From contig JAJEJC010000008.1 in assembly GCA_022828105.1 (NCBI GenBank), positions 186,001 to 250,000 on the forward strand: DNA of 64,000 bases. The letters run 5' to 3'. Positions 1 through 64,000 of this stretch are shown in pieces. Each line of letters begins with the position of its first letter. Position 1 is the stretch's first letter. The notes beneath the pieces were generated by a model. It worked only from the letters and a program-made list of their open reading frames with translations. It made no database searches and had not been told where the DNA came from. This DNA comes from Dehalococcoidia bacterium. GTDB taxonomy: Bacteria > Chloroflexota > Dehalococcoidia > Bin125. The position numbers and the translations under genes were made by a program.

Positions 1-1075
1 AACCGATCGAGGCGTAGACCGTCGGCTGGTCGCTCATCACGCCGACGCTGCCGCGCTCGGCGATGCCAGCCGCCAGGTCGAAGGAGAGCATGTAGTTGAC
101 GCCCTGTTGCCAGAGCGGCGCGTCGGAGCCGTCGGGCGCGAAGGTCTGCCGGCAGTCCAGCGCGTAGTCGATCTCGTCCTCGTTGGACTCGTAATCGAAC
201 AACCAGGACTGCGGATGCCACAGTCCGAGCTGGCTGTGCTCGATGACGGCCTCGTTGTACGCCTGCGCGTCGCGCTCCGCGTTGCGCTCCCAGCCGAAGT
301 CCCAGGGTCCGACCCAATGGTGGTACGACTGGTGCCGCATCACGACGCGCGCCGCGCCGTCGACCAGTCGCGCCGAGACGAACTGTCCATCGAGGTTCAG
401 CTCGCGCAGCAGTCGCGGCGAGGCGGCATTGTCGATGTCGATCTCCAGGATTTCGGACTGCGGCCGAATCCGTTCCGGGACCCACGACGGCCGGGCAATG
501 TCGCCGACTTCGGGGATGAACCGCGACACGGCGTCCTCGAGCTGTCGGACGACGATCGCCTTGCCGGCGCCAATCAGCAGTTCCTGGCGATGGGCCCAGT
601 CCTGGAACTCGAGCCGTCCGACTTCCACCGGCGGCCCATCCTCGGCAAGCTCAGCGATCAGCAGCGATTGCGGGCGCAGCACGTAGAGATACGCGCCGTC
701 GGTCTTGACGATGTCCGATTCGTCGACGCCGCGCTCCTGGACGTTGGTGCCGGTCTCGGAGGTTTCGCCCTCGTCGGCAGGCGCGGAGGCCTCCGTCGTA
801 CTGGCGGAGTCGCCTGCTGCTACGTCCTCGGCCGCCTCTTCCTCGGCCTCCCACTCCGGCTCGCCGACTTCCTCGTAGTAGCGCTCCTGCGTCTGCGAGC
901 GGCGCGCCTGGTCCTGGTAATGGGTCAGGAGTTCGCCGCAGGACGCGAAACCGCGCAGCGGCCGCGCCTGCGCGGACCCGGTGAAGACGATCAGGTTGGC
1001 CGCGATCAACGCGACGGCAAGGATCGGCGTCGCGAGCAGCAGCCAGCGTCGGCGGGAGATCGGGAAGCGTGACAC
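1..1075 (-). CDS. Beta-propeller domain lipoprotein/secreted protein, C-terminus outside the window
   Basis: The reading frame is open from a GTG at 1075 to the window edge, so only the first ~358 residues are visible. Residues ~10-33 form a hydrophobic signal anchor or signal peptide after an Arg-rich start (SRFPISRRRWLLLATPILAV). An acidic, low-complexity stretch (about residues 60-100) follows, then the motif TNVQERGVDESDIVKTDG and YLYVL. That motif is the hallmark of the secreted 'beta propeller domain' family (PF09826), whose function is largely unknown; this one is probably exported and membrane-tethered. A purine-rich GGAACGGAG lies before the GTG, and a -10-like TAGAGT reads on the minus strand at 1112-1117, so the gene may be transcribed separately from the upstream acyl-CoA dehydrogenase. 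Family assignment is from motif recognition; the start codon is a choice among nearby GTGs. Confidence 0.75.
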   Translation of the reverse strand, partial: MSRFPISRRRWLLLATPILAVALIAANLIVFTGSAQARPLRGFASCGELLTHYQDQARRSQTQERYYEEVGEPEWEAEEEAAEDVAAGDSASTTEASAPADEGETSETGTNVQERGVDESDIVKTDGAYLYVLRPQSLLIAELAEDGPPVEVGRLEFQDWAHRQELLIGAGKAIVVRQLEDAVSRFIPEVGDIARPSWVPERIRPQSEILEIDIDNAASPRLLRELNLDGQFVSARLVDGAARVVMRHQSYHHWVGPWDFGWERNAERDAQAYNEAVIEHSQLGLWHPQSWLFDYESNEDEIDYALDCRQTFAPDGSDAPLWQQGVNYMLSFDLAAGIAERGSVGVMSDQPTVYASIG

Positions 1076-1154
1076 ACGCGGCTCCGTTCCAAGAGAGAGC
1101 GATTGTCGCTCACTCTAGGATGACGAAGCCCCGCGCGAGTTTGTTCCCTGCGGG

Positions 1155-2330
<1,176 letters not shown>

Positions 2331-2458
2331 CTGCTAGTTCCCCTCTGCGAATCACGGATCGCATCCAGTCTAGCGGTTGAATCCCGGCGCTCAGCAATAC
2401 CGCACGCCACCTTGACTGGTAGTGTGGAGGTCAGCGGGGGTTCGAGGACAGGTCGGGC

Positions 2459-4846
2459 ATGCCGGACGCGCCACGATTGGCCAGTGTCAGGCGTGGGACG
2501 CTGGTCGCGGCCCTGCTGCTCACGGCGGCCCTGGCGCTAAACGCCTGCGTGTTCGGCGGAGAGTCCGACCGCGATCTGTCGCAGTACTTTCCTCCTCCGC
2601 CCGAAGAACAGTCGCAGGGCGCGCGGGACGCAACCGGGTCCTCAGAGACGGCCGCCGCAGGCGACTCGGCGTCGGGCAGCGCGGGCTACGTCCCTCCGGC
2701 CGAAGACCTCGAAAACCTCGATGTCGCGCCGCCGTCGGCGCGGTTCGCCGTGCAGAGTTTCTTTCACCTCGTCGCCACCGGCCAACTCGCGCTCGCCTAC
2801 GAGCGCACTTCCGCCGAGACGCGCGAACGGATCAGCCTCGAGGCATTTGAGCAGCGCTACCGCGATATCTGGGCGGAGGCGACGATCGGCGGCTTTGGCT
2901 GGGAAGTCGGCACGCAGCAGGACGAGAACGCGGCCTCGCATGAGGTGGTGCTGCGCTATCAGACCACGTTCTTCGGCGAGATCGAGGAGATCGTGCAGGC
3001 GCGGACGCTGCGGCAGCCGCATTGGGTCGTCGACTGGACGCCCGACCTGATCTTCAGCGGACTGGGCGTGCCCGGCTATCTGATCGCCACGCTGATCGAC
3101 ACGCCGGCGCGGGGACGGATTCTCGACCGCAACGGCGTCGTGCTCGCGGGCGAGACCGAGATCGTGAGCGTCGGCATTAGCTGGGACGACATCAAGGATG
3201 AGGAGTTCGTGCTCCGCTTCTTCACCGATCGGATCGGGGCGGACGAGGAGGAAGTCCGGGCGCGCATGTACCAGGACCTGCCTTCGTACCAGTTCATCAA
3301 GGTCGTCGAGCTGCCGCTGGACACCGCGGAAGAGGTGATCGACGAGTTTGCACAACTCGCCTCGCAGGGCATTCTGCTGGCCCGGGAGACGCGCCGCTTC
3401 TATCCGCACGGAGCGCTGGCGGCGCATGTGATCGGCTACTTGCAAGAGATCAATCCGGAGGAACTCGCGGAGCTGTACACGGAGGGCTACCGGGCCGGCG
3501 ACTGGGTCGGCCGCGACGGGATCGAGCAGACCTTCGAGCGCACCCTGGCTGGCCGGCGCGGCGGCAGTCTGCTGATCATCGATCCGATTGGCCGGCCGGT
3601 GCGTGATATCGCCAGCCGCGCGGCGATCGCGGGCGCCGATGTCCGGCTGACACTTGATCTACGGGTGCAGCAACTGGCCGAGAATGCGCTGGAAGAAGAG
3701 TCTGGTGCGATCGTGGCAATCGATCCGCGCAGCGGACACATACTGGCCATGGCGTCGTATCCGCGGATCGACCCCAACACGATCGTCGACGGCGTGACGC
3801 AGGAGGAGTACGAGGACTACTTCTTTGACGAGCGTCAGCCGTTCATCAATCGCGCCGTCGAGCAACTCTATGCCCCGGCGTCGACATTCAAGGCCATCAC
3901 GCTGGCGGCTGCGCTTGAAGGAGGCGGATATGAGATCGGCGATCGGATCTCCTGCCCGGCTGAGTGGATGAAGATCGGTGATCAGCCGCTGCGGAACTGG
4001 AAAGACACCGACCAGGGACGGATCACGATCTCGCAGGCGCTGGCCGAGTCCTGCAACACCGTGTTCTATGACATCGGACTCAGCCTCGATCAGATCGACG
4101 AGGATCTGCTGCCGGACACGGCGAAGGGGTTCGGCTTCGGACAGGGCACGCGGATCATCGGCCTGAACGAGGAGCCGGGCGTGATTCCCGGTCCCGCCTG
4201 GAAGGAATCGCAGTTCAACGAGGCCTGGTACACCGGCGACACGGTCAACATGAGCATCGGCCAGGGCTTCGTCTCAGTGACGGTGCTGCAAATGGCCAAC
4301 GCCTACTCCGCGCTGGCGACCAACGGGGTCGTGGGCACGCCGATCATCGTGCAGTCGATTGAGCCGAGCGGTGCGCCGCCGCAAGTAATCGAACGCCGCT
4401 CGATCAGCGTGGTGCCGGTCTCAGCCGAGACGCTTGAGCAGATCCAGGCGGCGCTGCGCACGACCGTCTCTCAGCCCTACGGGACCGGATTCCACGTCTT
4501 CCGCAGCAGCGTCTTGCGCGTCGCAGGCAAGTCGGGCACGTCGGAGGATGTGATTCTCGATCCGGAGGCGGAGGAGCAGGCGGAGGCCGAGGCGGAGGAC
4601 GAAGAGATCGAGGTCGGGCTGAACAGCGAACAGGACCAGGCGCAGTCGGGCGACGGCACGGAGGAGGAGGATGAGCCGCAGGAACGCTCGACCAATCACG
4701 TCTGGTTTACGGGTTGGGCCAACTTTGAAGACCCTCGCCTGGTCGTGACGGTCGTGCTGGACAATGCGTACTCGGGCTCGGACGACGCCGGCCCGATCGT
4801 GCGGCGCATCCTCGAAGGTGCGATTCTCAACAACTGGGTACCCTAG
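2459..4846 (+). CDS. Class B penicillin-binding protein (transpeptidase) with lipobox
   Basis: 795 aa. Residues 1-30 look like a lipoprotein signal peptide ending in LNAC (Cys30). A linker rich in Asp/Glu/Ser follows, then an NTF2-like MecA_N domain (~90-205), a PBP dimerisation domain (~215-360) and a transpeptidase domain (~385-795). Catalytic motifs are all visible: STFK (Ser475-Lys478), SCN (Ser531-Asn533) and KSGT (Lys691). It should crosslink peptidoglycan on the outer face of the membrane, in the PBP2/PBP3-like class. An unusual run of Glu/Asp/Gln residues (~698-742) is inserted between KSGT and the conserved HVWFTGWA strand. GGACAGG lies before the ATG. A small zincin gene starts 4 nt after the stop, suggesting co-transcription. 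It could serve elongation or division; no rod or dcw genes adjoin to decide. Confidence 0.93.
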   Translation: MPDAPRLASVRRGTLVAALLLTAALALNACVFGGESDRDLSQYFPPPPEEQSQGARDATGSSETAAAGDSASGSAGYVPPAEDLENLDVAPPSARFAVQSFFHLVATGQLALAYERTSAETRERISLEAFEQRYRDIWAEATIGGFGWEVGTQQDENAASHEVVLRYQTTFFGEIEEIVQARTLRQPHWVVDWTPDLIFSGLGVPGYLIATLIDTPARGRILDRNGVVLAGETEIVSVGISWDDIKDEEFVLRFFTDRIGADEEEVRARMYQDLPSYQFIKVVELPLDTAEEVIDEFAQLASQGILLARETRRFYPHGALAAHVIGYLQEINPEELAELYTEGYRAGDWVGRDGIEQTFERTLAGRRGGSLLIIDPIGRPVRDIASRAAIAGADVRLTLDLRVQQLAENALEEESGAIVAIDPRSGHILAMASYPRIDPNTIVDGVTQEEYEDYFFDERQPFINRAVEQLYAPASTFKAITLAAALEGGGYEIGDRISCPAEWMKIGDQPLRNWKDTDQGRITISQALAESCNTVFYDIGLSLDQIDEDLLPDTAKGFGFGQGTRIIGLNEEPGVIPGPAWKESQFNEAWYTGDTVNMSIGQGFVSVTVLQMANAYSALATNGVVGTPIIVQSIEPSGAPPQVIERRSISVVPVSAETLEQIQAALRTTVSQPYGTGFHVFRSSVLRVAGKSGTSEDVILDPEAEEQAEAEAEDEEIEVGLNSEQDQAQSGDGTEEEDEPQERSTNHVWFTGWANFEDPRLVVTVVLDNAYSGSDDAGPIVRRILEGAILNNWVP

Positions 4847-4850
4847 CTGC

Positions 4851-5282
4851 ATGCGACGTTCACGATTCCGCCGCCTGGTTGAGCGTGCCCTGGACGAGAT
4901 TCCCGACGAGCTCGCGCAGCGGATGGACAACGTCGTCGTCCTGGTGCGCGGTCAACCCACGCAGGAGGAGATGGACTCGGTCGGCCTCAGTCCGCGCGAC
5001 ACGCTGCTCGGACTGTACGTCGGGCGTCCGTTGACCAGTCGAGGCTGGTACGGCGAGACGCTGCCCGACCGGATCATGATCTACCAAGAGCCGATTGAGA
5101 GCATCTGCCACAGCGAGGACGAAGTGGTCGCCCAGGTGCGGGAAACGGTGCTGCACGAAGTCGCGCACCACTTTGGGATCGACGATGACCGCCTGGACGA
5201 GATCGGGATCGCGCCTCCGCCGAGGCATCACCATCGCGGGGCGATCAACCTGACCGAGCGTCGCCTGCCGTACCTCGAATAG
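4851..5282 (+). CDS. Small zincin-like metallopeptidase (DUF1025/PF06262 family)
   Basis: 143 aa, typical for this minimal zincin family. The signature HEVAHHFGIDDDRLDEIG contains the HExxH zinc site and a following Asp/Glu-rich segment expected in the family; the preceding LPDRIMIYQEPIE strand also matches. No signal peptide, so cytosolic. The ATG at 4851 was chosen over an in-frame start inside the PBP gene because it gives the family-length protein and follows the PBP stop by 4 nt. Its 3' end overlaps the convergent glycerate kinase by 38 nt. Physiological substrates of the family are not established. Confidence 0.85.
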   Translation: MRRSRFRRLVERALDEIPDELAQRMDNVVVLVRGQPTQEEMDSVGLSPRDTLLGLYVGRPLTSRGWYGETLPDRIMIYQEPIESICHSEDEVVAQVRETVLHEVAHHFGIDDDRLDEIGIAPPPRHHHRGAINLTERRLPYLE

Positions 5283-6408
5283 CGTCGGCCCGAGTCTGAT
5301 AGCGGCGCAGCACTCGCTCGACGGCGGCCGGAACGAGTTCCCGGGCGCGCGACATCGCTTCCTCCACGGGCACATCCTGGGGAGTCGATGCTTCGCGGTC
5401 GGCGATTCCGGGCAGGTCCGCATTGCCATCGATCAGTCCCGCGACGACGAGACAGGGCACCTGCAAGGATTGTGCCAGGGCCGAGACTCCCGCGACGGTT
5501 TTGCCGTATCCGGACTGCGCGTCGAGGCGTCCTTCGCCGGTGATGACCAGGTCTGCCCGGGCAATCCTCTCGGCGAGGCGCAGCGCATCGCCGACGGCGT
5601 CGAATCCCGACTGAAGCGTTGCGCCGCAGAAGGCGACCAGACCGGCTGCCAGACCTCCTGCAGCGCCGCCGCCGGCGATCTGAGCAATGCGAACACCAAG
5701 ATCGCGTTCGACGATGGCCGCGAAGTTGGCCAGCGCGCGATCGAGGCGGGCCACCTCGTTCCCGATCGCGCCCTTCTGCGGACCGTAGACGGCGCTCGCC
5801 CCCTCGGGACCGAGCAGCGGATTCTGCACGTCGCACAGCACGCGCATTTCCGTCTCACGCAGGCGTGGATCGAGCCGGCTCACGTCGATCCTGGCGAGAC
5901 GCGCCAGGGCTGCGCCTCCCAGCGGCAAACGCCTGCCTCGGTCGTCCAGCAGCACGGCGCCGAGCGCTTCGGCCATGCCTGCGCCTCCGTCGTTGGTCGC
6001 GCTGCCGCCCACGCCGACGAGGATGCGCTCGCCGCACGAGTCGAGGGCGTGAGCGATCAGTTGCCCGGTGCCGAATGTGGACGCTCGGGCGACGTCCAAT
6101 TCTTCCGGACGCAGCAATGTCAGGCCGGATGCGGCAGCCATTTCGATGACCGCGCAGCGCCCGTCGTCGATGCGGCCCCAGCGGGCGTCAACCGGCGCCC
6201 CGAGCGGTCCGTCGACGCGGGCGATGGAGGTCCGGCCGCGCGCGGCGTGGACGATCGCCTCGACCGTGCCCGGCCCGCCGTCCGCGAGTGGGGCGCGGTC
6301 GATCTCGGCCTCGGGCATGACTCGCGAGACCCCGACCTGGAACGCGTCTGCCGCCTCGACGGCGGTCAGGCTGCCCTTGAACTCCTGCGGCGCGATCAGG
6401 ACGCGCAT
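5245..6408 (-). CDS. glxK: Glycerate kinase (GlxK family)
   Basis: 387 aa. The N-terminus MRVLIAPQEFKGSLTAVEAA and the internal LADGGPGTVEA and GVGGSATNDGGAGMAEALG segments are diagnostic of the glycerate kinase type-1 fold (PF02595), which phosphorylates D-glycerate with ATP and links photorespiratory/serine or glyoxylate carbon to glycolysis. The enzyme is cytosolic. It begins 4 nt after the stop of a 60-aa membrane protein and is probably co-transcribed with it from the leaderless-type promoter at 6603-6608. Whether the product is 2- or 3-phosphoglycerate cannot be read from sequence; the GlxK family usually makes 2-phosphoglycerate, which would enter with gpmA at 57 kb. Confidence 0.9.
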   Translation of the reverse strand: MRVLIAPQEFKGSLTAVEAADAFQVGVSRVMPEAEIDRAPLADGGPGTVEAIVHAARGRTSIARVDGPLGAPVDARWGRIDDGRCAVIEMAAASGLTLLRPEELDVARASTFGTGQLIAHALDSCGERILVGVGGSATNDGGAGMAEALGAVLLDDRGRRLPLGGAALARLARIDVSRLDPRLRETEMRVLCDVQNPLLGPEGASAVYGPQKGAIGNEVARLDRALANFAAIVERDLGVRIAQIAGGGAAGGLAAGLVAFCGATLQSGFDAVGDALRLAERIARADLVITGEGRLDAQSGYGKTVAGVSALAQSLQVPCLVVAGLIDGNADLPGIADREASTPQDVPVEEAMSRARELVPAAVERVLRRYQTRADAIRGTAGDARSG

Positions 6409-6412
6409 CGGA

Positions 6413-6595
6413 CTAGAAGCCTTCGCCGCCGAGAATGCGGATCAGCGCGATGGCGAAGATCGCAGCCGCCCAGAGCAGCGCGGCGAGACGAATGCGTTGG
6501 AACAGGGAGAGCACTCCGGCGAATTGCAGGTAGCCCTTGAGCCAGAGCGCGGTGATGACGGCCAGGACGATGAAGAGAAGGGTGACGCTGCTCAC
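6413..6595 (-). CDS. 60-aa membrane protein, unknown function
   Basis: Predicted from a GTG at 6595. The peptide has two hydrophobic segments (about residues 3-22 and 37-54) separated by a short basic loop (LFQRIRLAA), as in a small hairpin membrane protein. It ends ILGGEGF. The gene sits 4 nt upstream of glycerate kinase and has a -10-like TACAGT ending 7 nt before the GTG, so it would be the first gene of a two-gene leaderless transcript. I do not recognise the family. Coding status is supported by the membrane-protein pattern, the promoter and the tight spacing, not by homology. Confidence 0.6.
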   Translation of the reverse strand: MSSVTLLFIVLAVITALWLKGYLQFAGVLSLFQRIRLAALLWAAAIFAIALIRILGGEGF

Positions 6596-6602
6596 GACAT
6601 CT

Positions 6603-6608
6603 ACTGTA
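6603..6608 (-). promoter_or_regulatory. Leaderless-type -10 box (TACAGT) for the 60-aa membrane protein/glycerate kinase pair
   Basis: Reads TACAGT on the minus strand and ends 7 nt before the GTG at 6595, leaving no room for a ribosome binding site. No clear -35 was seen. Confidence 0.45.
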
Positions 6609-6645
6609 CGCCCACCGGTCGCTCAGGCAGTGCGGCGCCGACTCG

Positions 6646-6891
6646 CTATCGGCGGCGCTGGCTTCGACGGCGGCGGAAGGTCGCCGGCTTCGCGCCGTAT
6701 CCGCAGACGACGCAGACCACTCGGCGGCCGTGACTGGCGGTGGGGCCGTTGCACCACGGACAGGGCGGACTCTGCCTGGGCGGCGCAGGCGCTGAACCGC
6801 GGGATGCAGGATTGGACCGAGCTTGCAGGATCAAAGGCAGTTGCGCGCCTCGCGCAATCGGCGCCTTGTGGCTCGGGGCTGCTGCGGACAT
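6646..6891 (-). CDS. Small zinc-ribbon protein, unknown function
   Basis: 81 aa from an ATG at 6891. The N-terminal half is low-complexity (Ala/Pro/Ser/Arg). The C-terminal half has CPWC, 12 residues, then CVVCGYG: a C-x2-C-x12-C-x2-C zinc ribbon, followed by a strongly basic tail (RRRRSQRRR). That combination fits a nucleic-acid or ribosome-associated peptide. A good promoter (TTGTCA, 16 nt, TACAGG) lies just upstream, its -10 ending 8 nt before the ATG. A longer start at 6963 would read through that promoter and was not used. No family was recognised, and coding status remains uncertain. Confidence 0.45.
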   Translation of the reverse strand: MSAAAPSHKAPIARGAQLPLILQARSNPASRGSAPAPPRQSPPCPWCNGPTASHGRRVVCVVCGYGAKPATFRRRRSQRRR

Positions 6892-6899
6892 AGTCCCTA

Positions 6900-6927
6900 C
6901 CTGTACGTACGTTCTGTCTACTGACAA
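6900..6927 (-). promoter_or_regulatory. Promoter TTGTCA-N16-TACAGG with overlapping palindrome
   Basis: On the minus strand TTGTCA (6922-6927) and TACAGG (6900-6905) are 16 nt apart. The -35 is part of TGTC-AGTA-GACA, a 4+4 inverted repeat that could be an operator. The region is visibly less GC-rich than its surroundings. Confidence 0.5.
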
Positions 6928-6987
6928 TGTAGTACGCACATACGAGGAAATCAACCAGCGCATGCGAAGCAGGTGGGCTTTCGAAGG

Positions 6988-7119
6988 TCAGGGTTGGTCT
7001 TCGGGCCGGTCAAGCCAGTCGACGAAGTCGCGCATCTTTTCGTTGAGCGTGTCGTAGCGTCCGCGGTCGGCGGCGACCAGAATGCTGACAAACAGGATGG
7101 CCAGACCGATTTCCACCAT
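6988..7119 (-). CDS. 43-aa single-pass membrane peptide
   Basis: Begins with ATG at 7119 preceded by a perfect GGAGG (minus strand, 7126-7130) at a spacing of 6 nt, the clearest ribosome binding site in this region. The peptide MVEIGLAILFVSILVAADRG has one transmembrane helix, then a charged tail (YDTLNEKMRDFVDWLDR) that looks amphipathic. It lies divergent from mtaB with about 40 nt between the starts. Function unknown; too small to assign a family. Confidence 0.55.
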   Translation of the reverse strand: MVEIGLAILFVSILVAADRGRYDTLNEKMRDFVDWLDRPEDQP

Positions 7120-7148
7120 GATGCGCCTCCGTCGTCGACTCGTGTGAG

Positions 7149-7154
7149 TATGGT
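7149..7154 (+). promoter_or_regulatory. Leaderless-type -10 box (TATGGT) for mtaB-scpB-DUF503
   Basis: TATGGT ends 8 nt before the ATG at 7163; no ribosome binding site is present. Confidence 0.45.
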
Positions 7155-7162
7155 AGTTGGGC

Positions 7163-8440
7163 ATGAGCAGCAGTGCATCATCGAACCGAACGAGAAACGC
7201 GCCGCTGGTCGCGACGTTGACTTTGGGCTGCAAGCTGAACCAGGCCGAGACGCAGCAGGCGGCGCGTGAGTTGCAGCGTCTCGGTTGCGTGACGGTGGAT
7301 CGTCCGATGCCGGCCGATGCGTTCCTGATCAACACGTGCACGATCACGCACGTCGCCGATCGCAAAGCGCGCCGCCTGATTCGCATGGCGCGCCGACTCT
7401 CGCCCAACGCCCCGGTGATCGTGACCGGCTGCTACGCCGAGCGCGCGGGCGCGGAGCTGTCCGAGCATGCGCAGATCCAGGTCGTCGCTAACGCCCGCAA
7501 GGATGACGCCGCAGCGGCCGTGCATGCGGCGCTGGCCGATCTCGGTCCAACCTCTGCAATCCAGGCGGGTTCCGCCGGCCGCACGCGCGCGTTCATCAAG
7601 ATCCAGGAAGGCTGCGACGATGTCTGCGCCTTTTGCATTGTGCCCCGGGTGCGCGGCAGGGAGCGGGCGATCCCCATTGACGACATCGTCGCCGTAGCGC
7701 GGGAGCGCGTCGCGGAAGGCGTCCAGGAGATCGTGCTGACAGGCACGCAGCCCGGCGCATACGGCCGCGATCGAACCGACGGGTCCACGGCCGCGAAGTT
7801 GATCGACGCCCTGCTGTCCCGCACCGACGCGGCGAGGATCCGCTACTCGTCCATTCAACCGCAGGACGTCACACCCGAGTTGCTGTCTTGCTGGGACGAC
7901 GCGCGAATGTGCCGGCACGTACACCTGGCCTTGCAGAGCGGATCGGACTCCGTACTCGCGAAGATGCGCAGGCGCTACACGGCCGAGCAGTTCGTCGAGG
8001 CGGTGAGCGCGTTTCGCAGCGCGGCGCCGGGCGTGTCGGTGACGACGGACATCATCGCCGGATTCCCCGGCGAGACGGAGGCCGACCACGCCGCAACGCT
8101 GGCGCTGATGCGGCACGTGCAGTTCACCGACGTGCACGTGTTTCCCTACTCGAGTCGGCCCGGCACGTCGGCTGTGCTGCTGGACGATGACGTGCCCGCC
8201 GAAGTCAAGCGATCGCGGGCCGCGGCGTTGCGGGAACTGGGCGCGCAGCACCGCCGCCAGGCATGGCGCTCCCAGGTCGGCTCGCTGCAGTCGGTGCTGT
8301 TTGAGACGCGGCAGTCAGGCCTGACGGACACGTATCTGCCTTGCCGTGTCGACGTGGATGACGACCTGAGCAATCATCTGCACAGCGTCCGGGTCACCGC
8401 AAGCGATGACTCGGGACTGGTAGGCGAGCTGCTGCGATGA
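7163..8440 (+). CDS. mtaB: tRNA methylthiotransferase MtaB (t6A37 to ms2t6A37)
   Basis: 425 aa radical-SAM methylthiotransferase. The N-terminal UPF0004 domain has TLGCKLNQAETQQ, INTCTITHVADRK and VTGCYAER (three cluster cysteines); the radical-SAM core has EGCDDVCAFCIVPRVRGRER (CxxxCxxC); the C-terminal part resembles the TRAM domain. LGCKLNQAE and the CTIT segment favour MtaB over MiaB, and RimO is encoded separately at 9.3-10.6 kb. It should thiomethylate t6A37 in ANN-decoding tRNAs. ATG 7163 is preferred; a TTG two codons upstream is possible. The stop overlaps scpB by 4 nt. Confidence 0.9.
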   Translation: MSSSASSNRTRNAPLVATLTLGCKLNQAETQQAARELQRLGCVTVDRPMPADAFLINTCTITHVADRKARRLIRMARRLSPNAPVIVTGCYAERAGAELSEHAQIQVVANARKDDAAAAVHAALADLGPTSAIQAGSAGRTRAFIKIQEGCDDVCAFCIVPRVRGRERAIPIDDIVAVARERVAEGVQEIVLTGTQPGAYGRDRTDGSTAAKLIDALLSRTDAARIRYSSIQPQDVTPELLSCWDDARMCRHVHLALQSGSDSVLAKMRRRYTAEQFVEAVSAFRSAAPGVSVTTDIIAGFPGETEADHAATLALMRHVQFTDVHVFPYSSRPGTSAVLLDDDVPAEVKRSRAAALRELGAQHRRQAWRSQVGSLQSVLFETRQSGLTDTYLPCRVDVDDDLSNHLHSVRVTASDDSGLVGELLR

Positions 8441-9024
8441 CCACGGAAGATCAATCGACAGACGTGCCGTTGCCCCCGCCCAGGGACCTGCGCCTCACGA
8501 TTGAGGCGCTCTTGCTGGTTGCCGAGTCACCGCCCACGATCCGGATGCTGGCCCAGGTCACAGGAGTCGCGGTGTCGGAGGTTGAGGCGGCGTTGGCAGA
8601 CGTCGATGCAGACACGTCCCGCGGCATTCGCCTGCGCCGCTATGAGGGGACCGTGGCGCTGGTCTCGGCGGCGGAGGCTGCGCCGTACGTCGAGCGCCTG
8701 CTCGGCCTCGACACGCCTTCAAGGCTCTCGCGTGCGGCCCTGGAGACGCTTGCCGTGATCGCCTACCACCAGCCGGTGACGCGTGAACAGATCGAGCGCG
8801 TGCGAGGCGTCGGCGCCTCGGGAGTGATTCGCTCATTGCGGGCCCGCGACCTGATCGCACCGAGCGGACGCCTGGACAGCATCGGTCAACCGCTGTTGTG
8901 GAGCGTGACGCCGAGATTCCTCGACCACTTCGGGCTGTCGGCGCTGGACCAGCTTCCACCGATCGAGGACCTGGAGGTTCCCGCGCAACAGTCCGTGTTG
9001 CCGCTGGAGACGGAGGAGGCATGA
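8437..9024 (+). CDS. scpB: Segregation and condensation protein B
   Basis: 195 aa. The tandem winged-helix pattern is visible: LRLTIEALLLVAESPPTI at the N-terminus and SRAALETLAVIAYHQPVTR with IERVRGVGASGVIRSLRAR, the best conserved ScpB segments. ScpB binds the kleisin ScpA and the SMC ATPase in the condensin-like complex. It overlaps mtaB by ATGA and DUF503 by 4 nt, so the three are translationally coupled. Neither scpA nor smc is in the window, which is unusual since scpA normally sits just upstream. Confidence 0.92.
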   Translation: MTTEDQSTDVPLPPPRDLRLTIEALLLVAESPPTIRMLAQVTGVAVSEVEAALADVDADTSRGIRLRRYEGTVALVSAAEAAPYVERLLGLDTPSRLSRAALETLAVIAYHQPVTREQIERVRGVGASGVIRSLRARDLIAPSGRLDSIGQPLLWSVTPRFLDHFGLSALDQLPPIEDLEVPAQQSVLPLETEEA

Positions 9025-9314
9025 CCTCGGTCACTGTACTGACCGTCGAACTGCTGATCTTCGAGTCGGCGTCGCTGAAGGACAAGCGGTCGGTCGTGCG
9101 CAGCGTGCTGCAGCGGACTCGGAACAAGTTCGGCGTGGCTGCCGCCGAGGTCGGCGACCAGGATGAACGCATGCGGGCGACGCTCGCCTTCGCCGCGGTC
9201 TCGTCGGACGCGCAAATCTCGCGCTCCGTATCGCAACGCGTATTGAACTTCCTGGAGCAGGAGCGGCTGGACTGCGAGCTCGGAGTGGTCTCGACGGAAA
9301 CGCTGTACCTCTAG
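9021..9314 (+). CDS. DUF503 (YlxP-like) protein
   Basis: 97 aa; matches the family in length and in the segments VTVLTVELLIFESASLKDKR, VVRSVLQRTRNKFGVAAAEV and LNFLEQE. The family (PF04456) is small and cytosolic and often sits near rbfA; its role is not settled. The ATG overlaps the scpB stop, with GGAGG just before it. The last 4 nt overlap the convergent rimO. Confidence 0.85.
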   Translation: MTSVTVLTVELLIFESASLKDKRSVVRSVLQRTRNKFGVAAAEVGDQDERMRATLAFAAVSSDAQISRSVSQRVLNFLEQERLDCELGVVSTETLYL

Positions 9315-10597
9315 TCCGCGAGTTCGGCCCACAGATCATGGCCGAGCGACTCGGCGATTCGCACGTCGATCATCTCGCCGGGGTTGGCGCTGCCGAGAGC
9401 GAAGACAAGCCCATCCACCTCCGCGGCCTCGCGATAGGTACGCCCGGCGATGATCGGCTCGCCGTCTTCCGTTGTCTGACCCGGCTCGGACTCGACCAGC
9501 ATGCTCAGGCGACGTCCGATCTGTCGTTGGTTGCATGCCGCCGAGATCTCGGCCAGGTTGGACATCAGCTCGTCCAGACGGCGCTGCTTGACCTCGTCGG
9601 GCACCTGGTCGGTCATCGCGGCCGCCGGCGTGCCCTGCTGCGGCGAGTAGACGAACGCGCCGGCGCGGTCGAACTGGACTTCGGCCGCGAAGTCGAGTAG
9701 CTCGCTGAACTCGGCCTCGGTCTCGCCGGGGAAGCCGACGATGAATGTGGTGCGGATGGCGATGTCGGGCATGGCCGCCCGCAGCCGCTCGAGGCTGCCG
9801 CGGACCATGTCCATGTTGTGCGGTCGCTTCATCCGCCGCAGCACGCTGACGGAGCCGTGCTGCAAGGGAATGTCGAGGTAGTTGCAGACCTGCGGCGTCT
9901 GCGCCATGACTTCGACCAGGGATGGAGTGACGAAACCGGGATAGGCGTACATCAGACGAAGCCACTCGGCGCCAGACTCGGCTGCCAGCCGCTCGATCAG
10001 TCGGGCCAGACCGTCGGGATCGCCCCATTCCGCGCCATAGGCGGTGCTGTCCTGGGCGACGAGTACGACTTCTTTCGCACCTCGCTCGACCAGCGCGCTC
10101 GCTTCGGCGACCAGCGCGTCGGGTGGGGCGCTGCGAAACTGCCGCCCCTTGATCGCCGGGATGTTGCAGAAGGTACAGGGACGCGCGCAGCCGTCGGAGA
10201 TCTTCAGGTATGCGGACGGTCCGACGCCGAGCGAAGTCTCGGGGATGTCACGCTCGGCCGTCTCCTGACCGGCGTGATCCGCGATCTCCTGCCACGCCTC
10301 GATCCCGAACGCGGCGTCGATGCCGTCGATGGCGATCACTTGCTCGCGTTCAATCTGCGACCAGCAGCCAGTGACGATCACCTGCTGCTCCGCAGCGCGC
10401 TCGGCGGCGAGTATCTCGGCGGCCTGTCTCGACTCCTCGCGGGCCTCGTCGATGAAACCGCAGGTGTTGAGAATGACCAGCTCGGCGGCGGCGCGATCCG
10501 CAGTCTGGCGGTGGCCTGAGGCCTCAAGCGAGCGGGCGATGCGTTCCGAGTCGGTGGTGTTCTTCGGACAGCCGAGCGTCACGATGTGGTAGCGCAT
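9311..10597 (-). CDS. rimO: Ribosomal protein S12 methylthiotransferase RimO
   Basis: 428 aa. MRYHIVTLGCPKNTTDSER is the RimO-type UPF0004 start; NTCGFIDEAREES and VTGCWSQ supply the other auxiliary-cluster cysteines; SDGCARPCTFCNIPAIKG is the radical-SAM CxxxCxxC; IPLQHGS and IVGFPGETE complete the core; a TRAM domain closes the protein. The enzyme adds a methylthio group to the conserved Asp of ribosomal protein S12. The start overlaps the stop of the upstream RodZ-like gene by 1 nt (TGATG), so the two are coupled. Confidence 0.93.
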   Translation of the reverse strand: MRYHIVTLGCPKNTTDSERIARSLEASGHRQTADRAAAELVILNTCGFIDEAREESRQAAEILAAERAAEQQVIVTGCWSQIEREQVIAIDGIDAAFGIEAWQEIADHAGQETAERDIPETSLGVGPSAYLKISDGCARPCTFCNIPAIKGRQFRSAPPDALVAEASALVERGAKEVVLVAQDSTAYGAEWGDPDGLARLIERLAAESGAEWLRLMYAYPGFVTPSLVEVMAQTPQVCNYLDIPLQHGSVSVLRRMKRPHNMDMVRGSLERLRAAMPDIAIRTTFIVGFPGETEAEFSELLDFAAEVQFDRAGAFVYSPQQGTPAAAMTDQVPDEVKQRRLDELMSNLAEISAACNQRQIGRRLSMLVESEPGQTTEDGEPIIAGRTYREAAEVDGLVFALGSANPGEMIDVRIAESLGHDLWAELAD

Positions 10598-11382
10598 CAG
10601 CCACCGCCGCCCGCAGCGTCGGCCGAGTCGGCGCTTGCCGATCCCGGCCGGGGACCGCGGCTCACGACCAGCGTGACCACCGCATCTTCATGCGGTTCCG
10701 CTCCGGCTGCCGGAGACTGTTCGAGCACCGTGCCGGCGGGCGAGTCGTCGTAGACCGAGATCAGCACGTAGGGCACGTTCAGCAGCTTGACGTGATTGAC
10801 GGCCTGCCGCGACGTCAACTGGGTGAGATCGGGCAGCGGGTCGAAGTCCGTCGCGCTGGGAATCACCGTGGTCGCCGATTCGAGCTCGGCCGAGACGTTA
10901 TCAATGCCGGGCACGTCGCGCGAAGTCTCGATCGGCTGCACGTCGTCGCGCAGGCTGACGACCGCGACCACTCCGGCGATGATTACGAGGATGACGAACG
11001 CAGCGACCAGCCAAGGGCCGAGTTGCAGGCCCGACGGTCGAATCTCGTCGCGCGGGCTGCCGCTGCGTTCCAGCGACTGGTAGGACTCGACGCTCTCCTC
11101 GCTGAGCTGCAATCCGTCGCCGGGCGTCGTGGGCGCGAGCGGAAACCGCTCGAGCAGCGGGCCGTCGTCCAGTCCCAGATACTGGGCGTAGGAGCTCAGG
11201 AAACCGCGCGCAAACGGAGCGGCCGGCATCCGCGACCAGTCTTCCGCCTCCAGCGCTTCGAGGTACTGACGAGCAATCCTAGTCGCCTGGTTGGCCTGGG
11301 CGATCGAGCGGCCACGGCGAATTCTCGCCTGTCGCAGCTCCTCACCAATGCCAATCGGCTCGCCGCCGTCTCTCCTCATCAT
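10597..11382 (-). CDS. RodZ-like HTH/transmembrane protein with a PASTA domain
   Basis: 261 aa. The N-terminus is a HTH_25 domain: IGEELRQARIRRGRSIAQAN, then TRIARQYLEALEAEDW and the RodZ-type segment PFARGFLSSYAQYLGLD. A single transmembrane helix follows (PWLVAAFVILVIIAGVVAVV, ~residues 150-172), then an outside portion with one PASTA-like repeat (VKLLNVPYVLISVYDDSPAG, LEQSPAAGAEPHEDAVVTLV). RodZ anchors the MreB elongation machinery; a PASTA tail would bind peptidoglycan or lipid II. Two adjacent ATGs (11382 and 11379) are possible starts. It lies 2 nt after the alcohol dehydrogenase stop and is coupled to rimO. Confidence 0.75.
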   Translation of the reverse strand: MMRRDGGEPIGIGEELRQARIRRGRSIAQANQATRIARQYLEALEAEDWSRMPAAPFARGFLSSYAQYLGLDDGPLLERFPLAPTTPGDGLQLSEESVESYQSLERSGSPRDEIRPSGLQLGPWLVAAFVILVIIAGVVAVVSLRDDVQPIETSRDVPGIDNVSAELESATTVIPSATDFDPLPDLTQLTSRQAVNHVKLLNVPYVLISVYDDSPAGTVLEQSPAAGAEPHEDAVVTLVVSRGPRPGSASADSADAAGGGG

Positions 11383-11384
11383 GA

Positions 11385-12419
11385 TCAGCCATCCGGCATC
11401 ACGGCGGTCTTGAGCACGGCGGCATCGTTGCGCGACGTGTAGGCCTGATCGGCCTCGGAGAGCTCGAATCGATGCGAGACGATGCGGTCGACGGCGTCGA
11501 GCGAGGGCAGCAGCGCCGCAGTACGGCGGAACTGGTCGGGCGTCGCATTCTGGGTGCCGGTCAACGAGACCTCGCGGTAGTGCAGATCGTTGACGTCGAC
11601 CAGCGCGCTCGACTCGGGCGGGAAGCCGGCGAAGAGGTTGACGCTGCTCTGACGACCGGCGATCTGCAGCGCGGTCTCGGTGAGACCGTTCAGGCCTACG
11701 GACACGACCACGATGTCGCAGCCGTTGCCGGCCGTCGCGTCGTTGACCACATGACTCAGCTCCTCGGGATCGCCGCCGCAAACCCGGCTGGCCCCGATCG
11801 CCAGCGCGGCCTCGCGTCGAACGCCGACCGGCTCGGCCACGATGATCTCGCCTGCGCCGAGCGCTCGGGCGAGCAGTACGTGCAGCAGACCCATCGGTCC
11901 CGCGCCAAGGACGGCAACGCTGACGCCGGCGCGGAAGCGGCAGGACTCGAGCGAGTTAAGCACGCAGGCCGTCGGCTCGGTCAGCGCAGCCCGCCCCCAG
12001 TCCGCGCCGTTGGCCAGCTTGACCGCGTGACCCTGCGAAACCAGCGGCGCGGGAAGCAGCACCTGCTCGGCGAGGCCGCCGTTGGCGTCGTAGCCCAGAG
12101 TTTGCCGCGATGTGCAGCGATTGCGCAGTCCGCGACGACAGAAGTCGCAGCCGCCGCAGGCGATGATCGGATAGACCGCCACGCCGTCGCCCAGACGCAG
12201 ATCGGTGACGCCGTCGCCCAGCGCGACGACTCGTCCGGCGAATTCGTGACCGGGCACGACGCCCGGTCTGGCATACTTCTCACCGCGGTAGACGCGCAGG
12301 TCCGAGGCGCAGACGCTGGCCGCGCCGACCTCGATCACGGCTTCGCCGGGTCCGGGTTGCGGCGTCGGAAGCTCATCGACCCGTATCTCACCGGGCCGGT
12401 CGAAGATCAATGCTCGCAT
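11385..12419 (-). CDS. Zinc-dependent alcohol/polyol dehydrogenase (MDR family)
   Basis: 344 aa. Catalytic zinc ligands are visible as Cys in ASVCASDLRVY, PGHEFAG and the Glu of LTEPTACVLN; the structural zinc loop is CGGCDFCRRGLRNRC. The Rossmann fold has VLGAGPMGLLHVLLARALGA. This pattern fits the sorbitol/threonine dehydrogenase branch, oxidising a secondary alcohol with NAD(P)+. The substrate cannot be told from sequence. The start follows AAGAGG. It is the first gene of a three-gene minus-strand operon with the RodZ-like gene and rimO. Confidence 0.88.
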   Translation of the reverse strand: MRALIFDRPGEIRVDELPTPQPGPGEAVIEVGAASVCASDLRVYRGEKYARPGVVPGHEFAGRVVALGDGVTDLRLGDGVAVYPIIACGGCDFCRRGLRNRCTSRQTLGYDANGGLAEQVLLPAPLVSQGHAVKLANGADWGRAALTEPTACVLNSLESCRFRAGVSVAVLGAGPMGLLHVLLARALGAGEIIVAEPVGVRREAALAIGASRVCGGDPEELSHVVNDATAGNGCDIVVVSVGLNGLTETALQIAGRQSSVNLFAGFPPESSALVDVNDLHYREVSLTGTQNATPDQFRRTAALLPSLDAVDRIVSHRFELSEADQAYTSRNDAAVLKTAVMPDG

Positions 12420-12461
12420 GCAAGCGCCTCTTGCGACTTGCGGAAGGGTCTGGAAGGCAGG

Positions 12462-12794
12462 TTAGGGGGTTTGCGCAGGTGCGGGCGGGCGCATCCGCGG
12501 CCGTCGCACGTCATCGGGATTGCGCGAGTCGTGGTATTGACGCAGGAGGCGCGACTTCTTGCGAGCGGCGGTGTTGGCGTGGATCACGCCGCGCTGCGCC
12601 GCACGGTCGAGCGCGCTGACGGCCTGTTGAATGGCCGTATCGGCGTCGTTCCATTCCTGCGTGTCGACGGCGTCGTCGATCGCGTCCAGCGCGGCGCGGA
12701 CGGTACTGCGCGCGTAAGTGCGAATCGGCTTGTTGCGCATGCGCCGCTTCTGGCTCTGGCGCAGGTATTTGATTGCGGCAGCCTTGTTGGCCAC
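12462..12794 (-). CDS. rpsT: 30S ribosomal protein S20
   Basis: 110 aa, starting GTG after AAAGGAGT. MANKAAAIKYLRQSQKRRMR and IRTYARSTVRAALDAID are typical of S20, as is the closing IHANTAARKKSRLLRQ. S20 binds 16S rRNA early in 30S assembly. The protein continues about 20 residues beyond the usual end, into a Pro/Arg-rich tail (RNPDDVRRPRMRPPAPAQTP). It is monocistronic between the alcohol dehydrogenase operon and the divergent murJ. Confidence 0.95.
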   Translation of the reverse strand: MANKAAAIKYLRQSQKRRMRNKPIRTYARSTVRAALDAIDDAVDTQEWNDADTAIQQAVSALDRAAQRGVIHANTAARKKSRLLRQYHDSRNPDDVRRPRMRPPAPAQTP

Positions 12795-12821
12795 GGTGAC
12801 TCCTTTTGCTGAATCGATTTC

Positions 12822-12849
12822 ATCGTATCAGCCGCTTGGTGAGTGTCTA
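12822..12849 (-). promoter_or_regulatory. rpsT promoter TAGACA-N16-TACGAT
   Basis: On the minus strand TAGACA (12844-12849) and TACGAT (12822-12827) match the sigma-70 consensus at 5/6 and 4/6 with 16 nt between. The -10 lies about 28 nt before the GTG, leaving room for the AAAGGAGT ribosome binding site. Confidence 0.55.
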
Positions 12850-12943
12850 CCGCACCGGCGCGCGGACGATGCCGGCGCCGGCCGCCTTGTTCGAGTTCCG
12901 GGCGGAACGTGCATAGTTGGGTACTGTTTGCGAGAGTGAACGA

Positions 12944-14602
12944 ATGAGTCTTGACGCTCCGTCCTCGATCGGCGGCCGGCTGGCAGGCAGCCGAAGCACC
13001 GTGATCGGGGCGGTGATCCTGATCGGCCTGTCCTTTCTCGGCTCACGCCTGCTCGGCGTGGCTCGGGAGTTCGTGATCGCGGATCAGTTTGGCATCTCGG
13101 TCGAACTCGACACCTACTTCGTCGCGATGCGGCTTCCGGACCTGGTCTTCCAACTGCTCGCCGGCGCGACGCTGGCCTCTGCGTTCATCCCGGTCTACGC
13201 GCGAGTCCTGCAGGTCCGCGGCGAGCGGGCCGCCTGGCGGCTGGCCAGCATCGTGCTCAACTGGGTCTTGATCGGCACGATCGTGCTCGCCGCCGTCGTC
13301 TTCCTCGCCGCCGAGTGGATCGTGCCGGCGCTCGCCCCGGGTCTCGGCGAGGACTCCGGCGCGCAAGACCAGATCGTCGCGGATGCGGTGTTCCTCACCC
13401 GCGTCCTGCTGCTCTCGCCGATCCTGTTCGCCGTCAGCGGCATGTTGACCGGGATGCTGCATGCGCGGCGGCATTTCCTGCTGCCGGCGATTTCGCCAAT
13501 GCTCTACAACCTGGCGATCATCTTGGGCGCGTTGCTGTTGCCGGAGGAGTTGGGCGTCGAGGCGCTCGTGATCGGCGTGATTGCCGGTTCGGGGCTGCAC
13601 CTGATGATCCAGTTGCCGGCCCTGTCCTCAGCGCTGTCGCGATCGGGCGGTGGATTGGGACCGCACTTCAACCTGCGGGACATCGAGGTGCGTGAGGTGC
13701 TGCGCCTGATGGGGCCGCGCACGTTGGGGCTGGCGGCTGCGCAGGTCAACCTGATCGTGCTCACCTTTTTCGGATCGCTGGTCGGCGATACGTCGATTTC
13801 GGCGCTCAACTTCGCCTGGTTGCTGCTCATGTTCCCGGTCGGCATCTTCGGGATGTCACTGGCCACCGCGTTATTCCCCAGCTTGGCCGAACGGGCGGTC
13901 ACGGGCGGGCCGTCGGCAGTGCGTGAGATGGTCTCGCAGACGCTGCGGTTCACGCTCTTCCTGGCGATCCCGGCGTCGGTCGGGATGCTGCTCTTGCGCG
14001 AGTCGATCGTCGCGACGCTGCTCGAGCACGGGGCATTCGACGAAGCGGCGAGCAACCTCGTCGGCGATGCGTTGTTCTTCTACGCGATCGGGTTGTTCGC
14101 CCACGCGGCGATTGAAATCGTGTCGCGAGGGTTCTACGTGCTCGGCGACACACGCACGCCGGTGGCGCTCGCGGTCGCGTCAATGCTGCTCAACATCCTG
14201 CTCTGCGCGCTGCTCGTCGGTCCGCTGGAGCTGAAGGGTCTGGCCCTGGCGCTGTCCATCTCGGCGATCGCCGAGTTCGCCGTGCTCGTGCTGCTCCTGC
14301 ACCGATCCCTGGCGCGACAGTTGCTCTCACGCGCGATGGGCACGGCGATGCTGAAAGCCATCCTGGCGACGGCAGTGATGGGACAGGTCGTGTGGCTGCT
14401 GGTCGAGATCCTGGCGCAGGTCGACATCGCGCGCGATTCGTGGATCACGCTCGCGCTCGGGACCAGCGGAGGCGCCGTGATCTACTTCGCGCTGAGCCTG
14501 ATCGCTCGTCAACAAGAGTCGGAGCTGTTGTTCCTTCGCTTGCAAACCGTAATCTCCCGCGCACTCGGACGCGGCGCGGCGAGAACGCGGGGGCGGCTCT
14601 GA
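12944..14602 (+). CDS. murJ: Lipid II flippase MurJ (MviN family)
   Basis: 552 aa integral membrane protein with 12-14 hydrophobic segments spread along its whole length. The MviN start is clear: SFLGSRLLGVAREFVIADQF, then LDTYFVAMRLPDLVFQLLAG and ASAFIPVYARV. The later segments FPVGIFGMSLATALFPSLAE and SRGFYVLGDTRTPV also match. It should flip lipid II for peptidoglycan synthesis, consistent with the class B PBP at 2.5 kb. ATG 12944 is chosen; a GTG-like start 27 nt upstream would add non-conserved residues. Divergent from rpsT, with 149 nt between them containing both promoters. Confidence 0.93.
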   Translation: MSLDAPSSIGGRLAGSRSTVIGAVILIGLSFLGSRLLGVAREFVIADQFGISVELDTYFVAMRLPDLVFQLLAGATLASAFIPVYARVLQVRGERAAWRLASIVLNWVLIGTIVLAAVVFLAAEWIVPALAPGLGEDSGAQDQIVADAVFLTRVLLLSPILFAVSGMLTGMLHARRHFLLPAISPMLYNLAIILGALLLPEELGVEALVIGVIAGSGLHLMIQLPALSSALSRSGGGLGPHFNLRDIEVREVLRLMGPRTLGLAAAQVNLIVLTFFGSLVGDTSISALNFAWLLLMFPVGIFGMSLATALFPSLAERAVTGGPSAVREMVSQTLRFTLFLAIPASVGMLLLRESIVATLLEHGAFDEAASNLVGDALFFYAIGLFAHAAIEIVSRGFYVLGDTRTPVALAVASMLLNILLCALLVGPLELKGLALALSISAIAEFAVLVLLLHRSLARQLLSRAMGTAMLKAILATAVMGQVVWLLVEILAQVDIARDSWITLALGTSGGAVIYFALSLIARQQESELLFLRLQTVISRALGRGAARTRGRL

Positions 14603-14671
14603 TAGAGTTGGTCATGTTCACAGGCTGATCGACCAGCAGCGGTCCGGTCGGCGAGACCATTGCGAGAGAAC

Positions 14672-15145
14672 ATGGCACTGCAGGATCGACTGATCGTCTG
14701 CCGCGACTGCGGAAAAGACTTCACCTTCACGGCTGGCGAGCAAGAATTCTACCAGTCGAAGGGGCTGCAAAACGACCCGGTGCGCTGCCCGGAGTGCCGT
14801 TCGGCGCGGAAGTCGATCCGCACCTCGCCCGAGGCTGAGGCCGGATACGTACGCTACGGCGGCGCCGCGTCGTTCGGAGGCCGCACGCCGCGTCAGATGC
14901 ATCCGGCCGCCTGCGCCATGTGCGGGGACATGATCGAAGTGCCGTTCCTGCCGCGCGGCGACCGCCCGGTCTTCTGCACGACCGTCAAGCGGATCATGAC
15001 GCTGGGCTACCAGATGGACGAGATCCAGCAGCGCTGGGGGATTCACCCGTGCCAGGTCGAGGGGATCAACCAGGACCTGCGGCGCGGGTTGATTCCGCCC
15101 AAGCCAGGGGTGGAACTGCCCGACCTGGAACGCACGCGCCTCTAA
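14672..15145 (+). CDS. Double zinc-ribbon protein (zf-trcl/CxxC family)
   Basis: 157 aa. The first ribbon reads VCRDCGKDFTFTAGEQEFY and RCPECRSARKS, matching the 'probable zinc-ribbon' domain PF13451. The second half has CAMCGDMIEVPFLPRGDRPV then FCTT, where the family normally has CxxC; the last cysteine is missing. The remaining ~50 residues (YQMDEIQQRWGIHPCQVEGI) are not a domain I recognise. ATG at 14672 follows GCGAGAGAA; a TTG four codons earlier is possible. Probably a cytosolic zinc protein; its role is unknown. Confidence 0.8.
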   Translation: MALQDRLIVCRDCGKDFTFTAGEQEFYQSKGLQNDPVRCPECRSARKSIRTSPEAEAGYVRYGGAASFGGRTPRQMHPAACAMCGDMIEVPFLPRGDRPVFCTTVKRIMTLGYQMDEIQQRWGIHPCQVEGINQDLRRGLIPPKPGVELPDLERTRL

Positions 15146-15180
15146 GCGGCGGCGCTTCAGAAGGACGACACGGCATCGAC

Positions 15181-15484
15181 ATGGTTGAGCGTGTGGCGCA
15201 GCGCTGGATGCGCCTGATGGGTGCGCAAGGTCGGCCGACGGCCCGCCCGCCGAGCGACGACGAGGTCGCCGAGACGGTCGCGCGCTATCCGGAACGCGCA
15301 GCACAGGCACTGGTTGACCAGTCGCGCGTGCGCGGACAGGCGGCCTCGGCTCGACAGGCTCGAGGCTGGATTACTGAGCAGCTTGACGAAGCTGCCGAAC
15401 TGCTCGACCAAGCGACCCGCGAGCGCATCGCCGATATGGCCGACGCGCACATCGCGCAACGATTCCCCGAGGACTCACCCAACG

Positions 15485-15492
<8 letters not shown>
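15181..15492 (+). CDS. 103-aa protein overlapping the ileS start, unknown
   Basis: The frame runs from ATG at 15181 and its stop lies 8 nt inside ileS, the close packing expected of a translationally coupled pair. The peptide is helical and charged (VAETVARYPERAAQALVDQS, EQLDEAAELLDQATRERIAD), with no membrane segment and no cysteine. A GGAC-rich stretch precedes it. I do not recognise the family. It lies between the zinc-ribbon gene (36 nt upstream) and ileS, all on one strand, so it is likely part of the same transcript. Confidence 0.5.
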
Positions 15493-18865
<3,373 letters not shown>

Positions 18866-18872
18866 CCGGCGG

Positions 18873-19991
18873 TCACTCGCCCCCCAGCCGCTCGCTGCGC
18901 TCCGCCTGCCGACGCTCCAGCCGCGCCGCCCGCGCTTCTTCGTCGGGCGCGGCGCTGGGGATCGGCTGGTCGTGGATCAGTTGCCGCGCCGCGACGTTCA
19001 GCACCCGCTCGCGCAGCGTCGACGCTTCGGCCTCCTCGTCCTCTTCCTCGTCGTAGTGGCCGTACATCACGCGAGGCCACTCCGCCGCAATTTCTGCTCC
19101 GAACAGCAGCACGCAGGCGGCCAGGTAGACGAAGAAGAGCAGCGCGATCGCCGCGCCCAGCGATCCGTAGACCGCGTCATAGTTGGAGAAGTTGCGCAGG
19201 TAGAAGGCGAAGCCGTGCTTGAGCGCCTCAAACAGCAGCGCCCCGACCAGCGCCCCGCCGACGACATCGCGCACGCGCGTCGTCACGCTGGGCACGACCT
19301 TGTAAATGATCGTGAACGTCGCCAGGGTCAGCATGAACGGCAGCAGCACCGTCACCAGGCGGAAGAATCCGCTCGCCTCGGCCCCGAACGGACCGAGCGA
19401 GTCGGAGACCGACTCGGACACGTCGCTACCCACTTGCAGCACCGCCGTTGCCCCAATCGAGATGGTCAGCAACCCGCCGACGCCCAGCACCAGCGCCAGG
19501 TCAACCAGCTTGCCGCGCACGAACGGCCGCCGGAATTCCAGGTCCCAGGCTGTATCGAGGCTGAAGCGCAGCGCCGACATCATCCCCGTCGCCGCCCAGA
19601 TCAGCCCCAGGATCGAAATCACGCCGACCGCCGATTTCCCGCTTGCGATCGGTTCGATCAGCTCCTCCAGGTCCTCCTTACCCGCCCCGGACTGCAGCGG
19701 CAGCAACTCGAACAGCCCGTCCACGACCTCCTCGCGCAGTCCGTCGTCGGTCAGCAGTACGCCGGCGATCGAGACCACGAGGATTGCCAGTGGGAACAGC
19801 GAGAAGAAGACGTAGTAAGACATCGAGGCCGCAAGCTGGGCACAATGGTCGTCGAGGAACTCGGACACCGACCGCTTGGCCAGCAGGACCAGGTCGGTGC
19901 GCCACCAGCCCAGGTGCAGCACCAACCAACGCCGCCAGCGCAACCAGCGCTGCCGCAACGGTTCGACATCGATTCGCGGCAACCATCGCAT
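18873..19991 (-). CDS. YihY/BrkB-family membrane protein
   Basis: 372 aa. A basic, Trp-rich N-terminus is followed by VLLAKRSVSEFLDDHCAQLA and AASMSYYVFFSLFPLAILVV, the YihY/BrkB signature, then five further membrane helices. The cytosolic C-terminal tail (~residues 310-372) is very acidic then basic (DEEEDEEAEAS, ARLERRQAERSERLGG). The family (PF03631) is an inner membrane protein often mis-called ribonuclease BN; its role is unresolved. Convergent with ileS (7 nt apart). GATAAT ends 7 nt before the ATG. Confidence 0.85.
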   Translation of the reverse strand: MRWLPRIDVEPLRQRWLRWRRWLVLHLGWWRTDLVLLAKRSVSEFLDDHCAQLAASMSYYVFFSLFPLAILVVSIAGVLLTDDGLREEVVDGLFELLPLQSGAGKEDLEELIEPIASGKSAVGVISILGLIWAATGMMSALRFSLDTAWDLEFRRPFVRGKLVDLALVLGVGGLLTISIGATAVLQVGSDVSESVSDSLGPFGAEASGFFRLVTVLLPFMLTLATFTIIYKVVPSVTTRVRDVVGGALVGALLFEALKHGFAFYLRNFSNYDAVYGSLGAAIALLFFVYLAACVLLFGAEIAAEWPRVMYGHYDEEEDEEAEASTLRERVLNVAARQLIHDQPIPSAAPDEEARAARLERRQAERSERLGGE

Positions 19992-19998
19992 ATCCCCA

Positions 19999-20004
19999 TT
20001 ATCC
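19999..20004 (-). promoter_or_regulatory. Leaderless-type -10 box (GATAAT) for the YihY gene
   Basis: GATAAT on the minus strand ends 7 nt before the ATG at 19991; it is the best -10 match of the leaderless set. Confidence 0.45.
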
Positions 20005-20012
20005 GCCCTTTT

Positions 20013-20104
20013 GCTCTCTTCCCCCGCTCCGCGGGCGAGATGTCGCTGCCCTGTCTGCTCTTCCCCTGCTTCGCGGGGGGAGATGCCGAAGGCAGAGGGG
20101 GGCC
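20013..20104. repeat. Palindromic intergenic repeat, copy 1
   Basis: Fills the gap between the YihY gene and proB. Contains a C-rich/G-rich hairpin (20021-20040, partial) and a second (20061-20081) followed by AGATGCCGAAGGCAGAGGGG. The second half is the reverse complement of copy 3 at 24.66 kb. Confidence 0.7.
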
Positions 20105-20115
20105 GGCTTGATCCC

Positions 20116-21243
20116 ATGACCGACGCCCAACCCCGCCGCATCATCTGCAAGCTGGGCACCAATCTGCTCACCGCCGGCGGCGACCGGCTCGATCCCGGCG
20201 TCCTCGAAGCGGTCGTCCGCCAGGTCGCCGAACTGCGCAACGCGGGCACACAGGTTACCGTGGTCACCTCCGGCGCCGTCACCGCTGGACGCGCCCGCGT
20301 CGGCGCGACCAACACTCGCTCCTCGGTCGGTGCGCGACAGGCCCTCGCCGCCATCGGCCAGGCCCAGCTCGTGCAGCGCTACGACTCGCTGCTCCAGCGC
20401 TACGGCCTGACCGCGGCGCAGGCGCTGATTACGCGCGGCGACGTGGCCGAGCGGCGCGGCTATCTCAACGTCCGCAACACGCTGCTCCGTCTGCTGCAAT
20501 ACGGCGTCGTGCCAATCATCAACGAGAACGATGTCGTCGCCGACGAGGAACTGCGCGGCGGCGCATTCGGCGAGAATGACGCCCTCTCCGCGCTGATCGC
20601 CAACCTGATCGACGCCGATCTGCTGATCCTGCTCAGCGATGTCGAGGGCGTCTACGACGCCGACCCCCGCGTCAACCCGGACGCTGGTCTGATCGACGTG
20701 CTGCACAACCCGATCTCGATGATCCGCGCCGCCGGCGATGTCGACGAACGCAGCCGCGGCGGGATGCGGGCCAAGCTCGAGGCGGCGCGCCGCGCTTCGG
20801 CCGGTGGAACGGAAGTCGTGATCGCCTCGGGCAACAAGCCCGACGTGATCACCCGCGTCGCCGGCGGCGAGCGGCTCGGCACGTTGATTCCCGCCGACAC
20901 CACCGTCCGCGACAGCCGCGAGCGTTGGCTTCTGGCCGGGCTGCACAACGGCGAGGGGCTCGACCTCGACTACGGCGCGGTGCGCGCACTGACCGAGCAG
21001 GGCCGCAGCCTGTTGCCGGCGGGCGTGGTCGGCGTGCGCGGCGAGTTCGAGCGCGGCGACATCATCCAGCTCTACGACCCCGAGCAGCGTCCCATCGCCG
21101 TCGGCATCAGCAACTACTCCTCCGCCGAGGCAGCCAAGATCCGCGGCAAGAACTCGTCCGAAATCCTCGACGCCCTGGGCTACTACTACGGCTCCTCGGT
21201 GGTGCATCGCAACAACCTGGCGCTGCTGCCGGTCAGCGACTGA
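20116..21243 (+). CDS. proB: Glutamate 5-kinase with PUA domain
   Basis: 375 aa. The amino-acid kinase fold is shown by RRIICKLGTNLL, VTSGAVTAGR, IINENDVVADEELRGGAFGE and NDALSALIANLIDADLLILL, followed by SDVEGVYDADPR. A C-terminal PUA domain (~residues 280-375) has GRSLLPAGVVGVRGEFERGD. It phosphorylates glutamate in the first step of proline synthesis, normally inhibited by proline. proA and proC are not adjacent. ATG 20116 lies 12 nt after repeat copy 1, with no obvious ribosome binding site. Divergent from the YihY gene. Confidence 0.95.
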   Translation: MTDAQPRRIICKLGTNLLTAGGDRLDPGVLEAVVRQVAELRNAGTQVTVVTSGAVTAGRARVGATNTRSSVGARQALAAIGQAQLVQRYDSLLQRYGLTAAQALITRGDVAERRGYLNVRNTLLRLLQYGVVPIINENDVVADEELRGGAFGENDALSALIANLIDADLLILLSDVEGVYDADPRVNPDAGLIDVLHNPISMIRAAGDVDERSRGGMRAKLEAARRASAGGTEVVIASGNKPDVITRVAGGERLGTLIPADTTVRDSRERWLLAGLHNGEGLDLDYGAVRALTEQGRSLLPAGVVGVRGEFERGDIIQLYDPEQRPIAVGISNYSSAEAAKIRGKNSSEILDALGYYYGSSVVHRNNLALLPVSD

Positions 21244-21291
21244 GCGTCGAATCGCGACCCGCCCGCTCTCGCCGCTGACTGGAGCGGCGGA

Positions 21292-21297
21292 TACGCT
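21292..21297 (+). promoter_or_regulatory. Leaderless-type -10 box (TACGCT) for the alpha/beta hydrolase
   Basis: TACGCT ends 6 nt before the ATG at 21304. Confidence 0.4.
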
Positions 21298-21303
21298 TCA
21301 GCC

Positions 21304-22182
21304 ATGACAGAACTCACCGACTATCCCGCATCGCAGATCTTCTTTTCGCAGCGGCTTCGGCTGCACTACGTCGATTGGGGCAATCCGACGGCGCCGGCGC
21401 TGATCCTCGTGCACGGCGGGCGCGACCACTGCCGATCCTGGGACTGGGTCGCCCTGGCGCTCAAGGATCGTTATCACGTGATCGCTCCCGACCTGCGCGG
21501 TCACGGCGACTCCGAGTGGGTCAACGGCTCCGGCTACGCAATGATCGATTATGTCTATGACCTCGCCCAGCTGATTCGCCAGAAGCATCTCGCGCCCGTG
21601 ACCCTGTTGGGCCACTCGCTGGGCGGCCGCATCTGCATCGAGTACTCGGGCGTGTATCCGGAGCGAGTAGCGAAGCTGATCGCGATTGAAGGTCTGGGAC
21701 CGTCGCGCCGCGAGACCGACATGCACTCCTCAGCGCCTGCGCACCAACGGATGACCGAGTGGATCTCCGAGCGGCACCGCTTCGCCGGCCGCCTGCCGCG
21801 CCGTTATCCAACGCTGGAGGACGCGGTCGAGCGGATGCAGGAGGCCAACCCGCGCCTGACCGCCGAGCAGGCCTTGCACCTGACCACCCATGCCGTGCAC
21901 CAGAACGAAGACGGCAGCTTCGTCTGGAAGTTCGACAACTACGCCCGCGGCCACTCGCCCTATCCATTCAATGAGTTGGACGCCGAGGAGATCTGGGAGC
22001 GGGTGACGATGCCGACGCTGCTGATCAGCGGCCTGGAATCGGCCGGCGACCCGAACCAGGACGAACGCACCCAGACATTCCCGACCGCGCGCAAGGTCGG
22101 CGTCGCCGACGCCGGCCACTGGGTCCACCACGACCAGATCGAATCCTTCCTCACCGAAGTCAACGACTTCCTCAATGGCTAA
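21304..22182 (+). CDS. Alpha/beta-fold hydrolase
   Basis: 292 aa. The fold is shown by LILVHGGRDHCRSWD (oxyanion HG), APDLRGHGDSEW, the nucleophile elbow GHSLGG and the final histidine in DAGHWVHHDQIE. The acid is probably the Asp in SAGDPNQDE. No signal peptide. The cap region (~residues 140-215) is helical and lacks features that would name the substrate; ester, epoxide or C-C bond hydrolysis are all possible. It stands alone between proB and the SsuD-like gene, with its own leaderless-type promoter. Confidence 0.87.
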   Translation: MTELTDYPASQIFFSQRLRLHYVDWGNPTAPALILVHGGRDHCRSWDWVALALKDRYHVIAPDLRGHGDSEWVNGSGYAMIDYVYDLAQLIRQKHLAPVTLLGHSLGGRICIEYSGVYPERVAKLIAIEGLGPSRRETDMHSSAPAHQRMTEWISERHRFAGRLPRRYPTLEDAVERMQEANPRLTAEQALHLTTHAVHQNEDGSFVWKFDNYARGHSPYPFNELDAEEIWERVTMPTLLISGLESAGDPNQDERTQTFPTARKVGVADAGHWVHHDQIESFLTEVNDFLNG

Positions 22183-22196
22183 ACACCATGCCTGTT

Positions 22197-22270
22197 CCTC
22201 TCTCCCCCCGCCCCGCGGGGAGAGATGCCGAAAGCCTGCCCCCGACTCGATCGGGGGGCAGAGGGGGGCT
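22197..22270. repeat. Palindromic intergenic repeat, copy 2
   Basis: Shares the C8/G-rich hairpin (22202-22222) and AGAGATGCCGAAAG with the other copies, but has an extra hairpin with arms TGCCCCCGA and TCGGGGGGCA (about 22237-22260) before the closing CAGAGGGGGG. It lies within the 134 nt between the hydrolase and the SsuD-like gene. Confidence 0.7.
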
Positions 22271-22303
22271 CCGAGTTGATGGAGCGGGCGGCAGCCCAAG
22301 ACG

Positions 22304-22309
22304 TACACT
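22304..22309 (+). promoter_or_regulatory. Leaderless-type -10 box (TACACT) for the SsuD-like/ASST pair
   Basis: TACACT ends 7 nt before the ATG at 22317. Confidence 0.4.
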
Positions 22310-22316
22310 TCGCCAC

Positions 22317-23447
22317 ATGACCGAGCCTCGTCCCGCTCCAAAGTTCAGTTGGTTCGTCCCGATCGACGGCGACGGCGACCGGATCGGCTCGTTGCGCGCG
22401 CAGCGGCCTCCGACGTTCGAGTACCTGCGCGACGTCGTGCTCAACGCTGAGCGGCTGGGCTACCACTCGCTGCTGATCCCGACCCGCTTCGCCAACGGCT
22501 CCTTCGAGCACGCCGCGCCGCTGGCCGAGACCTGGACCACGGCCACGGCGCTCTGCGCGGTCTCGTCGCGCATCCGTCTGCTGATCGCGGTCCGGCCGGG
22601 CATCACGCCGGTCGGACTGTTCGCGCAGCAGGCGGCGACGCTGCACGAGATTTCGGGCGGGCGGATCGACATCAACATCGTGCCGGGCGGCATCCAGGGC
22701 GACAACGAACGGCTCGGCATCTCGGGATCGCACGACGATCGTTACGCGCAGGCGGACGAATTCATCGACGCATGCGCGCAGCTCTGGGAGACGGGCGGTC
22801 CGCTGCAGTTCGAGGGCGAATCGGTCCGCCTCAACGGAGCGATCGTCTCGCCGACGCCGTCCCCGCCCGCGCCCGAGTGGTACCTGGGCGGCGCATCGGA
22901 CTCGGCGCTGCGGTTGGCCGCGTCTCGCGCCGACGTGCTGCTCTGCTGGATTCAACCGCCCGAGCCGATGCAGGCGCTGCTCGACCGCACCCGCGACGCG
23001 TTCGCGCTGGCAGGACGCACGCCGCGATTCGGTCTGCGCACCCACCTGGTCGTCCGCGACACGGAAGCAGAGGCCTGGAACGCCGCGGCGGAGCTGCTCT
23101 CGGAGGCGCATTCCGACGTGCTGGCCCAGCGCGCGGCGGCGGTCAAGTCGACGGCGATGGTCGGCGCGGCGGCTCAGGCTCGGCGGGTCGAGGACGACCG
23201 GCTGGGCGAGCGGCTCTGGAACGGCATCTCGCGCGTGCGGGTCAACCTCGGCACGGCGATCGTCGGCACGCCGCAGCAGGCGGCCGACGAACTCTCCGCC
23301 TACCGGCGGATGGGATTCGACGAGTTCATCCTCTCCGGCTATCCGCACCTGGAAGAAGCGGAGCGGATTGCGCGGGACGTGATCCCGCTGGTCTCGGCGT
23401 CCGAGCCGGCCCCAAGTCTCAGCAGCAGTGGCGACGCACGGAGATAG
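22317..23447 (+). CDS. LLM-class flavin monooxygenase, alkanesulfonate monooxygenase (SsuD)-like
   Basis: 376 aa TIM-barrel FMNH2-dependent enzyme. FSWFVPIDGDGDRIG, FEYLRDVVLNAERLGYHSLL and the long conserved segment RIRLLIAVRPGITPVGLFAQ are close to SsuD, which cleaves C-S bonds of alkanesulfonates to sulfite and aldehyde. Also present are GGRIDINIVPGG and LSGYPHLEEAERIARDVIPL. No flavin reductase (ssuE) or ssuABC genes are adjacent, so electron supply must come from elsewhere. It is followed at 3 nt by an arylsulfotransferase-fold gene, and the two likely form one transcript concerned with organosulfur compounds. The exact substrate is inferred. Confidence 0.85.
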   Translation: MTEPRPAPKFSWFVPIDGDGDRIGSLRAQRPPTFEYLRDVVLNAERLGYHSLLIPTRFANGSFEHAAPLAETWTTATALCAVSSRIRLLIAVRPGITPVGLFAQQAATLHEISGGRIDINIVPGGIQGDNERLGISGSHDDRYAQADEFIDACAQLWETGGPLQFEGESVRLNGAIVSPTPSPPAPEWYLGGASDSALRLAASRADVLLCWIQPPEPMQALLDRTRDAFALAGRTPRFGLRTHLVVRDTEAEAWNAAAELLSEAHSDVLAQRAAAVKSTAMVGAAAQARRVEDDRLGERLWNGISRVRVNLGTAIVGTPQQAADELSAYRRMGFDEFILSGYPHLEEAERIARDVIPLVSASEPAPSLSSSGDARR

Positions 23448-23450
23448 CGC

Positions 23451-24647
23451 ATGGGTTGGCCGATTCATCGTCCGCTGGGGTTGACGCATCACGAGCCGTC
23501 GCGCTCGTGCAAGGGCTACACGCTGGTCTGCGGACTGGGCGCGCAGGACGCGGTACTGCTGGATATGCAGGGCCGCATCGCGCATCGCTGGCACTTCCCC
23601 GACCGACGCCTGTTCAACGTCGAGCTGCTGCCCAACGGCAACCTGCTGGCGATGGTCTCGCCGCTGACCCCGCCTCCGCCTCGGACCGGCGAGAACGTCA
23701 CCCGGTTCAGCCTCGATCCTGGCGCGCCGCCCGACACCTTCAACTTCCTCGGCGGCCGCGGCGTCGGACTGCGAGAACTGGACTGGAACGGCGAGGTCGT
23801 CTGGGAGTACGAGAACGAGGCGATCCACCACGACTTTCACCGCTGCGAGAACGGCCACACGATCTTCCTTGAGTGGGTCGCGATGCCCGAAGCCGTGAGC
23901 GACGCGGTGCTGGGCGGCGGCCAGCTGCCCGACCAGCCCGCGCCGCCGACGATGATCGGCGACGACTTCGTCGAAGTCGATGCGTCGGGCGAAGAGGTCT
24001 CGCGGATTCATCTCTGGGAGGCGCTGACGCCCGAGGATGCGCCCAAGTGCCCGCTCGAGCACCGTTGGGAGTGGACGCACACCAACAGCATTGAGCAGTT
24101 GCCCGACGGCGGCCTGCTCTTCTCCTCGCGTGATACGAGCATCGTCGGGATTGTCGATCCGCCGAGCGGGGACCGTCCGGCCTCGCTGCGCTGGAAGTTC
24201 GGCTGGCCCGAGATCTCGCACCAGCATCACGCCAACAGGCTCAACGACGGCCGCATCCTGATCTACGACAACGGCATGCACCGGCTGCAGGACTTGAGCT
24301 ATTCGCGGATCGTGGCGGTCCATCCCGAGACCGACCAGGTGGACGTGATCTACCAGGGCGTGCCGAGAGAGCAGTTCTTCTCGGCGCACATCTCAGGTGT
24401 GTCGCAACTGTCCAACGGCAACTTCCTGGTCACCGAAGGCGCGGCGGGGCGGCTGTTCGAGATCGACGGGCGCGGCCAAGTGGTCTGGGAATGGGTCTCG
24501 CCGTTCCAGGTCAAGCAGCGCGGCGACACCTGCAACTGGGTCTTCCGCGCCTGGCGCTACGACCCGGAGTTCTCCGGCCTGGCCGGTCGGGAACTGAGCG
24601 CCGATCGGTATGCGGCGTTCAATGGGTTGCACGGGCTGTCGACGTAG
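23451..24647 (+). CDS. Arylsulfotransferase (ASST)-family beta-propeller protein
   Basis: 398 aa. Repeated His motifs in blade-like segments identify the family: HHDFHRCENGHTIFLEW, EWTHTNSIEQLPDGGLLFSS, QHHANRLNDGRILIYDNG and SGVSQLSNGNFLVTEG. ASST transfers sulfate between aryl esters and phenols via a covalent sulfo-histidine. Unlike the periplasmic DsbL-partnered enzymes, this one has no signal peptide, so a cytosolic location is suggested. It starts 3 nt after the SsuD-like gene. The family also contains members of unknown activity, so transferase activity is inference. Confidence 0.8.
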   Translation: MGWPIHRPLGLTHHEPSRSCKGYTLVCGLGAQDAVLLDMQGRIAHRWHFPDRRLFNVELLPNGNLLAMVSPLTPPPPRTGENVTRFSLDPGAPPDTFNFLGGRGVGLRELDWNGEVVWEYENEAIHHDFHRCENGHTIFLEWVAMPEAVSDAVLGGGQLPDQPAPPTMIGDDFVEVDASGEEVSRIHLWEALTPEDAPKCPLEHRWEWTHTNSIEQLPDGGLLFSSRDTSIVGIVDPPSGDRPASLRWKFGWPEISHQHHANRLNDGRILIYDNGMHRLQDLSYSRIVAVHPETDQVDVIYQGVPREQFFSAHISGVSQLSNGNFLVTEGAAGRLFEIDGRGQVVWEWVSPFQVKQRGDTCNWVFRAWRYDPEFSGLAGRELSADRYAAFNGLHGLST

Positions 24648-24654
24648 TGCGTAG

Positions 24655-24710
24655 GAGCCCCCCCCCCTCTGCCTTCGGCATCTCCCCCCGCAAAGCGGGG
24701 GGAGAGAGGA
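24655..24710. repeat. Palindromic intergenic repeat, copy 3
   Basis: Reads, in order, a C-tract, the stem TGCC-TTC-GGCA and a large hairpin with arms CTCCCCCCGC and GCGGGGGGAG around AAA. It sits between the 3' ends of convergent genes (ASST and acetyltransferase), so it could act as a bidirectional terminator-like element. Orientation is opposite to copy 1. Confidence 0.75.
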
Positions 24711-24712
24711 CG

Positions 24713-25300
24713 TTACGAGCCCGAGCGGGGGGACTTCATTCGCCGGGTGGCGATCAGCAGGTCGTGGGTCTTGCCGTCGGCGTCGATCACGTAGTCCCAG
24801 AGCACGGCCTCGCGCTGGAAGCCGAGCCGCCGGAAGACGGACTGTGCGGCGGCCTGGTCGAGCACCATCCGCGCGGTCAGGAGCTGCAACTCGAGCAGTT
24901 GCGCGATGGCGTAGATTTCCTCGGCCAGCACGCGCCCGAGTCCGCGCCCGCGGGCGTTGGGCGAGAGCAGCAGACGAATCTCGCCGAGATGGCGGGTCCA
25001 GTCGGCGGAGGAGTAGTTGAGGTCGCCCTCGCCGAGCAGTTCGTCGCCGTCGAAGCCGAGCACGGTGAAGGTGCGCTGCGTCTCGACTTCGCGCATCCAC
25101 TCGTCCACCGACGCGCGCTGGGTGATGTCGCGGCGCAGGAAGAGCAAGTCGTCGGAGGGCAGCGAGCGGGCGAAGTCGAGGATCAGCTCCTCGTCGCCGG
25201 GCGCCATCAGACGCAGGTTGATGCGGTGTCCGTCGCGCAGGGAAGCGGAACGGGGGTAACGAACGGCGATCTGCTGCTGGGCGCCGGATGAGTCGGCCAT
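24713..25300 (-). CDS. GNAT-family N-acetyltransferase
   Basis: 195 aa from ATG at 25300 (an earlier in-frame start would add unrelated residues). The GNAT core is seen in LRLMAPGDEELILDFARSL, GEIRLLLSPNARGRGLGRVL (acetyl-CoA P-loop R-G-x-G-R) and AQSVFRRLGFQREAVLWDYV. The pattern resembles RimI/protein-modifying or small-amine acetyltransferases; the acceptor is unknown. GAGAGGC precedes the start. It lies downstream of the oligopeptide-binding lipoprotein gene but a terminator-like hairpin separates the two. Confidence 0.87.
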   Translation of the reverse strand: MADSSGAQQQIAVRYPRSASLRDGHRINLRLMAPGDEELILDFARSLPSDDLLFLRRDITQRASVDEWMREVETQRTFTVLGFDGDELLGEGDLNYSSADWTRHLGEIRLLLSPNARGRGLGRVLAEEIYAIAQLLELQLLTARMVLDQAAAQSVFRRLGFQREAVLWDYVIDADGKTHDLLIATRRMKSPRSGS

Positions 25301-25400
25301 GCTGGCGAGCCTCTCAGGATGGTCGGAGTGTGTGAATTTCCGCACGAACTCGGTGGAACTGATTGCCACAGAATATAGACGCGGATCGTCACAGACAGCG

Positions 25401-25428
25401 AAAGAGCGCCCCATTCGCTGGAGCGCTC
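25401..25428 (-). terminator. Rho-independent-like terminator after the peptide-binding lipoprotein gene
   Basis: On the minus strand GAGCGCTCC, a 7-8 nt loop, GGGGCGCTC then TTT: a 6-bp GC stem plus one mismatch, followed by a short T-run. A second palindrome GGCCCGCAGCGGGCC at 25448-25462 lies just upstream, immediately after the stop codon. Confidence 0.5.
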
Positions 25429-25465
25429 AATCGCGTGGTTTACGTTCGGCCCGCAGCGGGCCGCC

Positions 25466-27445
25466 CTAGGCGCGGTCGCCGGGGAAGTCGGGGTGGCTGG
25501 TGTCCATCCAGACCTCCTTGCGCCAGTGCCAGCCCTCGCGTTCCCAGACATTCAGGCTGCGCTCCGGGACGTTGACGTAGGGCCAGTAGATTCCGGTGTC
25601 GATGCCATTGCCCATGATCGCGAAGTCGGCAAAGCCTTCGACTCCGTAGCGCTCGTCTTCTCCGAGCAGGATGTAGGTCACCTCATTCGCCATTTCCCTG
25701 CGAGCCTCGGCATCGAGGGTCACCTTCATGGTCTTGACGATGTCTTCGACCGGTTTGAAGTTGTAGTGAGTGAGGTTGCCGGAGGCGCCAAACACCAGTC
25801 GCGAATTCCACTCGCCGGTTGGGTCGCCGGTGCCGGCGCCCACCCAGATTGGGAACTGGCCCGGATAGCGGCCCTCGGTCAACCGCTGAGTGATTCCGTC
25901 GTAGGGGAGCAGTTCGATGTTGACCGAAATGTCCAGGGCGCCTTCGTACATGCTCCGGTAAAGCTCGGAAGAGCCCGGGTAGAGCCCTTCGAAGATGTCG
26001 GCCACGATCATCGGATAGTTGGTTCCTGCTGCAACACCGGCGGCGTCCATGAGCTGGCGAGCGGTGGCGATGTCTTCGTCCTTGGTCGGCCGATAACCAG
26101 GCAGCGTGCGCATCTCTTCCTGGGGTATCGACCATCCGTGGTACCAGTTGATGTGTTGCTGGGTCGAGGGTTTGCCCTTGCCCAGATACACCGCGTCGAT
26201 GATCGTGTCGCGGTCCATGACCAGATGGAAGGCGTACGGCACTCGCCGGTCCAGCCAGGGGTTCTCGTCCCATTCCTGGTTGTAGTTGAATCGCATCGCC
26301 AGCGGCAGCACGACGCCGCGGTCGTAGCGGATGTGGTCGGGGAAGTCTGCTTCGACGCCCTCAATCGCCACCGCGTTGCCCGAGAAATCGTCGAGCGCTC
26401 CCGTACGGTATGCGGTCTCCTGCGCCGTTGGATCGCCGAGGAATCGCCAGGTCAGGCTGTCGAGGAATGGAAGCTGTTGACCGTCGAGCGTCTGCCAGAA
26501 GTCCGGGTTGCGGACCATGTGGATGTGACTCTCGGGGGAGAACTCGGTGGGGATGAAGGGGCCGACGCCGGACATCAGCTCGACATTGGTCTGCTCGTCG
26601 ATCCACTGCTGGTCCCAGAGTTCGAGCGCCTCGATCGACGTCATGAACGAGTACCCCATGTGGGTGGTTTCGAGATAGGTCGCGTTGGGCCCGTTGGTCT
26701 TGCAAATCAGCGTGTCCTCGTCGGGCACGTCCATTGAGGCCGTGTCCTGGTACAGCGCGGCGCGCCAGAATCGCGCATCGGGTTGACCACTGGCGTCCAG
26801 GGAATCGATCTGGCGTTGGATGTTCGCCTCGGCGTCGCTAGCGGTGAAGGTGCGACCACCCTCAGTCGGATACCGGTCCCAGAACTTCGCGCCCTGGTCG
26901 AAGCGGAAGATGTAGGTCTCGTCGTCCGGAATCTCGGGCAACGAGGCAATCGAGGCGGCGTAGACCGGTCCCTGGTTGTTGTAAATCTGGTTGAGCCGCA
27001 TCAGCGTGTCGTTGAAGACCTGGAACGGCGTCGCCAACTGCACGCGGTGCGGGTCGAACCCATCCCAGTTGGGAACGATATTCAGCGTGTAGTTGCCGCC
27101 GTACTGCCGCACGGCCGCAGCCTGCACCGCTTGCTGTTGCTGCTGTTCCTGTTGCTCGGCGGGCGTGGCTTCCTGCTGGGCCTGCTGCTCGGCCTGTTGT
27201 TCCGCCTGCTGCATCTGCTGCGGTTGCTCGGCCTGCTGCTGAGCCTGCGGTTGATCCTGCTGTTGCTGCTGCTGGACCTGGGCGGCAGCCTGTTGCTGTT
27301 GCTGCTGGGCGTCGTCGTCATCGTCGCCGCAGCCGACGAGTGCGAGGCCTGCCGCGCCGACGCCGGCGCGGCCCGAGGCCCGCAGAAGGGCGCGGCGGCT
27401 CATTCTCGATCGGCGCATCCGTTGCCAGTAGTTCCTGCGTTCCAT
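25466..27445 (-). CDS. Oligopeptide/nickel-type ABC substrate-binding lipoprotein with Gln-rich linker
   Basis: 659 aa from an ATG preceded by AAGGAG. The N-terminus combines a twin-arginine motif (SRRALLRAS) and a lipobox (LVGC), so it is probably a Tat-exported lipoprotein. Residues ~45-110 are almost entirely Gln/Ala with Glu and Pro, a long flexible tether. The mature SBP_bac_5 fold (PF00496) follows: GGNYTLNIVPNWDGFDPHRV, YIFRFDQGAKFWD, EFSPESHIHMVRNPDFW and DRRVPYAFHLVMDRDTI. It captures a ligand outside the cell for an ABC importer, but no permease or ATPase gene adjoins. The upstream LLM gene is 60 nt away on the same strand. Confidence 0.9.
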   Translation of the reverse strand: MERRNYWQRMRRSRMSRRALLRASGRAGVGAAGLALVGCGDDDDDAQQQQQQAAAQVQQQQQQDQPQAQQQAEQPQQMQQAEQQAEQQAQQEATPAEQQEQQQQQAVQAAAVRQYGGNYTLNIVPNWDGFDPHRVQLATPFQVFNDTLMRLNQIYNNQGPVYAASIASLPEIPDDETYIFRFDQGAKFWDRYPTEGGRTFTASDAEANIQRQIDSLDASGQPDARFWRAALYQDTASMDVPDEDTLICKTNGPNATYLETTHMGYSFMTSIEALELWDQQWIDEQTNVELMSGVGPFIPTEFSPESHIHMVRNPDFWQTLDGQQLPFLDSLTWRFLGDPTAQETAYRTGALDDFSGNAVAIEGVEADFPDHIRYDRGVVLPLAMRFNYNQEWDENPWLDRRVPYAFHLVMDRDTIIDAVYLGKGKPSTQQHINWYHGWSIPQEEMRTLPGYRPTKDEDIATARQLMDAAGVAAGTNYPMIVADIFEGLYPGSSELYRSMYEGALDISVNIELLPYDGITQRLTEGRYPGQFPIWVGAGTGDPTGEWNSRLVFGASGNLTHYNFKPVEDIVKTMKVTLDAEARREMANEVTYILLGEDERYGVEGFADFAIMGNGIDTGIYWPYVNVPERSLNVWEREGWHWRKEVWMDTSHPDFPGDRA

Positions 27446-27505
27446 GGTTCGCTCCTTCACCTGGCCGTCCTGAACGGCTCGCATCCTTGCGAGCTGTTTG
27501 AGTGG

Positions 27506-28657
27506 TTAGTCGCCGCCGGCCGCGGCGAGCAACCCGACCTCTTCGACCGCGCCGAAGTCGGGCAGGCGGGTCAGCGGAGCCTTGTCCGGCTCCTCGAAGG
27601 CGGGCATGACCTCGGCGGCGAAACGGCGCAGCGATTCAAGAATCTTCTCGTGCGGCACGACCTGGTCGAAGTTGATCAGGAAGACCATGCGGTCGACGCC
27701 GATCGCCTCCCATTGGCGCAGCGCGTCGATGACGGTTTCGGGATTGCCGATCGGCGTGCCCTGCTGGAGCGGGTTGATCACGTCGCCGGGCCGGTTGCGA
27801 AGCTGGATCGCGCTGGCCTGCGAGCTGTAGGCCGGCGAGGGGTAGATGCTGCCCACGCCGACGAGATGCGCGGCGGCGCTCATGAACGCGGCCGCGCCGG
27901 CGCCGCCCAGGGCGAGCGCTTCCTCGTCGGTGTCGCCGCAGTACATCCAGCCAACGCCGTTGACCTGGTTGTTGACGAACTTGCCCACCGGGTCGGCGTT
28001 GCGGATCACGCGGCGGTAGTCGGCGATCCGCTGTTCGTACTGGTCGGGCGTGCCGATCGAGACGCCGAGCAGGCCCATGCCCCGCTCGGCGGCCTGGATG
28101 GCGGTCTCGGGGCTGGACACGGCGACCCACATCGGCGGGTGCGGCTGCTGGACGGGCTTGGGCAGAATGGCGCGCTCCGGCATCGAGAAGTACTTGCCGT
28201 CCCAGCCGGCGATCTCGTTGGTCCACATGTGGGGAATGGCGCGGATCACTTCATCCCACATGTCCTTGGTGTCGTCGGGTTCGACCTGGAAGCCGCCCAA
28301 CTCGGTCCAGGTCGCGGCGCGGCCGGTGCCGAACTCGAGGCGTCCGTTGGAGATGATGTCGAGCGCGGCGGCGCGCTCGGCGACGCGGGCCGGATGGTTG
28401 ACCTGGGGCAGACAGAGCGCGATGCCCTGGCCGATGTGGATGTTCTCGGTCATCGCCGCGGCAGCGGAGAGGAAGACCTCGGGCGCGGAGGAGTGGCTGT
28501 ACTCCTCTAGGAAGTGGTGCTCGACCTCCCAGACCTGGTCGAAGCCGAGTTCGTCGGCGAGGCAGATCTGCTCCAGCGCCTGGTGGTAGGCGCGCCACTC
28601 TGAGATCTCGGTCCAGGGCCGCTGCACGGAGTGCTCGTAGAAGATGCCGAATTTCAT
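27506..28657 (-). CDS. LLM-class flavin monooxygenase (luciferase alpha-like)
   Basis: 383 aa. MKFGIFYEHSVQRPW, LADELGFDQVWEVEHHFLEE, NHPARVAERAAALDIISNGR and LEFGTGRAATWTELGGF place it in the bacterial luciferase-like family, using FMNH2 or F420 and O2. The start at 28657 gives the canonical MKFGIF; an earlier in-frame ATG adds 15 unrelated residues. The 60-nt gap to the peptide-binding lipoprotein gene suggests an operon in which the lipoprotein brings in a substrate that the enzyme oxidises; that link is inference. Confidence 0.87.
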   Translation of the reverse strand: MKFGIFYEHSVQRPWTEISEWRAYHQALEQICLADELGFDQVWEVEHHFLEEYSHSSAPEVFLSAAAAMTENIHIGQGIALCLPQVNHPARVAERAAALDIISNGRLEFGTGRAATWTELGGFQVEPDDTKDMWDEVIRAIPHMWTNEIAGWDGKYFSMPERAILPKPVQQPHPPMWVAVSSPETAIQAAERGMGLLGVSIGTPDQYEQRIADYRRVIRNADPVGKFVNNQVNGVGWMYCGDTDEEALALGGAGAAAFMSAAAHLVGVGSIYPSPAYSSQASAIQLRNRPGDVINPLQQGTPIGNPETVIDALRQWEAIGVDRMVFLINFDQVVPHEKILESLRRFAAEVMPAFEEPDKAPLTRLPDFGAVEEVGLLAAAGGD

Positions 28658-28802
28658 GTCAGTCTCGCTGCTCGTGGCGTGGAACGGATGGCGGAATCCC
28701 ACGCCTGTTGCACGCCTTCCGATGCGGAGCGTCGGCGTGCGAAGATGCTAGCATTCTGACCGCGCTGCCGCGCGTACGCGTGAGTGGAAGGCGAGAGACA
28801 GG

Positions 28803-29663
28803 ATGTCGGTCGCCATCGTTTGTGATTCATCGGTCGATCTGGCGGCGGATGTCCTTGAGCAACACGGTCTGCGCGCCGCGCCGGTCGGCTACAGCCTGGG
28901 CTCCAACCTCTACCTGCAGGGCGAGCAGTCGCACCATGAGTTCTACGACGCGCTGGCGAGCGGGCAGCCGCTGACGATCAACGGGGTCAGCTCGGAGAGC
29001 TGGGAGGCGGTCTACCAGGCGGCCGCCGAAGGTCATGAGGATGGCGTCGTCTGCCTCTGCCAGGCGTTCGGCTCCAACAGTCCCTCATTCGACTTCGCCG
29101 AATATGCGGCCCGACGGATGAATCACTTCGAGGACTTGAACGTTCGCGTGCACCAGACGCCGCGCTCGACGGCGGGACAGGCAGCGATCGCGCTGGCGCT
29201 GGCCCGGGTCGCACAGGCGGACGGCACTCTGGAAGACGTTGAGAACGCGCTGGACCACGTGACCGGCAGCGCGGACATCTTCATGATCACTCCCGATGTC
29301 GACGGACTGGAACGCGCCGGCGAGTTGCCGCTGGTGACCTCGTCGAGCGGGCTGGGACCGCTCGACTTTGGCGTGCCCGTCTTTCGCGCCCGCGACCGGA
29401 TCAAGGCGGTCGACCTGGCCAACGACGCCGAAGAGGCCGAAGAACTGTTGCTCAACCGAGCAGCGGACATCCTCGGCGGCGAACCGTCGATTGTGGTCGT
29501 GACGCACGCGCTGGCGCCCGCCGCCGCCGCTCGCTTGCAGGACAAGGCGTCCAGCCGTCTGAACCTGGACGAGATTCACGTCACGGAACTCGGACCGACG
29601 GTCGGCGGGATGCTGGGCCCAGGCGCGTGGGGGATGGGGTTCTGCAACGCGCCGCCCTCGTAG
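28803..29663 (+). CDS. DegV-family (FakB-like) fatty-acid-binding protein
   Basis: 286 aa. SVAIVCDSSVDLAADVLEQ is the DegV start, with the fatty-acid-site segments PVGYSLG and INGVSSESW and the C-terminal HVTELGPTVGGMLGPGAWG. Members bind a long-chain fatty acid; some (FakB) present it to the kinase FakA. No fakA (DAK2) gene is adjacent. GAGAGACAGG precedes the ATG, and TAGCAT lies about 50 nt upstream as a possible -10. Followed after 52 nt by the acetoacetate-decarboxylase-like gene on the same strand. Confidence 0.85.
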   Translation: MSVAIVCDSSVDLAADVLEQHGLRAAPVGYSLGSNLYLQGEQSHHEFYDALASGQPLTINGVSSESWEAVYQAAAEGHEDGVVCLCQAFGSNSPSFDFAEYAARRMNHFEDLNVRVHQTPRSTAGQAAIALALARVAQADGTLEDVENALDHVTGSADIFMITPDVDGLERAGELPLVTSSSGLGPLDFGVPVFRARDRIKAVDLANDAEEAEELLLNRAADILGGEPSIVVVTHALAPAAAARLQDKASSRLNLDEIHVTELGPTVGGMLGPGAWGMGFCNAPPS

Positions 29664-29715
29664 CAACGAGCGATGGAACTGCCGGGCGCAGCAGTCTCGG
29701 CGGGAAGGAAGCATC

Positions 29716-30432
29716 ATGCCAGAGTCCGGTCTGATCGAGAGCGCCAACCTGCCCGTCGTGAGCGCCGAGACCGACGCGCCGGAACCGCCCTGGGAGATTG
29801 GCGAAGCGGTCCTGCAGCAGATCACCTTCGAAGTACCGGTCCCGAATGCGCGCCGCAATCTGCCTGACGCGGTGACCCGCTCCGCGCCGACCTACGGCCG
29901 CATCCTGGTCACCGATCGCGCCGACAGCCCGCTCGGTCCCTACCGCGAGGCGGTGCTGATGGTCGGCTGCCGGGTGGGCATGCTGCCGGCCAACTACGTC
30001 GTCTCGGCGGTAGTCAACACGGAAGCGGCGCGGGATGCGATCGCGGCTTACTGGAAGTACCTGCCCAGCCTGGGCGAGATTGGTTTCGAGCGCTCGGATG
30101 ACGCGATCCGCTCGACGATCGATGCGGGCGACGGACTGACGGTTGAGTTGCACTCGCCGATCGGCGAGGCGGCCGCGGCGACGATCCTGCGCTGGGATCC
30201 GCTGCTGGTCGTCCAGCCGCAGGACGGCGCGGGCGCGGCGGCGGAGATTCCGGGCGAACACGACGTGCAACTGGCCTGGCTGGCTCGCGGCAGTGCCCTG
30301 ACCTACCAGGGCGGGACGCGCTCGAATCCCTGGATCCAGTTGCGCTCGTCGAATCCGATCACGGCGGTGGCGGCGGTCGAGCGCCAGACGATCGAGCCAC
30401 TGGCGGCGGTCGAGCCGCTGAGCTTCGGCTAG
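29716..30432 (+). CDS. Acetoacetate decarboxylase (ADC)-superfamily protein
   Basis: 238 aa. The ADC-like core is suggested by TFEVPVPNARRNLPDAVTRS, YGRILVTDRADSPLGPYREA and VLMVGCRVGMLPANYVVSAV, segments that align with PF06314. The lysine that forms the Schiff base in true acetoacetate decarboxylases lies after a G-F/Y-P-K motif; here the best counterpart is YWKYLP, so catalysis is uncertain and another small-molecule reaction or binding role is possible. GGAAGGA precedes the ATG. Probably co-transcribed with the DegV gene. Confidence 0.6.
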   Translation: MPESGLIESANLPVVSAETDAPEPPWEIGEAVLQQITFEVPVPNARRNLPDAVTRSAPTYGRILVTDRADSPLGPYREAVLMVGCRVGMLPANYVVSAVVNTEAARDAIAAYWKYLPSLGEIGFERSDDAIRSTIDAGDGLTVELHSPIGEAAAATILRWDPLLVVQPQDGAGAAAEIPGEHDVQLAWLARGSALTYQGGTRSNPWIQLRSSNPITAVAAVERQTIEPLAAVEPLSFG

Positions 30433-30500
30433 TGGGCCGACGGCGAGTTGACACTCGGACACAGGCGGAGCCTCGCCGGCGCGATAGCCTTGACCTGTTC

Positions 30501-30536
30501 GCCCATCGAGAGGGCGTGGAACACGCGCCGATGGGC
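30501..30536 (+). promoter_or_regulatory. Long hairpin/inverted repeat in the leader of the MFS transporter gene
   Basis: GCCCATCG (30501-30508) pairs perfectly with CGATGGGC (30529-30536), and inside it GCGTG (30514-30518) pairs with CACGC (30522-30526) across a GAA loop. The structure lies 26 nt before the GTG start and just after a -10-like TAGCCT at 30485-30490, so it would form at the 5' end of the message. It may be an operator or an RNA element. Confidence 0.55.
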
Positions 30537-30562
30537 TGCACTCCGACCGGTCTGAGATCGCT

Positions 30563-31978
30563 GTGATCACCAAACTCCGCAACGCCTACTACGGCTGGTA
30601 CCTGGTGGCGGCAGCCGTCGTTTGCATGGCTGTGGCCGCCGGTGTGTCGTTCTGGTCGCTGGGATTCTATGTCGTCCCGCTGGAAAACGAGTTTGGATGG
30701 TCGCGCGCGCTCGTGCTAGGCGGCCTCTCGGTCTCGCTGGGCATTTCGGGATTGGCCTCCCCTCTCGCTGGCAGGATCGTTGATCGCCAGGGCCCACGCC
30801 GGGTCATCTTCATCGGCACGGTCGCGACCTGCCTCTCCTACCTGCTCTTGGCGACCACGGAGACGTGGTGGCAATGGTTCCTTTACCTATCCATCAATTC
30901 CTTCTTCCGCGGGTTCATGTTCTATATCCCGTTCCAGGTCCTGATTTCGAGATGGTTCGACCGGAAACGCGGACGCGCGGTTGGAATCATGGCGACAGGC
31001 TTCTCGCTCGGTGTGGTGCTGGTTCCCCTCATGCAGTGGATCATCGATGACATTTCGTGGCAAGCGTCGTTTGTGTTCGCCGCGCTTGTGCTGGCCGTCC
31101 TCTTCCTGCCGATCACGCTGGTTATCGTCAGGAATAGTCCTGCGGAGAAAGGGCTGGAGGTCGACGGCGCTCGTCCGAGAGAACAACCGGCCGGGACATT
31201 GCGAGCTCCAACGCCTCTCGCTGGTCTCACAGTGAAGCAGGCGGTCCGGACTCTCAACTTCTGGCTGATCGCCTTTGCGTTCATGACGTTCTTCTTCTGC
31301 ATGTTTGGTTGGATGGTGAACGGTGTGAACGTCTACGAGTCCTACGGACTGTCTCGGGAGACCGTGAGTCTGCTCATGACGATTGCCGGGTTGGCTGGGA
31401 TCGTTTCTCGTCCGACATTCGGCTACTTCGCCGAGAGAATTCCATCAATCGAACTCGCATCGGTCGGCCTGGCAGTCTTCATGTGTGGCGGAATCCTGGC
31501 ACTCCTGCTTTCGGGAGGCTCCTGGGTTGGTATCGGCATCTTTATCGCATGTTGGATGGTCGGCTCTGCAGGCGGACCAGTCCTGGAACCCTTGATCTTG
31601 CCCAAGGTGTTCGGGCTCGCCCATTTCGGCGCGATCATGGGCACGATGTTCATGGTCGAGACGATCGGTCAGGTAGGAGCGCCATACATCGGCGGTTGGC
31701 TGTTCGATCTCACCCAGGGCTACGACATCTTGCTCGTGATCTTCATTTGCTCCGGCATCGCCTCAATGCTCTTCTTCGCGCTCGCGCACTACGCACCCAA
31801 CCCGCGTATTCCGAGTCCGCCGGTGCGGATCCTGCGACCGCTTCTGGCGAACCTGGTCGCTCGGGCGGAGCCTCAGCATCAGGCAGCGAACGGCGTGCGG
31901 ACGGTCTCCGCGAATGGACTGGCTACGACGGAGCCGAGCGCTGCCCCAATTGAATCGGGGACTGCAGGCGCCGACTAG
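30563..31978 (+). CDS. MFS transporter (OFA/monocarboxylate-like)
   Basis: 471 aa with 12 hydrophobic segments. YYGWYLVAAAVVCMAVAAGV, GRIVDRQGPRRVIFIG (motif A-like) and the charged central loop (~190-215) are typical. The closest recognisable group is the oxalate/formate-monocarboxylate branch; the solute is unknown. The start is GTG. The DNA of this gene looks less GC-rich and uses more A/T-ending codons than its neighbours, hinting at transfer. It lies alone between the ADC-like gene and sufT, overlapping the convergent sufT by 4 nt. Confidence 0.85.
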   Translation: MITKLRNAYYGWYLVAAAVVCMAVAAGVSFWSLGFYVVPLENEFGWSRALVLGGLSVSLGISGLASPLAGRIVDRQGPRRVIFIGTVATCLSYLLLATTETWWQWFLYLSINSFFRGFMFYIPFQVLISRWFDRKRGRAVGIMATGFSLGVVLVPLMQWIIDDISWQASFVFAALVLAVLFLPITLVIVRNSPAEKGLEVDGARPREQPAGTLRAPTPLAGLTVKQAVRTLNFWLIAFAFMTFFFCMFGWMVNGVNVYESYGLSRETVSLLMTIAGLAGIVSRPTFGYFAERIPSIELASVGLAVFMCGGILALLLSGGSWVGIGIFIACWMVGSAGGPVLEPLILPKVFGLAHFGAIMGTMFMVETIGQVGAPYIGGWLFDLTQGYDILLVIFICSGIASMLFFALAHYAPNPRIPSPPVRILRPLLANLVARAEPQHQAANGVRTVSANGLATTEPSAAPIESGTAGAD

Positions 31979-32280
31979 AAAATGCCCAGCTCGAACTTGG
32001 CTTCGTCGGAGCACATCTCGCGCGGGTCCCAGGGCGGGGAGAAGACGATCTCGGACTCGACGTGGTCGACGCCTTCGACGGTCGAGGCGGCCTGCTCGAT
32101 CTGGGCCTTGATCATCGGGCCGACCGGACAGGCGGGCGAGGTGAGGGTGAACTCAACCTTGACGCTGTCATCTGTCGGCGTCTCGACCGCGTAGACGAGG
32201 CCGAGGTCGACGATGTTGATGCCGATCTCCGGGTCGAAGACGGTCTTGAGCGCTTCGAGGACTTCCTGTTCGCTGGCCAT
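31975..32280 (-). CDS. sufT: SufT-like DUF59/MIP18-family protein
   Basis: 101 aa from ATG at 32280 after GGAG; a TTG 12 nt earlier is less likely. VLEALKTVFDPEIGINIVDLGLVY and SPACPVGPMIKAQIEQA (with the conserved Cys) are diagnostic. SufT aids Fe-S cluster maturation or transfer to targets. It is the last gene of the eight-gene suf operon, 30 nt after sufU. Confidence 0.87.
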   Translation of the reverse strand: MASEQEVLEALKTVFDPEIGINIVDLGLVYAVETPTDDSVKVEFTLTSPACPVGPMIKAQIEQAASTVEGVDHVESEIVFSPPWDPREMCSDEAKFELGIF

Positions 32281-32310
32281 ATTGGTCTCCAATGCTGCGT
32301 GCGTCGCGGG

Positions 32311-32820
32311 TCAGCCGCTGGTGACGCGGGTGGGGATATCGCTGTCGTCGGTGACGGATTCGCCGGTCGCATTGGCAAGCGCCTGGTCGAGCACTTTCCA
32401 GGCGAGCAGGCCGCACTTGATCCGCACGGGGAACCTGGCCACGCCGGAGAGCGCTTCCAGGTCGCCCAGATCGACCGAGTCCAGATCGAACTCATCGTCG
32501 GTCAGCATCTGCTGGATGTGCTGCGACATCTCGCGGGCCGACTCGATGCTGCGGCCGGTCATCGCCTCGGTCATCATCGAGGCCGAACTCTGCGAGATCG
32601 AACAACCGCTGCCGCCGAAGCCAAGACCGCTGAGTTCGCCATTGATGATTGCGACCGAGAGCTGGATTTCGTCGCCGCAGGAAGGATTGAAGCCCTCCGC
32701 CGACACGCTTGCGTCGTCGCGAGCGCCGCGATTGCGAGGGCTGCGGTAGTGGTCGAGGATGACGTCCCGATACAGGTCATCGAGGTCGACGGGGTTCTGC
32801 GCCTCTCGATTGCCGGCCAT
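32311..32820 (-). CDS. sufU: SufU Fe-S assembly sulfurtransferase/scaffold
   Basis: 169 aa. LYRDVILDHYRSPRNRG, the three zinc-site/acceptor cysteines in FNPSCGDEIQL, GSGCSISQSSASMM and VRIKCGLLAWKVLDQAL are present. SufU binds zinc and accepts persulfide from SufS for transfer to SufBCD. It follows sufS by 2 nt. A ~15-residue tail after the last motif is Ser/Asp-rich and not conserved. Confidence 0.93.
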   Translation of the reverse strand: MAGNREAQNPVDLDDLYRDVILDHYRSPRNRGARDDASVSAEGFNPSCGDEIQLSVAIINGELSGLGFGGSGCSISQSSASMMTEAMTGRSIESAREMSQHIQQMLTDDEFDLDSVDLGDLEALSGVARFPVRIKCGLLAWKVLDQALANATGESVTDDSDIPTRVTSG

Positions 32821-32822
32821 CG

Positions 32823-34073
32823 CTACGCTCCCCGCTCGAAGCCGAACCGTTCGCCGGCTTCAAGCAATCCGTCGACCAGCGCGTCGACTTCCGAGCGCTC
32901 GTTGTAGAGGTAGAAGGACGCGCGAGCCGTCGCAGGCACGCCGAGCGTGCGCATCAGCGGCTGCGCGCAGTGGTGTCCGGCGCGAACGGCGATGCCGCTG
33001 CGGTCAAGAATGGTGGCGATGTCGTGCGAGTGGATGTCGCGGTAGTTGAAGGCGATCACGGCGGAGCGATCGGCGGGATCGGCAGGACCGTAGATGTCGA
33101 GCCCTTCGAGGCGCGAGAGCCGCTCGACGGCGTAGTGGGTCAGCTCGGCGTCGTGCGCGGCGACCTTGTCCATGCCGACCTCGTTGAGGAAACTGAGCGC
33201 CGCGCCGAAGGCGATCACGTCGGCGATATTGGGCGTGCCGGCCTCGAACTTGTGCGGCAGCGCGGCCCAGGACGACTCCTCGCGAGTGACGACGCTGATC
33301 ATCTCGCCGCCGCCGAGGAAGGGATCGAGGTCGGCCAGCAACTCGCGGCGCCCCCAGAGCACGCCGACGCCGGTCGGTCCCAGCATCTTGTGCGCGGAAA
33401 AGGCAACGTAGTCGGCGCCCAGGTCGTTGACGTCGACGGGGATGTGCGGCGCGCTCTGAGCGGCGTCGACGATCATGGTCGCGCCGACCGAGCGGGCCAT
33501 CTCGGCGATCTCGGCAACCGGCGCGATGCTGCCCAGCACATTCGACATATGCACAATCGAGACGATGCGGGTGTTGGCATTGATCGCGGCTCGCGCAGTG
33601 TCGACATCGATCTGCTGGTCGTCGTTCAGTTCGACGAATCGCAGCACCGCGCCGGTGCGTTGCGTGACGAGCTGCCAGGGCACGAGGTTGGAGTGATGCT
33701 CGGCGGCGGTGAGGACGATCTCGTCTCCCGGCCGCAGGCGAGCGCCGAGCGTGTAGGCGAGCAGGTTGAGCGACTCGGTCGTGTTGCGCGTGAAGACGAT
33801 CTCGCGATGGCTGGGCGCGCCGATGAAGGCCGCGACCTGTTTGCGTACGTCCTCGTAGGCCGTCGTCGCCTCCTCGGCGAGCGTGTGCAGCCCGCGGTGA
33901 ATGTTGGCGTTCATCGTCGAGTAGTAGCCGGCCAGCGCATCGATCACCGATTGCGGCTTCTGAGTCGTTGCGGCGTTGTCGAGGTAGACCAGGGGCCGCC
34001 CGTGAACCTCCCGCGAGAGAATCGGGAACTGTTCGCGGATCGCGGCGATGTCCAATGGCGTCGCGGTGGTCAT
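32823..34073 (-). CDS. sufS: Cysteine desulfurase SufS
   Basis: 416 aa PLP enzyme. IREQFPILSREVHGRPLVYL, DNAATTQKP, TRNTTESLNLLAY, the PLP lysine in FSAHKMLGPTGVGVLWG and the active-site Cys in RAGHHCAQPLM identify group II (SufS/CsdA). It removes sulfur from cysteine and passes it to SufU. ATG 34073 is chosen because upstream residues in frame belong to the Rieske gene's shadow. Starts 1 nt after the Rieske stop. Confidence 0.94.
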   Translation of the reverse strand: MTTATPLDIAAIREQFPILSREVHGRPLVYLDNAATTQKPQSVIDALAGYYSTMNANIHRGLHTLAEEATTAYEDVRKQVAAFIGAPSHREIVFTRNTTESLNLLAYTLGARLRPGDEIVLTAAEHHSNLVPWQLVTQRTGAVLRFVELNDDQQIDVDTARAAINANTRIVSIVHMSNVLGSIAPVAEIAEMARSVGATMIVDAAQSAPHIPVDVNDLGADYVAFSAHKMLGPTGVGVLWGRRELLADLDPFLGGGEMISVVTREESSWAALPHKFEAGTPNIADVIAFGAALSFLNEVGMDKVAAHDAELTHYAVERLSRLEGLDIYGPADPADRSAVIAFNYRDIHSHDIATILDRSGIAVRAGHHCAQPLMRTLGVPATARASFYLYNERSEVDALVDGLLEAGERFGFERGA

Positions 34074-34074
34074 C

Positions 34075-34386
34075 TCACTCAACTTCGATCTGGACCTGAC
34101 CGTCGGCGACCGAGACGGCGAAGCAGCGTACCTTGCCGATCGCCGGCAGCGTGACGGCGCGGCCGGTGGTGACATCGAAGAGCGCGCCGTGGCGCGGGCA
34201 TTCAATCCGATCGTCTTCCAGTTCGCCCTCGCCGAGCGGGCCGTCGTCGTGGCTGCAGCGATTCTCGATCGCGTACAGGTCTCCCTGATCGAGGCGGCAC
34301 AGAGCGATGCTCTGGCCGTTGACTTCCACCACCCGTGCAGTACCGGGCTGGATCTCCTCGAGGCTGCCGACCGATTCAATGGTCAT
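34075..34386 (-). CDS. Rieske [2Fe-2S] ferredoxin of the suf operon
   Basis: 103 aa. Cluster ligands are CSHDDGPL (C-x-H) and CPRHGALFD (C-x2-H), as in bacterial Rieske ferredoxins of the biphenyl/naphthalene type. It overlaps sufD by ATGA, so it is made with the SUF machinery. A likely job is electron delivery during cluster assembly, or it is simply a client; neither is proven. Rieske genes in suf operons are known from Actinobacteria and Chloroflexota. Confidence 0.92.
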   Translation of the reverse strand: MTIESVGSLEEIQPGTARVVEVNGQSIALCRLDQGDLYAIENRCSHDDGPLGEGELEDDRIECPRHGALFDVTTGRAVTLPAIGKVRCFAVSVADGQVQIEVE

Positions 34387-35744
34387 GAGGCCGGCCCCGC
34401 GGGTTCAAGCTGGATTTCGACCAGTTCGTCGATCACTTCGCGCATGTGCTCGTCCGGAACGCCGTCGGCAATCTCCGAGAGGAAGCCGCGCACGACCATG
34501 CGCTCGGCAACCTTGGGCGGGATACCGCGCGCCTGCAGGTAGAAGAGCTGATCGGGATCGACCGGCCCGACGGCCGCAGCGTGCGAACATTTCACGTCGT
34601 CGGCCTCGATCTCGAGCATCGGGATCGGGTCGGCGCCTGCGCCGTCGTCGAGCAGCAGATTGCGCATCGTCTGATGGGCGTTCGTCTTCTGACCCTCCGG
34701 CTCGATCCGGATCAGGCCGTATTGGACGGCCTGCGACTCGTCGGTCAGGACGCCGCGGATCAGCAAGTCGCTGGTCGCGCCAACACCCTTGTGATGCTGC
34801 CGGGTGACGTGCTCGATGTGCTGCTTGCCGTCGCCGACGAACAGGCCGCGCATCTCGGCAAATCCGCCGTTCTGCGACATGTCCATGTCGATTCGCTGTT
34901 TGTCCAGATCCGCGCCGAAGGCAGCTGTCGTCACGCGAATCGAAGCGTCGCGGCCCACGCGGCCGCGCGTGGTGGAGATTGCCGCCGTCTGGCGGTGCCA
35001 ACGCTGCACAGAAGCGAATTGCAGGTTGGCCCCATCTTCGGCGATCAGTTCGACCGATGCGTGGATCAACGGGGGCTCGCCGATCTTCGCCTGCCGGTCG
35101 TTGGCGTCGGCCGCGTCGATCAGCGAAATCTGGGACTCGCGCTCGGCCACGACCAGCGTGTAGTGCCAGTGGTCGCCTTGCCGGACATCCTGGGTGATCA
35201 GGTAGAAGAGAGACTCATCCACCACGGCGCCGCGAGGAGCGTAGACAAAGACGCCCTGGGTCCAGAGCGCTCGACCGAACGCGTCGTAGCGATCGAGCGG
35301 CGGGCCAACCACGCCCAGCCATTCCTGCATCAGGCCGGCGTGTTCTCGCGCTGCTACCGCCAGAGGCTTGATGATCACGCCCTGGGCCCGCGCATCGGCA
35401 GCGAGATCGGAAGCGGCCACTCGGCCGTCGATCTGGTGCACCATCCCGGCGTGTGCGTCGGGAGCGAAGACGTGCGGCGGGGCGGAGATCGAGGTGCCGT
35501 TGGAGCCTCCGGCCACATTCCCGACTCGCGCGCGACGCGGCAGTCGTTCCCGCGGGGTGCGGCGCCAGGACTCTTCCTGCCCGGTCCACCACTCCATGCC
35601 TAGCGCCTGTTCGAGGCTGGCCAGGCGAAAGGCGAGCAGCCAGTCGGGCTCGCCCTTGGACCGACTTAGAGCCTCGACCTGCGCGCGCAGGTCATCCGGT
35701 TTGATCTCCGACTCCGACGGCGCGTCCAGCGTTGCGGTCGTCAT
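34383..35744 (-). CDS. sufD: Fe-S assembly protein SufD
   Basis: 453 aa. The SufB/SufD beta-helix core is seen with the late motif KCSHAAAVGPVDPDQLFYLQ and the closing RGIPPKVAERMVVRGFLSE. The N-terminal ~100 residues are helical and lack the extra SufB cysteines. SufD pairs with SufB and SufC to form the scaffold. It follows sufB after 35 nt and overlaps the Rieske gene by 4 nt. Confidence 0.92.
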   Translation of the reverse strand: MTTATLDAPSESEIKPDDLRAQVEALSRSKGEPDWLLAFRLASLEQALGMEWWTGQEESWRRTPRERLPRRARVGNVAGGSNGTSISAPPHVFAPDAHAGMVHQIDGRVAASDLAADARAQGVIIKPLAVAAREHAGLMQEWLGVVGPPLDRYDAFGRALWTQGVFVYAPRGAVVDESLFYLITQDVRQGDHWHYTLVVAERESQISLIDAADANDRQAKIGEPPLIHASVELIAEDGANLQFASVQRWHRQTAAISTTRGRVGRDASIRVTTAAFGADLDKQRIDMDMSQNGGFAEMRGLFVGDGKQHIEHVTRQHHKGVGATSDLLIRGVLTDESQAVQYGLIRIEPEGQKTNAHQTMRNLLLDDGAGADPIPMLEIEADDVKCSHAAAVGPVDPDQLFYLQARGIPPKVAERMVVRGFLSEIADGVPDEHMREVIDELVEIQLEPAGPAS

Positions 35745-35779
35745 CGCGTGACTTTCGTTTGGATTCGGACGCAGATCGG

Positions 35780-37191
<1,412 letters not shown>

Positions 37192-37195
<4 letters not shown>

Positions 37196-37959
37196 GAGGT
37201 CAACACCTCTTCCTTGGCTGGCGCCATGAACGGTTCGTAGCCGTCTCGCTCGAGACGCTCGGCGAGACTGGCGTCGCCCGACTCGACGATGCGGCCGTCG
37301 ATCAGGACGTGCACGTGGTCGGGCTGGACGTAGCGCAGGATGCGCTGGTAGTGGGTAATCAGCAGGATTGCATTGTCGTCGGAATGGAAGGTGTTGATGC
37401 CTTCGCTGACGATCCGCAGCGCGTCGATGTCGAGGCCGGAGTCGGTTTCGTCCATCACCGCGACCTTGGGCTCGAGCAGGCCGAGCTGGAGAATCTCGGC
37501 GCGCTTCTTCTCGCCGCCCGAGAAACCGTCGTTGACATAGCGGCGGACGAACTGCTCGTCCATCTGCAGCCGGCCGAGGATTTCGTTGAGGACCTGGCGA
37601 AACTCGCGGACCGGAATCTCTTCGCCGCGCCGGGCGCTCATCGCGCGGCGCAGGAAGTTGATCATCGAGACGCCGGGGATGTCGGTGGGATACTGGAAGG
37701 CGAGGAAGAGTCCGAGCCGGGCGCGTTCGTCCGGCGCCAGTTCGACGACGCTCTCGCCTTCGAGGCGGATGTCGCCGCCGTGGATCGTGTAGCGCGGGTG
37801 GCCCATCAGCGAGTTAGCCAGCGTGCTCTTGCCCGAGCCGTTGGGACCCATGATCGCGTGGACCTCGCCGGGCCGCAGAGTCAGGCTGAGGCCGTTGACA
37901 ATCTGCTTGTCCTCGACGGCCACTTGCAGGGCGTCAATCTCAAAGAGTGGTGGGGTCAT
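37192..37959 (-). CDS. sufC: Fe-S assembly ATPase SufC
   Basis: 255 aa. Walker [10 protein letters not shown], signature [13 protein letters not shown], Walker [17 protein letters not shown] and the SufC-specific [20 protein letters not shown] are present. It powers the SufBCD complex. ATG 37959 was chosen; the long in-frame extension upstream runs back through sufR in another frame and is not coding here. Starts 56 nt after sufR. Confidence 0.95.
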
Positions 37960-38015
37960 GCACCAGTTGCTTTCTGTTGCCGGCGCGGCGGCTGCCTTGC
38001 GCCGCAAGGTCGCCC

Positions 38016-38663
38016 CTAGACGGCCTGTTTGAACTGCGCGTCGAGCGAGATCGGTTCGAGCGGCACGATGTACACGCAGCCGTCGTCGCCCTTGGCCAGG
38101 CGTTCGGTCTGTTCGACTTCGACGCCCAGCAGTTTCTCGATGGCCAACCGGTCGGCGTCGCAGACGCATGAGCTGGTGGTTGCTGCGCTGATGTATGGGC
38201 AGGCGTTGTTGACCAGCTTCAGCTCGCTCTCGGTGCGCTGCCAGTGGTCGAGGATGCCTTCCGGGCGCAGAGCATCGACCACCGCGTTGACTCTCTGCTC
38301 CAGGGAGCCGACCGGCACTTCACTGCGATGCGCGTCCGCGACCTGGTCGGCGAGGGCTTCGGAGATGGTGGACCGCTCGACCTGGAGACGTTCCATCTCC
38401 GTGAGCAACCGCTCGGCCAGTTCCGAGGTGCGGTTGCGCACCGTGCGGACGCCGTCGTTGGTGGCGCGATAGAGATAGGACGGTCGGCCCGGTCCGCGGC
38501 GCATGGCCTCGACCTGAAGCAGGCCCTCCGCTTCGAGTCGATCGAGGTGACGGCGCACGGTGGCGTCGGAGATCTCCAGTTCCCGAGCCAGTTGCGCCAC
38601 GGTGGCGCCGCCCAGCTCGACGACACGCTCCAGCAGGGTGGTTCGAGTTTCGCGTGGCCGCAT
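38016..38663 (-). CDS. sufR: SufR-type Fe-S-sensing transcriptional repressor
   Basis: 215 aa from an ATG preceded by GGCAGGAGA. The DeoR/ArsR-like winged helix reads [20 protein letters not shown] and [20 protein letters not shown]. The C-terminal sensor has four conserved Cys: [20 protein letters not shown] and GDDGCVYIV. SufR binds a [4Fe-4S] cluster and represses the suf operon when clusters are plentiful. It is the first gene of the suf operon, so autoregulation is expected. An upstream in-frame ATG (38759) lacks conserved sequence and falls in the regulatory region. Confidence 0.9.
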
Positions 38664-38827
38664 GAGAATCTCCTGCCTGTGCAGTCTCGACCCCGCTGAC
38701 CTGTTCGGACGCGTTGGGACGACAGTGCTTCTTCCGAGTTTATCGCCAACGCCGCGCAAATATGCAGATAATCTGAGAATCCACGAGTATTGCTGTTGGC
38801 TGGGACACGAGCCGGAACATCGTTCTG
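38664..38827 (-). promoter_or_regulatory. suf operon control region with CAGAT-A-ATCTG inverted repeat
   Basis: 164 nt between hmuV-like and sufR, clearly less GC-rich than its neighbours. A perfect 5+5 inverted repeat CAGATAATCTG lies at 38765-38775, about 100 nt before sufR; a -10-like TAAACT reads on the minus strand 25 nt further down. It is the best place for a SufR operator; the exact promoter boundaries are uncertain. Confidence 0.5.
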
Positions 38828-39634
38828 TCAGGCTCGCTCGCGGGAGACCGACGCCGGCAGTGGGACAAGCAGCGGTCGGTCAAGGTCCGGGTGCGGCTGC
38901 AGGACGAACTCCATACCGAACACCGGGGCAAGCAAGTCAGGGTCGAGCGCACGATCGACGGGACCGCAGGTGACCGTCTTGCCTCGATGCAGCACCAGCG
39001 CGGTGTCGGCGTACATGGAAGCGAGATTGAGGTCGTGCAGCACGGCGACGACGGCCGCGCCCTCTGAGGCGAGTTCCTTCGCGAGCTGCAGGACCAAGTG
39101 CTGATGACGCAGATCGAGGTGCGCCGTCGGCTCATCGATCAGCAGGATTGGCGTCTCCTGGGCCAGCACGCGGGCCAGCGTGACGCGAGACTGTTCGCCG
39201 CCCGATAGCGTGGGATACGCGCGGACGGCGTAGTCCCGGGTGTCGGTCAGGCTCATCGCATAGTCGGTCAACTTTGCGCCGTGCTCCCGCTCGCCGCGCT
39301 CGCCCTCCCAGGGCGCCCGGCCCATCTTGACGACCTCGCGGGCGGTGAAGAGGAAGGGCAGATACGAGCTCTGCGGCATCACCGCGCGGCGGCGCGCCAA
39401 CTCGCGCGAAGTGAACTCGGCAATCGGGCGCTCATCGATAAAGGCCTCGCCGCCGTCGAGCGGCAAATCGCCGGACAGCGCCTTGAGCAGCGTCGTCTTG
39501 CCCGCGCCGTTCGGTCCGACCACGCCAACGAGTTCGCCGCCGGCCACGCTGAGACTGACGCCGTCAATCAGCGCCTTGTCTTCCACGCGCACGGTGAGGC
39601 TGTCTCCGCGAATCGCGGCTGCTCTGGATACCAC
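38828..39634 (-). CDS. Heme/siderophore-type ABC transporter ATPase (HmuV-like), orphan
   Basis: 268 aa. Walker A GPNGAGKTTLLKAL, signature LSGGEQSRVTLARVLAQ, Walker B ILLIDEPTAHLDL and the HmuV-type region MPQSSYLPFLFTAREVVKMG with GRAPWEG are present, placing it with ATPases of iron-complex and heme importers (FecCD family). No FecCD permease or binding protein gene adjoins. It begins with GTG, with TAAGCT ending 6 nt before it. It precedes sufR by 164 nt on the same strand, so an iron-related role is plausible. Confidence 0.88.
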   Translation of the reverse strand: MVSRAAAIRGDSLTVRVEDKALIDGVSLSVAGGELVGVVGPNGAGKTTLLKALSGDLPLDGGEAFIDERPIAEFTSRELARRRAVMPQSSYLPFLFTAREVVKMGRAPWEGERGEREHGAKLTDYAMSLTDTRDYAVRAYPTLSGGEQSRVTLARVLAQETPILLIDEPTAHLDLRHQHLVLQLAKELASEGAAVVAVLHDLNLASMYADTALVLHRGKTVTCGPVDRALDPDLLAPVFGMEFVLQPHPDLDRPLLVPLPASVSRERA

Positions 39635-39640
39635 GAGTTC

Positions 39641-39646
39641 AGCTTA
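39641..39646 (-). promoter_or_regulatory. Leaderless-type -10 box (TAAGCT) for the HmuV-like gene
   Basis: TAAGCT on the minus strand ends 6 nt before the GTG at 39634. Confidence 0.4.
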
Positions 39647-39727
39647 CTCGTGTCGTGCGGTTGGGCGCTATCAAGCAGCCCGGAGCGGCAGGAAACGGGA
39701 ACGCGTCCGACGCAGCGCGTTCACGGC

Positions 39728-40486
39728 CTACAGCTCGACGACGGCCCCGTCGGTTGCGACCAGGACCTCGGTCTCCAGGCAGCGCCGCGCGGTTTCGGCG
39801 GCGGCGTCGCGGTCGGCGTCGTACCAGAAGTGGGTCAGCATCAGCGACTTGACCCCGGCCGAGGCTGCCAGTTCAGACGCCTGGCGCGGGGTCAGATGGC
39901 CGCGCATGGGACCGTCTTCGGGTTCGTCCAGCGTGGCTTCGGCGAGCAGCAGATCACTGCCCGCGGCGAGGTCGCAGATGTCGTCGCTAGGCGCGGTGTC
40001 CCCGGTATAGGTCAGGCTGGCGGAGCCGTCGATTCGGATTGCCCATCCGGGGACGTAGTGCACCCCAACCGCGAAGCGGGCGCTCAGGCAATCGCCCAGC
40101 TCCTTGACATCTCCTGGCTGGTACTCGCTCACACTCCAGACCGTGCTGAAGAAATCGAGCGGGAAACAGACCGCATCGAGCACCCGCTCCAACGAACTGA
40201 CCCCGCCGGGCGGCAGATGCAGGTGGCCGGAGGGCTCGGACAGACCGCTCAGGTCCTTCGTCACCGCAAAGCGCAGCGGGAGCAGATCGATGAAGTGATC
40301 CGCGTGCATGTGCGAGATGAAGATGTGATCTATGGTTTCGGGCGAGAGTTGCGAGACGAGCGTGCTGGCCACGCCGTGACCGCAGTCGAGCAGAATACGC
40401 ACGCCGCCGTCCTCGACGAGGTAGCCGGAACAGTTGCCGCCGTCGCCGGCGCACGCTGCCCCCGAGCCCAGAACAGTGAGTCGCAT
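39728..40486 (-). CDS. Metallo-beta-lactamase-fold hydrolase (RNase Z/ElaC-like)
   Basis: 252 aa. LTVLGSGAACAGDGGNCSGY is the ElaC-type start; the zinc motif is ISHMHADHFIDLLPL; further ligands are TYTGDTAPSD and the final THFW. RNase Z proper has an exosite arm that is not obvious here, and the protein is short, so it may be a general phosphodiesterase rather than the tRNA 3' processing enzyme. GGAGAAG lies before the ATG. Single gene. Confidence 0.8.
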   Translation of the reverse strand: MRLTVLGSGAACAGDGGNCSGYLVEDGGVRILLDCGHGVASTLVSQLSPETIDHIFISHMHADHFIDLLPLRFAVTKDLSGLSEPSGHLHLPPGGVSSLERVLDAVCFPLDFFSTVWSVSEYQPGDVKELGDCLSARFAVGVHYVPGWAIRIDGSASLTYTGDTAPSDDICDLAAGSDLLLAEATLDEPEDGPMRGHLTPRQASELAASAGVKSLMLTHFWYDADRDAAAETARRCLETEVLVATDGAVVEL

Positions 40487-40620
40487 GCTGAGTCGACTTC
40501 TCCGCCCCGGCGCAGCCGCCCGCGAGTGATGCGCGAGGATTGCGCGAACCCAACGGTCGATCCATGCTACGCACGATTTTCACCGAGCTTCAAGCAGGCG
40601 GACGGCGGTCTACGCCACCT

Positions 40621-40833
40621 ATGACACTCTCCGACGCTCGCTGGGGACTGTGCGCGACCTGCGTCTGGGCGCGAATCGTGCCGACCAAACGCGGGGCCGA
40701 GTTCATGCGCTGCGGCCTCGCCTCACGCGACCCCAGATTCCCCCGCTACCCGAGCATTCCCGTCCGCCGCTGCGACGGTTATGCCAAACAGGGAGGCCGG
40801 GAAGCTGAGGGCGCTGGGGGTTCGGCAATATGA
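40621..40833 (+). CDS. Small four-cysteine protein
   Basis: 70 aa. WGLCATCVWARIVPTKRG, then MRCGLASRDPRFPRYPSIPV and RRCDGY give four Cys (C-x2-C plus two) typical of a widespread small zinc-binding protein of unknown role in Actinobacteria and Chloroflexota. The last 20 residues are Gly/Glu/Ala and not conserved-looking. No clear ribosome binding site. Confidence 0.6.
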   Translation: MTLSDARWGLCATCVWARIVPTKRGAEFMRCGLASRDPRFPRYPSIPVRRCDGYAKQGGREAEGAGGSAI

Positions 40834-40888
40834 TCGTGATCGCCGTCTGGCCAATCAACCGACCGGAGACCCGGCGTTTATCGCCCTG

Positions 40889-41986
40889 ATGCCCGCTATG
40901 ACCTCGCTCGCGCCGCGATGGCTTCAGACAATCTCGGAGTTCGCCCTGCGCGCCATCGTCGTGGCAGGGTTTCTGATCCTGCTGGGCCTGGCGCTGGATC
41001 GCTTGCGCCTGATCTTCCTGCCGCTGCTGGCCGCGCTGATCCTGACCTCCGCGCTGCTGCCTGCCAAACACATCCTGATGCGCAGAGGCGTGCCCAACGC
41101 GGTCGCGGCGATCGCCGTGGTTATCGCCGGACTGGCGGCGCTGGGGGCGATCGGATACTTCACGGTCAGCACGCTGACCTCGGAGTTCGACGAGCTGGAA
41201 GTCGACATCGAGGCCGGATTCACCGAGGTGCTGCAGTCGATCGGCGACTGGGCCGGCGTGTCGGACGCCGAGGTGGACGACGCGATCGACGATGTGCTGG
41301 ACAGCGTGCGGGGCAATGCGGACACGATCGCCGGGAGCGTGTTCTCGGGTGTGCGGCTGGCGGCAGAAGTGCTGGCCGGCGTCATTCTGCTGGCGGTGCT
41401 GACGTTCCTGTTGGTCAAGGACGCGGAGTCAATTCAACGCGGCATCGCGCGTCGGATTGGCCGCCGGCGGCGGCGCGACTTTCTCCTGCTGACATCCGGC
41501 CTGTTCGACATGTTGGGGAGATACTTTCGAGGAGTCACGATCGTCGCCTTCATGGATGCACTGCTGATTGGCGTCGGCCTGGTGATCATCGGCATCCCGT
41601 TCGCGTTGCCGCTGGCAGTGCTGACATTCTTCGGCGCGTTCATCCCCGTGATCGGCGCGGTGCTGGCCGGTCTGGCGGCGTTCCTGATCGCCTTGGCGAC
41701 CGAGGGAGTCACGGCGGCGCTGATCGTCGGCGGCTTGGTGCTGGCGGTGCAGCAGATCGAAGGCAACGTGATGGCGCCGTTCATTCTCGGACGCTCGATC
41801 TCGCTGCACCCGATGCTCGTCATCCTGGCGGTCGCAACCGGCGGCGCGTTGTGGGGAATCATGGGCGCCTTCGTCGCGGTGCCGTTGACCGCGATCGCGG
41901 TGGCGCTGCTCGACTTCACCACCATGTCGGGACGGTTTGCGGCGCGCAGAACGCGCACATCACTCCCGTCATCGGAGGAACCCTGA
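40889..41986 (+). CDS. AI-2E-family permease (PF01594)
   Basis: 365 aa. Eight hydrophobic segments; FLILLGLALDRLRLIFLPLL, GGALWGIMGAFVAVPLTAIA and FGAFIPVIGAVLAGLAAF match the family, whose members export small solutes (named for autoinducer-2) or act as Na+/H+ antiporters. A soluble acidic domain (~80-140) sits between helices 3 and 4. ATG at 40889 or 40898 is preferred over 40781, which would overlap the 4-Cys gene; a -10-like TATGAT lies at 40830-40835. The transported solute is unknown. Confidence 0.85.
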   Translation: MPAMTSLAPRWLQTISEFALRAIVVAGFLILLGLALDRLRLIFLPLLAALILTSALLPAKHILMRRGVPNAVAAIAVVIAGLAALGAIGYFTVSTLTSEFDELEVDIEAGFTEVLQSIGDWAGVSDAEVDDAIDDVLDSVRGNADTIAGSVFSGVRLAAEVLAGVILLAVLTFLLVKDAESIQRGIARRIGRRRRRDFLLLTSGLFDMLGRYFRGVTIVAFMDALLIGVGLVIIGIPFALPLAVLTFFGAFIPVIGAVLAGLAAFLIALATEGVTAALIVGGLVLAVQQIEGNVMAPFILGRSISLHPMLVILAVATGGALWGIMGAFVAVPLTAIAVALLDFTTMSGRFAARRTRTSLPSSEEP

Positions 41987-42008
41987 TTTCGGCGGACCAC
42001 GGACCCGC

Positions 42009-43019
42009 TCAAGCCAGCAAGAACAGCAGTGCGCTCGCGCCGGCGTATCCGCCGACCAGCAGCACGCCGTCGGGCGTCCAGAGTCTGAGCCGTCCCCGTG
42101 GGCGGGTCATGATTCCCACGATCACCACCATCGTCATCAGCACCGCGATCAGCCCGGAAATCACGTGCACCGACGACACGACCTCCCAGATGGCGCCGTC
42201 GACGAATGCCACGTCGTCGAAGAACAGCACGATGCCCATGTTGAACACGTTGCTGCCCAGCACGTTGCTGATCGCCAGGTCGGGCGCACCGATGCGCAGC
42301 GCCGCGAATGACGTGCCAATCTCGGGCAGTGACGTACTGATCGCGAGGAACTGCGAGCCGACAAAGCTCTGCTCCCAATGCATGTCCTCGGCAATGCGCT
42401 CGCCCACGTTGGACAGCCAGATCGCTGCGCCGACGATCACCGCGGCCGAGACGGCGTAGATCAGCAGCGCGCGAGTCAGCGACGGACCCTCGGTCGCCTC
42501 CGCTTCGTCAGGTTGCTCGCCCTCTTCCTCCTGAATCTGTTGCGAGTGGCGGTAGATGAGGAACATCGCGGCGATGAAGACAAGCAGCAGCACGATCGTC
42601 ATTGGGCTCAGCGGCCAGTCCGCGGTGACGTCGGTCTCGGAGTAGATGAAGATGGCCAGGACGGCGAGCGTGATCAGCCCCGCGCCCAATCCGGCCGTCA
42701 TCACCGACGTCCGCGTGACTGCATTGAGCACGGGCCCGTTCTGCCAGTAGATGTCGGCCAGACCGATGATCATCAGGTTGAAGAGGTTGCTGCCGAAGGC
42801 GTCGCCGATCGCCAGATCGGGCGCGTCGAAGAGGGTGATCGAGCTGATCCCCGTCGCCAGCTCGGGCAGGGATGTGGCCGTCGCCAGCATCACGACGCCG
42901 ATGAACGTGCGCCCCAGGCCAGTACGATCGGCGACGTCGTCGGCGGAGTTGGCCAGGAAGTGAGCCGCCAGCAGAATGATCACCGCCGAGGCGGCGAACT
43001 GAAACCAGAGCAATGCCAT
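42009..43019 (-). CDS. Calcium/sodium:cation antiporter (CaCA family)
   Basis: 336 aa. Two inverted alpha-repeats are visible: ATATSLPELATGISSITL with GDAFGSNLFNLM, and AISTSLPEIGTSFAALRIG with SNVLGSNVFNMG. These carry the ion-binding Glu residues of Na+/Ca2+ exchangers of the YrbG type. About ten membrane helices with an acidic central loop (EEEGEQPDEAEA). Follows the crotonase gene by 54 nt on the same strand, with a hairpin between. Confidence 0.9.
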   Translation of the reverse strand: MALLWFQFAASAVIILLAAHFLANSADDVADRTGLGRTFIGVVMLATATSLPELATGISSITLFDAPDLAIGDAFGSNLFNLMIIGLADIYWQNGPVLNAVTRTSVMTAGLGAGLITLAVLAIFIYSETDVTADWPLSPMTIVLLLVFIAAMFLIYRHSQQIQEEEGEQPDEAEATEGPSLTRALLIYAVSAAVIVGAAIWLSNVGERIAEDMHWEQSFVGSQFLAISTSLPEIGTSFAALRIGAPDLAISNVLGSNVFNMGIVLFFDDVAFVDGAIWEVVSSVHVISGLIAVLMTMVVIVGIMTRPRGRLRLWTPDGVLLVGGYAGASALLFLLA

Positions 43020-43041
43020 CGGCGTCGGTTCCGCTGGTTTC

Positions 43042-43058
43042 CTCTCCCTCAGGGAGAG
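43042..43058. other. Perfect intercistronic hairpin CTCTCCC-TCA-GGGAGAG
   Basis: 7-bp stem with a 3-nt loop between the crotonase and antiporter genes (minus strand). No T-run follows, so it may stabilise the upstream message or weakly terminate. Confidence 0.45.
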
Positions 43059-43073
43059 CCTCGAAGTGAGTTG

Positions 43074-43997
43074 TTAGTCCCAGCTGGGCTTCTCCGAGCC
43101 CGATGCGCCCTTCATCAACTCCCGGTCGTGCGGAGCGTTGGTTCGCGCGCCGCGGAAGTCTCGGAACGGACCGTCGCGCCACTCGAGCGCCGACTTGAGG
43201 CCGTCGCGTCGGACGCGCTCGCCCCACTCGCCGGCTTCGGGTCGGTGCTTGGACATCGCCTCGACGTCGGTGCCCGAGATCATGGCGGTCTTGTAGCCCT
43301 GAATCTCGTAGGCGCGGTTGACCGAGCGCTTGGAGTACATCAGCAGGTGGTTGTCGATGTGACCCATGCGCTGCGCGAACTCCATCGTGAATTCGTCCAG
43401 TTCGTCGGCCGGCAGCGCGTAGTTGGCCCAGCCCCAGCGGTACATGTCCGCGCCCGAGTGGGGGTCACCGAGGTAAGCGAACTCGCGCGCCTTGGCCTGA
43501 GGCAGATGCCAGGGCGCCCACATCGCGTCCATCGTGCCCATCGCGCGGACGGGCGGATAGCCGACCTGGCAGTCGTCGGCGATGATCCGCAGGTCGCAGG
43601 CCGAGGCGAGTTCGGTCGCGCCGGCCAGGCAGTAGCCGTGGATCTGACCGATGACCGGCTTGGCCAGCTCCCAGATGATGAAGTTGCCCATCACGGCATG
43701 GCGCGACCAGTCGTAGTGCTGGGGGTGCGTCGTGCCGGTGTCGGGCAGGCCGGTCCACTCGTTGGTGTGCGGATTGGCGAGGTCGGGCGAGGGCTGGAGA
43801 TCGTAGCCCGCCGAAAAGGCGCGGCCGGCGCCTTTGATGATGATCACGCCGATCCCGGAGTCGGCCTCAGCCGCCTTCAGCGCGTGGAACATCTCGCCGC
43901 GCAGCTCGTTGGAAAGCGCATTGAGCTTCTCGGGCCGGTTCAGCGTCACGGTCGCGACGCGGCCGTCGGTGTCGTAGAGGATGTGGTCGTAGGACAT
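43074..43997 (-). CDS. Enoyl-CoA hydratase/isomerase (crotonase) family
   Basis: 307 aa from ATG 43997 after CGGAG. YDTDGRVATVTLNRPEKLNA, the oxyanion-hole segments KGAGRAFSAGYDL and ATELASACDLRI identify the crotonase fold. Of the two catalytic Glu positions in rat enoyl-CoA hydratase, the first (ELASACD) is present and the second (usually PE) reads PP. The reaction could be hydration, isomerisation or another crotonase chemistry; the ~30-residue insertion PDLANPHTNEWTGLPD enlarges the acyl site. Confidence 0.87.
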   Translation of the reverse strand: MSYDHILYDTDGRVATVTLNRPEKLNALSNELRGEMFHALKAAEADSGIGVIIIKGAGRAFSAGYDLQPSPDLANPHTNEWTGLPDTGTTHPQHYDWSRHAVMGNFIIWELAKPVIGQIHGYCLAGATELASACDLRIIADDCQVGYPPVRAMGTMDAMWAPWHLPQAKAREFAYLGDPHSGADMYRWGWANYALPADELDEFTMEFAQRMGHIDNHLLMYSKRSVNRAYEIQGYKTAMISGTDVEAMSKHRPEAGEWGERVRRDGLKSALEWRDGPFRDFRGARTNAPHDRELMKGASGSEKPSWD

Positions 43998-44028
43998 TGG
44001 CAAACTCCGATCAGATGCAATGCTGAGG

Positions 44029-44826
44029 CTATCGCACCTCAATCAGGATGCGGCAATGGTCGGATGGGCCCCAGTCTTCAAGGCTGACTCCATTCTGCGC
44101 GCGCACCTCGACGCGCTCCGCGATGTTGCGCGTGGCAAACACATAGTCGAGCTGCTGCGATGCATGGGCCGGCTCCCGTTCGGCCGGCAGGTAGAACGTC
44201 GCCACGTCCTCAGGGTGTCGAGGCTCCGTTGGTTGCCGACCGCCTTCCGGGGCGTGAGGGCCGACGCAGGGCAGGTCCAGCGAGTCCATACGCGTGAAGA
44301 TCGACGTGGACCGACGCCAGGCATTGAGGTCGCCGGCAGCAACCAGCCGCGTCCGTTTGCCTACCAGCCGAGACAGGTCCGAAATCAATCGATGAGCCGA
44401 TCCGACCCAGGCATTATGCGACGGACGTCCTGACTCTTCCGCCCAGCCTTCGGAGGCCGAGTACATCGAGACTACAGTCAGCGGCGCGCCTTCGGCCGGA
44501 GTCACTACTGCAGCCGCCAGCGTGCCCGGCCGACTGACTGCGAAGTCGTGGTAGCCCGCCTCAGGAATGGACTTGCCATCGATCCAGCGGACGCTCATGT
44601 CCGCCCGCTCGCGCAGGACGACGATGGCCGCCTTCCAATCGCGCTTGACTCCGACTCCCGCCGTGTTCCATGGTCCCGGATCGATGTCAACGAGGTCAGC
44701 GATCGTATCTCGCGGACGCCGGGCCTCCTGCAAGAGCGCCACGTCGACTTCCCGCGCCTCCAGCATCTCGACGACCGACTCCCACGCCGCCGTTCGTCCG
44801 GCAATATTCCAGCTCACAATATTCAT
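44029..44826 (-). CDS. Endonuclease/exonuclease/phosphatase (EEP) family protein
   Basis: 265 aa from ATG 44826 preceded by AGGAGG. The EEP signature is NIVSWNIAGR, LLQEARRPRD (catalytic Glu), VAAGDLNAWRR and WGPSDHCRILIEV. Members cleave DNA/RNA phosphodiesters or phospho-sugars; a hydrolase of inositol or sphingolipid type is also possible. No signal peptide. The gene is divergent from the cation/proton antiporter, 64 nt apart. Confidence 0.88.
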   Translation of the reverse strand: MNIVSWNIAGRTAAWESVVEMLEAREVDVALLQEARRPRDTIADLVDIDPGPWNTAGVGVKRDWKAAIVVLRERADMSVRWIDGKSIPEAGYHDFAVSRPGTLAAAVVTPAEGAPLTVVSMYSASEGWAEESGRPSHNAWVGSAHRLISDLSRLVGKRTRLVAAGDLNAWRRSTSIFTRMDSLDLPCVGPHAPEGGRQPTEPRHPEDVATFYLPAEREPAHASQQLDYVFATRNIAERVEVRAQNGVSLEDWGPSDHCRILIEVR

Positions 44827-44877
44827 CCGACCTCCTGCATCGACCGATTGCATGGCGCCGCTGCGACCGAGCCGATA

Positions 44878-44883
44878 TACGCT
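44878..44883 (+). promoter_or_regulatory. Leaderless-type -10 box (TACGCT) for the cation/proton antiporter
   Basis: TACGCT ends 7 nt before the ATG at 44891. Confidence 0.4.
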
Positions 44884-44890
44884 CGATCCT

Positions 44891-46243
44891 ATGCGGCGAG
44901 TATTGGTCTATTCGATTCTGCTGTTGATCGGACTGGGCTTCTCCCAGGCGCTGCCGACACTGGCCGGAGACGCGCACGACGGCGTGGCGACCGTCGTGCG
45001 GGTGATCACGATGGTCGGCCTCGCCTTCATCATGATCCATGTCGGGTTTGAGTTTCACATCGACAAGTCAAAGCCTCGGACCTACGGCTGGGACTACTTC
45101 GTCGCCTTCACGGCGGCCTCGTTTCCCTGGATTCTGGTCACGGGTTACTTCGTCCTGGTCATGTTGCCGTCCGAGTTCTGGGCCGACTTCGACGCCTGGA
45201 AGGAGACGCTGCTGGCCGGGCGATTTGCAGCCCCGACTTCGGCCGGTGTGCTCTTCAGCATGCTCGCGGCGGCCGGACTCGGGGCAACATGGCTCTTCCG
45301 CAAAGCCCGCATCCTGGCCATCTTCGACGACCTCGACACCGTCCTCTTGATGATCCCCCTGAAGATGCTGATCGTCGGCCTGGCATGGCAGCTTGGCGCG
45401 ATCGTGATCGTCATGGTGATCCTGCTGGCCATTGCCTGGATCTGGCTGCATCGGGTCACGATGCCTGTCTCCTGGCCGTTCGTGCTGCTCTACGCCGGCG
45501 GAATCGTGGCGGTCAGTGAGGTGCTCTACGCGGGCAGCAAAGTGGTCGACCCCTCGGTGCCGATCCACATCGAGGTCCTGCTGCCGGCCTTTGTCCTCGG
45601 CTGTGTTGCGCGGCGACGAAAACTCACTGCTCCCGACGGCCAAAACGATCCGGTGGCGATTGAGCACGACTTGCACGAGGTCCTCGAACGACCGGGCGAG
45701 AAGCGCGCCGCGATGTGGGTATCGGCTGTGTTCATGCTGGTGGTTGGCCTGAGCATGCCGCAGATCTTCGAGGGCGACGATCAACACATCGAGCCCGCGC
45801 CCGCCAGTTTGCACGCGGCTGCCCCGGCCGACGCAGTCGACGGTCAAGAGCAGACACTCGACAAAGAACTCACCGTGACCAGCAGTCAGCCAAGCATGGG
45901 CTGGGGAACGATCGCGCTCCACGTGATCGTACTGACGGTTCTGAGCAATCTGGGCAAGATGTTCCCGGCATTCTGTTACAGGCGCGAGGCGCCCTGGCGG
46001 CACAGACTGGCCCTGGCGATTGGTATGTGGCCGCGCGGCGAAGTCGGCGCGGGTGTGCTCGTGCTCAGCCTGAGTTACGGAATCGGCGGACCGATCGTCA
46101 CGGTGGCGATGCTTTCGTTGGCGCTCAACCTCGTCCTGACCGGTGTCTTCATCTTGTTCGTGCGCAGGCTGATCAGCGCCGATCCGGGGGAGCCTGATCC
46201 CGCGCAGTCACCCGGCGGCGCCGGCGTTAGCCTGCCCGCATGA
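44891..46243 (+). CDS. Cation/proton antiporter (Na_H_Exchanger family)
   Basis: 450 aa with about 12 membrane segments (e.g. VRVITMVGLAFIMIHVGFEF, GLSMPQIF) and a long acidic/neutral periplasmic or cytosolic loop (~300-360: EGDDQHIEPAPAS, DAVDGQEQTLD). KMFPAFCYRREAPWRHRLAL and WPRGEVGAGVLVL resemble the CPA2 core. It should exchange Na+ or K+ for H+. The last 4 nt overlap the start of the downstream crotonase (ATGA), so the two are coupled although functionally unrelated by family. Confidence 0.82.
   Translation: MRRVLVYSILLLIGLGFSQALPTLAGDAHDGVATVVRVITMVGLAFIMIHVGFEFHIDKSKPRTYGWDYFVAFTAASFPWILVTGYFVLVMLPSEFWADFDAWKETLLAGRFAAPTSAGVLFSMLAAAGLGATWLFRKARILAIFDDLDTVLLMIPLKMLIVGLAWQLGAIVIVMVILLAIAWIWLHRVTMPVSWPFVLLYAGGIVAVSEVLYAGSKVVDPSVPIHIEVLLPAFVLGCVARRRKLTAPDGQNDPVAIEHDLHEVLERPGEKRAAMWVSAVFMLVVGLSMPQIFEGDDQHIEPAPASLHAAAPADAVDGQEQTLDKELTVTSSQPSMGWGTIALHVIVLTVLSNLGKMFPAFCYRREAPWRHRLALAIGMWPRGEVGAGVLVLSLSYGIGGPIVTVAMLSLALNLVLTGVFILFVRRLISADPGEPDPAQSPGGAGVSLPA
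46228..46233 (+). promoter_or_regulatory. Leaderless-type -10 box (TAGCCT) inside the antiporter 3' end, for the crotonase
   Basis: TAGCCT ends 6 nt before the ATG at 46240, giving an internal promoter in addition to coupling. Confidence 0.4.
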
Positions 46244-47046
46244 TGCCAGACCTCACCACCGACACCGTCACGTTTGAGCTTTCGGACCGCATTGCGACGG
46301 TGACCCTGAACCGGCCCGAGGCGATGAACGCCCTCGACCCGGATTTGATCGCTTCGCTGGCCGATATCTGGGTCGAAATCCGCGACAACTCCGACATCTG
46401 GGTCGGCATCGTCACCGGCGCGGGCGACCGCGCCTTCTGCGCCGGGGCGGACCTGAAGAAGACGATTCCCACGCGGCCGGGCGCACAGGGCGTGAACTGG
46501 CCGGTGTTCCAGCCGTCGCTGCGCAACACGATCGACGGCGGGATGCAGATCTGGAAACCGATGATCGCCGCGGTCAACGGCTACTGCCTGGCGGCAGGGT
46601 TGACGCTGCTCTCGGCCTGCGACCTGCGGATCGCGGCGGAGCATGCGCAGTTCGGTCTGCCCGAGGTGATTCGCGGAATCGTGCCGACGCTGGGTGCGAC
46701 GCAGCGGCTGACCCGGCAGTTGCCCTGGTCGGTGGCGATGGAGCTGCTGCTGATGGGCGAACACATCGACGCGCAGCGGGCGCTGTCGGTGGGGCTGGTC
46801 AATCGGGTCGTGCCGGCGGATGAGGTCATGCCGACGGCTCGGGCCTGGGCGGAGAAGCTGACTGCCGGCGCGCCGCTGACGCAGCGGGCGATCAAGGAGT
46901 CGGCGGTGCGCGGGTTGTCGTTGCCGATCGACGAGGGCATCCGCCTGGAGGAATTGCTCTCGGCGCACATCCGCAAGACGGACGACTTCAAGGAGGGCCC
47001 GAAGGCGTTCGCGGAGAAGCGGCCGCCGGTGTACAAGGGCAACTAG
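46240..47046 (+). CDS. Enoyl-CoA hydratase/isomerase (crotonase) family
   Basis: 268 aa. FELSDRIATVTLNRPEAMNA, GAGDRAFCAGADLKK, VNGYCLAAGLTLLSACDLRI and FGLPEVIRGIVPTLGATQRL are all crotonase. Here the second catalytic Glu (LPE) is present and the first position reads LTLL, the reverse of the gene at 43.1 kb. The reaction is therefore not certain to be hydration. The coupled antiporter lies upstream; a repeat copy and two LLM genes follow. Confidence 0.9.
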   Translation: MMPDLTTDTVTFELSDRIATVTLNRPEAMNALDPDLIASLADIWVEIRDNSDIWVGIVTGAGDRAFCAGADLKKTIPTRPGAQGVNWPVFQPSLRNTIDGGMQIWKPMIAAVNGYCLAAGLTLLSACDLRIAAEHAQFGLPEVIRGIVPTLGATQRLTRQLPWSVAMELLLMGEHIDAQRALSVGLVNRVVPADEVMPTARAWAEKLTAGAPLTQRAIKESAVRGLSLPIDEGIRLEELLSAHIRKTDDFKEGPKAFAEKRPPVYKGN

Positions 47047-47082
47047 GCTGCGCTGAGACGTTCAAACAGGAGCGACGGCGGG

Positions 47083-47137
47083 ATGCCCCCCTCTGTCACT
47101 CCGTGACATCTCCTCCCGCTTCGCGGGGGGAGAGATG
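47083..47137. repeat. Palindromic intergenic repeat, copy 4
   Basis: C-tract, stem TGTCAC-TCC-GTGACA, then the large G/C hairpin with arms CTCCCGC and GCGGGGG. The small stem has the same place but a different sequence than in copy 3 (TGCC-TTC-GGCA), a compensatory change. Located between the crotonase and the first tandem LLM gene. Confidence 0.7.
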
Positions 47138-47157
47138 CATTGATGGAAAGGCCAACA

Positions 47158-48105
47158 ATGACCATGCGAGTGACGTTTGGAGCGCAGATTCCCGGCAACT
47201 CCACTGATTTCTCGTTGATGCGGGATGTGGCGCAAACGATGGATGCGACGCGATGGTCCTCAGCCTGGACCTACGACCACTTCGTCCCGCCGCTCGTCTT
47301 CATGGACGAGACCCAGGACTCGCTCGAGGGCTGGATGACGCTGGCCGCGCTCGGCGAAGCCACAACCAACCTGATGCTCGGAACGCTGGTCTCTGGCGTC
47401 ACCTATCGCAACCCCGGTCTGCTGGCCAAGATGACCGCCACCATGGACCACAACACCGGCGGACGGGCGATCCTCGGCCTGGGCGCGGCCTGGCACGAAC
47501 GCGAACATGCCGCCTACGGCTGGGACTTCCCCGAACTGCGGGAGCGATCGGATCGGCTGGAAGAGGCGACAGCGCTGATTCGAGCGCTGTTCCGCTCCGA
47601 CGGACCGGTGCAGTTCGAAGGCAAGTACTACCGGCTCGATCACGCGCCGTTCGCGCCTCGCGTGCATCCCGATCATCCAGGCGGCGCGATCGAAATCATG
47701 ATCGGCGGCAACGGCGCCCGACGAACGCTGCGCACACTGGGTCGCTACGGCGACATCTGCAACGTGCGCGGAACGCCGGAGCAGGTGGCCGAGATGATCG
47801 ACGTGATCCACGGCCATTGCCGCGACGCGGGCCGCGACCCGTCGGAGATCACCCTGACGACGGTCATGCGCCCCGCCCTGGTCGACGAGCAGCACAAAAT
47901 CGATCGCCTGCGCCAGGTCCACGGCGAAGGCATGTCGGACGAACAGCGAACCCGACTGCCGATCGGCCCGGCCGAGCACCTGATCAGCCTGTTCGAGGAG
48001 TACGAAGCAATCGGCATCACCGGCTTCGTCTTCGAGTCGATCCCCAACAATCCGCGCCTGTACGAACAGTTCGACGATCTGGTGCTGAGCGCGTTCGACG
48101 ACTAG
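47158..48105 (+). CDS. LLM-class oxidoreductase, tandem paralogue A
   Basis: 315 aa, probably F420- or FMN-dependent. MTMRVTFGAQIPGNSTDFSL and HNTGGRAILGLGAAWHEREH are typical of the LLM barrel. Start ATG-ACC-ATG is chosen because GGAAAGG precedes it and it matches paralogue B exactly; an earlier in-frame ATG adds MERPT. It and paralogue B align without gaps over the full 315 residues, with roughly three quarters identity by eye. Substrate unknown; the next genes encode amino-acid-type binding proteins. Confidence 0.9.
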   Translation: MTMRVTFGAQIPGNSTDFSLMRDVAQTMDATRWSSAWTYDHFVPPLVFMDETQDSLEGWMTLAALGEATTNLMLGTLVSGVTYRNPGLLAKMTATMDHNTGGRAILGLGAAWHEREHAAYGWDFPELRERSDRLEEATALIRALFRSDGPVQFEGKYYRLDHAPFAPRVHPDHPGGAIEIMIGGNGARRTLRTLGRYGDICNVRGTPEQVAEMIDVIHGHCRDAGRDPSEITLTTVMRPALVDEQHKIDRLRQVHGEGMSDEQRTRLPIGPAEHLISLFEEYEAIGITGFVFESIPNNPRLYEQFDDLVLSAFDD

Positions 48106-48127
48106 CGAGTTCTCGCAAGGAGCGGTC

Positions 48128-49075
48128 ATGACCATGCGATTGATGTTCGGGGCTCAGATTCCGGGCAATCAGACCGATTTCTCGCTAATGCGCGACGTCG
48201 CCCAGACGATGGATGCGACGCGCTGGCACTCGGCCTGGACCTATGACCACTTCGTGCCGCCGCTGGACTTCATGGACGAGACCGGCGACTCGCTCGAGGG
48301 CTGGATGACGCTGGCCGCGCTTGGTGAGGCAACATCAAATCTGATGCTGGGCACGCTGGTCTCGGCCGTGACCTACCGCAGTCCCAGCCTGGTTGCCAAG
48401 ATGACCGCGACGCTCGATCACAACACGGGCGGCCGCGCCATCCTCGGACTGGGCGCAGCCGGACATGCCCGCGAGCACGGCTTCTACGGCTGGGAGTTCC
48501 CATCGATCAAGGAGCGCTCGGATCGACTCGAAGAAGCCGCCGAGCTGATCCGCGCCCTGCTCCATGCCGAGGGCCGGGTCGACTACCGGGGCGAGCACTA
48601 CCAGCTCAACAACGCGCCGTTCGCGCCTCGCGCCCACCCCGATCATCCCGGCGGATTCGTGCAGATCATGATCGGCGGCAACGGTGAGCGGCGCACCTTG
48701 CGCACGCTGGCGCGGCACGGCGACATCTGCAACATCCGCGGCACGCCGGATGAGGTCTCGCGTCTGATCGACGTCATTCATCGCCACTGCGCCGAAGCCG
48801 GCCGCGATCCCTCGGAGATCTATCTGACCACCGTGATGCGTCCCGCACTGGTCTACGAGCAGCACAAGATCGACCGATTGCGAAGCATCCACGGTGAAGG
48901 CATGGCGGAAGACGAGTTGCAGCACTTGCCGATCGGCCCGGCCGAGCACCTGATCAGCGTGTTCGAGCAGTACGAGGCGGTTGGAATCCAGGGGTTTGTG
49001 TTCGAGTCGATTCCCAACAATCCCAGGCTCTTCGAGCAGTTTGATAGCGAAGTGCTCACCGCCTTCGACGACTAA
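48128..49075 (+). CDS. LLM-class oxidoreductase, tandem paralogue B
   Basis: 315 aa, the same fold as paralogue A: MTMRLMFGAQIPGNQTDFSL and HNTGGRAILGLGAAGHAREH. AAGGAG precedes the ATG-ACC-ATG start. Differences cluster at the barrel mouth (A: YYRLDHAPFAPRV, B: HYQLNNAPFAPRA; A: AWHEREHAAYG, B: AGHAREHGFYG), so the substrate may have diverged. It follows paralogue A by 22 nt and is 108 nt before the dual binding-protein gene. Confidence 0.9.
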   Translation: MTMRLMFGAQIPGNQTDFSLMRDVAQTMDATRWHSAWTYDHFVPPLDFMDETGDSLEGWMTLAALGEATSNLMLGTLVSAVTYRSPSLVAKMTATLDHNTGGRAILGLGAAGHAREHGFYGWEFPSIKERSDRLEEAAELIRALLHAEGRVDYRGEHYQLNNAPFAPRAHPDHPGGFVQIMIGGNGERRTLRTLARHGDICNIRGTPDEVSRLIDVIHRHCAEAGRDPSEIYLTTVMRPALVYEQHKIDRLRSIHGEGMAEDELQHLPIGPAEHLISVFEQYEAVGIQGFVFESIPNNPRLFEQFDSEVLTAFDD

Positions 49076-49183
49076 GGCGCTACCTGCTCAGACGCCTGGC
49101 CGCGTGCCTGTGTGTAAGCTCTGTACCAAACGGAGCCGATGCGCGTCCCCACTGCCGGGACTGCGCTTCCCCTGGAGGATGTG

Positions 49184-51739
49184 ATGCTCGTACGTCTCTT
49201 CCGGCCGATGGCAATCACAATGCTGGTCGCACTGGCGCTGGGACTCTTCGCCGCCTGTGGCGACGACGACGAACAGCAACAGCAATCGCTCGCCGCGCAA
49301 CAGCAGCAGGCCCAGCAGCAGGAGCGCGCCGCCCCTGCGACTCAGCAGCAGGATCAGCAGGATCAACCCGCCCAGACCGGGGCGGTCCAGGGACCGCTGA
49401 AGATCGCCTTCCTGGCCGACTTCTCGGGCGGACTCGCGGAGTACGGCCTCTCCATGCAGCGGGGATTTGAACTGGCGATTTCTCACGTCAACGCCGCCGG
49501 CGGCGTCTGGGGCCAGCCGGTCGAGGTCGTGTTCGGCGACACCGCGCTCGATCCCACGCAGGCGACCGAGGAAGCGCGGCGCCTGATTGAAGTTGAGCGC
49601 GTGCACGCCATCGTCGGACCGTTGGCGTCCTCAATCACGCTGGCCGTGGTCGAGTCCGTCGCCGCCGACGCCGGAGTGCTCGTCGTCTCTCCGTCGGCGA
49701 CATCGCCGCAAATCACCATCTCCGAAGACAACGACTTCCTCTTCCGCAGCTCGCCGTCCGACGCCGCGCAGGGACCGGTTTTGGCGCAGTTGGCGGCGGA
49801 CCAGGGCCTCAGCCGCGTCGGCGTGCTCTATCGCAACGACGCATGGGGCCAGGGGCTGGCAGACGCATTCGGGGCATCGTGGGGCGGCAGCGCCAATTTC
49901 GTCGCGATCGAGGTCGGCCGCACGTCCTACATCGCCGAACTCCAGCAGGCCGCCGAAGGCGGGATGCAGGCGCTCGTGGCGATGGCGTTCCCGCCCGAGT
50001 CAGAGGTGTTCATCCGCGAGGCGCTGGAGCAGGGTCTGTTCGACCACTTCATCTTCACCGACGGCAACAAGAGTCAGGATCTAATCGACGCGATTGGCGG
50101 CGAGTATCTCAACGGCATGCAAGGCACGGCGCCGGTCTCCGGACCGGAGACGGAAGCCTTGCTCAACTACCGCGCCGACTTCGCCGCCGAGTTCGGCGAG
50201 GGCGCGGACGAACCGTTCGTCGCGCAGACCTACGACGCCGCGCTGGTCGTCGCCCTCGCCGCCGAGCACGCCGGCCGCGACGACCGTACGGCGATCCGCG
50301 ACAGCCTCCGAGCGGTCGCCGGACCGCCGGGCAGCGCGATCCAGGCAGGCGCCGACGGCGTCGCCGAGGCGCTTGCCGCGATCCGCGCCGGAGAGGACGT
50401 CGATATCGCCGGCGCCTCGACCTCGCTCGACTTCGACGCCAACGGAGACATCGCCACCGGTTTCATCGGCGTCTGGCAGTACGCCGAGGGAACGATTGCC
50501 GAAGTCAGCGTGACCGGCTTTGACTTGAGCGGCGGTCCGCTCGTGGTGACGCCGAGCCAGTCGGATCAGGCGCAGGCCCAGGCCGTCTCGGACGAGCCGC
50601 TCAAGATTGGATTCCTGGCCGACTTCTCCGGCCCGCTGGCCGAGTTTGGTCCGTCAATCCTGAGCGGAGTCGAACTGGCGATCAAGCAACTCAACGACGC
50701 CGGCGGCGTGCTCGGACATCCGGTCCAGCTCGTGACCGGCGACACGGCGCTCGACCCGACCCAGGCAACCGAAGAGACACGCCGGCTGATCGAGGTCGAA
50801 GGCGTGCACGCGATTGTCGGTCCGCTGGCGTCCTCGATCACCCTGGCCGTGGTCGAGTCGGTCGCGGCCGATGCGGGCGTGCTCGTCATTTCGCCGTCGG
50901 CCACGTCGCCGCAACTCACCATCGCCGAGGACGACGACTTCCTCTTCCGCACCACAGTTTCCGATGCGGCGCAGGGACCGGTCCTGGCGCAGCTTGCGGC
51001 GGACGAAGGCTACAACAACGTCGGCGTGCTCTACCTCAACGATCCCTACGGTCAGGGTCTGGCGGAGGCGTTCAACGCCGCCTGGACCGGCGCCGCCAAC
51101 ATCGTCTCGATTGAGCCTCGGCAAGCGTCCTACCTCGCCGAACTGCAGCAGGCCGCCAGCAACGACGCGGAGGCGCTGATCGTGATCGCATTCCCGCAGG
51201 AGGCCGAGATCTTCATTCGCGAAGCCCTGGAGCAAGGATTCTTCGATGAATTCCTGTTCGTCGACGGCAGCAAGAGCCAGGACCTGGTAGACGCGATCGG
51301 CGGCGAGTTCCTGGAAGGCATGAGAGGCACGGCGCAGGCGCCGGGTCCGGATTCGCCCGCCTTGCTGCTCTTCAACCAGTCGTACATCGCGGAATACGGC
51401 GAGTTGTCGCCGCTGCCCTTCGTGGTTGAGGCGTACGACGCTGCCGTTGCGATCGGGATCGCGGCGCAGGCCGCGGGTTCGGTCGATCCCGCGGCAATCC
51501 GCGACGCGCTGCGCATCGTCGCCGGGCCTCCGGGCGATCCGTACGCAATCGGCGGTGAAGGCGTCGGAGCGGCCCTGGCGGCCGTCGCGCAAGGCTGGCA
51601 AGTCGACCTCGAGGGCGCGGCGACCTCGCTCGACTGGGACGAGCACGGCGACATCACGTCCGGCTACATCGGCGTCTGGGCATACGAGAGCGGCAGCATC
51701 GTTGAAATCAGCGTGACCGCGTTCGATCTGACCGAGTAG
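49184..51739 (+). CDS. Double-domain LivK-type substrate-binding lipoprotein
   Basis: 851 aa from ATG 49184, with GGAGG 5-6 nt upstream. Signal peptide and lipobox LFAAC (Cys25) are followed by a Gln-rich tether (~28-67). Residues ~71-452 form one complete Peripla_BP_6 (branched-chain amino acid binding) domain beginning PLKIAFLADFSGGLAEYG, and ~468-851 a second beginning PLKIGFLADFSGPLAEFG, joined by a ~15-residue Ser/Gln/Ala linker. The two are strongly alike: VHAIVGPLASSITLAVVESV occurs in both. A normal LivK has one domain and ~400 aa. The third LivK-type gene follows 16 nt later and the Liv transporter genes are convergent. Likely binds amino acids or related acids outside the cell. Confidence 0.9.
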   Translation: MLVRLFRPMAITMLVALALGLFAACGDDDEQQQQSLAAQQQQAQQQERAAPATQQQDQQDQPAQTGAVQGPLKIAFLADFSGGLAEYGLSMQRGFELAISHVNAAGGVWGQPVEVVFGDTALDPTQATEEARRLIEVERVHAIVGPLASSITLAVVESVAADAGVLVVSPSATSPQITISEDNDFLFRSSPSDAAQGPVLAQLAADQGLSRVGVLYRNDAWGQGLADAFGASWGGSANFVAIEVGRTSYIAELQQAAEGGMQALVAMAFPPESEVFIREALEQGLFDHFIFTDGNKSQDLIDAIGGEYLNGMQGTAPVSGPETEALLNYRADFAAEFGEGADEPFVAQTYDAALVVALAAEHAGRDDRTAIRDSLRAVAGPPGSAIQAGADGVAEALAAIRAGEDVDIAGASTSLDFDANGDIATGFIGVWQYAEGTIAEVSVTGFDLSGGPLVVTPSQSDQAQAQAVSDEPLKIGFLADFSGPLAEFGPSILSGVELAIKQLNDAGGVLGHPVQLVTGDTALDPTQATEETRRLIEVEGVHAIVGPLASSITLAVVESVAADAGVLVISPSATSPQLTIAEDDDFLFRTTVSDAAQGPVLAQLAADEGYNNVGVLYLNDPYGQGLAEAFNAAWTGAANIVSIEPRQASYLAELQQAASNDAEALIVIAFPQEAEIFIREALEQGFFDEFLFVDGSKSQDLVDAIGGEFLEGMRGTAQAPGPDSPALLLFNQSYIAEYGELSPLPFVVEAYDAAVAIGIAAQAAGSVDPAAIRDALRIVAGPPGDPYAIGGEGVGAALAAVAQGWQVDLEGAATSLDWDEHGDITSGYIGVWAYESGSIVEISVTAFDLTE

Positions 51740-51755
51740 CCGAGCGAGTCGACGA

Positions 51756-53087
51756 ATGCGTCTCTCCCTGGTATTGGCGGTCGCGGCAACCGCACTAATG
51801 GCGCTGGTCGTGTCTGCCTGCTCAAGCGGTGACGAACCGTCCGGGCAGGCGGCGTCCGCCGCACCGCAGGATCAAGCCGAACATTCTCAGGCGCGACAGA
51901 CCGCTGCATCCGCTCAGCCGGACGGCACGCCGGGTCCGCTGAGGATCGCGTTCCTCGGCGATCTGACCGGCGGGCTGGCCGAGATCGGCGTCGAAATGCG
52001 CGACGGCTTCCTGCTCGCCATCGACCACATCAACGCCGCCGGCGGCGTCTTCGGACAGCCGGTTGAGTTCGTGATCGGCGACACCAACACCGATCCCACC
52101 ATCGCCGTCGAAGAGGCGCGCCGAATGATCGAGATCGAGGGCGCGCACGTCGTCGTAGGGGCGCACTCCAGCACCAATTCGCTGGCAGTCGCCGAGAGCA
52201 TCACCGGCCCGGCCGGCATCCCGCAGATTTCGCCCGCATCGTCCTCGCCGCAGCTCGCGGTCGCGGCCGATAACGATTTCCTCTTTCGAGCCACGCTCAA
52301 CGACAAGGTCCAGGGTCCTGCCCTGGCCCAACTCGTCGCCGAGCAGGGCTACACCAACGTCGGCGTGATCTATCGCGACGACGCATGGGGTCAGGGCATC
52401 GCCGACTCGTTCGCCGAGGCCTTTGTCGAGCAGTGGTCCGGGCAGGTCGTCAAGGTCGCCGTCGCCCCTCAACAGACGACGTATCTCAGCGAAATTCAGC
52501 AGTCGCTGCAGAACGAGCCCGATGCGCTGGTCATGCTGGCCTATGTTCCCGAGGGCACAATCATCCTGCGCGAGTCAATTGAGAACGACCTCTACGACCG
52601 TTTCGTCTTCGGACCGACCAGTCGCAATTTCGACTTGATCGATGCGATCGGTGCGGAGTACCTGGCCGACATGCCTGGTACCGCGCCGGGCACAGCGCCG
52701 GGCACCGAGTCGGCACTGCTATGGGAGTCCGCGTTCATCGAGAAGTTCGAGCGACCGTACGCCTACCCGTACACCAAGCAGGCCTACGACGCGACGATCG
52801 CCTTCGCGCTCGCTGCCGAGGCCGCCGGCTCGACCGACGGCGTGGCGATCCGCGATCAGCTCCGCCGGATCGGCGGCGCGCCGGGGCAGGTCGTGCTGGC
52901 CGACATCGGCAGCATCCGCCTCGGCCTTGAAGCCGCCCGCAACGGCGAAGACATCGACTACGAGGGCGCCGCCCAGTCGCTCGAGTGGGACGAGAACGGA
53001 GACCTCGCCCGAGGCTACGTCGGCATCTGGCGCTTCACTCCACAGGGCGGCATCGAAGACACCGGCGTCATCCCCTACGGCGAGTAG
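51756..53087 (+). CDS. LivK-type substrate-binding lipoprotein
   Basis: 443 aa. Signal peptide with lipobox VSAC (Cys22), then a Gln/Ala/Ser-rich tether (~25-55) and one Peripla_BP_6 domain: PLRIAFLGDLTGGLAEIGVE, AGGVFGQPVEFVIGDTNTDP and TNVGVIYRDDAWGQGIADSF. Its closest relative in the window is the double-domain protein, so it is a third copy from the same duplication series. It starts 16 nt after that gene, same strand, and ends 16 nt before the convergent livM. Confidence 0.92.
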   Translation: MRLSLVLAVAATALMALVVSACSSGDEPSGQAASAAPQDQAEHSQARQTAASAQPDGTPGPLRIAFLGDLTGGLAEIGVEMRDGFLLAIDHINAAGGVFGQPVEFVIGDTNTDPTIAVEEARRMIEIEGAHVVVGAHSSTNSLAVAESITGPAGIPQISPASSSPQLAVAADNDFLFRATLNDKVQGPALAQLVAEQGYTNVGVIYRDDAWGQGIADSFAEAFVEQWSGQVVKVAVAPQQTTYLSEIQQSLQNEPDALVMLAYVPEGTIILRESIENDLYDRFVFGPTSRNFDLIDAIGAEYLADMPGTAPGTAPGTESALLWESAFIEKFERPYAYPYTKQAYDATIAFALAAEAAGSTDGVAIRDQLRRIGGAPGQVVLADIGSIRLGLEAARNGEDIDYEGAAQSLEWDENGDLARGYVGIWRFTPQGGIEDTGVIPYGE

Positions 53088-53103
53088 CGGGCAACTCTCC
53101 GCG

Positions 53104-54153
53104 TCAACGTGACACCGCGCGGCGCGCCCGCTGCCAGATCGAGGCCCGGCCATCGTCGGGACCGGGGTCAGGACCCTCCGAGACGAACCGGCTCACGCGA
53201 TCACGCTCGGCCAGGAGACCTTGCGGCCGCCAGAGCAGGAACGCCACAATCAGGACTCCGATCAACAGTTGGCGGACCTGGAAGACGCGGCTGCCGAGCC
53301 AGTCGGGCAGACTCTCCTGGATCAACGGCGTCCCGAACCAGAAGAAGCCAACCACCAACGCACCCAGCACGACGCCTCGGTGATTGCCGCTGCCGCCGAC
53401 GATCAACATCGTCCAGACGAAGAACGTGCCCAGCAGGTCGGAGAACGTGAGCGGCGAGATCGTCCCGCTGCGGTGCGCGTAAATCGCTCCGCCCAGGCCC
53501 ATCAGCATGGCGCCGAGCACGAAGGCGATCATCCGGAACCGCACCGTGTTCTTGCCCGAGGCTCGAGCCGTGTCTTCGTTGTCGCGGATCGCGCGCAGCG
53601 CGCGGCCCCAGGGCGAAGCCGAGGCCCGCGAGACCAGCCAGTAGACGACGACTAACACGGCCAGCGCAATCGCGAGTTCGACCCAGCGGTAGCCGCCGCC
53701 GCTGACCTCGTCCTCCAGCAGACCGTCGATTCCGTTGAGTCCGCGGCTGCGGTTGACCAGCCCTTCGACGGAGTTCGCAATGCTGCGCAGGATCGCGGCC
53801 ACGCCGATCGTCGCGATGGCGAGGAAATCGTCGCGCAGCCGCAGCGTGGGGATGCCGAGCAATAGCGCGAGCACTGCGCCGGCTACGGCGGCGAAGATCC
53901 ATCCGACAGGAATCGGCAAGCCCCAGCCGGCGACGTATGCTTCGAGGCCCTCCGGCGCGGGAAGCGTAAGGACGGCCGATACGTATGCGCCGACCATGAA
54001 GAACGCCGCGACGCCGAAGTTGAGAATGCCGACGCTCCATTGCACGTTGAGCGCCAGCGCCAGGATGGCGAAGATCGCCACCGTGGTCAGGAAGCCGACC
54101 GTCCAGTTGACGGCCCCGTCGAACGTGACCAGGGTGACCACGATCTGTTCCAT
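53104..54153 (-). CDS. livM: Branched-chain amino acid ABC transporter permease LivM
   Basis: 349 aa. NVQWSVGILNFGVAAFFMVG, LRLRDDFLAIATIGVAAILR and the C-terminal RQLLIGVLIVAFLLWRPQGL are LivM segments; 8-9 membrane helices. ATG 54153 is chosen over an in-frame start 51 nt earlier inside livH. Last gene of the operon hit-livG-livF-livH-livM. It spans the membrane and pairs with LivH. Confidence 0.93.
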   Translation of the reverse strand: MEQIVVTLVTFDGAVNWTVGFLTTVAIFAILALALNVQWSVGILNFGVAAFFMVGAYVSAVLTLPAPEGLEAYVAGWGLPIPVGWIFAAVAGAVLALLLGIPTLRLRDDFLAIATIGVAAILRSIANSVEGLVNRSRGLNGIDGLLEDEVSGGGYRWVELAIALAVLVVVYWLVSRASASPWGRALRAIRDNEDTARASGKNTVRFRMIAFVLGAMLMGLGGAIYAHRSGTISPLTFSDLLGTFFVWTMLIVGGSGNHRGVVLGALVVGFFWFGTPLIQESLPDWLGSRVFQVRQLLIGVLIVAFLLWRPQGLLAERDRVSRFVSEGPDPGPDDGRASIWQRARRAVSR

Positions 54154-54154
54154 C

Positions 54155-55069
54155 TCAACGCGCCTGTCCAAAGAGGCCGCGAGGCCGTAACAACAGCACC
54201 ACAATCACGATCACGAATGGGATGCCCGGCTTGAGGCCGGTGTTGATCCACTGCGTCGACACCTCCTGGGCGATGCCAACCAGCAGCCCGCCGAACAGCG
54301 CGCCCCAGGGATTGCCGATCCCGCCCAGAATCACCGCCGCGAACAACGGCAGGAGCAGCCGGAATCCCGCGTCGAAGCGGACCTCGGCCTGGAGCCCAAG
54401 CATGACCCCGGCCAGCGCCGCCAGCATCCCGCCCACGATCCAGGTGCCGTAGCGGATGCGGTTCGTGTCGATGCCCGAGGCCTCGGCCAGTCCGGGGTTG
54501 TCGGCGGTCGCGCGCATCGCCTTGCCGAAGCGCGTTCGGTAGAGCAGCCAGTAGAGCAGCACGGCGGCGAGAATCGTGATGCCGACGATGAAGAACTGGT
54601 CCGGCTTGACCTTGATCCCGCCGAGAATCTCGGTCGCCGGATGGATTCCGGGGGTATAGCGGAAGTTGGACGGTCCCCAGATCAGTTGGATGACCGCGCG
54701 CATCCCGATTGAGATGCCCAGCGAGGCGATGGCGAAGACGAAAAACGTGCCGCCTGCGTCGCGCAAGCGGCGGAAGACGAGCCGTTCGAGCACGAGCGAG
54801 AGCGCGGCCACGCCGAGCATCGCCACGAGGACGCCGACCACCAGTCCCCAGCCGAATGAGAGCGAGCCGAACTGTCCGCCGGCGAAGCCGAGGTTCGCGC
54901 CCTCGGATGACACGACGAAGAAAGCGAGGAACATTCCCCAGCCCATCTTGTCGCCGTGGGCGAAATCGCCGACGCCGAGCACGCCGTAGACCAGCGTCAG
55001 ACCCATCGCGCCAAGGGCGATGATCGATCCAACGATGATGCCGACCGTGACCAGTTGCGCGATGTCTAT
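54155..55069 (-). CDS. livH: Branched-chain amino acid ABC transporter permease LivH, probable ATA start
   Basis: 304 aa if started at ATA (55069-55067): [I/M]DIAQLVTVGIIVGSIIALGA then MGLTLVYGVLGVGDFAHGDK. The first helix and DIAQLV start are those of normal LivH. GGGAG lies 6 nt before the ATA, and the ATA overlaps the livF stop (ATAG) just as ATGA overlaps elsewhere in the operon. The only other nearby options are CTG at 55054-55052 or the ATG at 55006, which would cut the first helix. Otherwise typical LivH: AMRATADNPGLAEASGIDTN and LGGIGNPWGALFGGLLVGIA. Confidence 0.85.
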   Translation of the reverse strand: MDIAQLVTVGIIVGSIIALGAMGLTLVYGVLGVGDFAHGDKMGWGMFLAFFVVSSEGANLGFAGGQFGSLSFGWGLVVGVLVAMLGVAALSLVLERLVFRRLRDAGGTFFVFAIASLGISIGMRAVIQLIWGPSNFRYTPGIHPATEILGGIKVKPDQFFIVGITILAAVLLYWLLYRTRFGKAMRATADNPGLAEASGIDTNRIRYGTWIVGGMLAALAGVMLGLQAEVRFDAGFRLLLPLFAAVILGGIGNPWGALFGGLLVGIAQEVSTQWINTGLKPGIPFVIVIVVLLLRPRGLFGQAR

Positions 55070-55827
55070 TGCCGGCTCCCTTCCTCCAGCGTGAACCCCT
55101 CGCCCTCTTCCTGGCCGAGAAACGCGCGGCCGACTTCGGGGCTGGTCAGCATCTCGCGGCCGGAGCCCTCCATAGCCTTCTCGCCGTCGACCATCACGAG
55201 CCCGCGGTCGGACCAGACCAGCGCCTCGGTCGCGTTCTGTTCGACCATCAGGATGCCGACGCCGGTCATGTGAATCTGGTAGATGCGGCTGAGCAGCTCG
55301 CCGCGAGCGGCCGGAGCCAGCGCCGCGGTCGGCTCGTCAAGGCAGAGCATGACCGGGTCGAGCATCAGCGCGCGAGCCATGGCGAGCATCTGTCGTTGCC
55401 CTCCCGAAAGCCGGCTGGCACGCTCTCCAGGACGTTGCTCAAGGTCCGGGAACATGGCCAGGACCTCGCCGATTCGTTCGCGCAGGCCGTCCCTGCGCAT
55501 GTAGCCGCCCATCTCCAGGTTTTCGCGAATCGACATCGAGGTGAACACGTTGTCGACCTGGGGCACATAGCCGACGCCGGAGGCGATCATGCGCGGCGTG
55601 GACCAGCCGCTGACGTCCTCGCCCTGGAAGTAGCGGCGACCGTGCTCGAACGGCAGCGCGCCGACGATCGCCTTGAGCAGCGTCGACTTGCCCGCGCCAT
55701 TAGGTCCGATGATGGTCAGGATTTCGTCCCCGAACAGGTCCAACTCGACATCGTGGATGATCTCGATCCCCTCGACGTAGCCGCCGCTGAACTGCTCGAC
55801 ACGCAGCAGGGGACTCCGGTTCGTCAT
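55066..55827 (-). CDS. livF: Branched-chain amino acid ABC transporter ATPase LivF
   Basis: 253 aa. Walker A GPNGAGKSTLLKA, signature RLSGGQRQMLAMARAL, Walker B VMLCLDEPTAALAP, and the LivF-type VPQVDNVFTSMSIRENLEMG. It overlaps livG by 4 nt. ATG 55827 is chosen over a long in-frame run into livG. Confidence 0.94.
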   Translation of the reverse strand: MTNRSPLLRVEQFSGGYVEGIEIIHDVELDLFGDEILTIIGPNGAGKSTLLKAIVGALPFEHGRRYFQGEDVSGWSTPRMIASGVGYVPQVDNVFTSMSIRENLEMGGYMRRDGLRERIGEVLAMFPDLEQRPGERASRLSGGQRQMLAMARALMLDPVMLCLDEPTAALAPAARGELLSRIYQIHMTGVGILMVEQNATEALVWSDRGLVMVDGEKAMEGSGREMLTSPEVGRAFLGQEEGEGFTLEEGSRQ

Positions 55828-56594
55828 TGCCGGCGTCCGCTCAGGTAGGCAGCCTGCACCTCGGGATCGGCGAGCACGTCGTTGGCCGCGCCGACCGCCA
55901 GCACGCGGCCCTGGGCCATGACAATCACCGGCTCGCAGAGCTGTCGCACGAAGTCGAGGTTGTGCTCGATGATCAGAAACGTCAGCCCCAGTTCCGCGCA
56001 CAGCTCACGGATGTGTTCCGCCAGCCGCCGGACCAGGGCCGGATTGACGCCGGCGCCGGGCTCGTCCAGCAGGATCATCCGGGGCTCGGCCATCAGCGCG
56101 CGAGCGAGCTCGAGCAGCTTTCGCTGCCCGCCCGACAATGCGCCCGCGCGGATGTATGCCTGGTGGCCAAGCTGGGTTTGCGCCAGGACCTCATGCGCCC
56201 GCGCCTCCAGCCGCTCCTCTTCTTCGCGCACCCGCCAGGGCGTCAGCCAGGTCCGCCAGACCGCTTCACCGGACTGCCGCTCTCCGGCCAGCATCAGGTT
56301 TTCGAGCACGGTCATCGTGTCGAGTTCCTGTGGAATCTGAAACGTGCGGACGAGACCCCGGTTGAACATTCGGTGCGGCGGGAATCCGGTGACGTCCTCC
56401 CCTGCAAAGCGGACGCTCCCGCCGTCGGGTTTGAGGAATCCAGCCACGCAGTTGAATGCCGTCGTTTTGCCCGCGCCGTTGGGCCCGATCATGCCGGCGA
56501 TCTGGCCTTCTCCAACCGCAAACGAAGCCTGGTCGCAGGCTCGCAAGCCGCCAAAGTGCTTGTCCAGATCAAGAACCTCAAGCAGTGCGACCAT
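55824..56594 (-). CDS. livG: Branched-chain amino acid ABC transporter ATPase LivG
   Basis: 256 aa. Walker A GPNGAGKTTAFNCVAGF, the LivG motif FNRGLVRTFQIPQEL, signature LSGGQRKLLELARALM and Walker B RMILLDEPGAGVNP. Follows the HIT gene by 21 nt. Confidence 0.94.
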   Translation of the reverse strand: MVALLEVLDLDKHFGGLRACDQASFAVGEGQIAGMIGPNGAGKTTAFNCVAGFLKPDGGSVRFAGEDVTGFPPHRMFNRGLVRTFQIPQELDTMTVLENLMLAGERQSGEAVWRTWLTPWRVREEEERLEARAHEVLAQTQLGHQAYIRAGALSGGQRKLLELARALMAEPRMILLDEPGAGVNPALVRRLAEHIRELCAELGLTFLIIEHNLDFVRQLCEPVIVMAQGRVLAVGAANDVLADPEVQAAYLSGRRQ

Positions 56595-56615
56595 GATTGC
56601 TCAATGATCTCTCAA

Positions 56616-56978
56616 TCAGCCCGGCGGCCAGCCCAGCTTCCGACCGCCCAGCACATGCAGATGCAGGTGCGCCACCGTCTGACCCGCCGCCTCGCCGACG
56701 TTGATCACGACGCGCCAACCGCTCGCTTCCAGTCCTTCCTGCCGCGCGACGGTCTGCGCTGATTGCATCAGGCGCCCGAGCAACGCTGGATCGGCCTGAT
56801 CGGCTTCCTGCAACCCGCTGACGGCGACGCGGGGTATGACCAGGATGTGCACCGGCGCCTGCGGATTGAGATCGCGAAAGGCGATGCAGGCATCGTCCTC
56901 GTAGACGATGTCGGCGGGAATCTCCCCGCGCACGATGGCCCCGAACACCGTGTCCGACGACTGCTGCGGATCACTCAC
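56616..56978 (-). CDS. HIT-family nucleotide-binding protein (HinT-like)
   Basis: 120 aa from GTG after GGAGAG. FGAIVRGEIPADIVYEDDAC is the HIT start and VAHLHLHVLGGRKLGWPPG carries the HxHxHxx active site. HinT enzymes hydrolyse aminoacyl- or phosphoramidate adenylates. It is probably the first gene of the liv operon (21 nt upstream of livG), an unusual partner whose link to transport is unknown. Divergent from gpmA with 71 nt between starts. Confidence 0.92.
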   Translation of the reverse strand: MSDPQQSSDTVFGAIVRGEIPADIVYEDDACIAFRDLNPQAPVHILVIPRVAVSGLQEADQADPALLGRLMQSAQTVARQEGLEASGWRVVINVGEAAGQTVAHLHLHVLGGRKLGWPPG

Positions 56979-57037
56979 GCAATGCTCTCCTCAGCCAACA
57001 CGTCTCGATATCGGGCTGGATCTCGGCATTCGCAGGG

Positions 57038-57043
57038 TAGCCT
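57038..57043 (+). promoter_or_regulatory. Leaderless-type -10 box (TAGCCT) for gpmA
   Basis: TAGCCT ends 6 nt before the ATG at 57050, the same sequence and spacing as at the crotonase at 46.2 kb. Confidence 0.45.
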
Positions 57044-57049
57044 GTGCTC

Positions 57050-57814
57050 ATGTCCGGACACGCCATCGACGCCAACCTCGTCCTGGTCCGCCACGGACAG
57101 AGCCGCTGGAACCTTGAGAACCGCTTCACCGGCTGGATCGACGTCGACCTGACGCCGCAAGGGATCGCCGAGGCGCATAGCGCGGGACGGCAGATTCGCG
57201 AAGCCGGCATCGAGTTCGATGCGGCCTGGACCTCGGTCCTGCAGCGCGCCATCCACACGCTCTGGATCATCCTCGACGAGATCAAAGCGCCATGGCTACC
57301 GGTTGGGCGGGACTGGCGACTGAACGAACGCCACTACGGAGCCCTGCAAGGATTGAACAAGGCAGAGACCGCAGCCGAGCACGGCGAACAGCAGGTGCAC
57401 ATCTGGCGTCGTTCCTATGACATCCCGCCGCCGCCGCTGGACAGCGACCATCCCGATCATCCACGTTTCGACCGCCGCTACGCACACACGCCCGCGGACG
57501 CATTGCCGGCCGCAGAGTCTCTCAAGCTGACGCTTGAGCGCGTGCTGCCCTGGTGGGAGTCCGTCGCCGCGCCGGCGCTCCGCGACGGTCGCCGACTGCT
57601 GGTCGCGGCGCACGGCAACAGCATCCGCGCGATCGTCAAGCACCTGGAGTCGATCTCCGACGAGGAGATCGTGGATCTGAACATCCCCACCGGCATGCCG
57701 CTGGCCTTTGCGCTCGACGCCGAGTTGCGGGTCGACGAGCGCGGCTACCTCGCGGGCGAGGAAGAGGCGGCCGCCGCAGCGGCAGCCGTGGCGGCGCAGG
57801 GCCGCGCGTCCTAG
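57050..57814 (+). CDS. gpmA: 2,3-bisphosphoglycerate-dependent phosphoglycerate mutase
   Basis: 254 aa. [20 protein letters not shown] carries the phospho-histidine (RHG), [16 protein letters not shown] and [14 protein letters not shown] complete the active site. It interconverts 3- and 2-phosphoglycerate. A GTG two codons before the ATG is possible but would put the -10 directly at the start. The tail ([17 protein letters not shown]) is an Ala-rich extension. Ends 4 nt into the convergent LLM gene. Confidence 0.95.
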
Positions 57815-58683
57815 GCCGTGACCGCTTCGCGGTACTGACGCACTGCCTCGATGTGTGCGTCAATGTCGGCCAATCCCGCGTTCATCGTGGCGACCGAGAT
57901 GGCCGTCGCGCCGAGGTCGGACCAGCGCTGCGCGTGCGAGACCCACAGATCGGGATTGCCGCCGCGAATCTGCGCCTGCGGCTCGATGCCAAAGCTGTCC
58001 ACGTCGCGGCCGTTGTCCCGCAGGTAGCCGTGAATCGCCTCGACCATCGCCGCCGAGTCGGCGTTGGGCGCCCCGACCGGGAACCAGCCGTCGCCAATCT
58101 TCGCGGCGCGCCGCAGTTGCAGGTCGTGCGCGCCGCCGAACCAGACTTCGATCGGTCCACTCGGGCGCGGTTCGATCCCGGCCGCCGTGACCTTGTGGAA
58201 CTCGCCGTCGAAGTCGACCAGGTGGTTGGCCCAGAACTGCCGCATCAGCTCGATCTGTTCTTCCTGCCGCCGGCCCCGGTTGCGAAAGTTCTCGTTGAGC
58301 GCCTCGTACTCCACGTGGTTCCAGCCGCTGCCCACGCCCAGCCGGAAGCGGTTATCGGAGAGTACGGCCAACTGGGCGGCCTGCTTTGCGACCAGCGTGG
58401 TCTGGCGCTGAGGCAGAATCAACACGGCCGTCGCCAGCCCGAGGTTGCGCGTGCAGGCGGCGATGAATCCCAGCGTGACGAACACCTCGTGGAACGGATG
58501 CTCGTCGGTGTAGGGACCGGTCATCTGGTGGACCGCAGGATCCGCGCCCAACACGTGGTCGTAGATCAACAGGTGGTCGAATCCCATTCCCTCGACCGCC
58601 TGGGCATAGTCGCGGATCGCCGACGGGTCGGCGCCGATCTCGTTAGTCGGCAGCACTGCGCCCAGGGTCAAATCGATTGCCAT
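57811..58683 (-). CDS. LLM-class F420-dependent-type oxidoreductase
   Basis: 290 aa. [57 protein letters not shown] and [20 protein letters not shown] resemble the F420-dependent LLM subfamily. It is monocistronic, divergent from the malyl-CoA lyase gene. The fifth LLM enzyme in the window. Substrate unknown. Confidence 0.88.
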
Positions 58684-58748
58684 GTCCGTCTCTTCTCACG
58701 CTTGCGTCGGTGTTCCGCAGAGTAGCGCCGAGACGGGACGCCCCTGTC

Positions 58749-58778
58749 TTGGCAGCTATCGAGAGCGCCCCATAGGCT
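58749..58778 (+). promoter_or_regulatory. Promoter TTGGCA-N18-TAGGCT for malyl-CoA lyase
   Basis: TTGGCA (58749-58754) and TAGGCT (58773-58778) are 18 nt apart, 26 nt before the ATG, followed by AGGAGA as ribosome binding site. Confidence 0.55.
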
Positions 58779-58804
58779 CTGATTTGTATCCAGGAGATCG
58801 ACTC

Positions 58805-59863
58805 ATGCCCACACCCCGACAGTTCTTCCGTCCCCTGGCGCTGGGCGCGCCGACGCCTCCGGTCGAGATTCCGACCTATCCCTCGCGGATGATTCACTTC
58901 TTCGATCCCTCCAACGAGCGGATTCGCAATCGGCTGCCTCAGCTCGCGCCGACGCTCGACATCCTCCTCGGCAATCTCGAGGACGCGATCCCGCCCAACG
59001 CCAAGGTGGCGGCGCGCGCCGGCTTGATCGAGGTCGGCCGGAGCCTCGATCTCGGCGCAACGAAGCTGTGGACGCGGGTCAACGCGGTCGACAGCCCCTG
59101 GTTCCTGGACGACATGCTGGAGTTGACCGCGGAGATCGGTAGCGTGCTCGACACGGTGATGCTGCCCAAGGTCAACGGGCCCCAGGAAATTCGCTTTCTC
59201 GACCAGTTGTTGGCCCAGCTTGAGGCTCGCAACGGCCTCTCCCGGCCGATCCTGATTCACGCAATCCTGGAAACAGCCGAGGGCGTCTCCAACGTCGAGG
59301 CAATCGCGCAGTCCAGTCCGCGGCTGCAGGGCATGAGCCTCGGACCGTCGGACCTCGCAGCCTCGCGACGGATGAAGACGACTCGGGTCGGCGGGCCGCA
59401 TCCCGGCTACGTCGTGCGCACCGACGCCGATCCCGCTGACGAAGCCGCGCCGCGCACGTCGTACATCCAGGACCCGTGGCACTACACGCTGGCCCGAATG
59501 GTCGACGCCTGCGCCGCGAACGAGATCTACTCGTTCTACGGACCGTTCGGAGACTTCTCCGATCCCGTCGGTTGCGAGGACCAGTTCCGCGCCGCCTTCA
59601 TTCTCGGCTGCGTCGGCGCCTGGACGCTGCACCCCAATCAGATTCCGATCGCCAAGGCCGTCTTCCGGCCCAATCCCGATGAGGTCTCGTTCGCGCGGCG
59701 GGTCGTCGCGGCGATGGAGGAAGCCGGCGGATCCGGCGGCGTGGCCGTCGTGGACGGCAAGATGCAGGACGACGCCACCTACAAGCAGTGCCGCGTCCTG
59801 CTCGACCTCGCCGAGATGCTGGCCGACAAGGATCCGGAGCTGGCCGCGCTCTACGCAGATTGA
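58805..59863 (+). CDS. mcl: L-malyl-CoA/beta-methylmalyl-CoA lyase (HpcH/HpaI-CitE family)
   Basis: 352 aa from ATG after AGGAGA. It follows the Chloroflexus malyl-CoA lyase closely from memory: GNLEDAIPPNAKVAARAGLI, LGPSDLAASRRMKTTRVGG, FYGPFGDFSDPVGCEDQFRA and MQDDATYKQCRVLLDLAEML. The fold is an aldolase-type barrel that cleaves malyl-CoA to acetyl-CoA and glyoxylate, or the methyl and citramalyl analogues. Active-site Glu/Asp segments (HAILETAEGV) are present. It stands alone, with no other 3-hydroxypropionate bicycle gene beside it, so it may serve carbon assimilation or C2/C3 acid catabolism rather than autotrophy. Confidence 0.9.
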   Translation: MPTPRQFFRPLALGAPTPPVEIPTYPSRMIHFFDPSNERIRNRLPQLAPTLDILLGNLEDAIPPNAKVAARAGLIEVGRSLDLGATKLWTRVNAVDSPWFLDDMLELTAEIGSVLDTVMLPKVNGPQEIRFLDQLLAQLEARNGLSRPILIHAILETAEGVSNVEAIAQSSPRLQGMSLGPSDLAASRRMKTTRVGGPHPGYVVRTDADPADEAAPRTSYIQDPWHYTLARMVDACAANEIYSFYGPFGDFSDPVGCEDQFRAAFILGCVGAWTLHPNQIPIAKAVFRPNPDEVSFARRVVAAMEEAGGSGGVAVVDGKMQDDATYKQCRVLLDLAEMLADKDPELAALYAD

Positions 59864-59873
59864 GCGTCGCCGC

Positions 59874-62630
59874 CTAGTTTGCGCGACCCCGCGAGGCGAG
59901 TTCCTCGTACTTCTGACCGGTGAGCCGTCGCATGATCTGCGCGGCGTACGTCGAGAGCGCCCACTTGCCGGCCATCGCAACCGCGACAGCGAACGCGATG
60001 ATCGCCCACTCGGCGGCAGAGAGCGGCGAGAAGTCGAAGAAGTTGCGCAGCGGCGGCGTGTAGAGCGTGAGTATGAACGCGCCGAGCAGCGCAACGCCGA
60101 AGAACGTGACCAGGGCCGGGCGCATCAGATTGTCGCGCGTCGCACCCTGGTAGCCGATCACCTCGACCATGTAAGCCAATCCAACGATGCCGATCGTGGT
60201 CGAAACCAGCGTGCGCGCGTCCTCGACCGGCCGACCAAGGATGCCCTCGGTCAGCAGGTGGACGCCCACCGCCGAGACCGCGAGCGCCAGAGAAGCGGGA
60301 ATCGCAAAGCGCATGGTTGAGGAGAGAAAGTCGCGGCCCGCGGCGCGCGGCGGTTTGGTCAGGGTGATGAACACCGCCGGGACGCCCAGCGTGAACAGCG
60401 CGGTCAGCGAACCATGCCGCGGGAGGAATGGAAACTCCAGCCCCATCATGTTTGAGATGAAGATGATCAGGAACGCGTAGAAGCTCTTGGTGACGAATAG
60501 CTTGGAGAGCTGCGAGGCATTGCCGAGCACGCTCTGCGCGATCTCGGTGCCCTGCACCAGCGCCTCGAACGAGTCCTTGCGCAGCACAATTGACGCGACG
60601 CCCTTGGCGGTGTTTGCGCCCGACTCCATCGCCACGCCGACATCGGCCTGGCGCAGAGCGCGCACATCGTTGGCGCCGTCTCCAACCATGGCCACGTAGT
60701 GGCCGTTGTCCTGCAGCGCCTTCACGATCTGTTCCTTCTGCTGCGGAGCAATCCGACCGAAGACCGAGTTCTCTTCTACCGCGTCGGCCAGTTCGTCCTC
60801 CGAGAGCCTCGCCAGCTCGCTCCCGCTGATCAGCCCGCCTTCGAGCCGGATGCCGAGCTGCTGCACAAGGGCGGCGACCGTCGCCGGATTGTCGCCGCTG
60901 ATGATCTTCGGTTCGATCTCAATCTCGTTCATCATCCGGAAGGCACTGGCGATCTCGGGTCGCAGCTCGTCGGCCACGGTGATCAACGCCACCATTCGCA
61001 AGCGCGGCAGCGTATCGGTCTCGGCGTCGGGCATGGCCGCGGCCTCAGCGAAGACCACGCCGCGCAAGCCGTGCTGCGCGGCGCGTTCGTACTCCGCAAG
61101 CAGCTCTTCGCGGACATCGGAGTCCTCGCCCTCCGTGCGCAGCAGGCGCTCCGGCGCACCAAGCACGAAGACTCGATCCTCGCCGCCCAGCCGCAGACGC
61201 GCGGCGCTCCAGCGACGCTCGGAGTTGAAGGGCTCGTCGGCGACGGATTCCGCGCTGTTCGTCTGGGGCGCGAAGGACGCGGCGAGCGCCTGGGCCGTGC
61301 GATTATTGGCCGAGGTTGAGACCGCGAAGGCCCCCAGCCAGCCGGCCAGCGCGCGTCCGCCTGGAGCCCAGCGAATGTCGTCGACCCGCAGTCGATTGGC
61401 GGTGATCGTTCCGGTCTTGTCGAGGCAGATGGTGTCGAGGTAGTTGAGCGCCTCGACGGCCGTGTTGTCCTGCACGATCGCGCCCAGTCGCGAGACGCGC
61501 AGCGCTCCCACCGCAAACGCGACAGTGAAGCCGAGCATCAGCCCCTCGGGCACGACCGATGTGGCGGTCGCGATCGTCGCCTTGACGGCCTCGTCGAACT
61601 CGCGGCCGGTGATCAGGAACGAGATCAGGATCAACATGCCCAGAATCGCCGTGCCGACAATCAGGCCGTCGAGAATGCGCTTGAAGCGGAGCTGCAACGG
61701 AGTCTCGGTGCGGGTCAACTCGCGTGCGTCGCGAGTCTCGCGCACGGCGCGAGACTGGTCGCCGACCCGGGCGGCGCGGTAGTAACACGAACCGCCGACG
61801 CAGAATGCGCCCGACTCGAGATCGTCGCCCGGCCCTCGGCGAACGGAGCTCGTCTCGCCGGTCAGGATCGACTCGTCAAGCTCGGCCACGTCCCAGACCA
61901 CGGGACCATCGGCGACGACTTGATCGCCGCTGCGCAGCACCACGAGGTCGTCCTCAACCACGCCCGTGGCCGGCACTTCTGTCTCTTCGCCCTCGCGGAC
62001 GACGGTGGCGGACGGCGCCGTCAGCGCAACCAGCTGGCGCAGCTTGCGCGTCGCGCGTAGCTCTTGGAAGGTGCCGACCAGCACATTGGCCAGGACGACC
62101 ATGCCGACGAACGCCGCGTCCTGGAGGTGATCGGTCTTCTGTTCGGTCACCGCCAGCACGAGCAGGATGCCGATCAGGCCGAAGAGGATCAGGTTGAAGT
62201 AGGTGAAAACGTTGGAGACGACGACATCGACATCGCTGCGCTGCTTCGACGTGTCCTGGTTGATCCGTCCGTCGACGACGCGCTGGGCGACTTCGGCGCG
62301 GCTCAATCCGTTCAAGTCGGGAGGCTCGCTCGGTTCGACGCGAACAGGCCGCGCCACCGGGAGCGCTTCACCGCTCTCCTCCAACAGCGACTCCAGCAGC
62401 GCCGGCGGCTCGGCGGACAGCGGAGCGGGCGGGGCGTCGATCGGCTCGCCGGGCCAATCGGACAACCAGCCGCGCTCGGCTCGTCCCTCAAGTTCATCCA
62501 GCGCGGCGCTGACTCGGGCCAGGGACTCAGGGTCGAGCGGTGGTTGACCCTCCTCCAGTGCGGCGAGGTCGAACTGCAGCGGCGAGTCGTCCAGTGGGTC
62601 GTCTGGGAGAGACCAGGAGTCGCTGACCAT
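59874..62630 (-). CDS. P-type cation ATPase, CtpE-like
   Basis: 918 aa. P-type landmarks are ESILTGETSSV (A domain), VVPEGLMLGFTVAFA (M4), CLDKTGTITANRL with phospho-Asp404, and GDGANDVRALR. Closest recognisable group is mycobacterial CtpE (Ca2+ uptake), which shares GLSRAEVAQRVVDGRINQ and NVFTYFNLIL. An N-terminal 105-residue acidic, Pro-rich extension (SEPPALLESLLEESGE) is unusual; CtpE is about 800 aa. A leaderless-type -10 lies at 62637-62642. Convergent with mcl (10 nt). The ion is inferred. Confidence 0.88.
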   Translation of the reverse strand: MVSDSWSLPDDPLDDSPLQFDLAALEEGQPPLDPESLARVSAALDELEGRAERGWLSDWPGEPIDAPPAPLSAEPPALLESLLEESGEALPVARPVRVEPSEPPDLNGLSRAEVAQRVVDGRINQDTSKQRSDVDVVVSNVFTYFNLILFGLIGILLVLAVTEQKTDHLQDAAFVGMVVLANVLVGTFQELRATRKLRQLVALTAPSATVVREGEETEVPATGVVEDDLVVLRSGDQVVADGPVVWDVAELDESILTGETSSVRRGPGDDLESGAFCVGGSCYYRAARVGDQSRAVRETRDARELTRTETPLQLRFKRILDGLIVGTAILGMLILISFLITGREFDEAVKATIATATSVVPEGLMLGFTVAFAVGALRVSRLGAIVQDNTAVEALNYLDTICLDKTGTITANRLRVDDIRWAPGGRALAGWLGAFAVSTSANNRTAQALAASFAPQTNSAESVADEPFNSERRWSAARLRLGGEDRVFVLGAPERLLRTEGEDSDVREELLAEYERAAQHGLRGVVFAEAAAMPDAETDTLPRLRMVALITVADELRPEIASAFRMMNEIEIEPKIISGDNPATVAALVQQLGIRLEGGLISGSELARLSEDELADAVEENSVFGRIAPQQKEQIVKALQDNGHYVAMVGDGANDVRALRQADVGVAMESGANTAKGVASIVLRKDSFEALVQGTEIAQSVLGNASQLSKLFVTKSFYAFLIIFISNMMGLEFPFLPRHGSLTALFTLGVPAVFITLTKPPRAAGRDFLSSTMRFAIPASLALAVSAVGVHLLTEGILGRPVEDARTLVSTTIGIVGLAYMVEVIGYQGATRDNLMRPALVTFFGVALLGAFILTLYTPPLRNFFDFSPLSAAEWAIIAFAVAVAMAGKWALSTYAAQIMRRLTGQKYEELASRGRAN

Positions 62631-62636
62631 ATGTCA

Positions 62637-62642
62637 AGTCTA
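62637..62642 (-). promoter_or_regulatory. Leaderless-type -10 box (TAGACT) for the P-type ATPase
   Basis: TAGACT on the minus strand ends 6 nt before the ATG at 62630. Confidence 0.45.
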
Positions 62643-62664
62643 GAGAGCTTCGGAATCGGCTCGG

Positions 62665-63534
62665 TCAGTCGTTCAGCGCCCGCTCAAGGCCGGCGAGCCG
62701 CTCGGCGCGGCGGGTGGCGCTGCGGCCTCGGCGCGACTCGACGATGCCCCAGAGCAACGCCAGGGCGAACACCGCCGCCTGCACCAGTACGACCGTCGCA
62801 CCTGAGGAGACATCGACAAACCAGGATACGTACACGCCGACTAATCCGGTCAGCGCGCCAATCGCGACGGCAATCAGGAACATACGCGGGAAGGAGTCGG
62901 TCAGCATCCGCGCCACGACCGGCGGGATCACCAGCGCGGCGGCAATCAACGTGACGCCCAGCACCTGCAGCGCGGCCACGACGGTCGCCGCGAGGATCAG
63001 CGAGAAGATCACCTCGACCCAACGCACGGGAATGCCGTACGCCGTTGCGACATCCTGGTCGAAGGTGATGAAGACCAGTTGCTTCCAGAACAGAAAGAGC
63101 ACAATCGAGATCAGCAGGATCATTGCGACGGTCATCCACAGGTCTTGCGAGGTGATGCCGAGGATTTCGCCGAACAGGGCGGCTTCGAAGTCGCGTGTGA
63201 AACTCCGCGCCCGCGAGATCACGGCGATGCCGATGGCGAAGGCGGCGGTGGTCACGATACCGATCGCGGCGTCGCCGCCAATCTGCCGGCGACGCGCCGC
63301 CTGATTGATCAGGAAGACTGAAAATGCGCCCCAGATGCTTGCGCCGAGGAAGAAGTTGACGCCCAGCGTGAACGACACCACGGCACCGCCGAAGATGCTG
63401 TGCGCGAGTCCGTGTCCGATGTAGGCAAGGCGGCGCAGGATCACGAACACGCCGACCGCCGCGGTCACGCCGCCAACCAGCGAGGCGGCGATCATGGCGC
63501 GCTGCATGAATCCGAACTCGAACGGCTCAAGCAT
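62665..63534 (-). CDS. znuB: Metal ABC transporter permease (ZnuB-like)
   Basis: 289 aa. FMQRAMIAASLVGGVTAAVG, VILRRLAYIGHGLAHSIFGG and VTLIAAALVIPPVVARML are ABC-3 family (PF00950) hallmarks; about eight helices. It imports zinc or manganese together with the ATPase whose end overlaps its start by 8 nt. The C-terminal tail (RGRSATRRAERLAGL) is basic. The substrate-binding gene is not in the window; the metal is not certain. Confidence 0.88.
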   Translation of the reverse strand: MLEPFEFGFMQRAMIAASLVGGVTAAVGVFVILRRLAYIGHGLAHSIFGGAVVSFTLGVNFFLGASIWGAFSVFLINQAARRRQIGGDAAIGIVTTAAFAIGIAVISRARSFTRDFEAALFGEILGITSQDLWMTVAMILLISIVLFLFWKQLVFITFDQDVATAYGIPVRWVEVIFSLILAATVVAALQVLGVTLIAAALVIPPVVARMLTDSFPRMFLIAVAIGALTGLVGVYVSWFVDVSSGATVVLVQAAVFALALLWGIVESRRGRSATRRAERLAGLERALND

Positions 63535-64000
63535 CGTCGTGGTCCGGGGCGGCGATCACCTCGACCTCGCCCAGGGGCACGGCTTCGCCCTCGTGCGCGC
63601 CGGGCGCTTCCTCGGGCACGGGCAGCACGTAGGTCTCGTGACCACTGCGGACCACCAGCATCGGCTGTCCGTAGGCGCGTTCCAGCACCGCCGGCTGCAG
63701 CACCTCGGAGGGCGGGCCGTCGGCCAGCACGGTCTCCTCGCCCAGCGCGATCAGCCGAGGCAGATGCGAGGCGACGCCGTTCAGGTCGTGCGTGGTCAGC
63801 ACGACCGTCACGCCGGCATGATTGAGGCCGGCCAACTGGTGCAGAATCTCGTGCCGAGTCTTGATGTCGACGCCGGATGTGGGCTCGTCGAGCAGGAGCA
63901 GGTCGGGCGATCCAACCAGTGCGCGGCCGAGGAAGGACCGCTGCTGTTGCCCGCCGGAGAGGGCGCGGATCGGCCGGTGGGCGAACTCGGAGATGCCGAG
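63527..64000 (-). CDS. znuC: Metal ABC transporter ATPase (ZnuC-like), N-terminus outside the window
   Basis: Only the C-terminal ~157 residues are present, in an open frame to the window end. The signature ALSGGQQQRSFLGRAL, Walker B PDLLLLDEPTSGVD, and the H-loop LTTHDLNGV are visible. The C-terminus (VLPVPEEAPGAHEGE) is an acidic extension. Its stop lies 8 nt inside znuB. Confidence 0.88.
   Translation of the reverse strand, partial: LGISEFAHRPIRALSGGQQQRSFLGRALVGSPDLLLLDEPTSGVDIKTRHEILHQLAGLNHAGVTVVLTTHDLNGVASHLPRLIALGEETVLADGPPSEVLQPAVLERAYGQPMLVVRSGHETYVLPVPEEAPGAHEGEAVPLGEVEVIAAPDHDDA

Follow-up and report, generated by a model that had tools for sequence, protein, structure and literature searches.

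Two adjacent genes, here called P1 and P2, are located on the forward strand of the analysed stretch of DNA (64,000 nucleotides, hereafter the window), and their coordinates, together with those of the associated signals, are given in table 1. An earlier reading of the letters alone (hereafter the sequence-only reading) had placed both genes at these positions with 3 nt between them, and our analysis reproduced the frames and the gap exactly. P1 and P2 look like real genes, because the G+C content at third codon positions (0.886 in P1 and 0.879 in P2) is higher in the called frames than in the shifted ones (0.45-0.71). The long opposite-strand frame overlapping the pair is assumed to be a shadow frame, common opposite genes of high G+C content. 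No RNA family matched the window at the gathering score.

Table 1. Features of the P1-P2 locus (positions within the window).
Feature	Position	Strand	Description
TANNNT box TACACT, -10-like	22304-22309	+	7 nt ahead of P1 ATG
P1	22317-23447	+	376 aa; PF00296 at 3.8e-60
Shine-Dalgarno-like GGAG of P2	23440-23443	+	within 3' end of P1
P2	23451-24647	+	398 aa; PF05935 at 1e-18, PF14269 at 3.3e-15
Opposite-strand frame	22179-24389	-	736 aa; overlaps P1 and P2

The leaderless-type promoter attributed to the pair by the sequence-only reading holds up on comparison with relatives. The box ahead of P1 is kept in all 14 relatives with a readable start, so that with the window included it precedes the P1 ATG by 6-7 nt in 15/15 cases; the start in each relative was taken as the in-frame ATG nearest the aligned start, with a shift of three codons in L038 and L048. 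As a background, 9 of the 1438 ATG triplets of the window have a TANNNT box 5-8 nt upstream, a figure to be set beside relatives that are not independent of each other. With the spacing fixed at exactly 7 nt, the window contains two instances of the pattern, which is not above chance over 64 kb; the weight of the box therefore rests on its conservation. The hydrolase gene upstream of P1 carries a TANNNT box of its own, and the unit is thus taken to consist of P1 and P2. A Shine-Dalgarno-like motif at most 18 nt from the P2 start was found in 14 of 16 sequences (the window and 15 relatives, with L034 and L038 devoid of it), and the P2 start follows the P1 stop by 2-28 nt in the 13 relatives with a measurable gap. 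Scans for terminators and sigma-70 promoters across 21200-25500 returned none, and the predicted fold of the GC-rich stretch ahead of P1 is no stronger than that of its shuffles (z = -0.92). As a prediction from sequence, the pair is well supported as a conserved bicistron transcribed from a leaderless-type promoter.

Two deviations from this arrangement were encountered among the relatives. A gene that by eye is of a lipoprotein or repeat type lies between the hydrolase gene and P1 in three of them (G010, G006 and G015); we left it out of the operon. Another relative, G005, exhibits P1 and P2 as one 788-aa frame, but comparison with G007 traces this to a one-base difference near the C-terminus of P1, by which its conserved end is destroyed; the frame is thus due to an indel or to faulty assembly and provides no evidence for a natural fusion.

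The sequence-only reading also remarked that the pair stands without ssuABC or ssuE. Indeed, no ssu gene is present among the four neighbours scanned, which encode an alpha/beta hydrolase, a GNAT protein, a family 5 solute-binding protein and a second luciferase-like protein (LLM2), unlike the situation in E. coli, where the gene order ssuEADCB is seen. Genome-wide, the SsuA-family model gave only two matches, at 63 and 34 bits, neither of which reaches its cut-off of 163.5 bits. A missing nearby ssuE is not odd, because the genome encodes four flavin reductases of the PF01613 family and one PF03358 protein at other sites. The genome also contains two frames of the sulfite/nitrite-reductase family, whose predicted products could serve to take up sulfite.

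Wherever P2 was found in relatives, P1 adjoins it: in 15/15 of these carriers P1 lies directly upstream on the same strand, and the pair, for which the sequence-only reading had envisaged possible unlinking, is thus not unlinked in this group. The spacing at the P1-P2 junction never exceeds 200 nt (15/15), which holds for none of the other four same-strand junctions measured; larger spacing occurs there in 4/14 cases between the hydrolase gene and P1, and in 5/11, 1/12 and 2/10 at the ProB-hydrolase, GNAT-solute-binding protein and solute-binding protein-LLM2 junctions, respectively. The junction downstream of the pair exceeds 200 nt in 2/14. The genes around the pair are, however, themselves largely syntenic in the same relatives. 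The order of the ten genes from IleRS to DegV (IleRS, YihY, ProB and DegV being named by eye) is kept as far as it was within reach, although the gene for the solute-binding protein is missing in L040 and L044.

The sequence-only reading proposed to check conservation across Chloroflexota. The pair is conserved in a genus and its sister genus (g1 and g2), but the genes are apart in the genomes sampled beyond both. Neither a sample of 400 genomes from the phylum, with at most four or five candidates scored per genome, nor neighbourhood checks outside g1 and g2 revealed broad conservation, and, as far as the sampled genomes go, P1 and P2 are paired in only a small group of relatives. Outside the family, the phylum sample includes a P1-type gene in G382 and G244 and a close P2 homologue in G172, G232, G069 and G100, without any overlap between the two sets. 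A tblastn search for P1 in 20 stretches around P2 homologues, several of them cut by contig ends, found none beside P2; the only stretch with a match (L092, from G172) has it on the opposite strand at a distance of about 4.4 kb, with 29.5% identity. Lists of open reading frames were read for four of these 20 stretches and for three of seven further ones (L144-L146). The contig of G244 starts inside P1, so no upstream neighbour is readable there.

Because the genes are apart in the genomes sampled beyond the two genera and their neighbours are largely syntenic within them, the linkage by itself says little on shared chemistry. P1 and P2 may be unrelated catabolic genes that are co-transcribed and have no common substrate, sharing a promoter by chance order and kept together through the synteny of a young group. 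We regard this as a genuine, if somewhat doubtful, alternative: the conserved order from IleRS to DegV, the different neighbours of P1 and P2 in other genomes and the non-overlapping sets of genomes outside the family are all in its favour, whereas the P1-P2 junction, alone among the five measured in never exceeding 200 nt, argues against it, as does the fact that both active sites are of a type handling sulfo groups.

The evidence for the latter begins with P1, which is predicted to be a group C flavin-dependent (luciferase-like) monooxygenase from the SsuD/MsuD branch. Both enzyme names used by the sequence-only reading are correct at the superfamily level, but 'SsuD-like' needs qualifying, as P1 reaches 270.1 bits against the SsuD model (TIGR03565), below the curated equivalog cut-off of 518.2, and differs from SsuD in the RGGA loop and at His11 and Cys54. 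It likewise scores below the curated cut-offs of the models for the dimethylsulfone monooxygenase SfnG (TIGR04021; 164.4 vs 382.95 bits) and the pyrimidine monooxygenase RutA (TIGR03612; 85.4 vs 498.3 bits). The top fold match is MsuD at 4e-30, and P1 shares the fold of the two-component SsuD/MsuD enzymes with 33-38% identity in the fold search; the structure model of P1 is weak (mean pLDDT 69.5), so our claims about this protein rest on its sequence. The sulfoquinovose monooxygenase SmoC (PDB 7oh2 and 7olf) belongs to the same branch, but is farther from P1 than MsuD is (28-30% identity in the fold search), and no sulfosugar gene occurs among the four neighbours scanned. A tree of luciferase-like proteins (19 rows, two of them very long, with good support for only 6 of the 16 inner branches) supports the group of P1 sequences from g1 and g2, but not a clade uniting them with the sequences from G017, G382 and G244, which are termed P1-type on account of 58-66% identity and shared residues.

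P1 retains W211, R241, H243, R308, Y342 and H344 as well as the SGYPHLEE motif common to SsuD and MsuD. The sulfonate-binding residues W211, R241 and R308 are invariant in 13/13 rows of the P1 alignment, and all eight P1-type rows, like E. coli SsuD, have equivalents of W196, R226, H228, R297 and H333. RutA and LLM2 lack them as a set; in the aligned columns P1 has W/R/H/R/H, as opposed to F/L/M/N/F in the very divergent RutA row. Other positions set P1 apart. Asp (D17 in P1) occupies the position of His11 in the seven P1-type rows reaching it and Cys54 is missing in 8/8 rows, both residues belonging to the SsuD site. The loss of His11 alone says little, because two SsuD-like rows, G185 and G297, are also without it. 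About nine additional residues around positions 58-72 further distinguish P1 from SsuD and MsuD. All eight P1-type rows have RVN[L/C] (RVNL in P1) in place of RGGA, the consensus sulfonate-binding loop according to PMC8234197, where it is also described that W195, R225 and R296 of MsuD bind methanesulfonate and that none of the three alanine mutants gave measurable sulfite.

These departures leave room for a P1 that is not desulfonating, with the Trp and the two Arg binding some other oxyanion (carboxylate, phosphonate or a sulfate ester) and another compound being oxidised. The low scores against both the SsuD and SfnG models, the altered loop, the missing Cys54 and the Asp in place of His11 are in line with such a possibility, as are the genes adjoining P1 relatives elsewhere, namely two MaoC-like frames (by eye) in G017 and a MetE-like and a GFO/IDH/MocA gene in G382, none of them a gene for sulfur release. 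We nevertheless consider it unlikely, given that the five-residue set absent from RutA and LLM2 is intact in every P1-type row and that SsuD-like proteins, too, can be devoid of His11.

P2 is predicted to be a short beta-propeller protein with the activity of an arylsulfate sulfotransferase (ASST), and its matches to Pfam families are well above the gathering cut-offs (68.0 vs 24.2 bits for PF05935 and 56.7 vs 27.0 bits for PF14269). The structure model has a mean pLDDT of 90.1, and its six top fold matches are all entries of Cpz4, a sulfotransferase of caprazamycin biosynthesis (PDB 9kf4 and 9kf6; best value 2.2e-16), and of E. coli AssT (PDB 3elq and 4p04; 1.1e-12). Cpz4 is the top profile match of P2 as well, with 16-18% identity; we know of no monooxygenase partner of the P1 type for it. 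The catalytic histidines expected of an ASST-fold protein are all kept as far as they could be aligned: H259 and H210 correspond to H436 and H356 of AssT, N212 and R227 to N358 and R374, and the four residues are invariant in 11/11 P2 rows. The ASST residue roles, including that of the nucleophilic His436 with His356, Asn358 and Arg374, are described in PMC13426309. P2 also has H127 within an invariant HHD motif; the local alignments stop short of H252 of AssT, to which H127 probably corresponds, by position only, and no counterpart of Thr501 was assigned.

P2 differs from AssT in its length (398 aa vs a chain of 571 residues, at 15-17% identity), and the N-terminal beta-sandwich described in PMC13426309 is thus presumably missing. 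Unlike the periplasmic AssT type, P2 has no apparent signal peptide. The absence of such peptides from both proteins, as noted by the sequence-only reading, agrees with a simple hydropathy scan of the first 60 residues, in which the best 11-residue value was 0.5 for P1 and 1.3 for P2, compared to 2.1 for a neighbouring lipoprotein-like protein used as a control.

The affinity to Cpz4 bears on the direction in which the pair might work. P2 could conjugate the product of P1, sulfating a hydroxylated (phenolic) compound for detoxification or biosynthesis rather than breakdown; Cpz4, the best match in both fold and sequence, is a biosynthetic ASST from an antibiotic pathway, described in PMC13426309 as preferring sugar hydroxyls, and the oxygenase comes first in the gene order. 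Conversely, no hallmark biosynthetic gene is present among the four neighbours (hydrolase, GNAT, solute-binding protein and LLM2), and P1 keeps the site that in MsuD binds the sulfo group (PMC8234197). We thus deem conjugation distinctly unlikely.

The best reading, in our opinion, is a lineage-specific organosulfur unit combining C-S cleavage with sulfuryl transfer, with its function being predicted. We infer the chemistries of P1 and P2 from their families, and a common substrate or pathway is a guess. That both would act on one sulfonated or sulfated aromatic compound, along the lines of the sequence-only reading, is likewise a conjecture. P1 and P2 would be transcribed from the leaderless-type promoter, with translation of P2 starting from the ribosome-binding site in the 3' end of P1. 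As a two-component FMNH2-dependent monooxygenase, P1 would receive reduced flavin from a reductase encoded elsewhere, hold the sulfo group of R-SO3- by W211, R241 and R308, and oxygenate the neighbouring carbon with the release of sulfite. P2 would work in the cytoplasm by a two-step transfer via sulfated H259, taking the sulfuryl group from an aryl sulfate and passing it to a phenol or an alcohol. Imported organosulfur compounds might in this way be broken down, with P1 opening C-S bonds and P2 shifting or removing O-sulfo groups; of the roles considered for a desulfonating P1 and a sulfuryl-transferring P2, we tentatively take this breakdown to be the most likely. A highly improbable variant has the sulfo group as a handle, with P2 sulfating an alcohol or phenol and P1, which retains the residues binding the sulfo group but not the pocket details of SsuD, oxygenating the carbon that bears the sulfate ester. 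If true, sulfate esters would be cleaved oxidatively by a flavin-dependent enzyme, with a cytoplasmic, PAPS-independent sulfotransferase supplying them, as a flavin counterpart to the iron-dependent alkylsulfatase AtsK.

The pair brings known enzyme types together in a new combination. Among titles and the beginnings of abstracts in the open literature searched, we encountered no paper on a gene pair of an arylsulfotransferase and an alkanesulfonate monooxygenase; the search likewise yielded nothing combining Chloroflexota with arylsulfotransferase and, among the papers listed, no SAR202 paper mentioning this enzyme. The genome analysed here has 21 matches to P1, with P1 itself included, which resembles the expansions of FMNO paralogues in SAR202 and other Chloroflexota, where alkanesulfonate-type members are known in SAR202 (PMC5395668 and PMC6946804); the term 'sulfotransferase' has no occurrence in the main text of either paper. 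The substrates of the many Chloroflexota monooxygenase paralogues are not predictable with certainty, as stated for the Baeyer-Villiger-type ones in PMC5395668, and according to PMC13426309 the natural acceptors of most ASSTs have yet to be identified and little is understood of their cellular roles. If one of the two enzymes proves active on a sulfated or sulfonated compound, that compound would be the one to try first with the other; in this way the bicistron narrows the search for the substrates of both. The pair further draws attention to SsuD-related enzymes that share an altered sulfonate loop and whose chemistry is directly testable.

The gene pair lies where the sequence-only reading had placed it, with the gene of an arylsulfate sulfotransferase (ASST)-type protein (P2) directly behind that of an SsuD-like flavin monooxygenase (P1; see the table), and third-codon-position G+C amounts to 0.886 for P1 and 0.879 for P2 in the called frames, versus 0.45–0.71 in shifted frames. 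Both proteins lack a strongly hydrophobic N-terminus, in keeping with the earlier description of both as devoid of a signal peptide. The host genome (2.74 Mb in 10 contigs, 97% complete) contains a single match to P2 and 21 matches to P1, P1 itself counted, the nearest paralogue being at 33%. The closest named P2 records, 87–92% identical, are titled as Dehalococcoidia, Chloroflexi or Chloroflexota MAGs.

Features in and around the gene pair and at a related locus
Feature	Position	Strand	Remarks
P1, SsuD-like flavin monooxygenase gene	22317–23447	+	376 residues; Bac_luciferase PF00296, 3.8e-60
P2, ASST-type gene	23451–24647	+	398 residues; PF05935 1e-18, PF14269 3.3e-15
Upstream hydrolase gene	21304–22182		
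REP-like repeat, core GGGGAGATGCCGAA	20077–20090	+	
REP-like repeat, core GGGGAGATGCCGAA	22219–22232	+	1 mismatch
REP-like repeat, core GGGGAGATGCCGAA	24674–24687	-	
Family 5 solute-binding protein and luciferase-like monooxygenase genes	25466–28702	-	side by side
MetE-like, P1-type monooxygenase and GFO/IDH/MocA oxidoreductase genes	L144:6893–10200 (genome G382)		nearly overlapping

P1 and P2 each belong to known kinds of proteins, and their combination was not found in the open literature searched. The unit may handle sulfo groups of organic compounds, with P1 catalysing C–S oxygenation and P2 sulfuryl transfer, a mechanism that appears plausible from the active sites; we infer that the two proteins may have a substrate in common. 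Among NCBIfam models P1 is nearest to SsuD, though its score falls far short of the cut-off (270 vs 518 bits); of the solved structures, those of MsuD and SsuD come closest to it in sequence and in fold. The sulfonate site described for MsuD (W195, R225 and R296; PMC8234197) has its counterparts in W211, R241 and R308 of P1, and these residues, together with H243 and H344, are kept in E. coli SsuD, in all eight P1-type sequences aligned (P1 and relatives grouped by 58–66% identity and common residues) and in SsuD-like sequences of four further genomes (G185, G137, G336 and G297). The full set is absent from RutA, the neighbouring luciferase-like protein, both paralogues from the same genome and two sequences from genome G172. 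In contrast to SsuD, which has Cys54 and an RGGA motif, all eight P1-type sequences lack this cysteine and carry RVN followed by L or C at the RGGA position, and all seven that reach SsuD His11 have Asp instead; His11 is missing from the G185 and G297 sequences as well. Since the five residues are kept but these other positions are altered, P1 likely binds a sulfo or similar oxyanion group in a changed pocket, and SsuD activity cannot be claimed for it.

The catalytic histidines of P2 that could be aligned, whose absence would have spoken against the proposed role, are in place: a profile of 11 orthologues aligns AssT H436, H356, N358 and R374 with P2 H259, H210, N212 and R227, all invariant among these orthologues, and the same site is recovered with entry 4p04, the H436N mutant. 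H259, N212 and R227 show no variation in an 18-row alignment reaching down to 32% identity, and H210 is almost fully conserved there. AssT H252 probably corresponds to H127 in an invariant HHD motif of P2, a position outside the alignment. The P2 model is a beta-propeller (mean pLDDT 90.1), with Cpz4 and AssT entries as its six best fold matches.

P1 and P2 probably form a single transcription unit. The proposed leaderless-type promoter is upheld by a TANNNT box located 6 or 7 nt 5' of the P1 ATG; besides the window, all 14 relatives with a readable start, themselves kin to one another, have it. Only 9 of 1438 ATG triplets in the window have such a box 5–8 nt upstream. Because TANNNT at exactly 7 nt is not enriched across the whole window (2 found vs 3.0 expected), this evidence rests on conservation. 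An SD-like motif precedes P2 in 14 of 16 sequences (the exceptions being loci L034 and L038), the stop-to-start gap between P1 and P2 is 2–28 nt in the 13 relatives measured (leaving out G007, with P1 cut, and G005, with a frameshift), and neither a sigma-70 promoter nor a terminator-like site was found in 21200–25500. The upstream hydrolase gene has a TANNNT-type box of its own.

An order-level search found P2 in 16 of 20 genomes, namely the host, all 14 other members of its genus and one of five genomes from other genera of the family. P1 lies directly 5' of P2 on the same strand in 15 of 15 relatives (truncated by the contig end in G007), so the pair did not prove unlinked, the outcome that would have told against it. 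From IleRS to DegV, ten genes (a number of them named by eye) follow one another in the same order in those relatives, within the reach of the fetched stretches, save for the solute-binding protein (SBP) gene absent from L040 and L044; linkage inside this group is therefore weak evidence for shared work of P1 and P2. Spacing helps a little: it exceeds 200 nt at the P1–P2 junction in 0/15 cases, versus 5/11 for ProB–hydrolase, 4/14 for hydrolase–P1, 2/14 for P2–GNAT, 1/12 for GNAT–SBP, 2/10 for SBP–LLM2 (the luciferase-like gene) and 1/12 for LLM2–DegV; IleRS–YihY and YihY–ProB also show 0/10 each, but their genes are on opposite strands. An apparent P1–P2 fusion in L045 (G005:C29:2443–4785), a 788-aa open frame, stems from a difference of one base close to the C-terminal end of P1, which most likely reflects an indel or a fault of assembly. 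In three relatives the hydrolase and P1 are separated by a gene whose product, judged by eye, is lipoprotein-like or carries repeats (L040:5790–6856, L046:10339–11385 and L048:10359–12122).

Within Chloroflexota the pair is conserved among the near relatives and was not found outside this group in the genomes sampled. Genome G017 (79% complete), which belongs to a further genus of the family, carries P1 at 66% and no P2 at E 0.001; two same-strand MaoC-like hydratase frames, named by eye, follow its P1 orthologue at the place of P2 (L119:2388–4580). G016, G018 and G019 have neither gene (cut-offs 0.001 for P2 and 1e-30 for P1). Among 400 sampled Chloroflexota genomes, P1-type genes (E <1e-150) occur outside the family in G382 and G244, close P2 homologues (E <1e-80) in G172, G232, G069 and G100, and both together in none. 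G172 encodes SsuD-like proteins at most 39% identical to P1; G232, G069 and G100 have no P1 match at 1e-30. No SsuD-type neighbour adjoins the four P2 homologues within the fetched stretches, and a luciferase-like stretch (29.5% identical) lies 4.4 kb from that of G172 on the other strand. More distant ASST-like proteins are encoded in G382 and G244 as well, on contigs other than that of the P1-type gene. In what was sampled, the pairing is confined to two genera. The P1-type gene of G382, 4 nt behind a MetE-like gene and overlapping a GFO/IDH/MocA gene, shows that a monooxygenase of this kind can stand among other neighbours.

The host genome encodes flavin reductases away from the pair (four PF01613, one PF03358), one of them close to another luciferase-like gene (C5:157514 and C5:155573), as well as two NIR_SIR-family frames, each with two matched stretches, and one sulfatase; no SsuA-family protein scored above the cut-off. 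The SBP and LLM2 genes, found together in the stretches of 10 of 15 relatives, form a possible separate uptake–oxidation pair. On both sides of the P1–P2 pair there is a REP-like, GC-rich repeat (core GGGGAGATGCCGAA), with 3 matches (up to two mismatches) against 0.8 expected and 5 of 100 shuffles reaching 3. Exact copies are present in 22 of 157 loci, some being overlapping stretches, and the repeat also accompanies the related loci L026, L027, L035, L036 and L043.

Follow-up and report, generated by a model that had tools for sequence, protein, structure and literature searches.

A tandem-domain LivK-type lipoprotein, predicted receptor of a LivHMGF-type importer, and the two versions of its first domain in a genus of Dehalococcoidia

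The stretch of Dehalococcoidia DNA analysed here (64,000 nucleotides, hereafter the window) encodes an 851-residue lipoprotein with two complete LivK-type binding domains in series on one predicted lipid anchor, which is probably a substrate receptor of a LivHMGF-type (HAAT) amino acid importer. In the mechanism proposed, a long flexible tether with one lipid anchor would carry two Venus-flytrap domains, one behind the other, and either of them would take up a free amino acid by closing around it and hand it over to the same neighbouring LivHM channel. LivFG would provide the ATP, and the channel would also be fed by a second lipoprotein, which has one domain and a changed pocket. What is new here is a first domain that exists in two versions and may be swapped between species.

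The tandem gene and its transport locus

The tandem gene is a single open, uninterrupted reading frame in the window sequence. A mechanical ORF call begins at 49139, but the ATG at 49184 is the likelier start, with GGAGGA just upstream and an N-terminus, MLVRLFRPMAITMLVALALGLFAAC, that is a typical lipoprotein signal and supports this choice. The features of the gene, its neighbours and one counterpart elsewhere in the phylum are as follows.

47140..49075, + strand: two luciferase-like (LLM class) oxidoreductase genes directly upstream of the tandem gene (Pfam, synteny)
49184..51739, + strand: tandem-domain LivK-type lipoprotein, 851 amino acids (ORF; Pfam PF13458 twice; one ORF in 15 genomes)
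49184..49258, + strand: lipoprotein signal peptide with lipobox LFAAC, Cys25 being the expected lipid anchor (sequence; same pattern in orthologues)
49259..49390, + strand: Gln-rich low-complexity tether, residues 26-69, about 44 residues (sequence; pLDDT <50)
49391..50530, + strand: first binding domain D1, class alpha, residues 70-449, the putatively exchanged module (HMM limits, model, swap)
50531..50593, + strand: inter-domain linker, residues 450-470, about 21 residues (HMM limits, orthologues; low pLDDT)
50594..51736, + strand: second binding domain D2, class gamma, residues 471-851 (HMM limits; PDB matches 3ip5 and 1z15)
51756..53087, + strand: single-domain LivK-type lipoprotein with altered pocket (I18, H77, S102 and P226, LivJ numbering; Pfam, pocket table)
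53104..54204, - strand: LivM-type permease, convergent (PF02653, NCBIfam LivM)
54155..55006, - strand: LivH-type permease (PF02653, NCBIfam LivH/UrtB)
55066..55830, - strand: LivF-type ATPase (NCBIfam LivF best hit)
55824..56594, - strand: LivG-type ATPase (NCBIfam LivG best hit)
L198:5794-8334 and L199:3373-5991: apparently independent tandem LivK-type lipoprotein in another Chloroflexota family

Pfam Peripla_BP_6 (PF13458) matches the protein twice (whole-protein E 1.3e-109; 367 bits over the two stretches, against a cut-off of 31.7). D1 and D2 are 65.5% identical in amino acid sequence over 380 residues, with the stretch VHAIVGPLASSITLAVVESV common to both, and their DNA forms direct repeats at a constant spacing of 1203 nt (71-77% identity in long repeat families). 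The claim of an earlier note on this DNA, that two complete LivK-type domains with long shared stretches stand on one lipid anchor, is thus borne out by the reading frame, the lipobox, the two Pfam matches and the identity of the halves. The layout that it gave (residues ~71-452 and ~468-851) also stands, with HMM limits slightly displaced and a linker of about 21 rather than about 15 residues. At shared codons, third positions agree in 62% of cases, within the window genome as well as between genomes, so the shared stretches reflect constraint and not recent gene conversion between the halves, of which the window genome shows no excess. Some gene conversion between halves is seen in genomes G006 and G013.

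The Gln-rich tether is present in every orthologue, in variable sequence, and the protein would be lipid-anchored at Cys25. A model of D1 built with 28 homologous domains (pLDDT 94, pTM 0.92) has as its nearest solved structures LivK 3td9 (TM 0.89), LivJ 4gnr, 4n0q and Atu2422 3ip5 (TM 0.86). The full-length AlphaFold model is middling (pLDDT 67), with tether and linker disordered. None of the PDB matches listed is to a solved structure that matches in two separate stretches.

Paralogues that lie side by side and repeats within a gene are well known to mislead assembly, and an assembly join or collapse had been named in the earlier note as a possible refutation. The same one-ORF architecture is found in 15 assemblies, which excludes this, and the linker sequences differ between them. 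The orthologue in bin125 lies on a contig of 515 kb in a PacBio-Illumina hybrid assembly, this bin having come from the sponge Aplysina aerophoba in a study that used such assembly (PMC5649159). An artefact that fused two adjacent genes is therefore improbable in the extreme.

The single-domain lipoprotein gene starts 16 nt past the stop of the tandem gene and is followed by a complete convergent livMHFG set (53104-56594). Wherever the contig reaches far enough for gene order to be judged, the order is conserved: ECH, one or more LLM oxidoreductases, tandem LivK, one to four single LivK genes, and convergent livMHFG. On its two sides the transport locus has three luciferase-like oxidoreductase genes as conserved neighbours (47140-49075, 57811-58683). 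At L039:3867-12285 and other loci of the genus, one to four extra single-domain LivK genes lie between the tandem gene and livMHFG, in numbers and classes that vary by species.

The window genome encodes three PF13458 domains in all, every one at the tandem locus, and only one LivH/LivM pair; a third BPD_transp_2 protein stands alone elsewhere. Thus, as judged from the genome, two lipoproteins with three binding domains between them most likely serve one permease. The genes for the binding proteins point towards livMHFG and do not form one operon with it, so the putative partnership of the tandem LivK with LivHM, and with it delivery to the neighbouring permease, rests on proximity, conserved synteny and the lack of any other LivHM pair.

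Distribution and origin of the fusion

Of the 15 genomes of the genus, 14 have the tandem gene as a single ORF, and the remaining one is 88% complete; the gene also occurs in G017, which belongs to another genus of the same family. All other substrate-binding proteins (SBPs) of the arrays are single-domain. A further member of the family, G016, has one single-domain SBP at the equivalent place, convergent with livMHFG. In G017 the tandem gene is directly preceded by a LivK gene with one domain (L071:12393-16377); this domain is sister to D1 of G017 itself, and the gene appears to be a duplication intermediate. Tandem duplication followed by fusion thus seems to be visible in steps in G016 and G017.

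A scan of 400 Chloroflexota genomes found a second tandem Peripla_BP_6 lipoprotein in genus g112 (G174 and G324; frames of 847 and 873 amino acids, stop to stop), which shares with the window protein a lipobox and two LivK-type domains in one ORF. It differs in being, to all appearances, an independent fusion, because its identity to the window protein is 29% and its own two halves, whose pocket residues are almost alike, are 86% identical to each other. In family f68, frame length pointed to fused pairs in G157 and G234, but reading of the ORFs showed separate genes. Among plasmids, no two-domain match was found in the best 30 of 752 records with a match; the best 30 plasmid matches covering >80% of the query are each about 1.1 kb, a single domain matched by both halves. 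No description of a lipid-anchored tandem LivK was found in the open-access literature. The rarity of the two-domain layout among ordinary LivK proteins, as first suggested, is supported. As to whether the pair is a common single-gene family, it is the rule within one genus and has at least one further origin in the phylum, but is absent from the best 30 of the 752 plasmid matches and from the other Chloroflexota scanned.

The named relatives of the window genome are Chloroflexi and Dehalococcoidia metagenome-assembled genomes, and from these relatives the window organism would be a sponge symbiont. Amino acid utilisation has been reported as a feature of sponge SAR202 Chloroflexi (PMC6306507), related here by record titles and phylum.

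Ligand pockets and exchange of the first domain

The pocket comparison covers ten contacts of LivJ, which do not include position 276 or the C-terminal pocket. Four of them, S79, T102, Y202 and E226, bond the ligand in LivJ (PMC13103812); the others follow the general picture of the LivJ site. In all 14 proteins of the genus, both domains keep S79, A101, T102 and an acidic residue 226, which is Asp as in Atu2422, and both have Phe at 202. Since S79, T102 and acidic 226 are kept in each, both domains probably bind amino acids. In the single-domain SBP (51756-53087), I18, H77, S102 and P226 are conserved in 14 genomes and the acidic residue 226 is lost, and this protein probably binds a different ligand class.

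The domains fall into three classes: alpha (Y18, W150, T225, N228), beta (F18, Y150, Q205, T228) and gamma (F18, Y150, E205, S228). In the window protein D1 is alpha and D2 is gamma. Alpha and gamma differ at two of the ten contacts (18 and 150), whereas beta and gamma differ at none, so that in the eight sister genomes with beta and gamma no contact tested differs between the two pockets. Compared with the remaining positions of the protein, contacts are not enriched for alpha/gamma differences (Fisher p 0.23). A difference in specificity between D1 and D2 in the window species is a fair hypothesis at which these residues hint, and the preferences of the two domains for amino acids would be overlapping and non-identical. 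The suggestion in the earlier note that the halves bind two different acids accordingly finds some footing at contacts 18 and 150 in the window species, and none at the contacts tested in the eight sister species.

The two versions of the first domain, alpha and beta, are about 60% identical. The domain tree splits D1 into two clades, one from G000, G003, G004, G014, G007 and G008 and one from the remaining eight genomes, whereas D2 of G000, G003, G004 and G014 is nested inside D2 of the eight beta genomes. The tree of rpoB and gyrB places G007 and G008 at the base; in it the sister of G000, G003 and G004 is G013 and that of G014 is G006, both of them beta genomes. These genes reject the alpha genomes as one clade (AU p 2e-88), and well-supported branches force at least three changes of state in the D1 version, while D1 rejects the grouping of G014 with G006 (p 4e-7). 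Taken by itself, the D2 tree gives no firm rejection of an alpha clade (p 0.067), and for monophyly of beta across the two slots the AU p is 0.46.

Because the distribution of alpha and beta contradicts the rpoB and gyrB tree, D1 appears to have been replaced at least two or three times; the replacement may reflect exchange between species by recombination or the sorting of ancient paralogues. G014 and G000 change affiliation along the DNA near 49.4 kb and 50.5 kb, which are the positions of the two linkers, so the piece exchanged would be a domain. The pairs observed are alpha with gamma, beta with gamma, and alpha with a beta-like domain, and none has two domains of one class. A tentative proposal, to which we give somewhat less than even weight, is that the receptor has two slots, the first of which acts as a recombination cassette: whole alpha or beta domains would be swapped between species at the linkers and the second slot would stay fixed. 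If true, this would be a modular re-tuning of amino acid uptake through one permease among related species. A smaller mosaic segment lies within D2, where a patch (~51460-51590, residues ~760-800) is bimodal in the genus, at ~52-57% or 82-97% identity.

Both domains might instead take the same amino acids, the fusion serving only to double the capture sites per anchor and to raise the local concentration of receptor at the channel. The beta-gamma genomes, without a difference at the ten LivJ contacts, are consistent with this, as are the nearly alike pockets of G174 and G324; the Y18 and W150 of the window D1 together with its changed 225 and 228, against F18 and Y150 in D2, are fixed in all alpha genomes, and the repeated replacement of D1 beside a constant D2 suggests selection for variety in D1. 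An identical ligand is thus a possible but rather doubtful explanation. Much less probable is a single working domain with the other as a spacer or decoy: linker length does matter for delivery in GlnPQ (PMC8025302), but the pocket residues S79, T102 and acidic 226 are retained on both sides, and both halves are conserved as whole folded domains. The same small probability is given to a sensor or chemoreceptor-like ligand trap in place of a transport receptor. Class C receptors share the fold (PDB matches to mGlu and GABA-B) and the convergent genes form no single operon, yet neither the protein nor its annotated neighbours contain a kinase or signalling domain, and livMHFG adjoins the gene on every contig that is long enough. 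With a transport receptor as the preferred reading, the advantage of fusion would lie in local concentration and ligand breadth.

Comparison with known binding proteins

The tandem protein shares with LivK and LivJ (E. coli LivJ 1z15, Thermotoga maritima LivK 3td9, Agrobacterium Atu2422 3ip5) the fold, PF13458, the residues S79, T102 and acidic 226, and a nearby LivHMGF, but those proteins have one domain each, whereas the window protein has two on one lipid anchor. It belongs to the broad HAAT SBP family by domain, fold and residues, and departs from it in not being single-domain. Its score against the NCBIfam LivK-type model NF011933 is 238 bits, below the cut-off of 477, so by its sequence it appears related to the E. 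coli-type LivK and not its equivalent.

Tandem binding domains are also known from GlnPQ, where they bind independently and are joined by a 14-residue linker whose length affects transport (PMC8025302). The likeness lies in two tandem domains for one channel, with a linker of 21 residues here; in GlnPQ and OpuA, however, the binding domains form one covalent chain with the transmembrane subunit, whereas here they form a free lipoprotein with the permease genes on the other strand. The domains here also have the type I fold of LivK, unlike those of GlnPQ and OpuA. BvgS-type sensors carry tandem Venus-flytrap domains in series, but they are membrane kinases with another family of binding domain.

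The design is thus mildly unusual and made of well-known parts: nature has set two LivK-type domains in tandem on a free lipid anchor, and a genus with sponge-symbiont genomes among its relatives has kept the arrangement. The question of fusion has so far been studied in importers with permease-fused domains, and these natural chimaeras, together with the one LivHM permease of the window genome, make the effect of SBP fusion on affinity, breadth and delivery testable.
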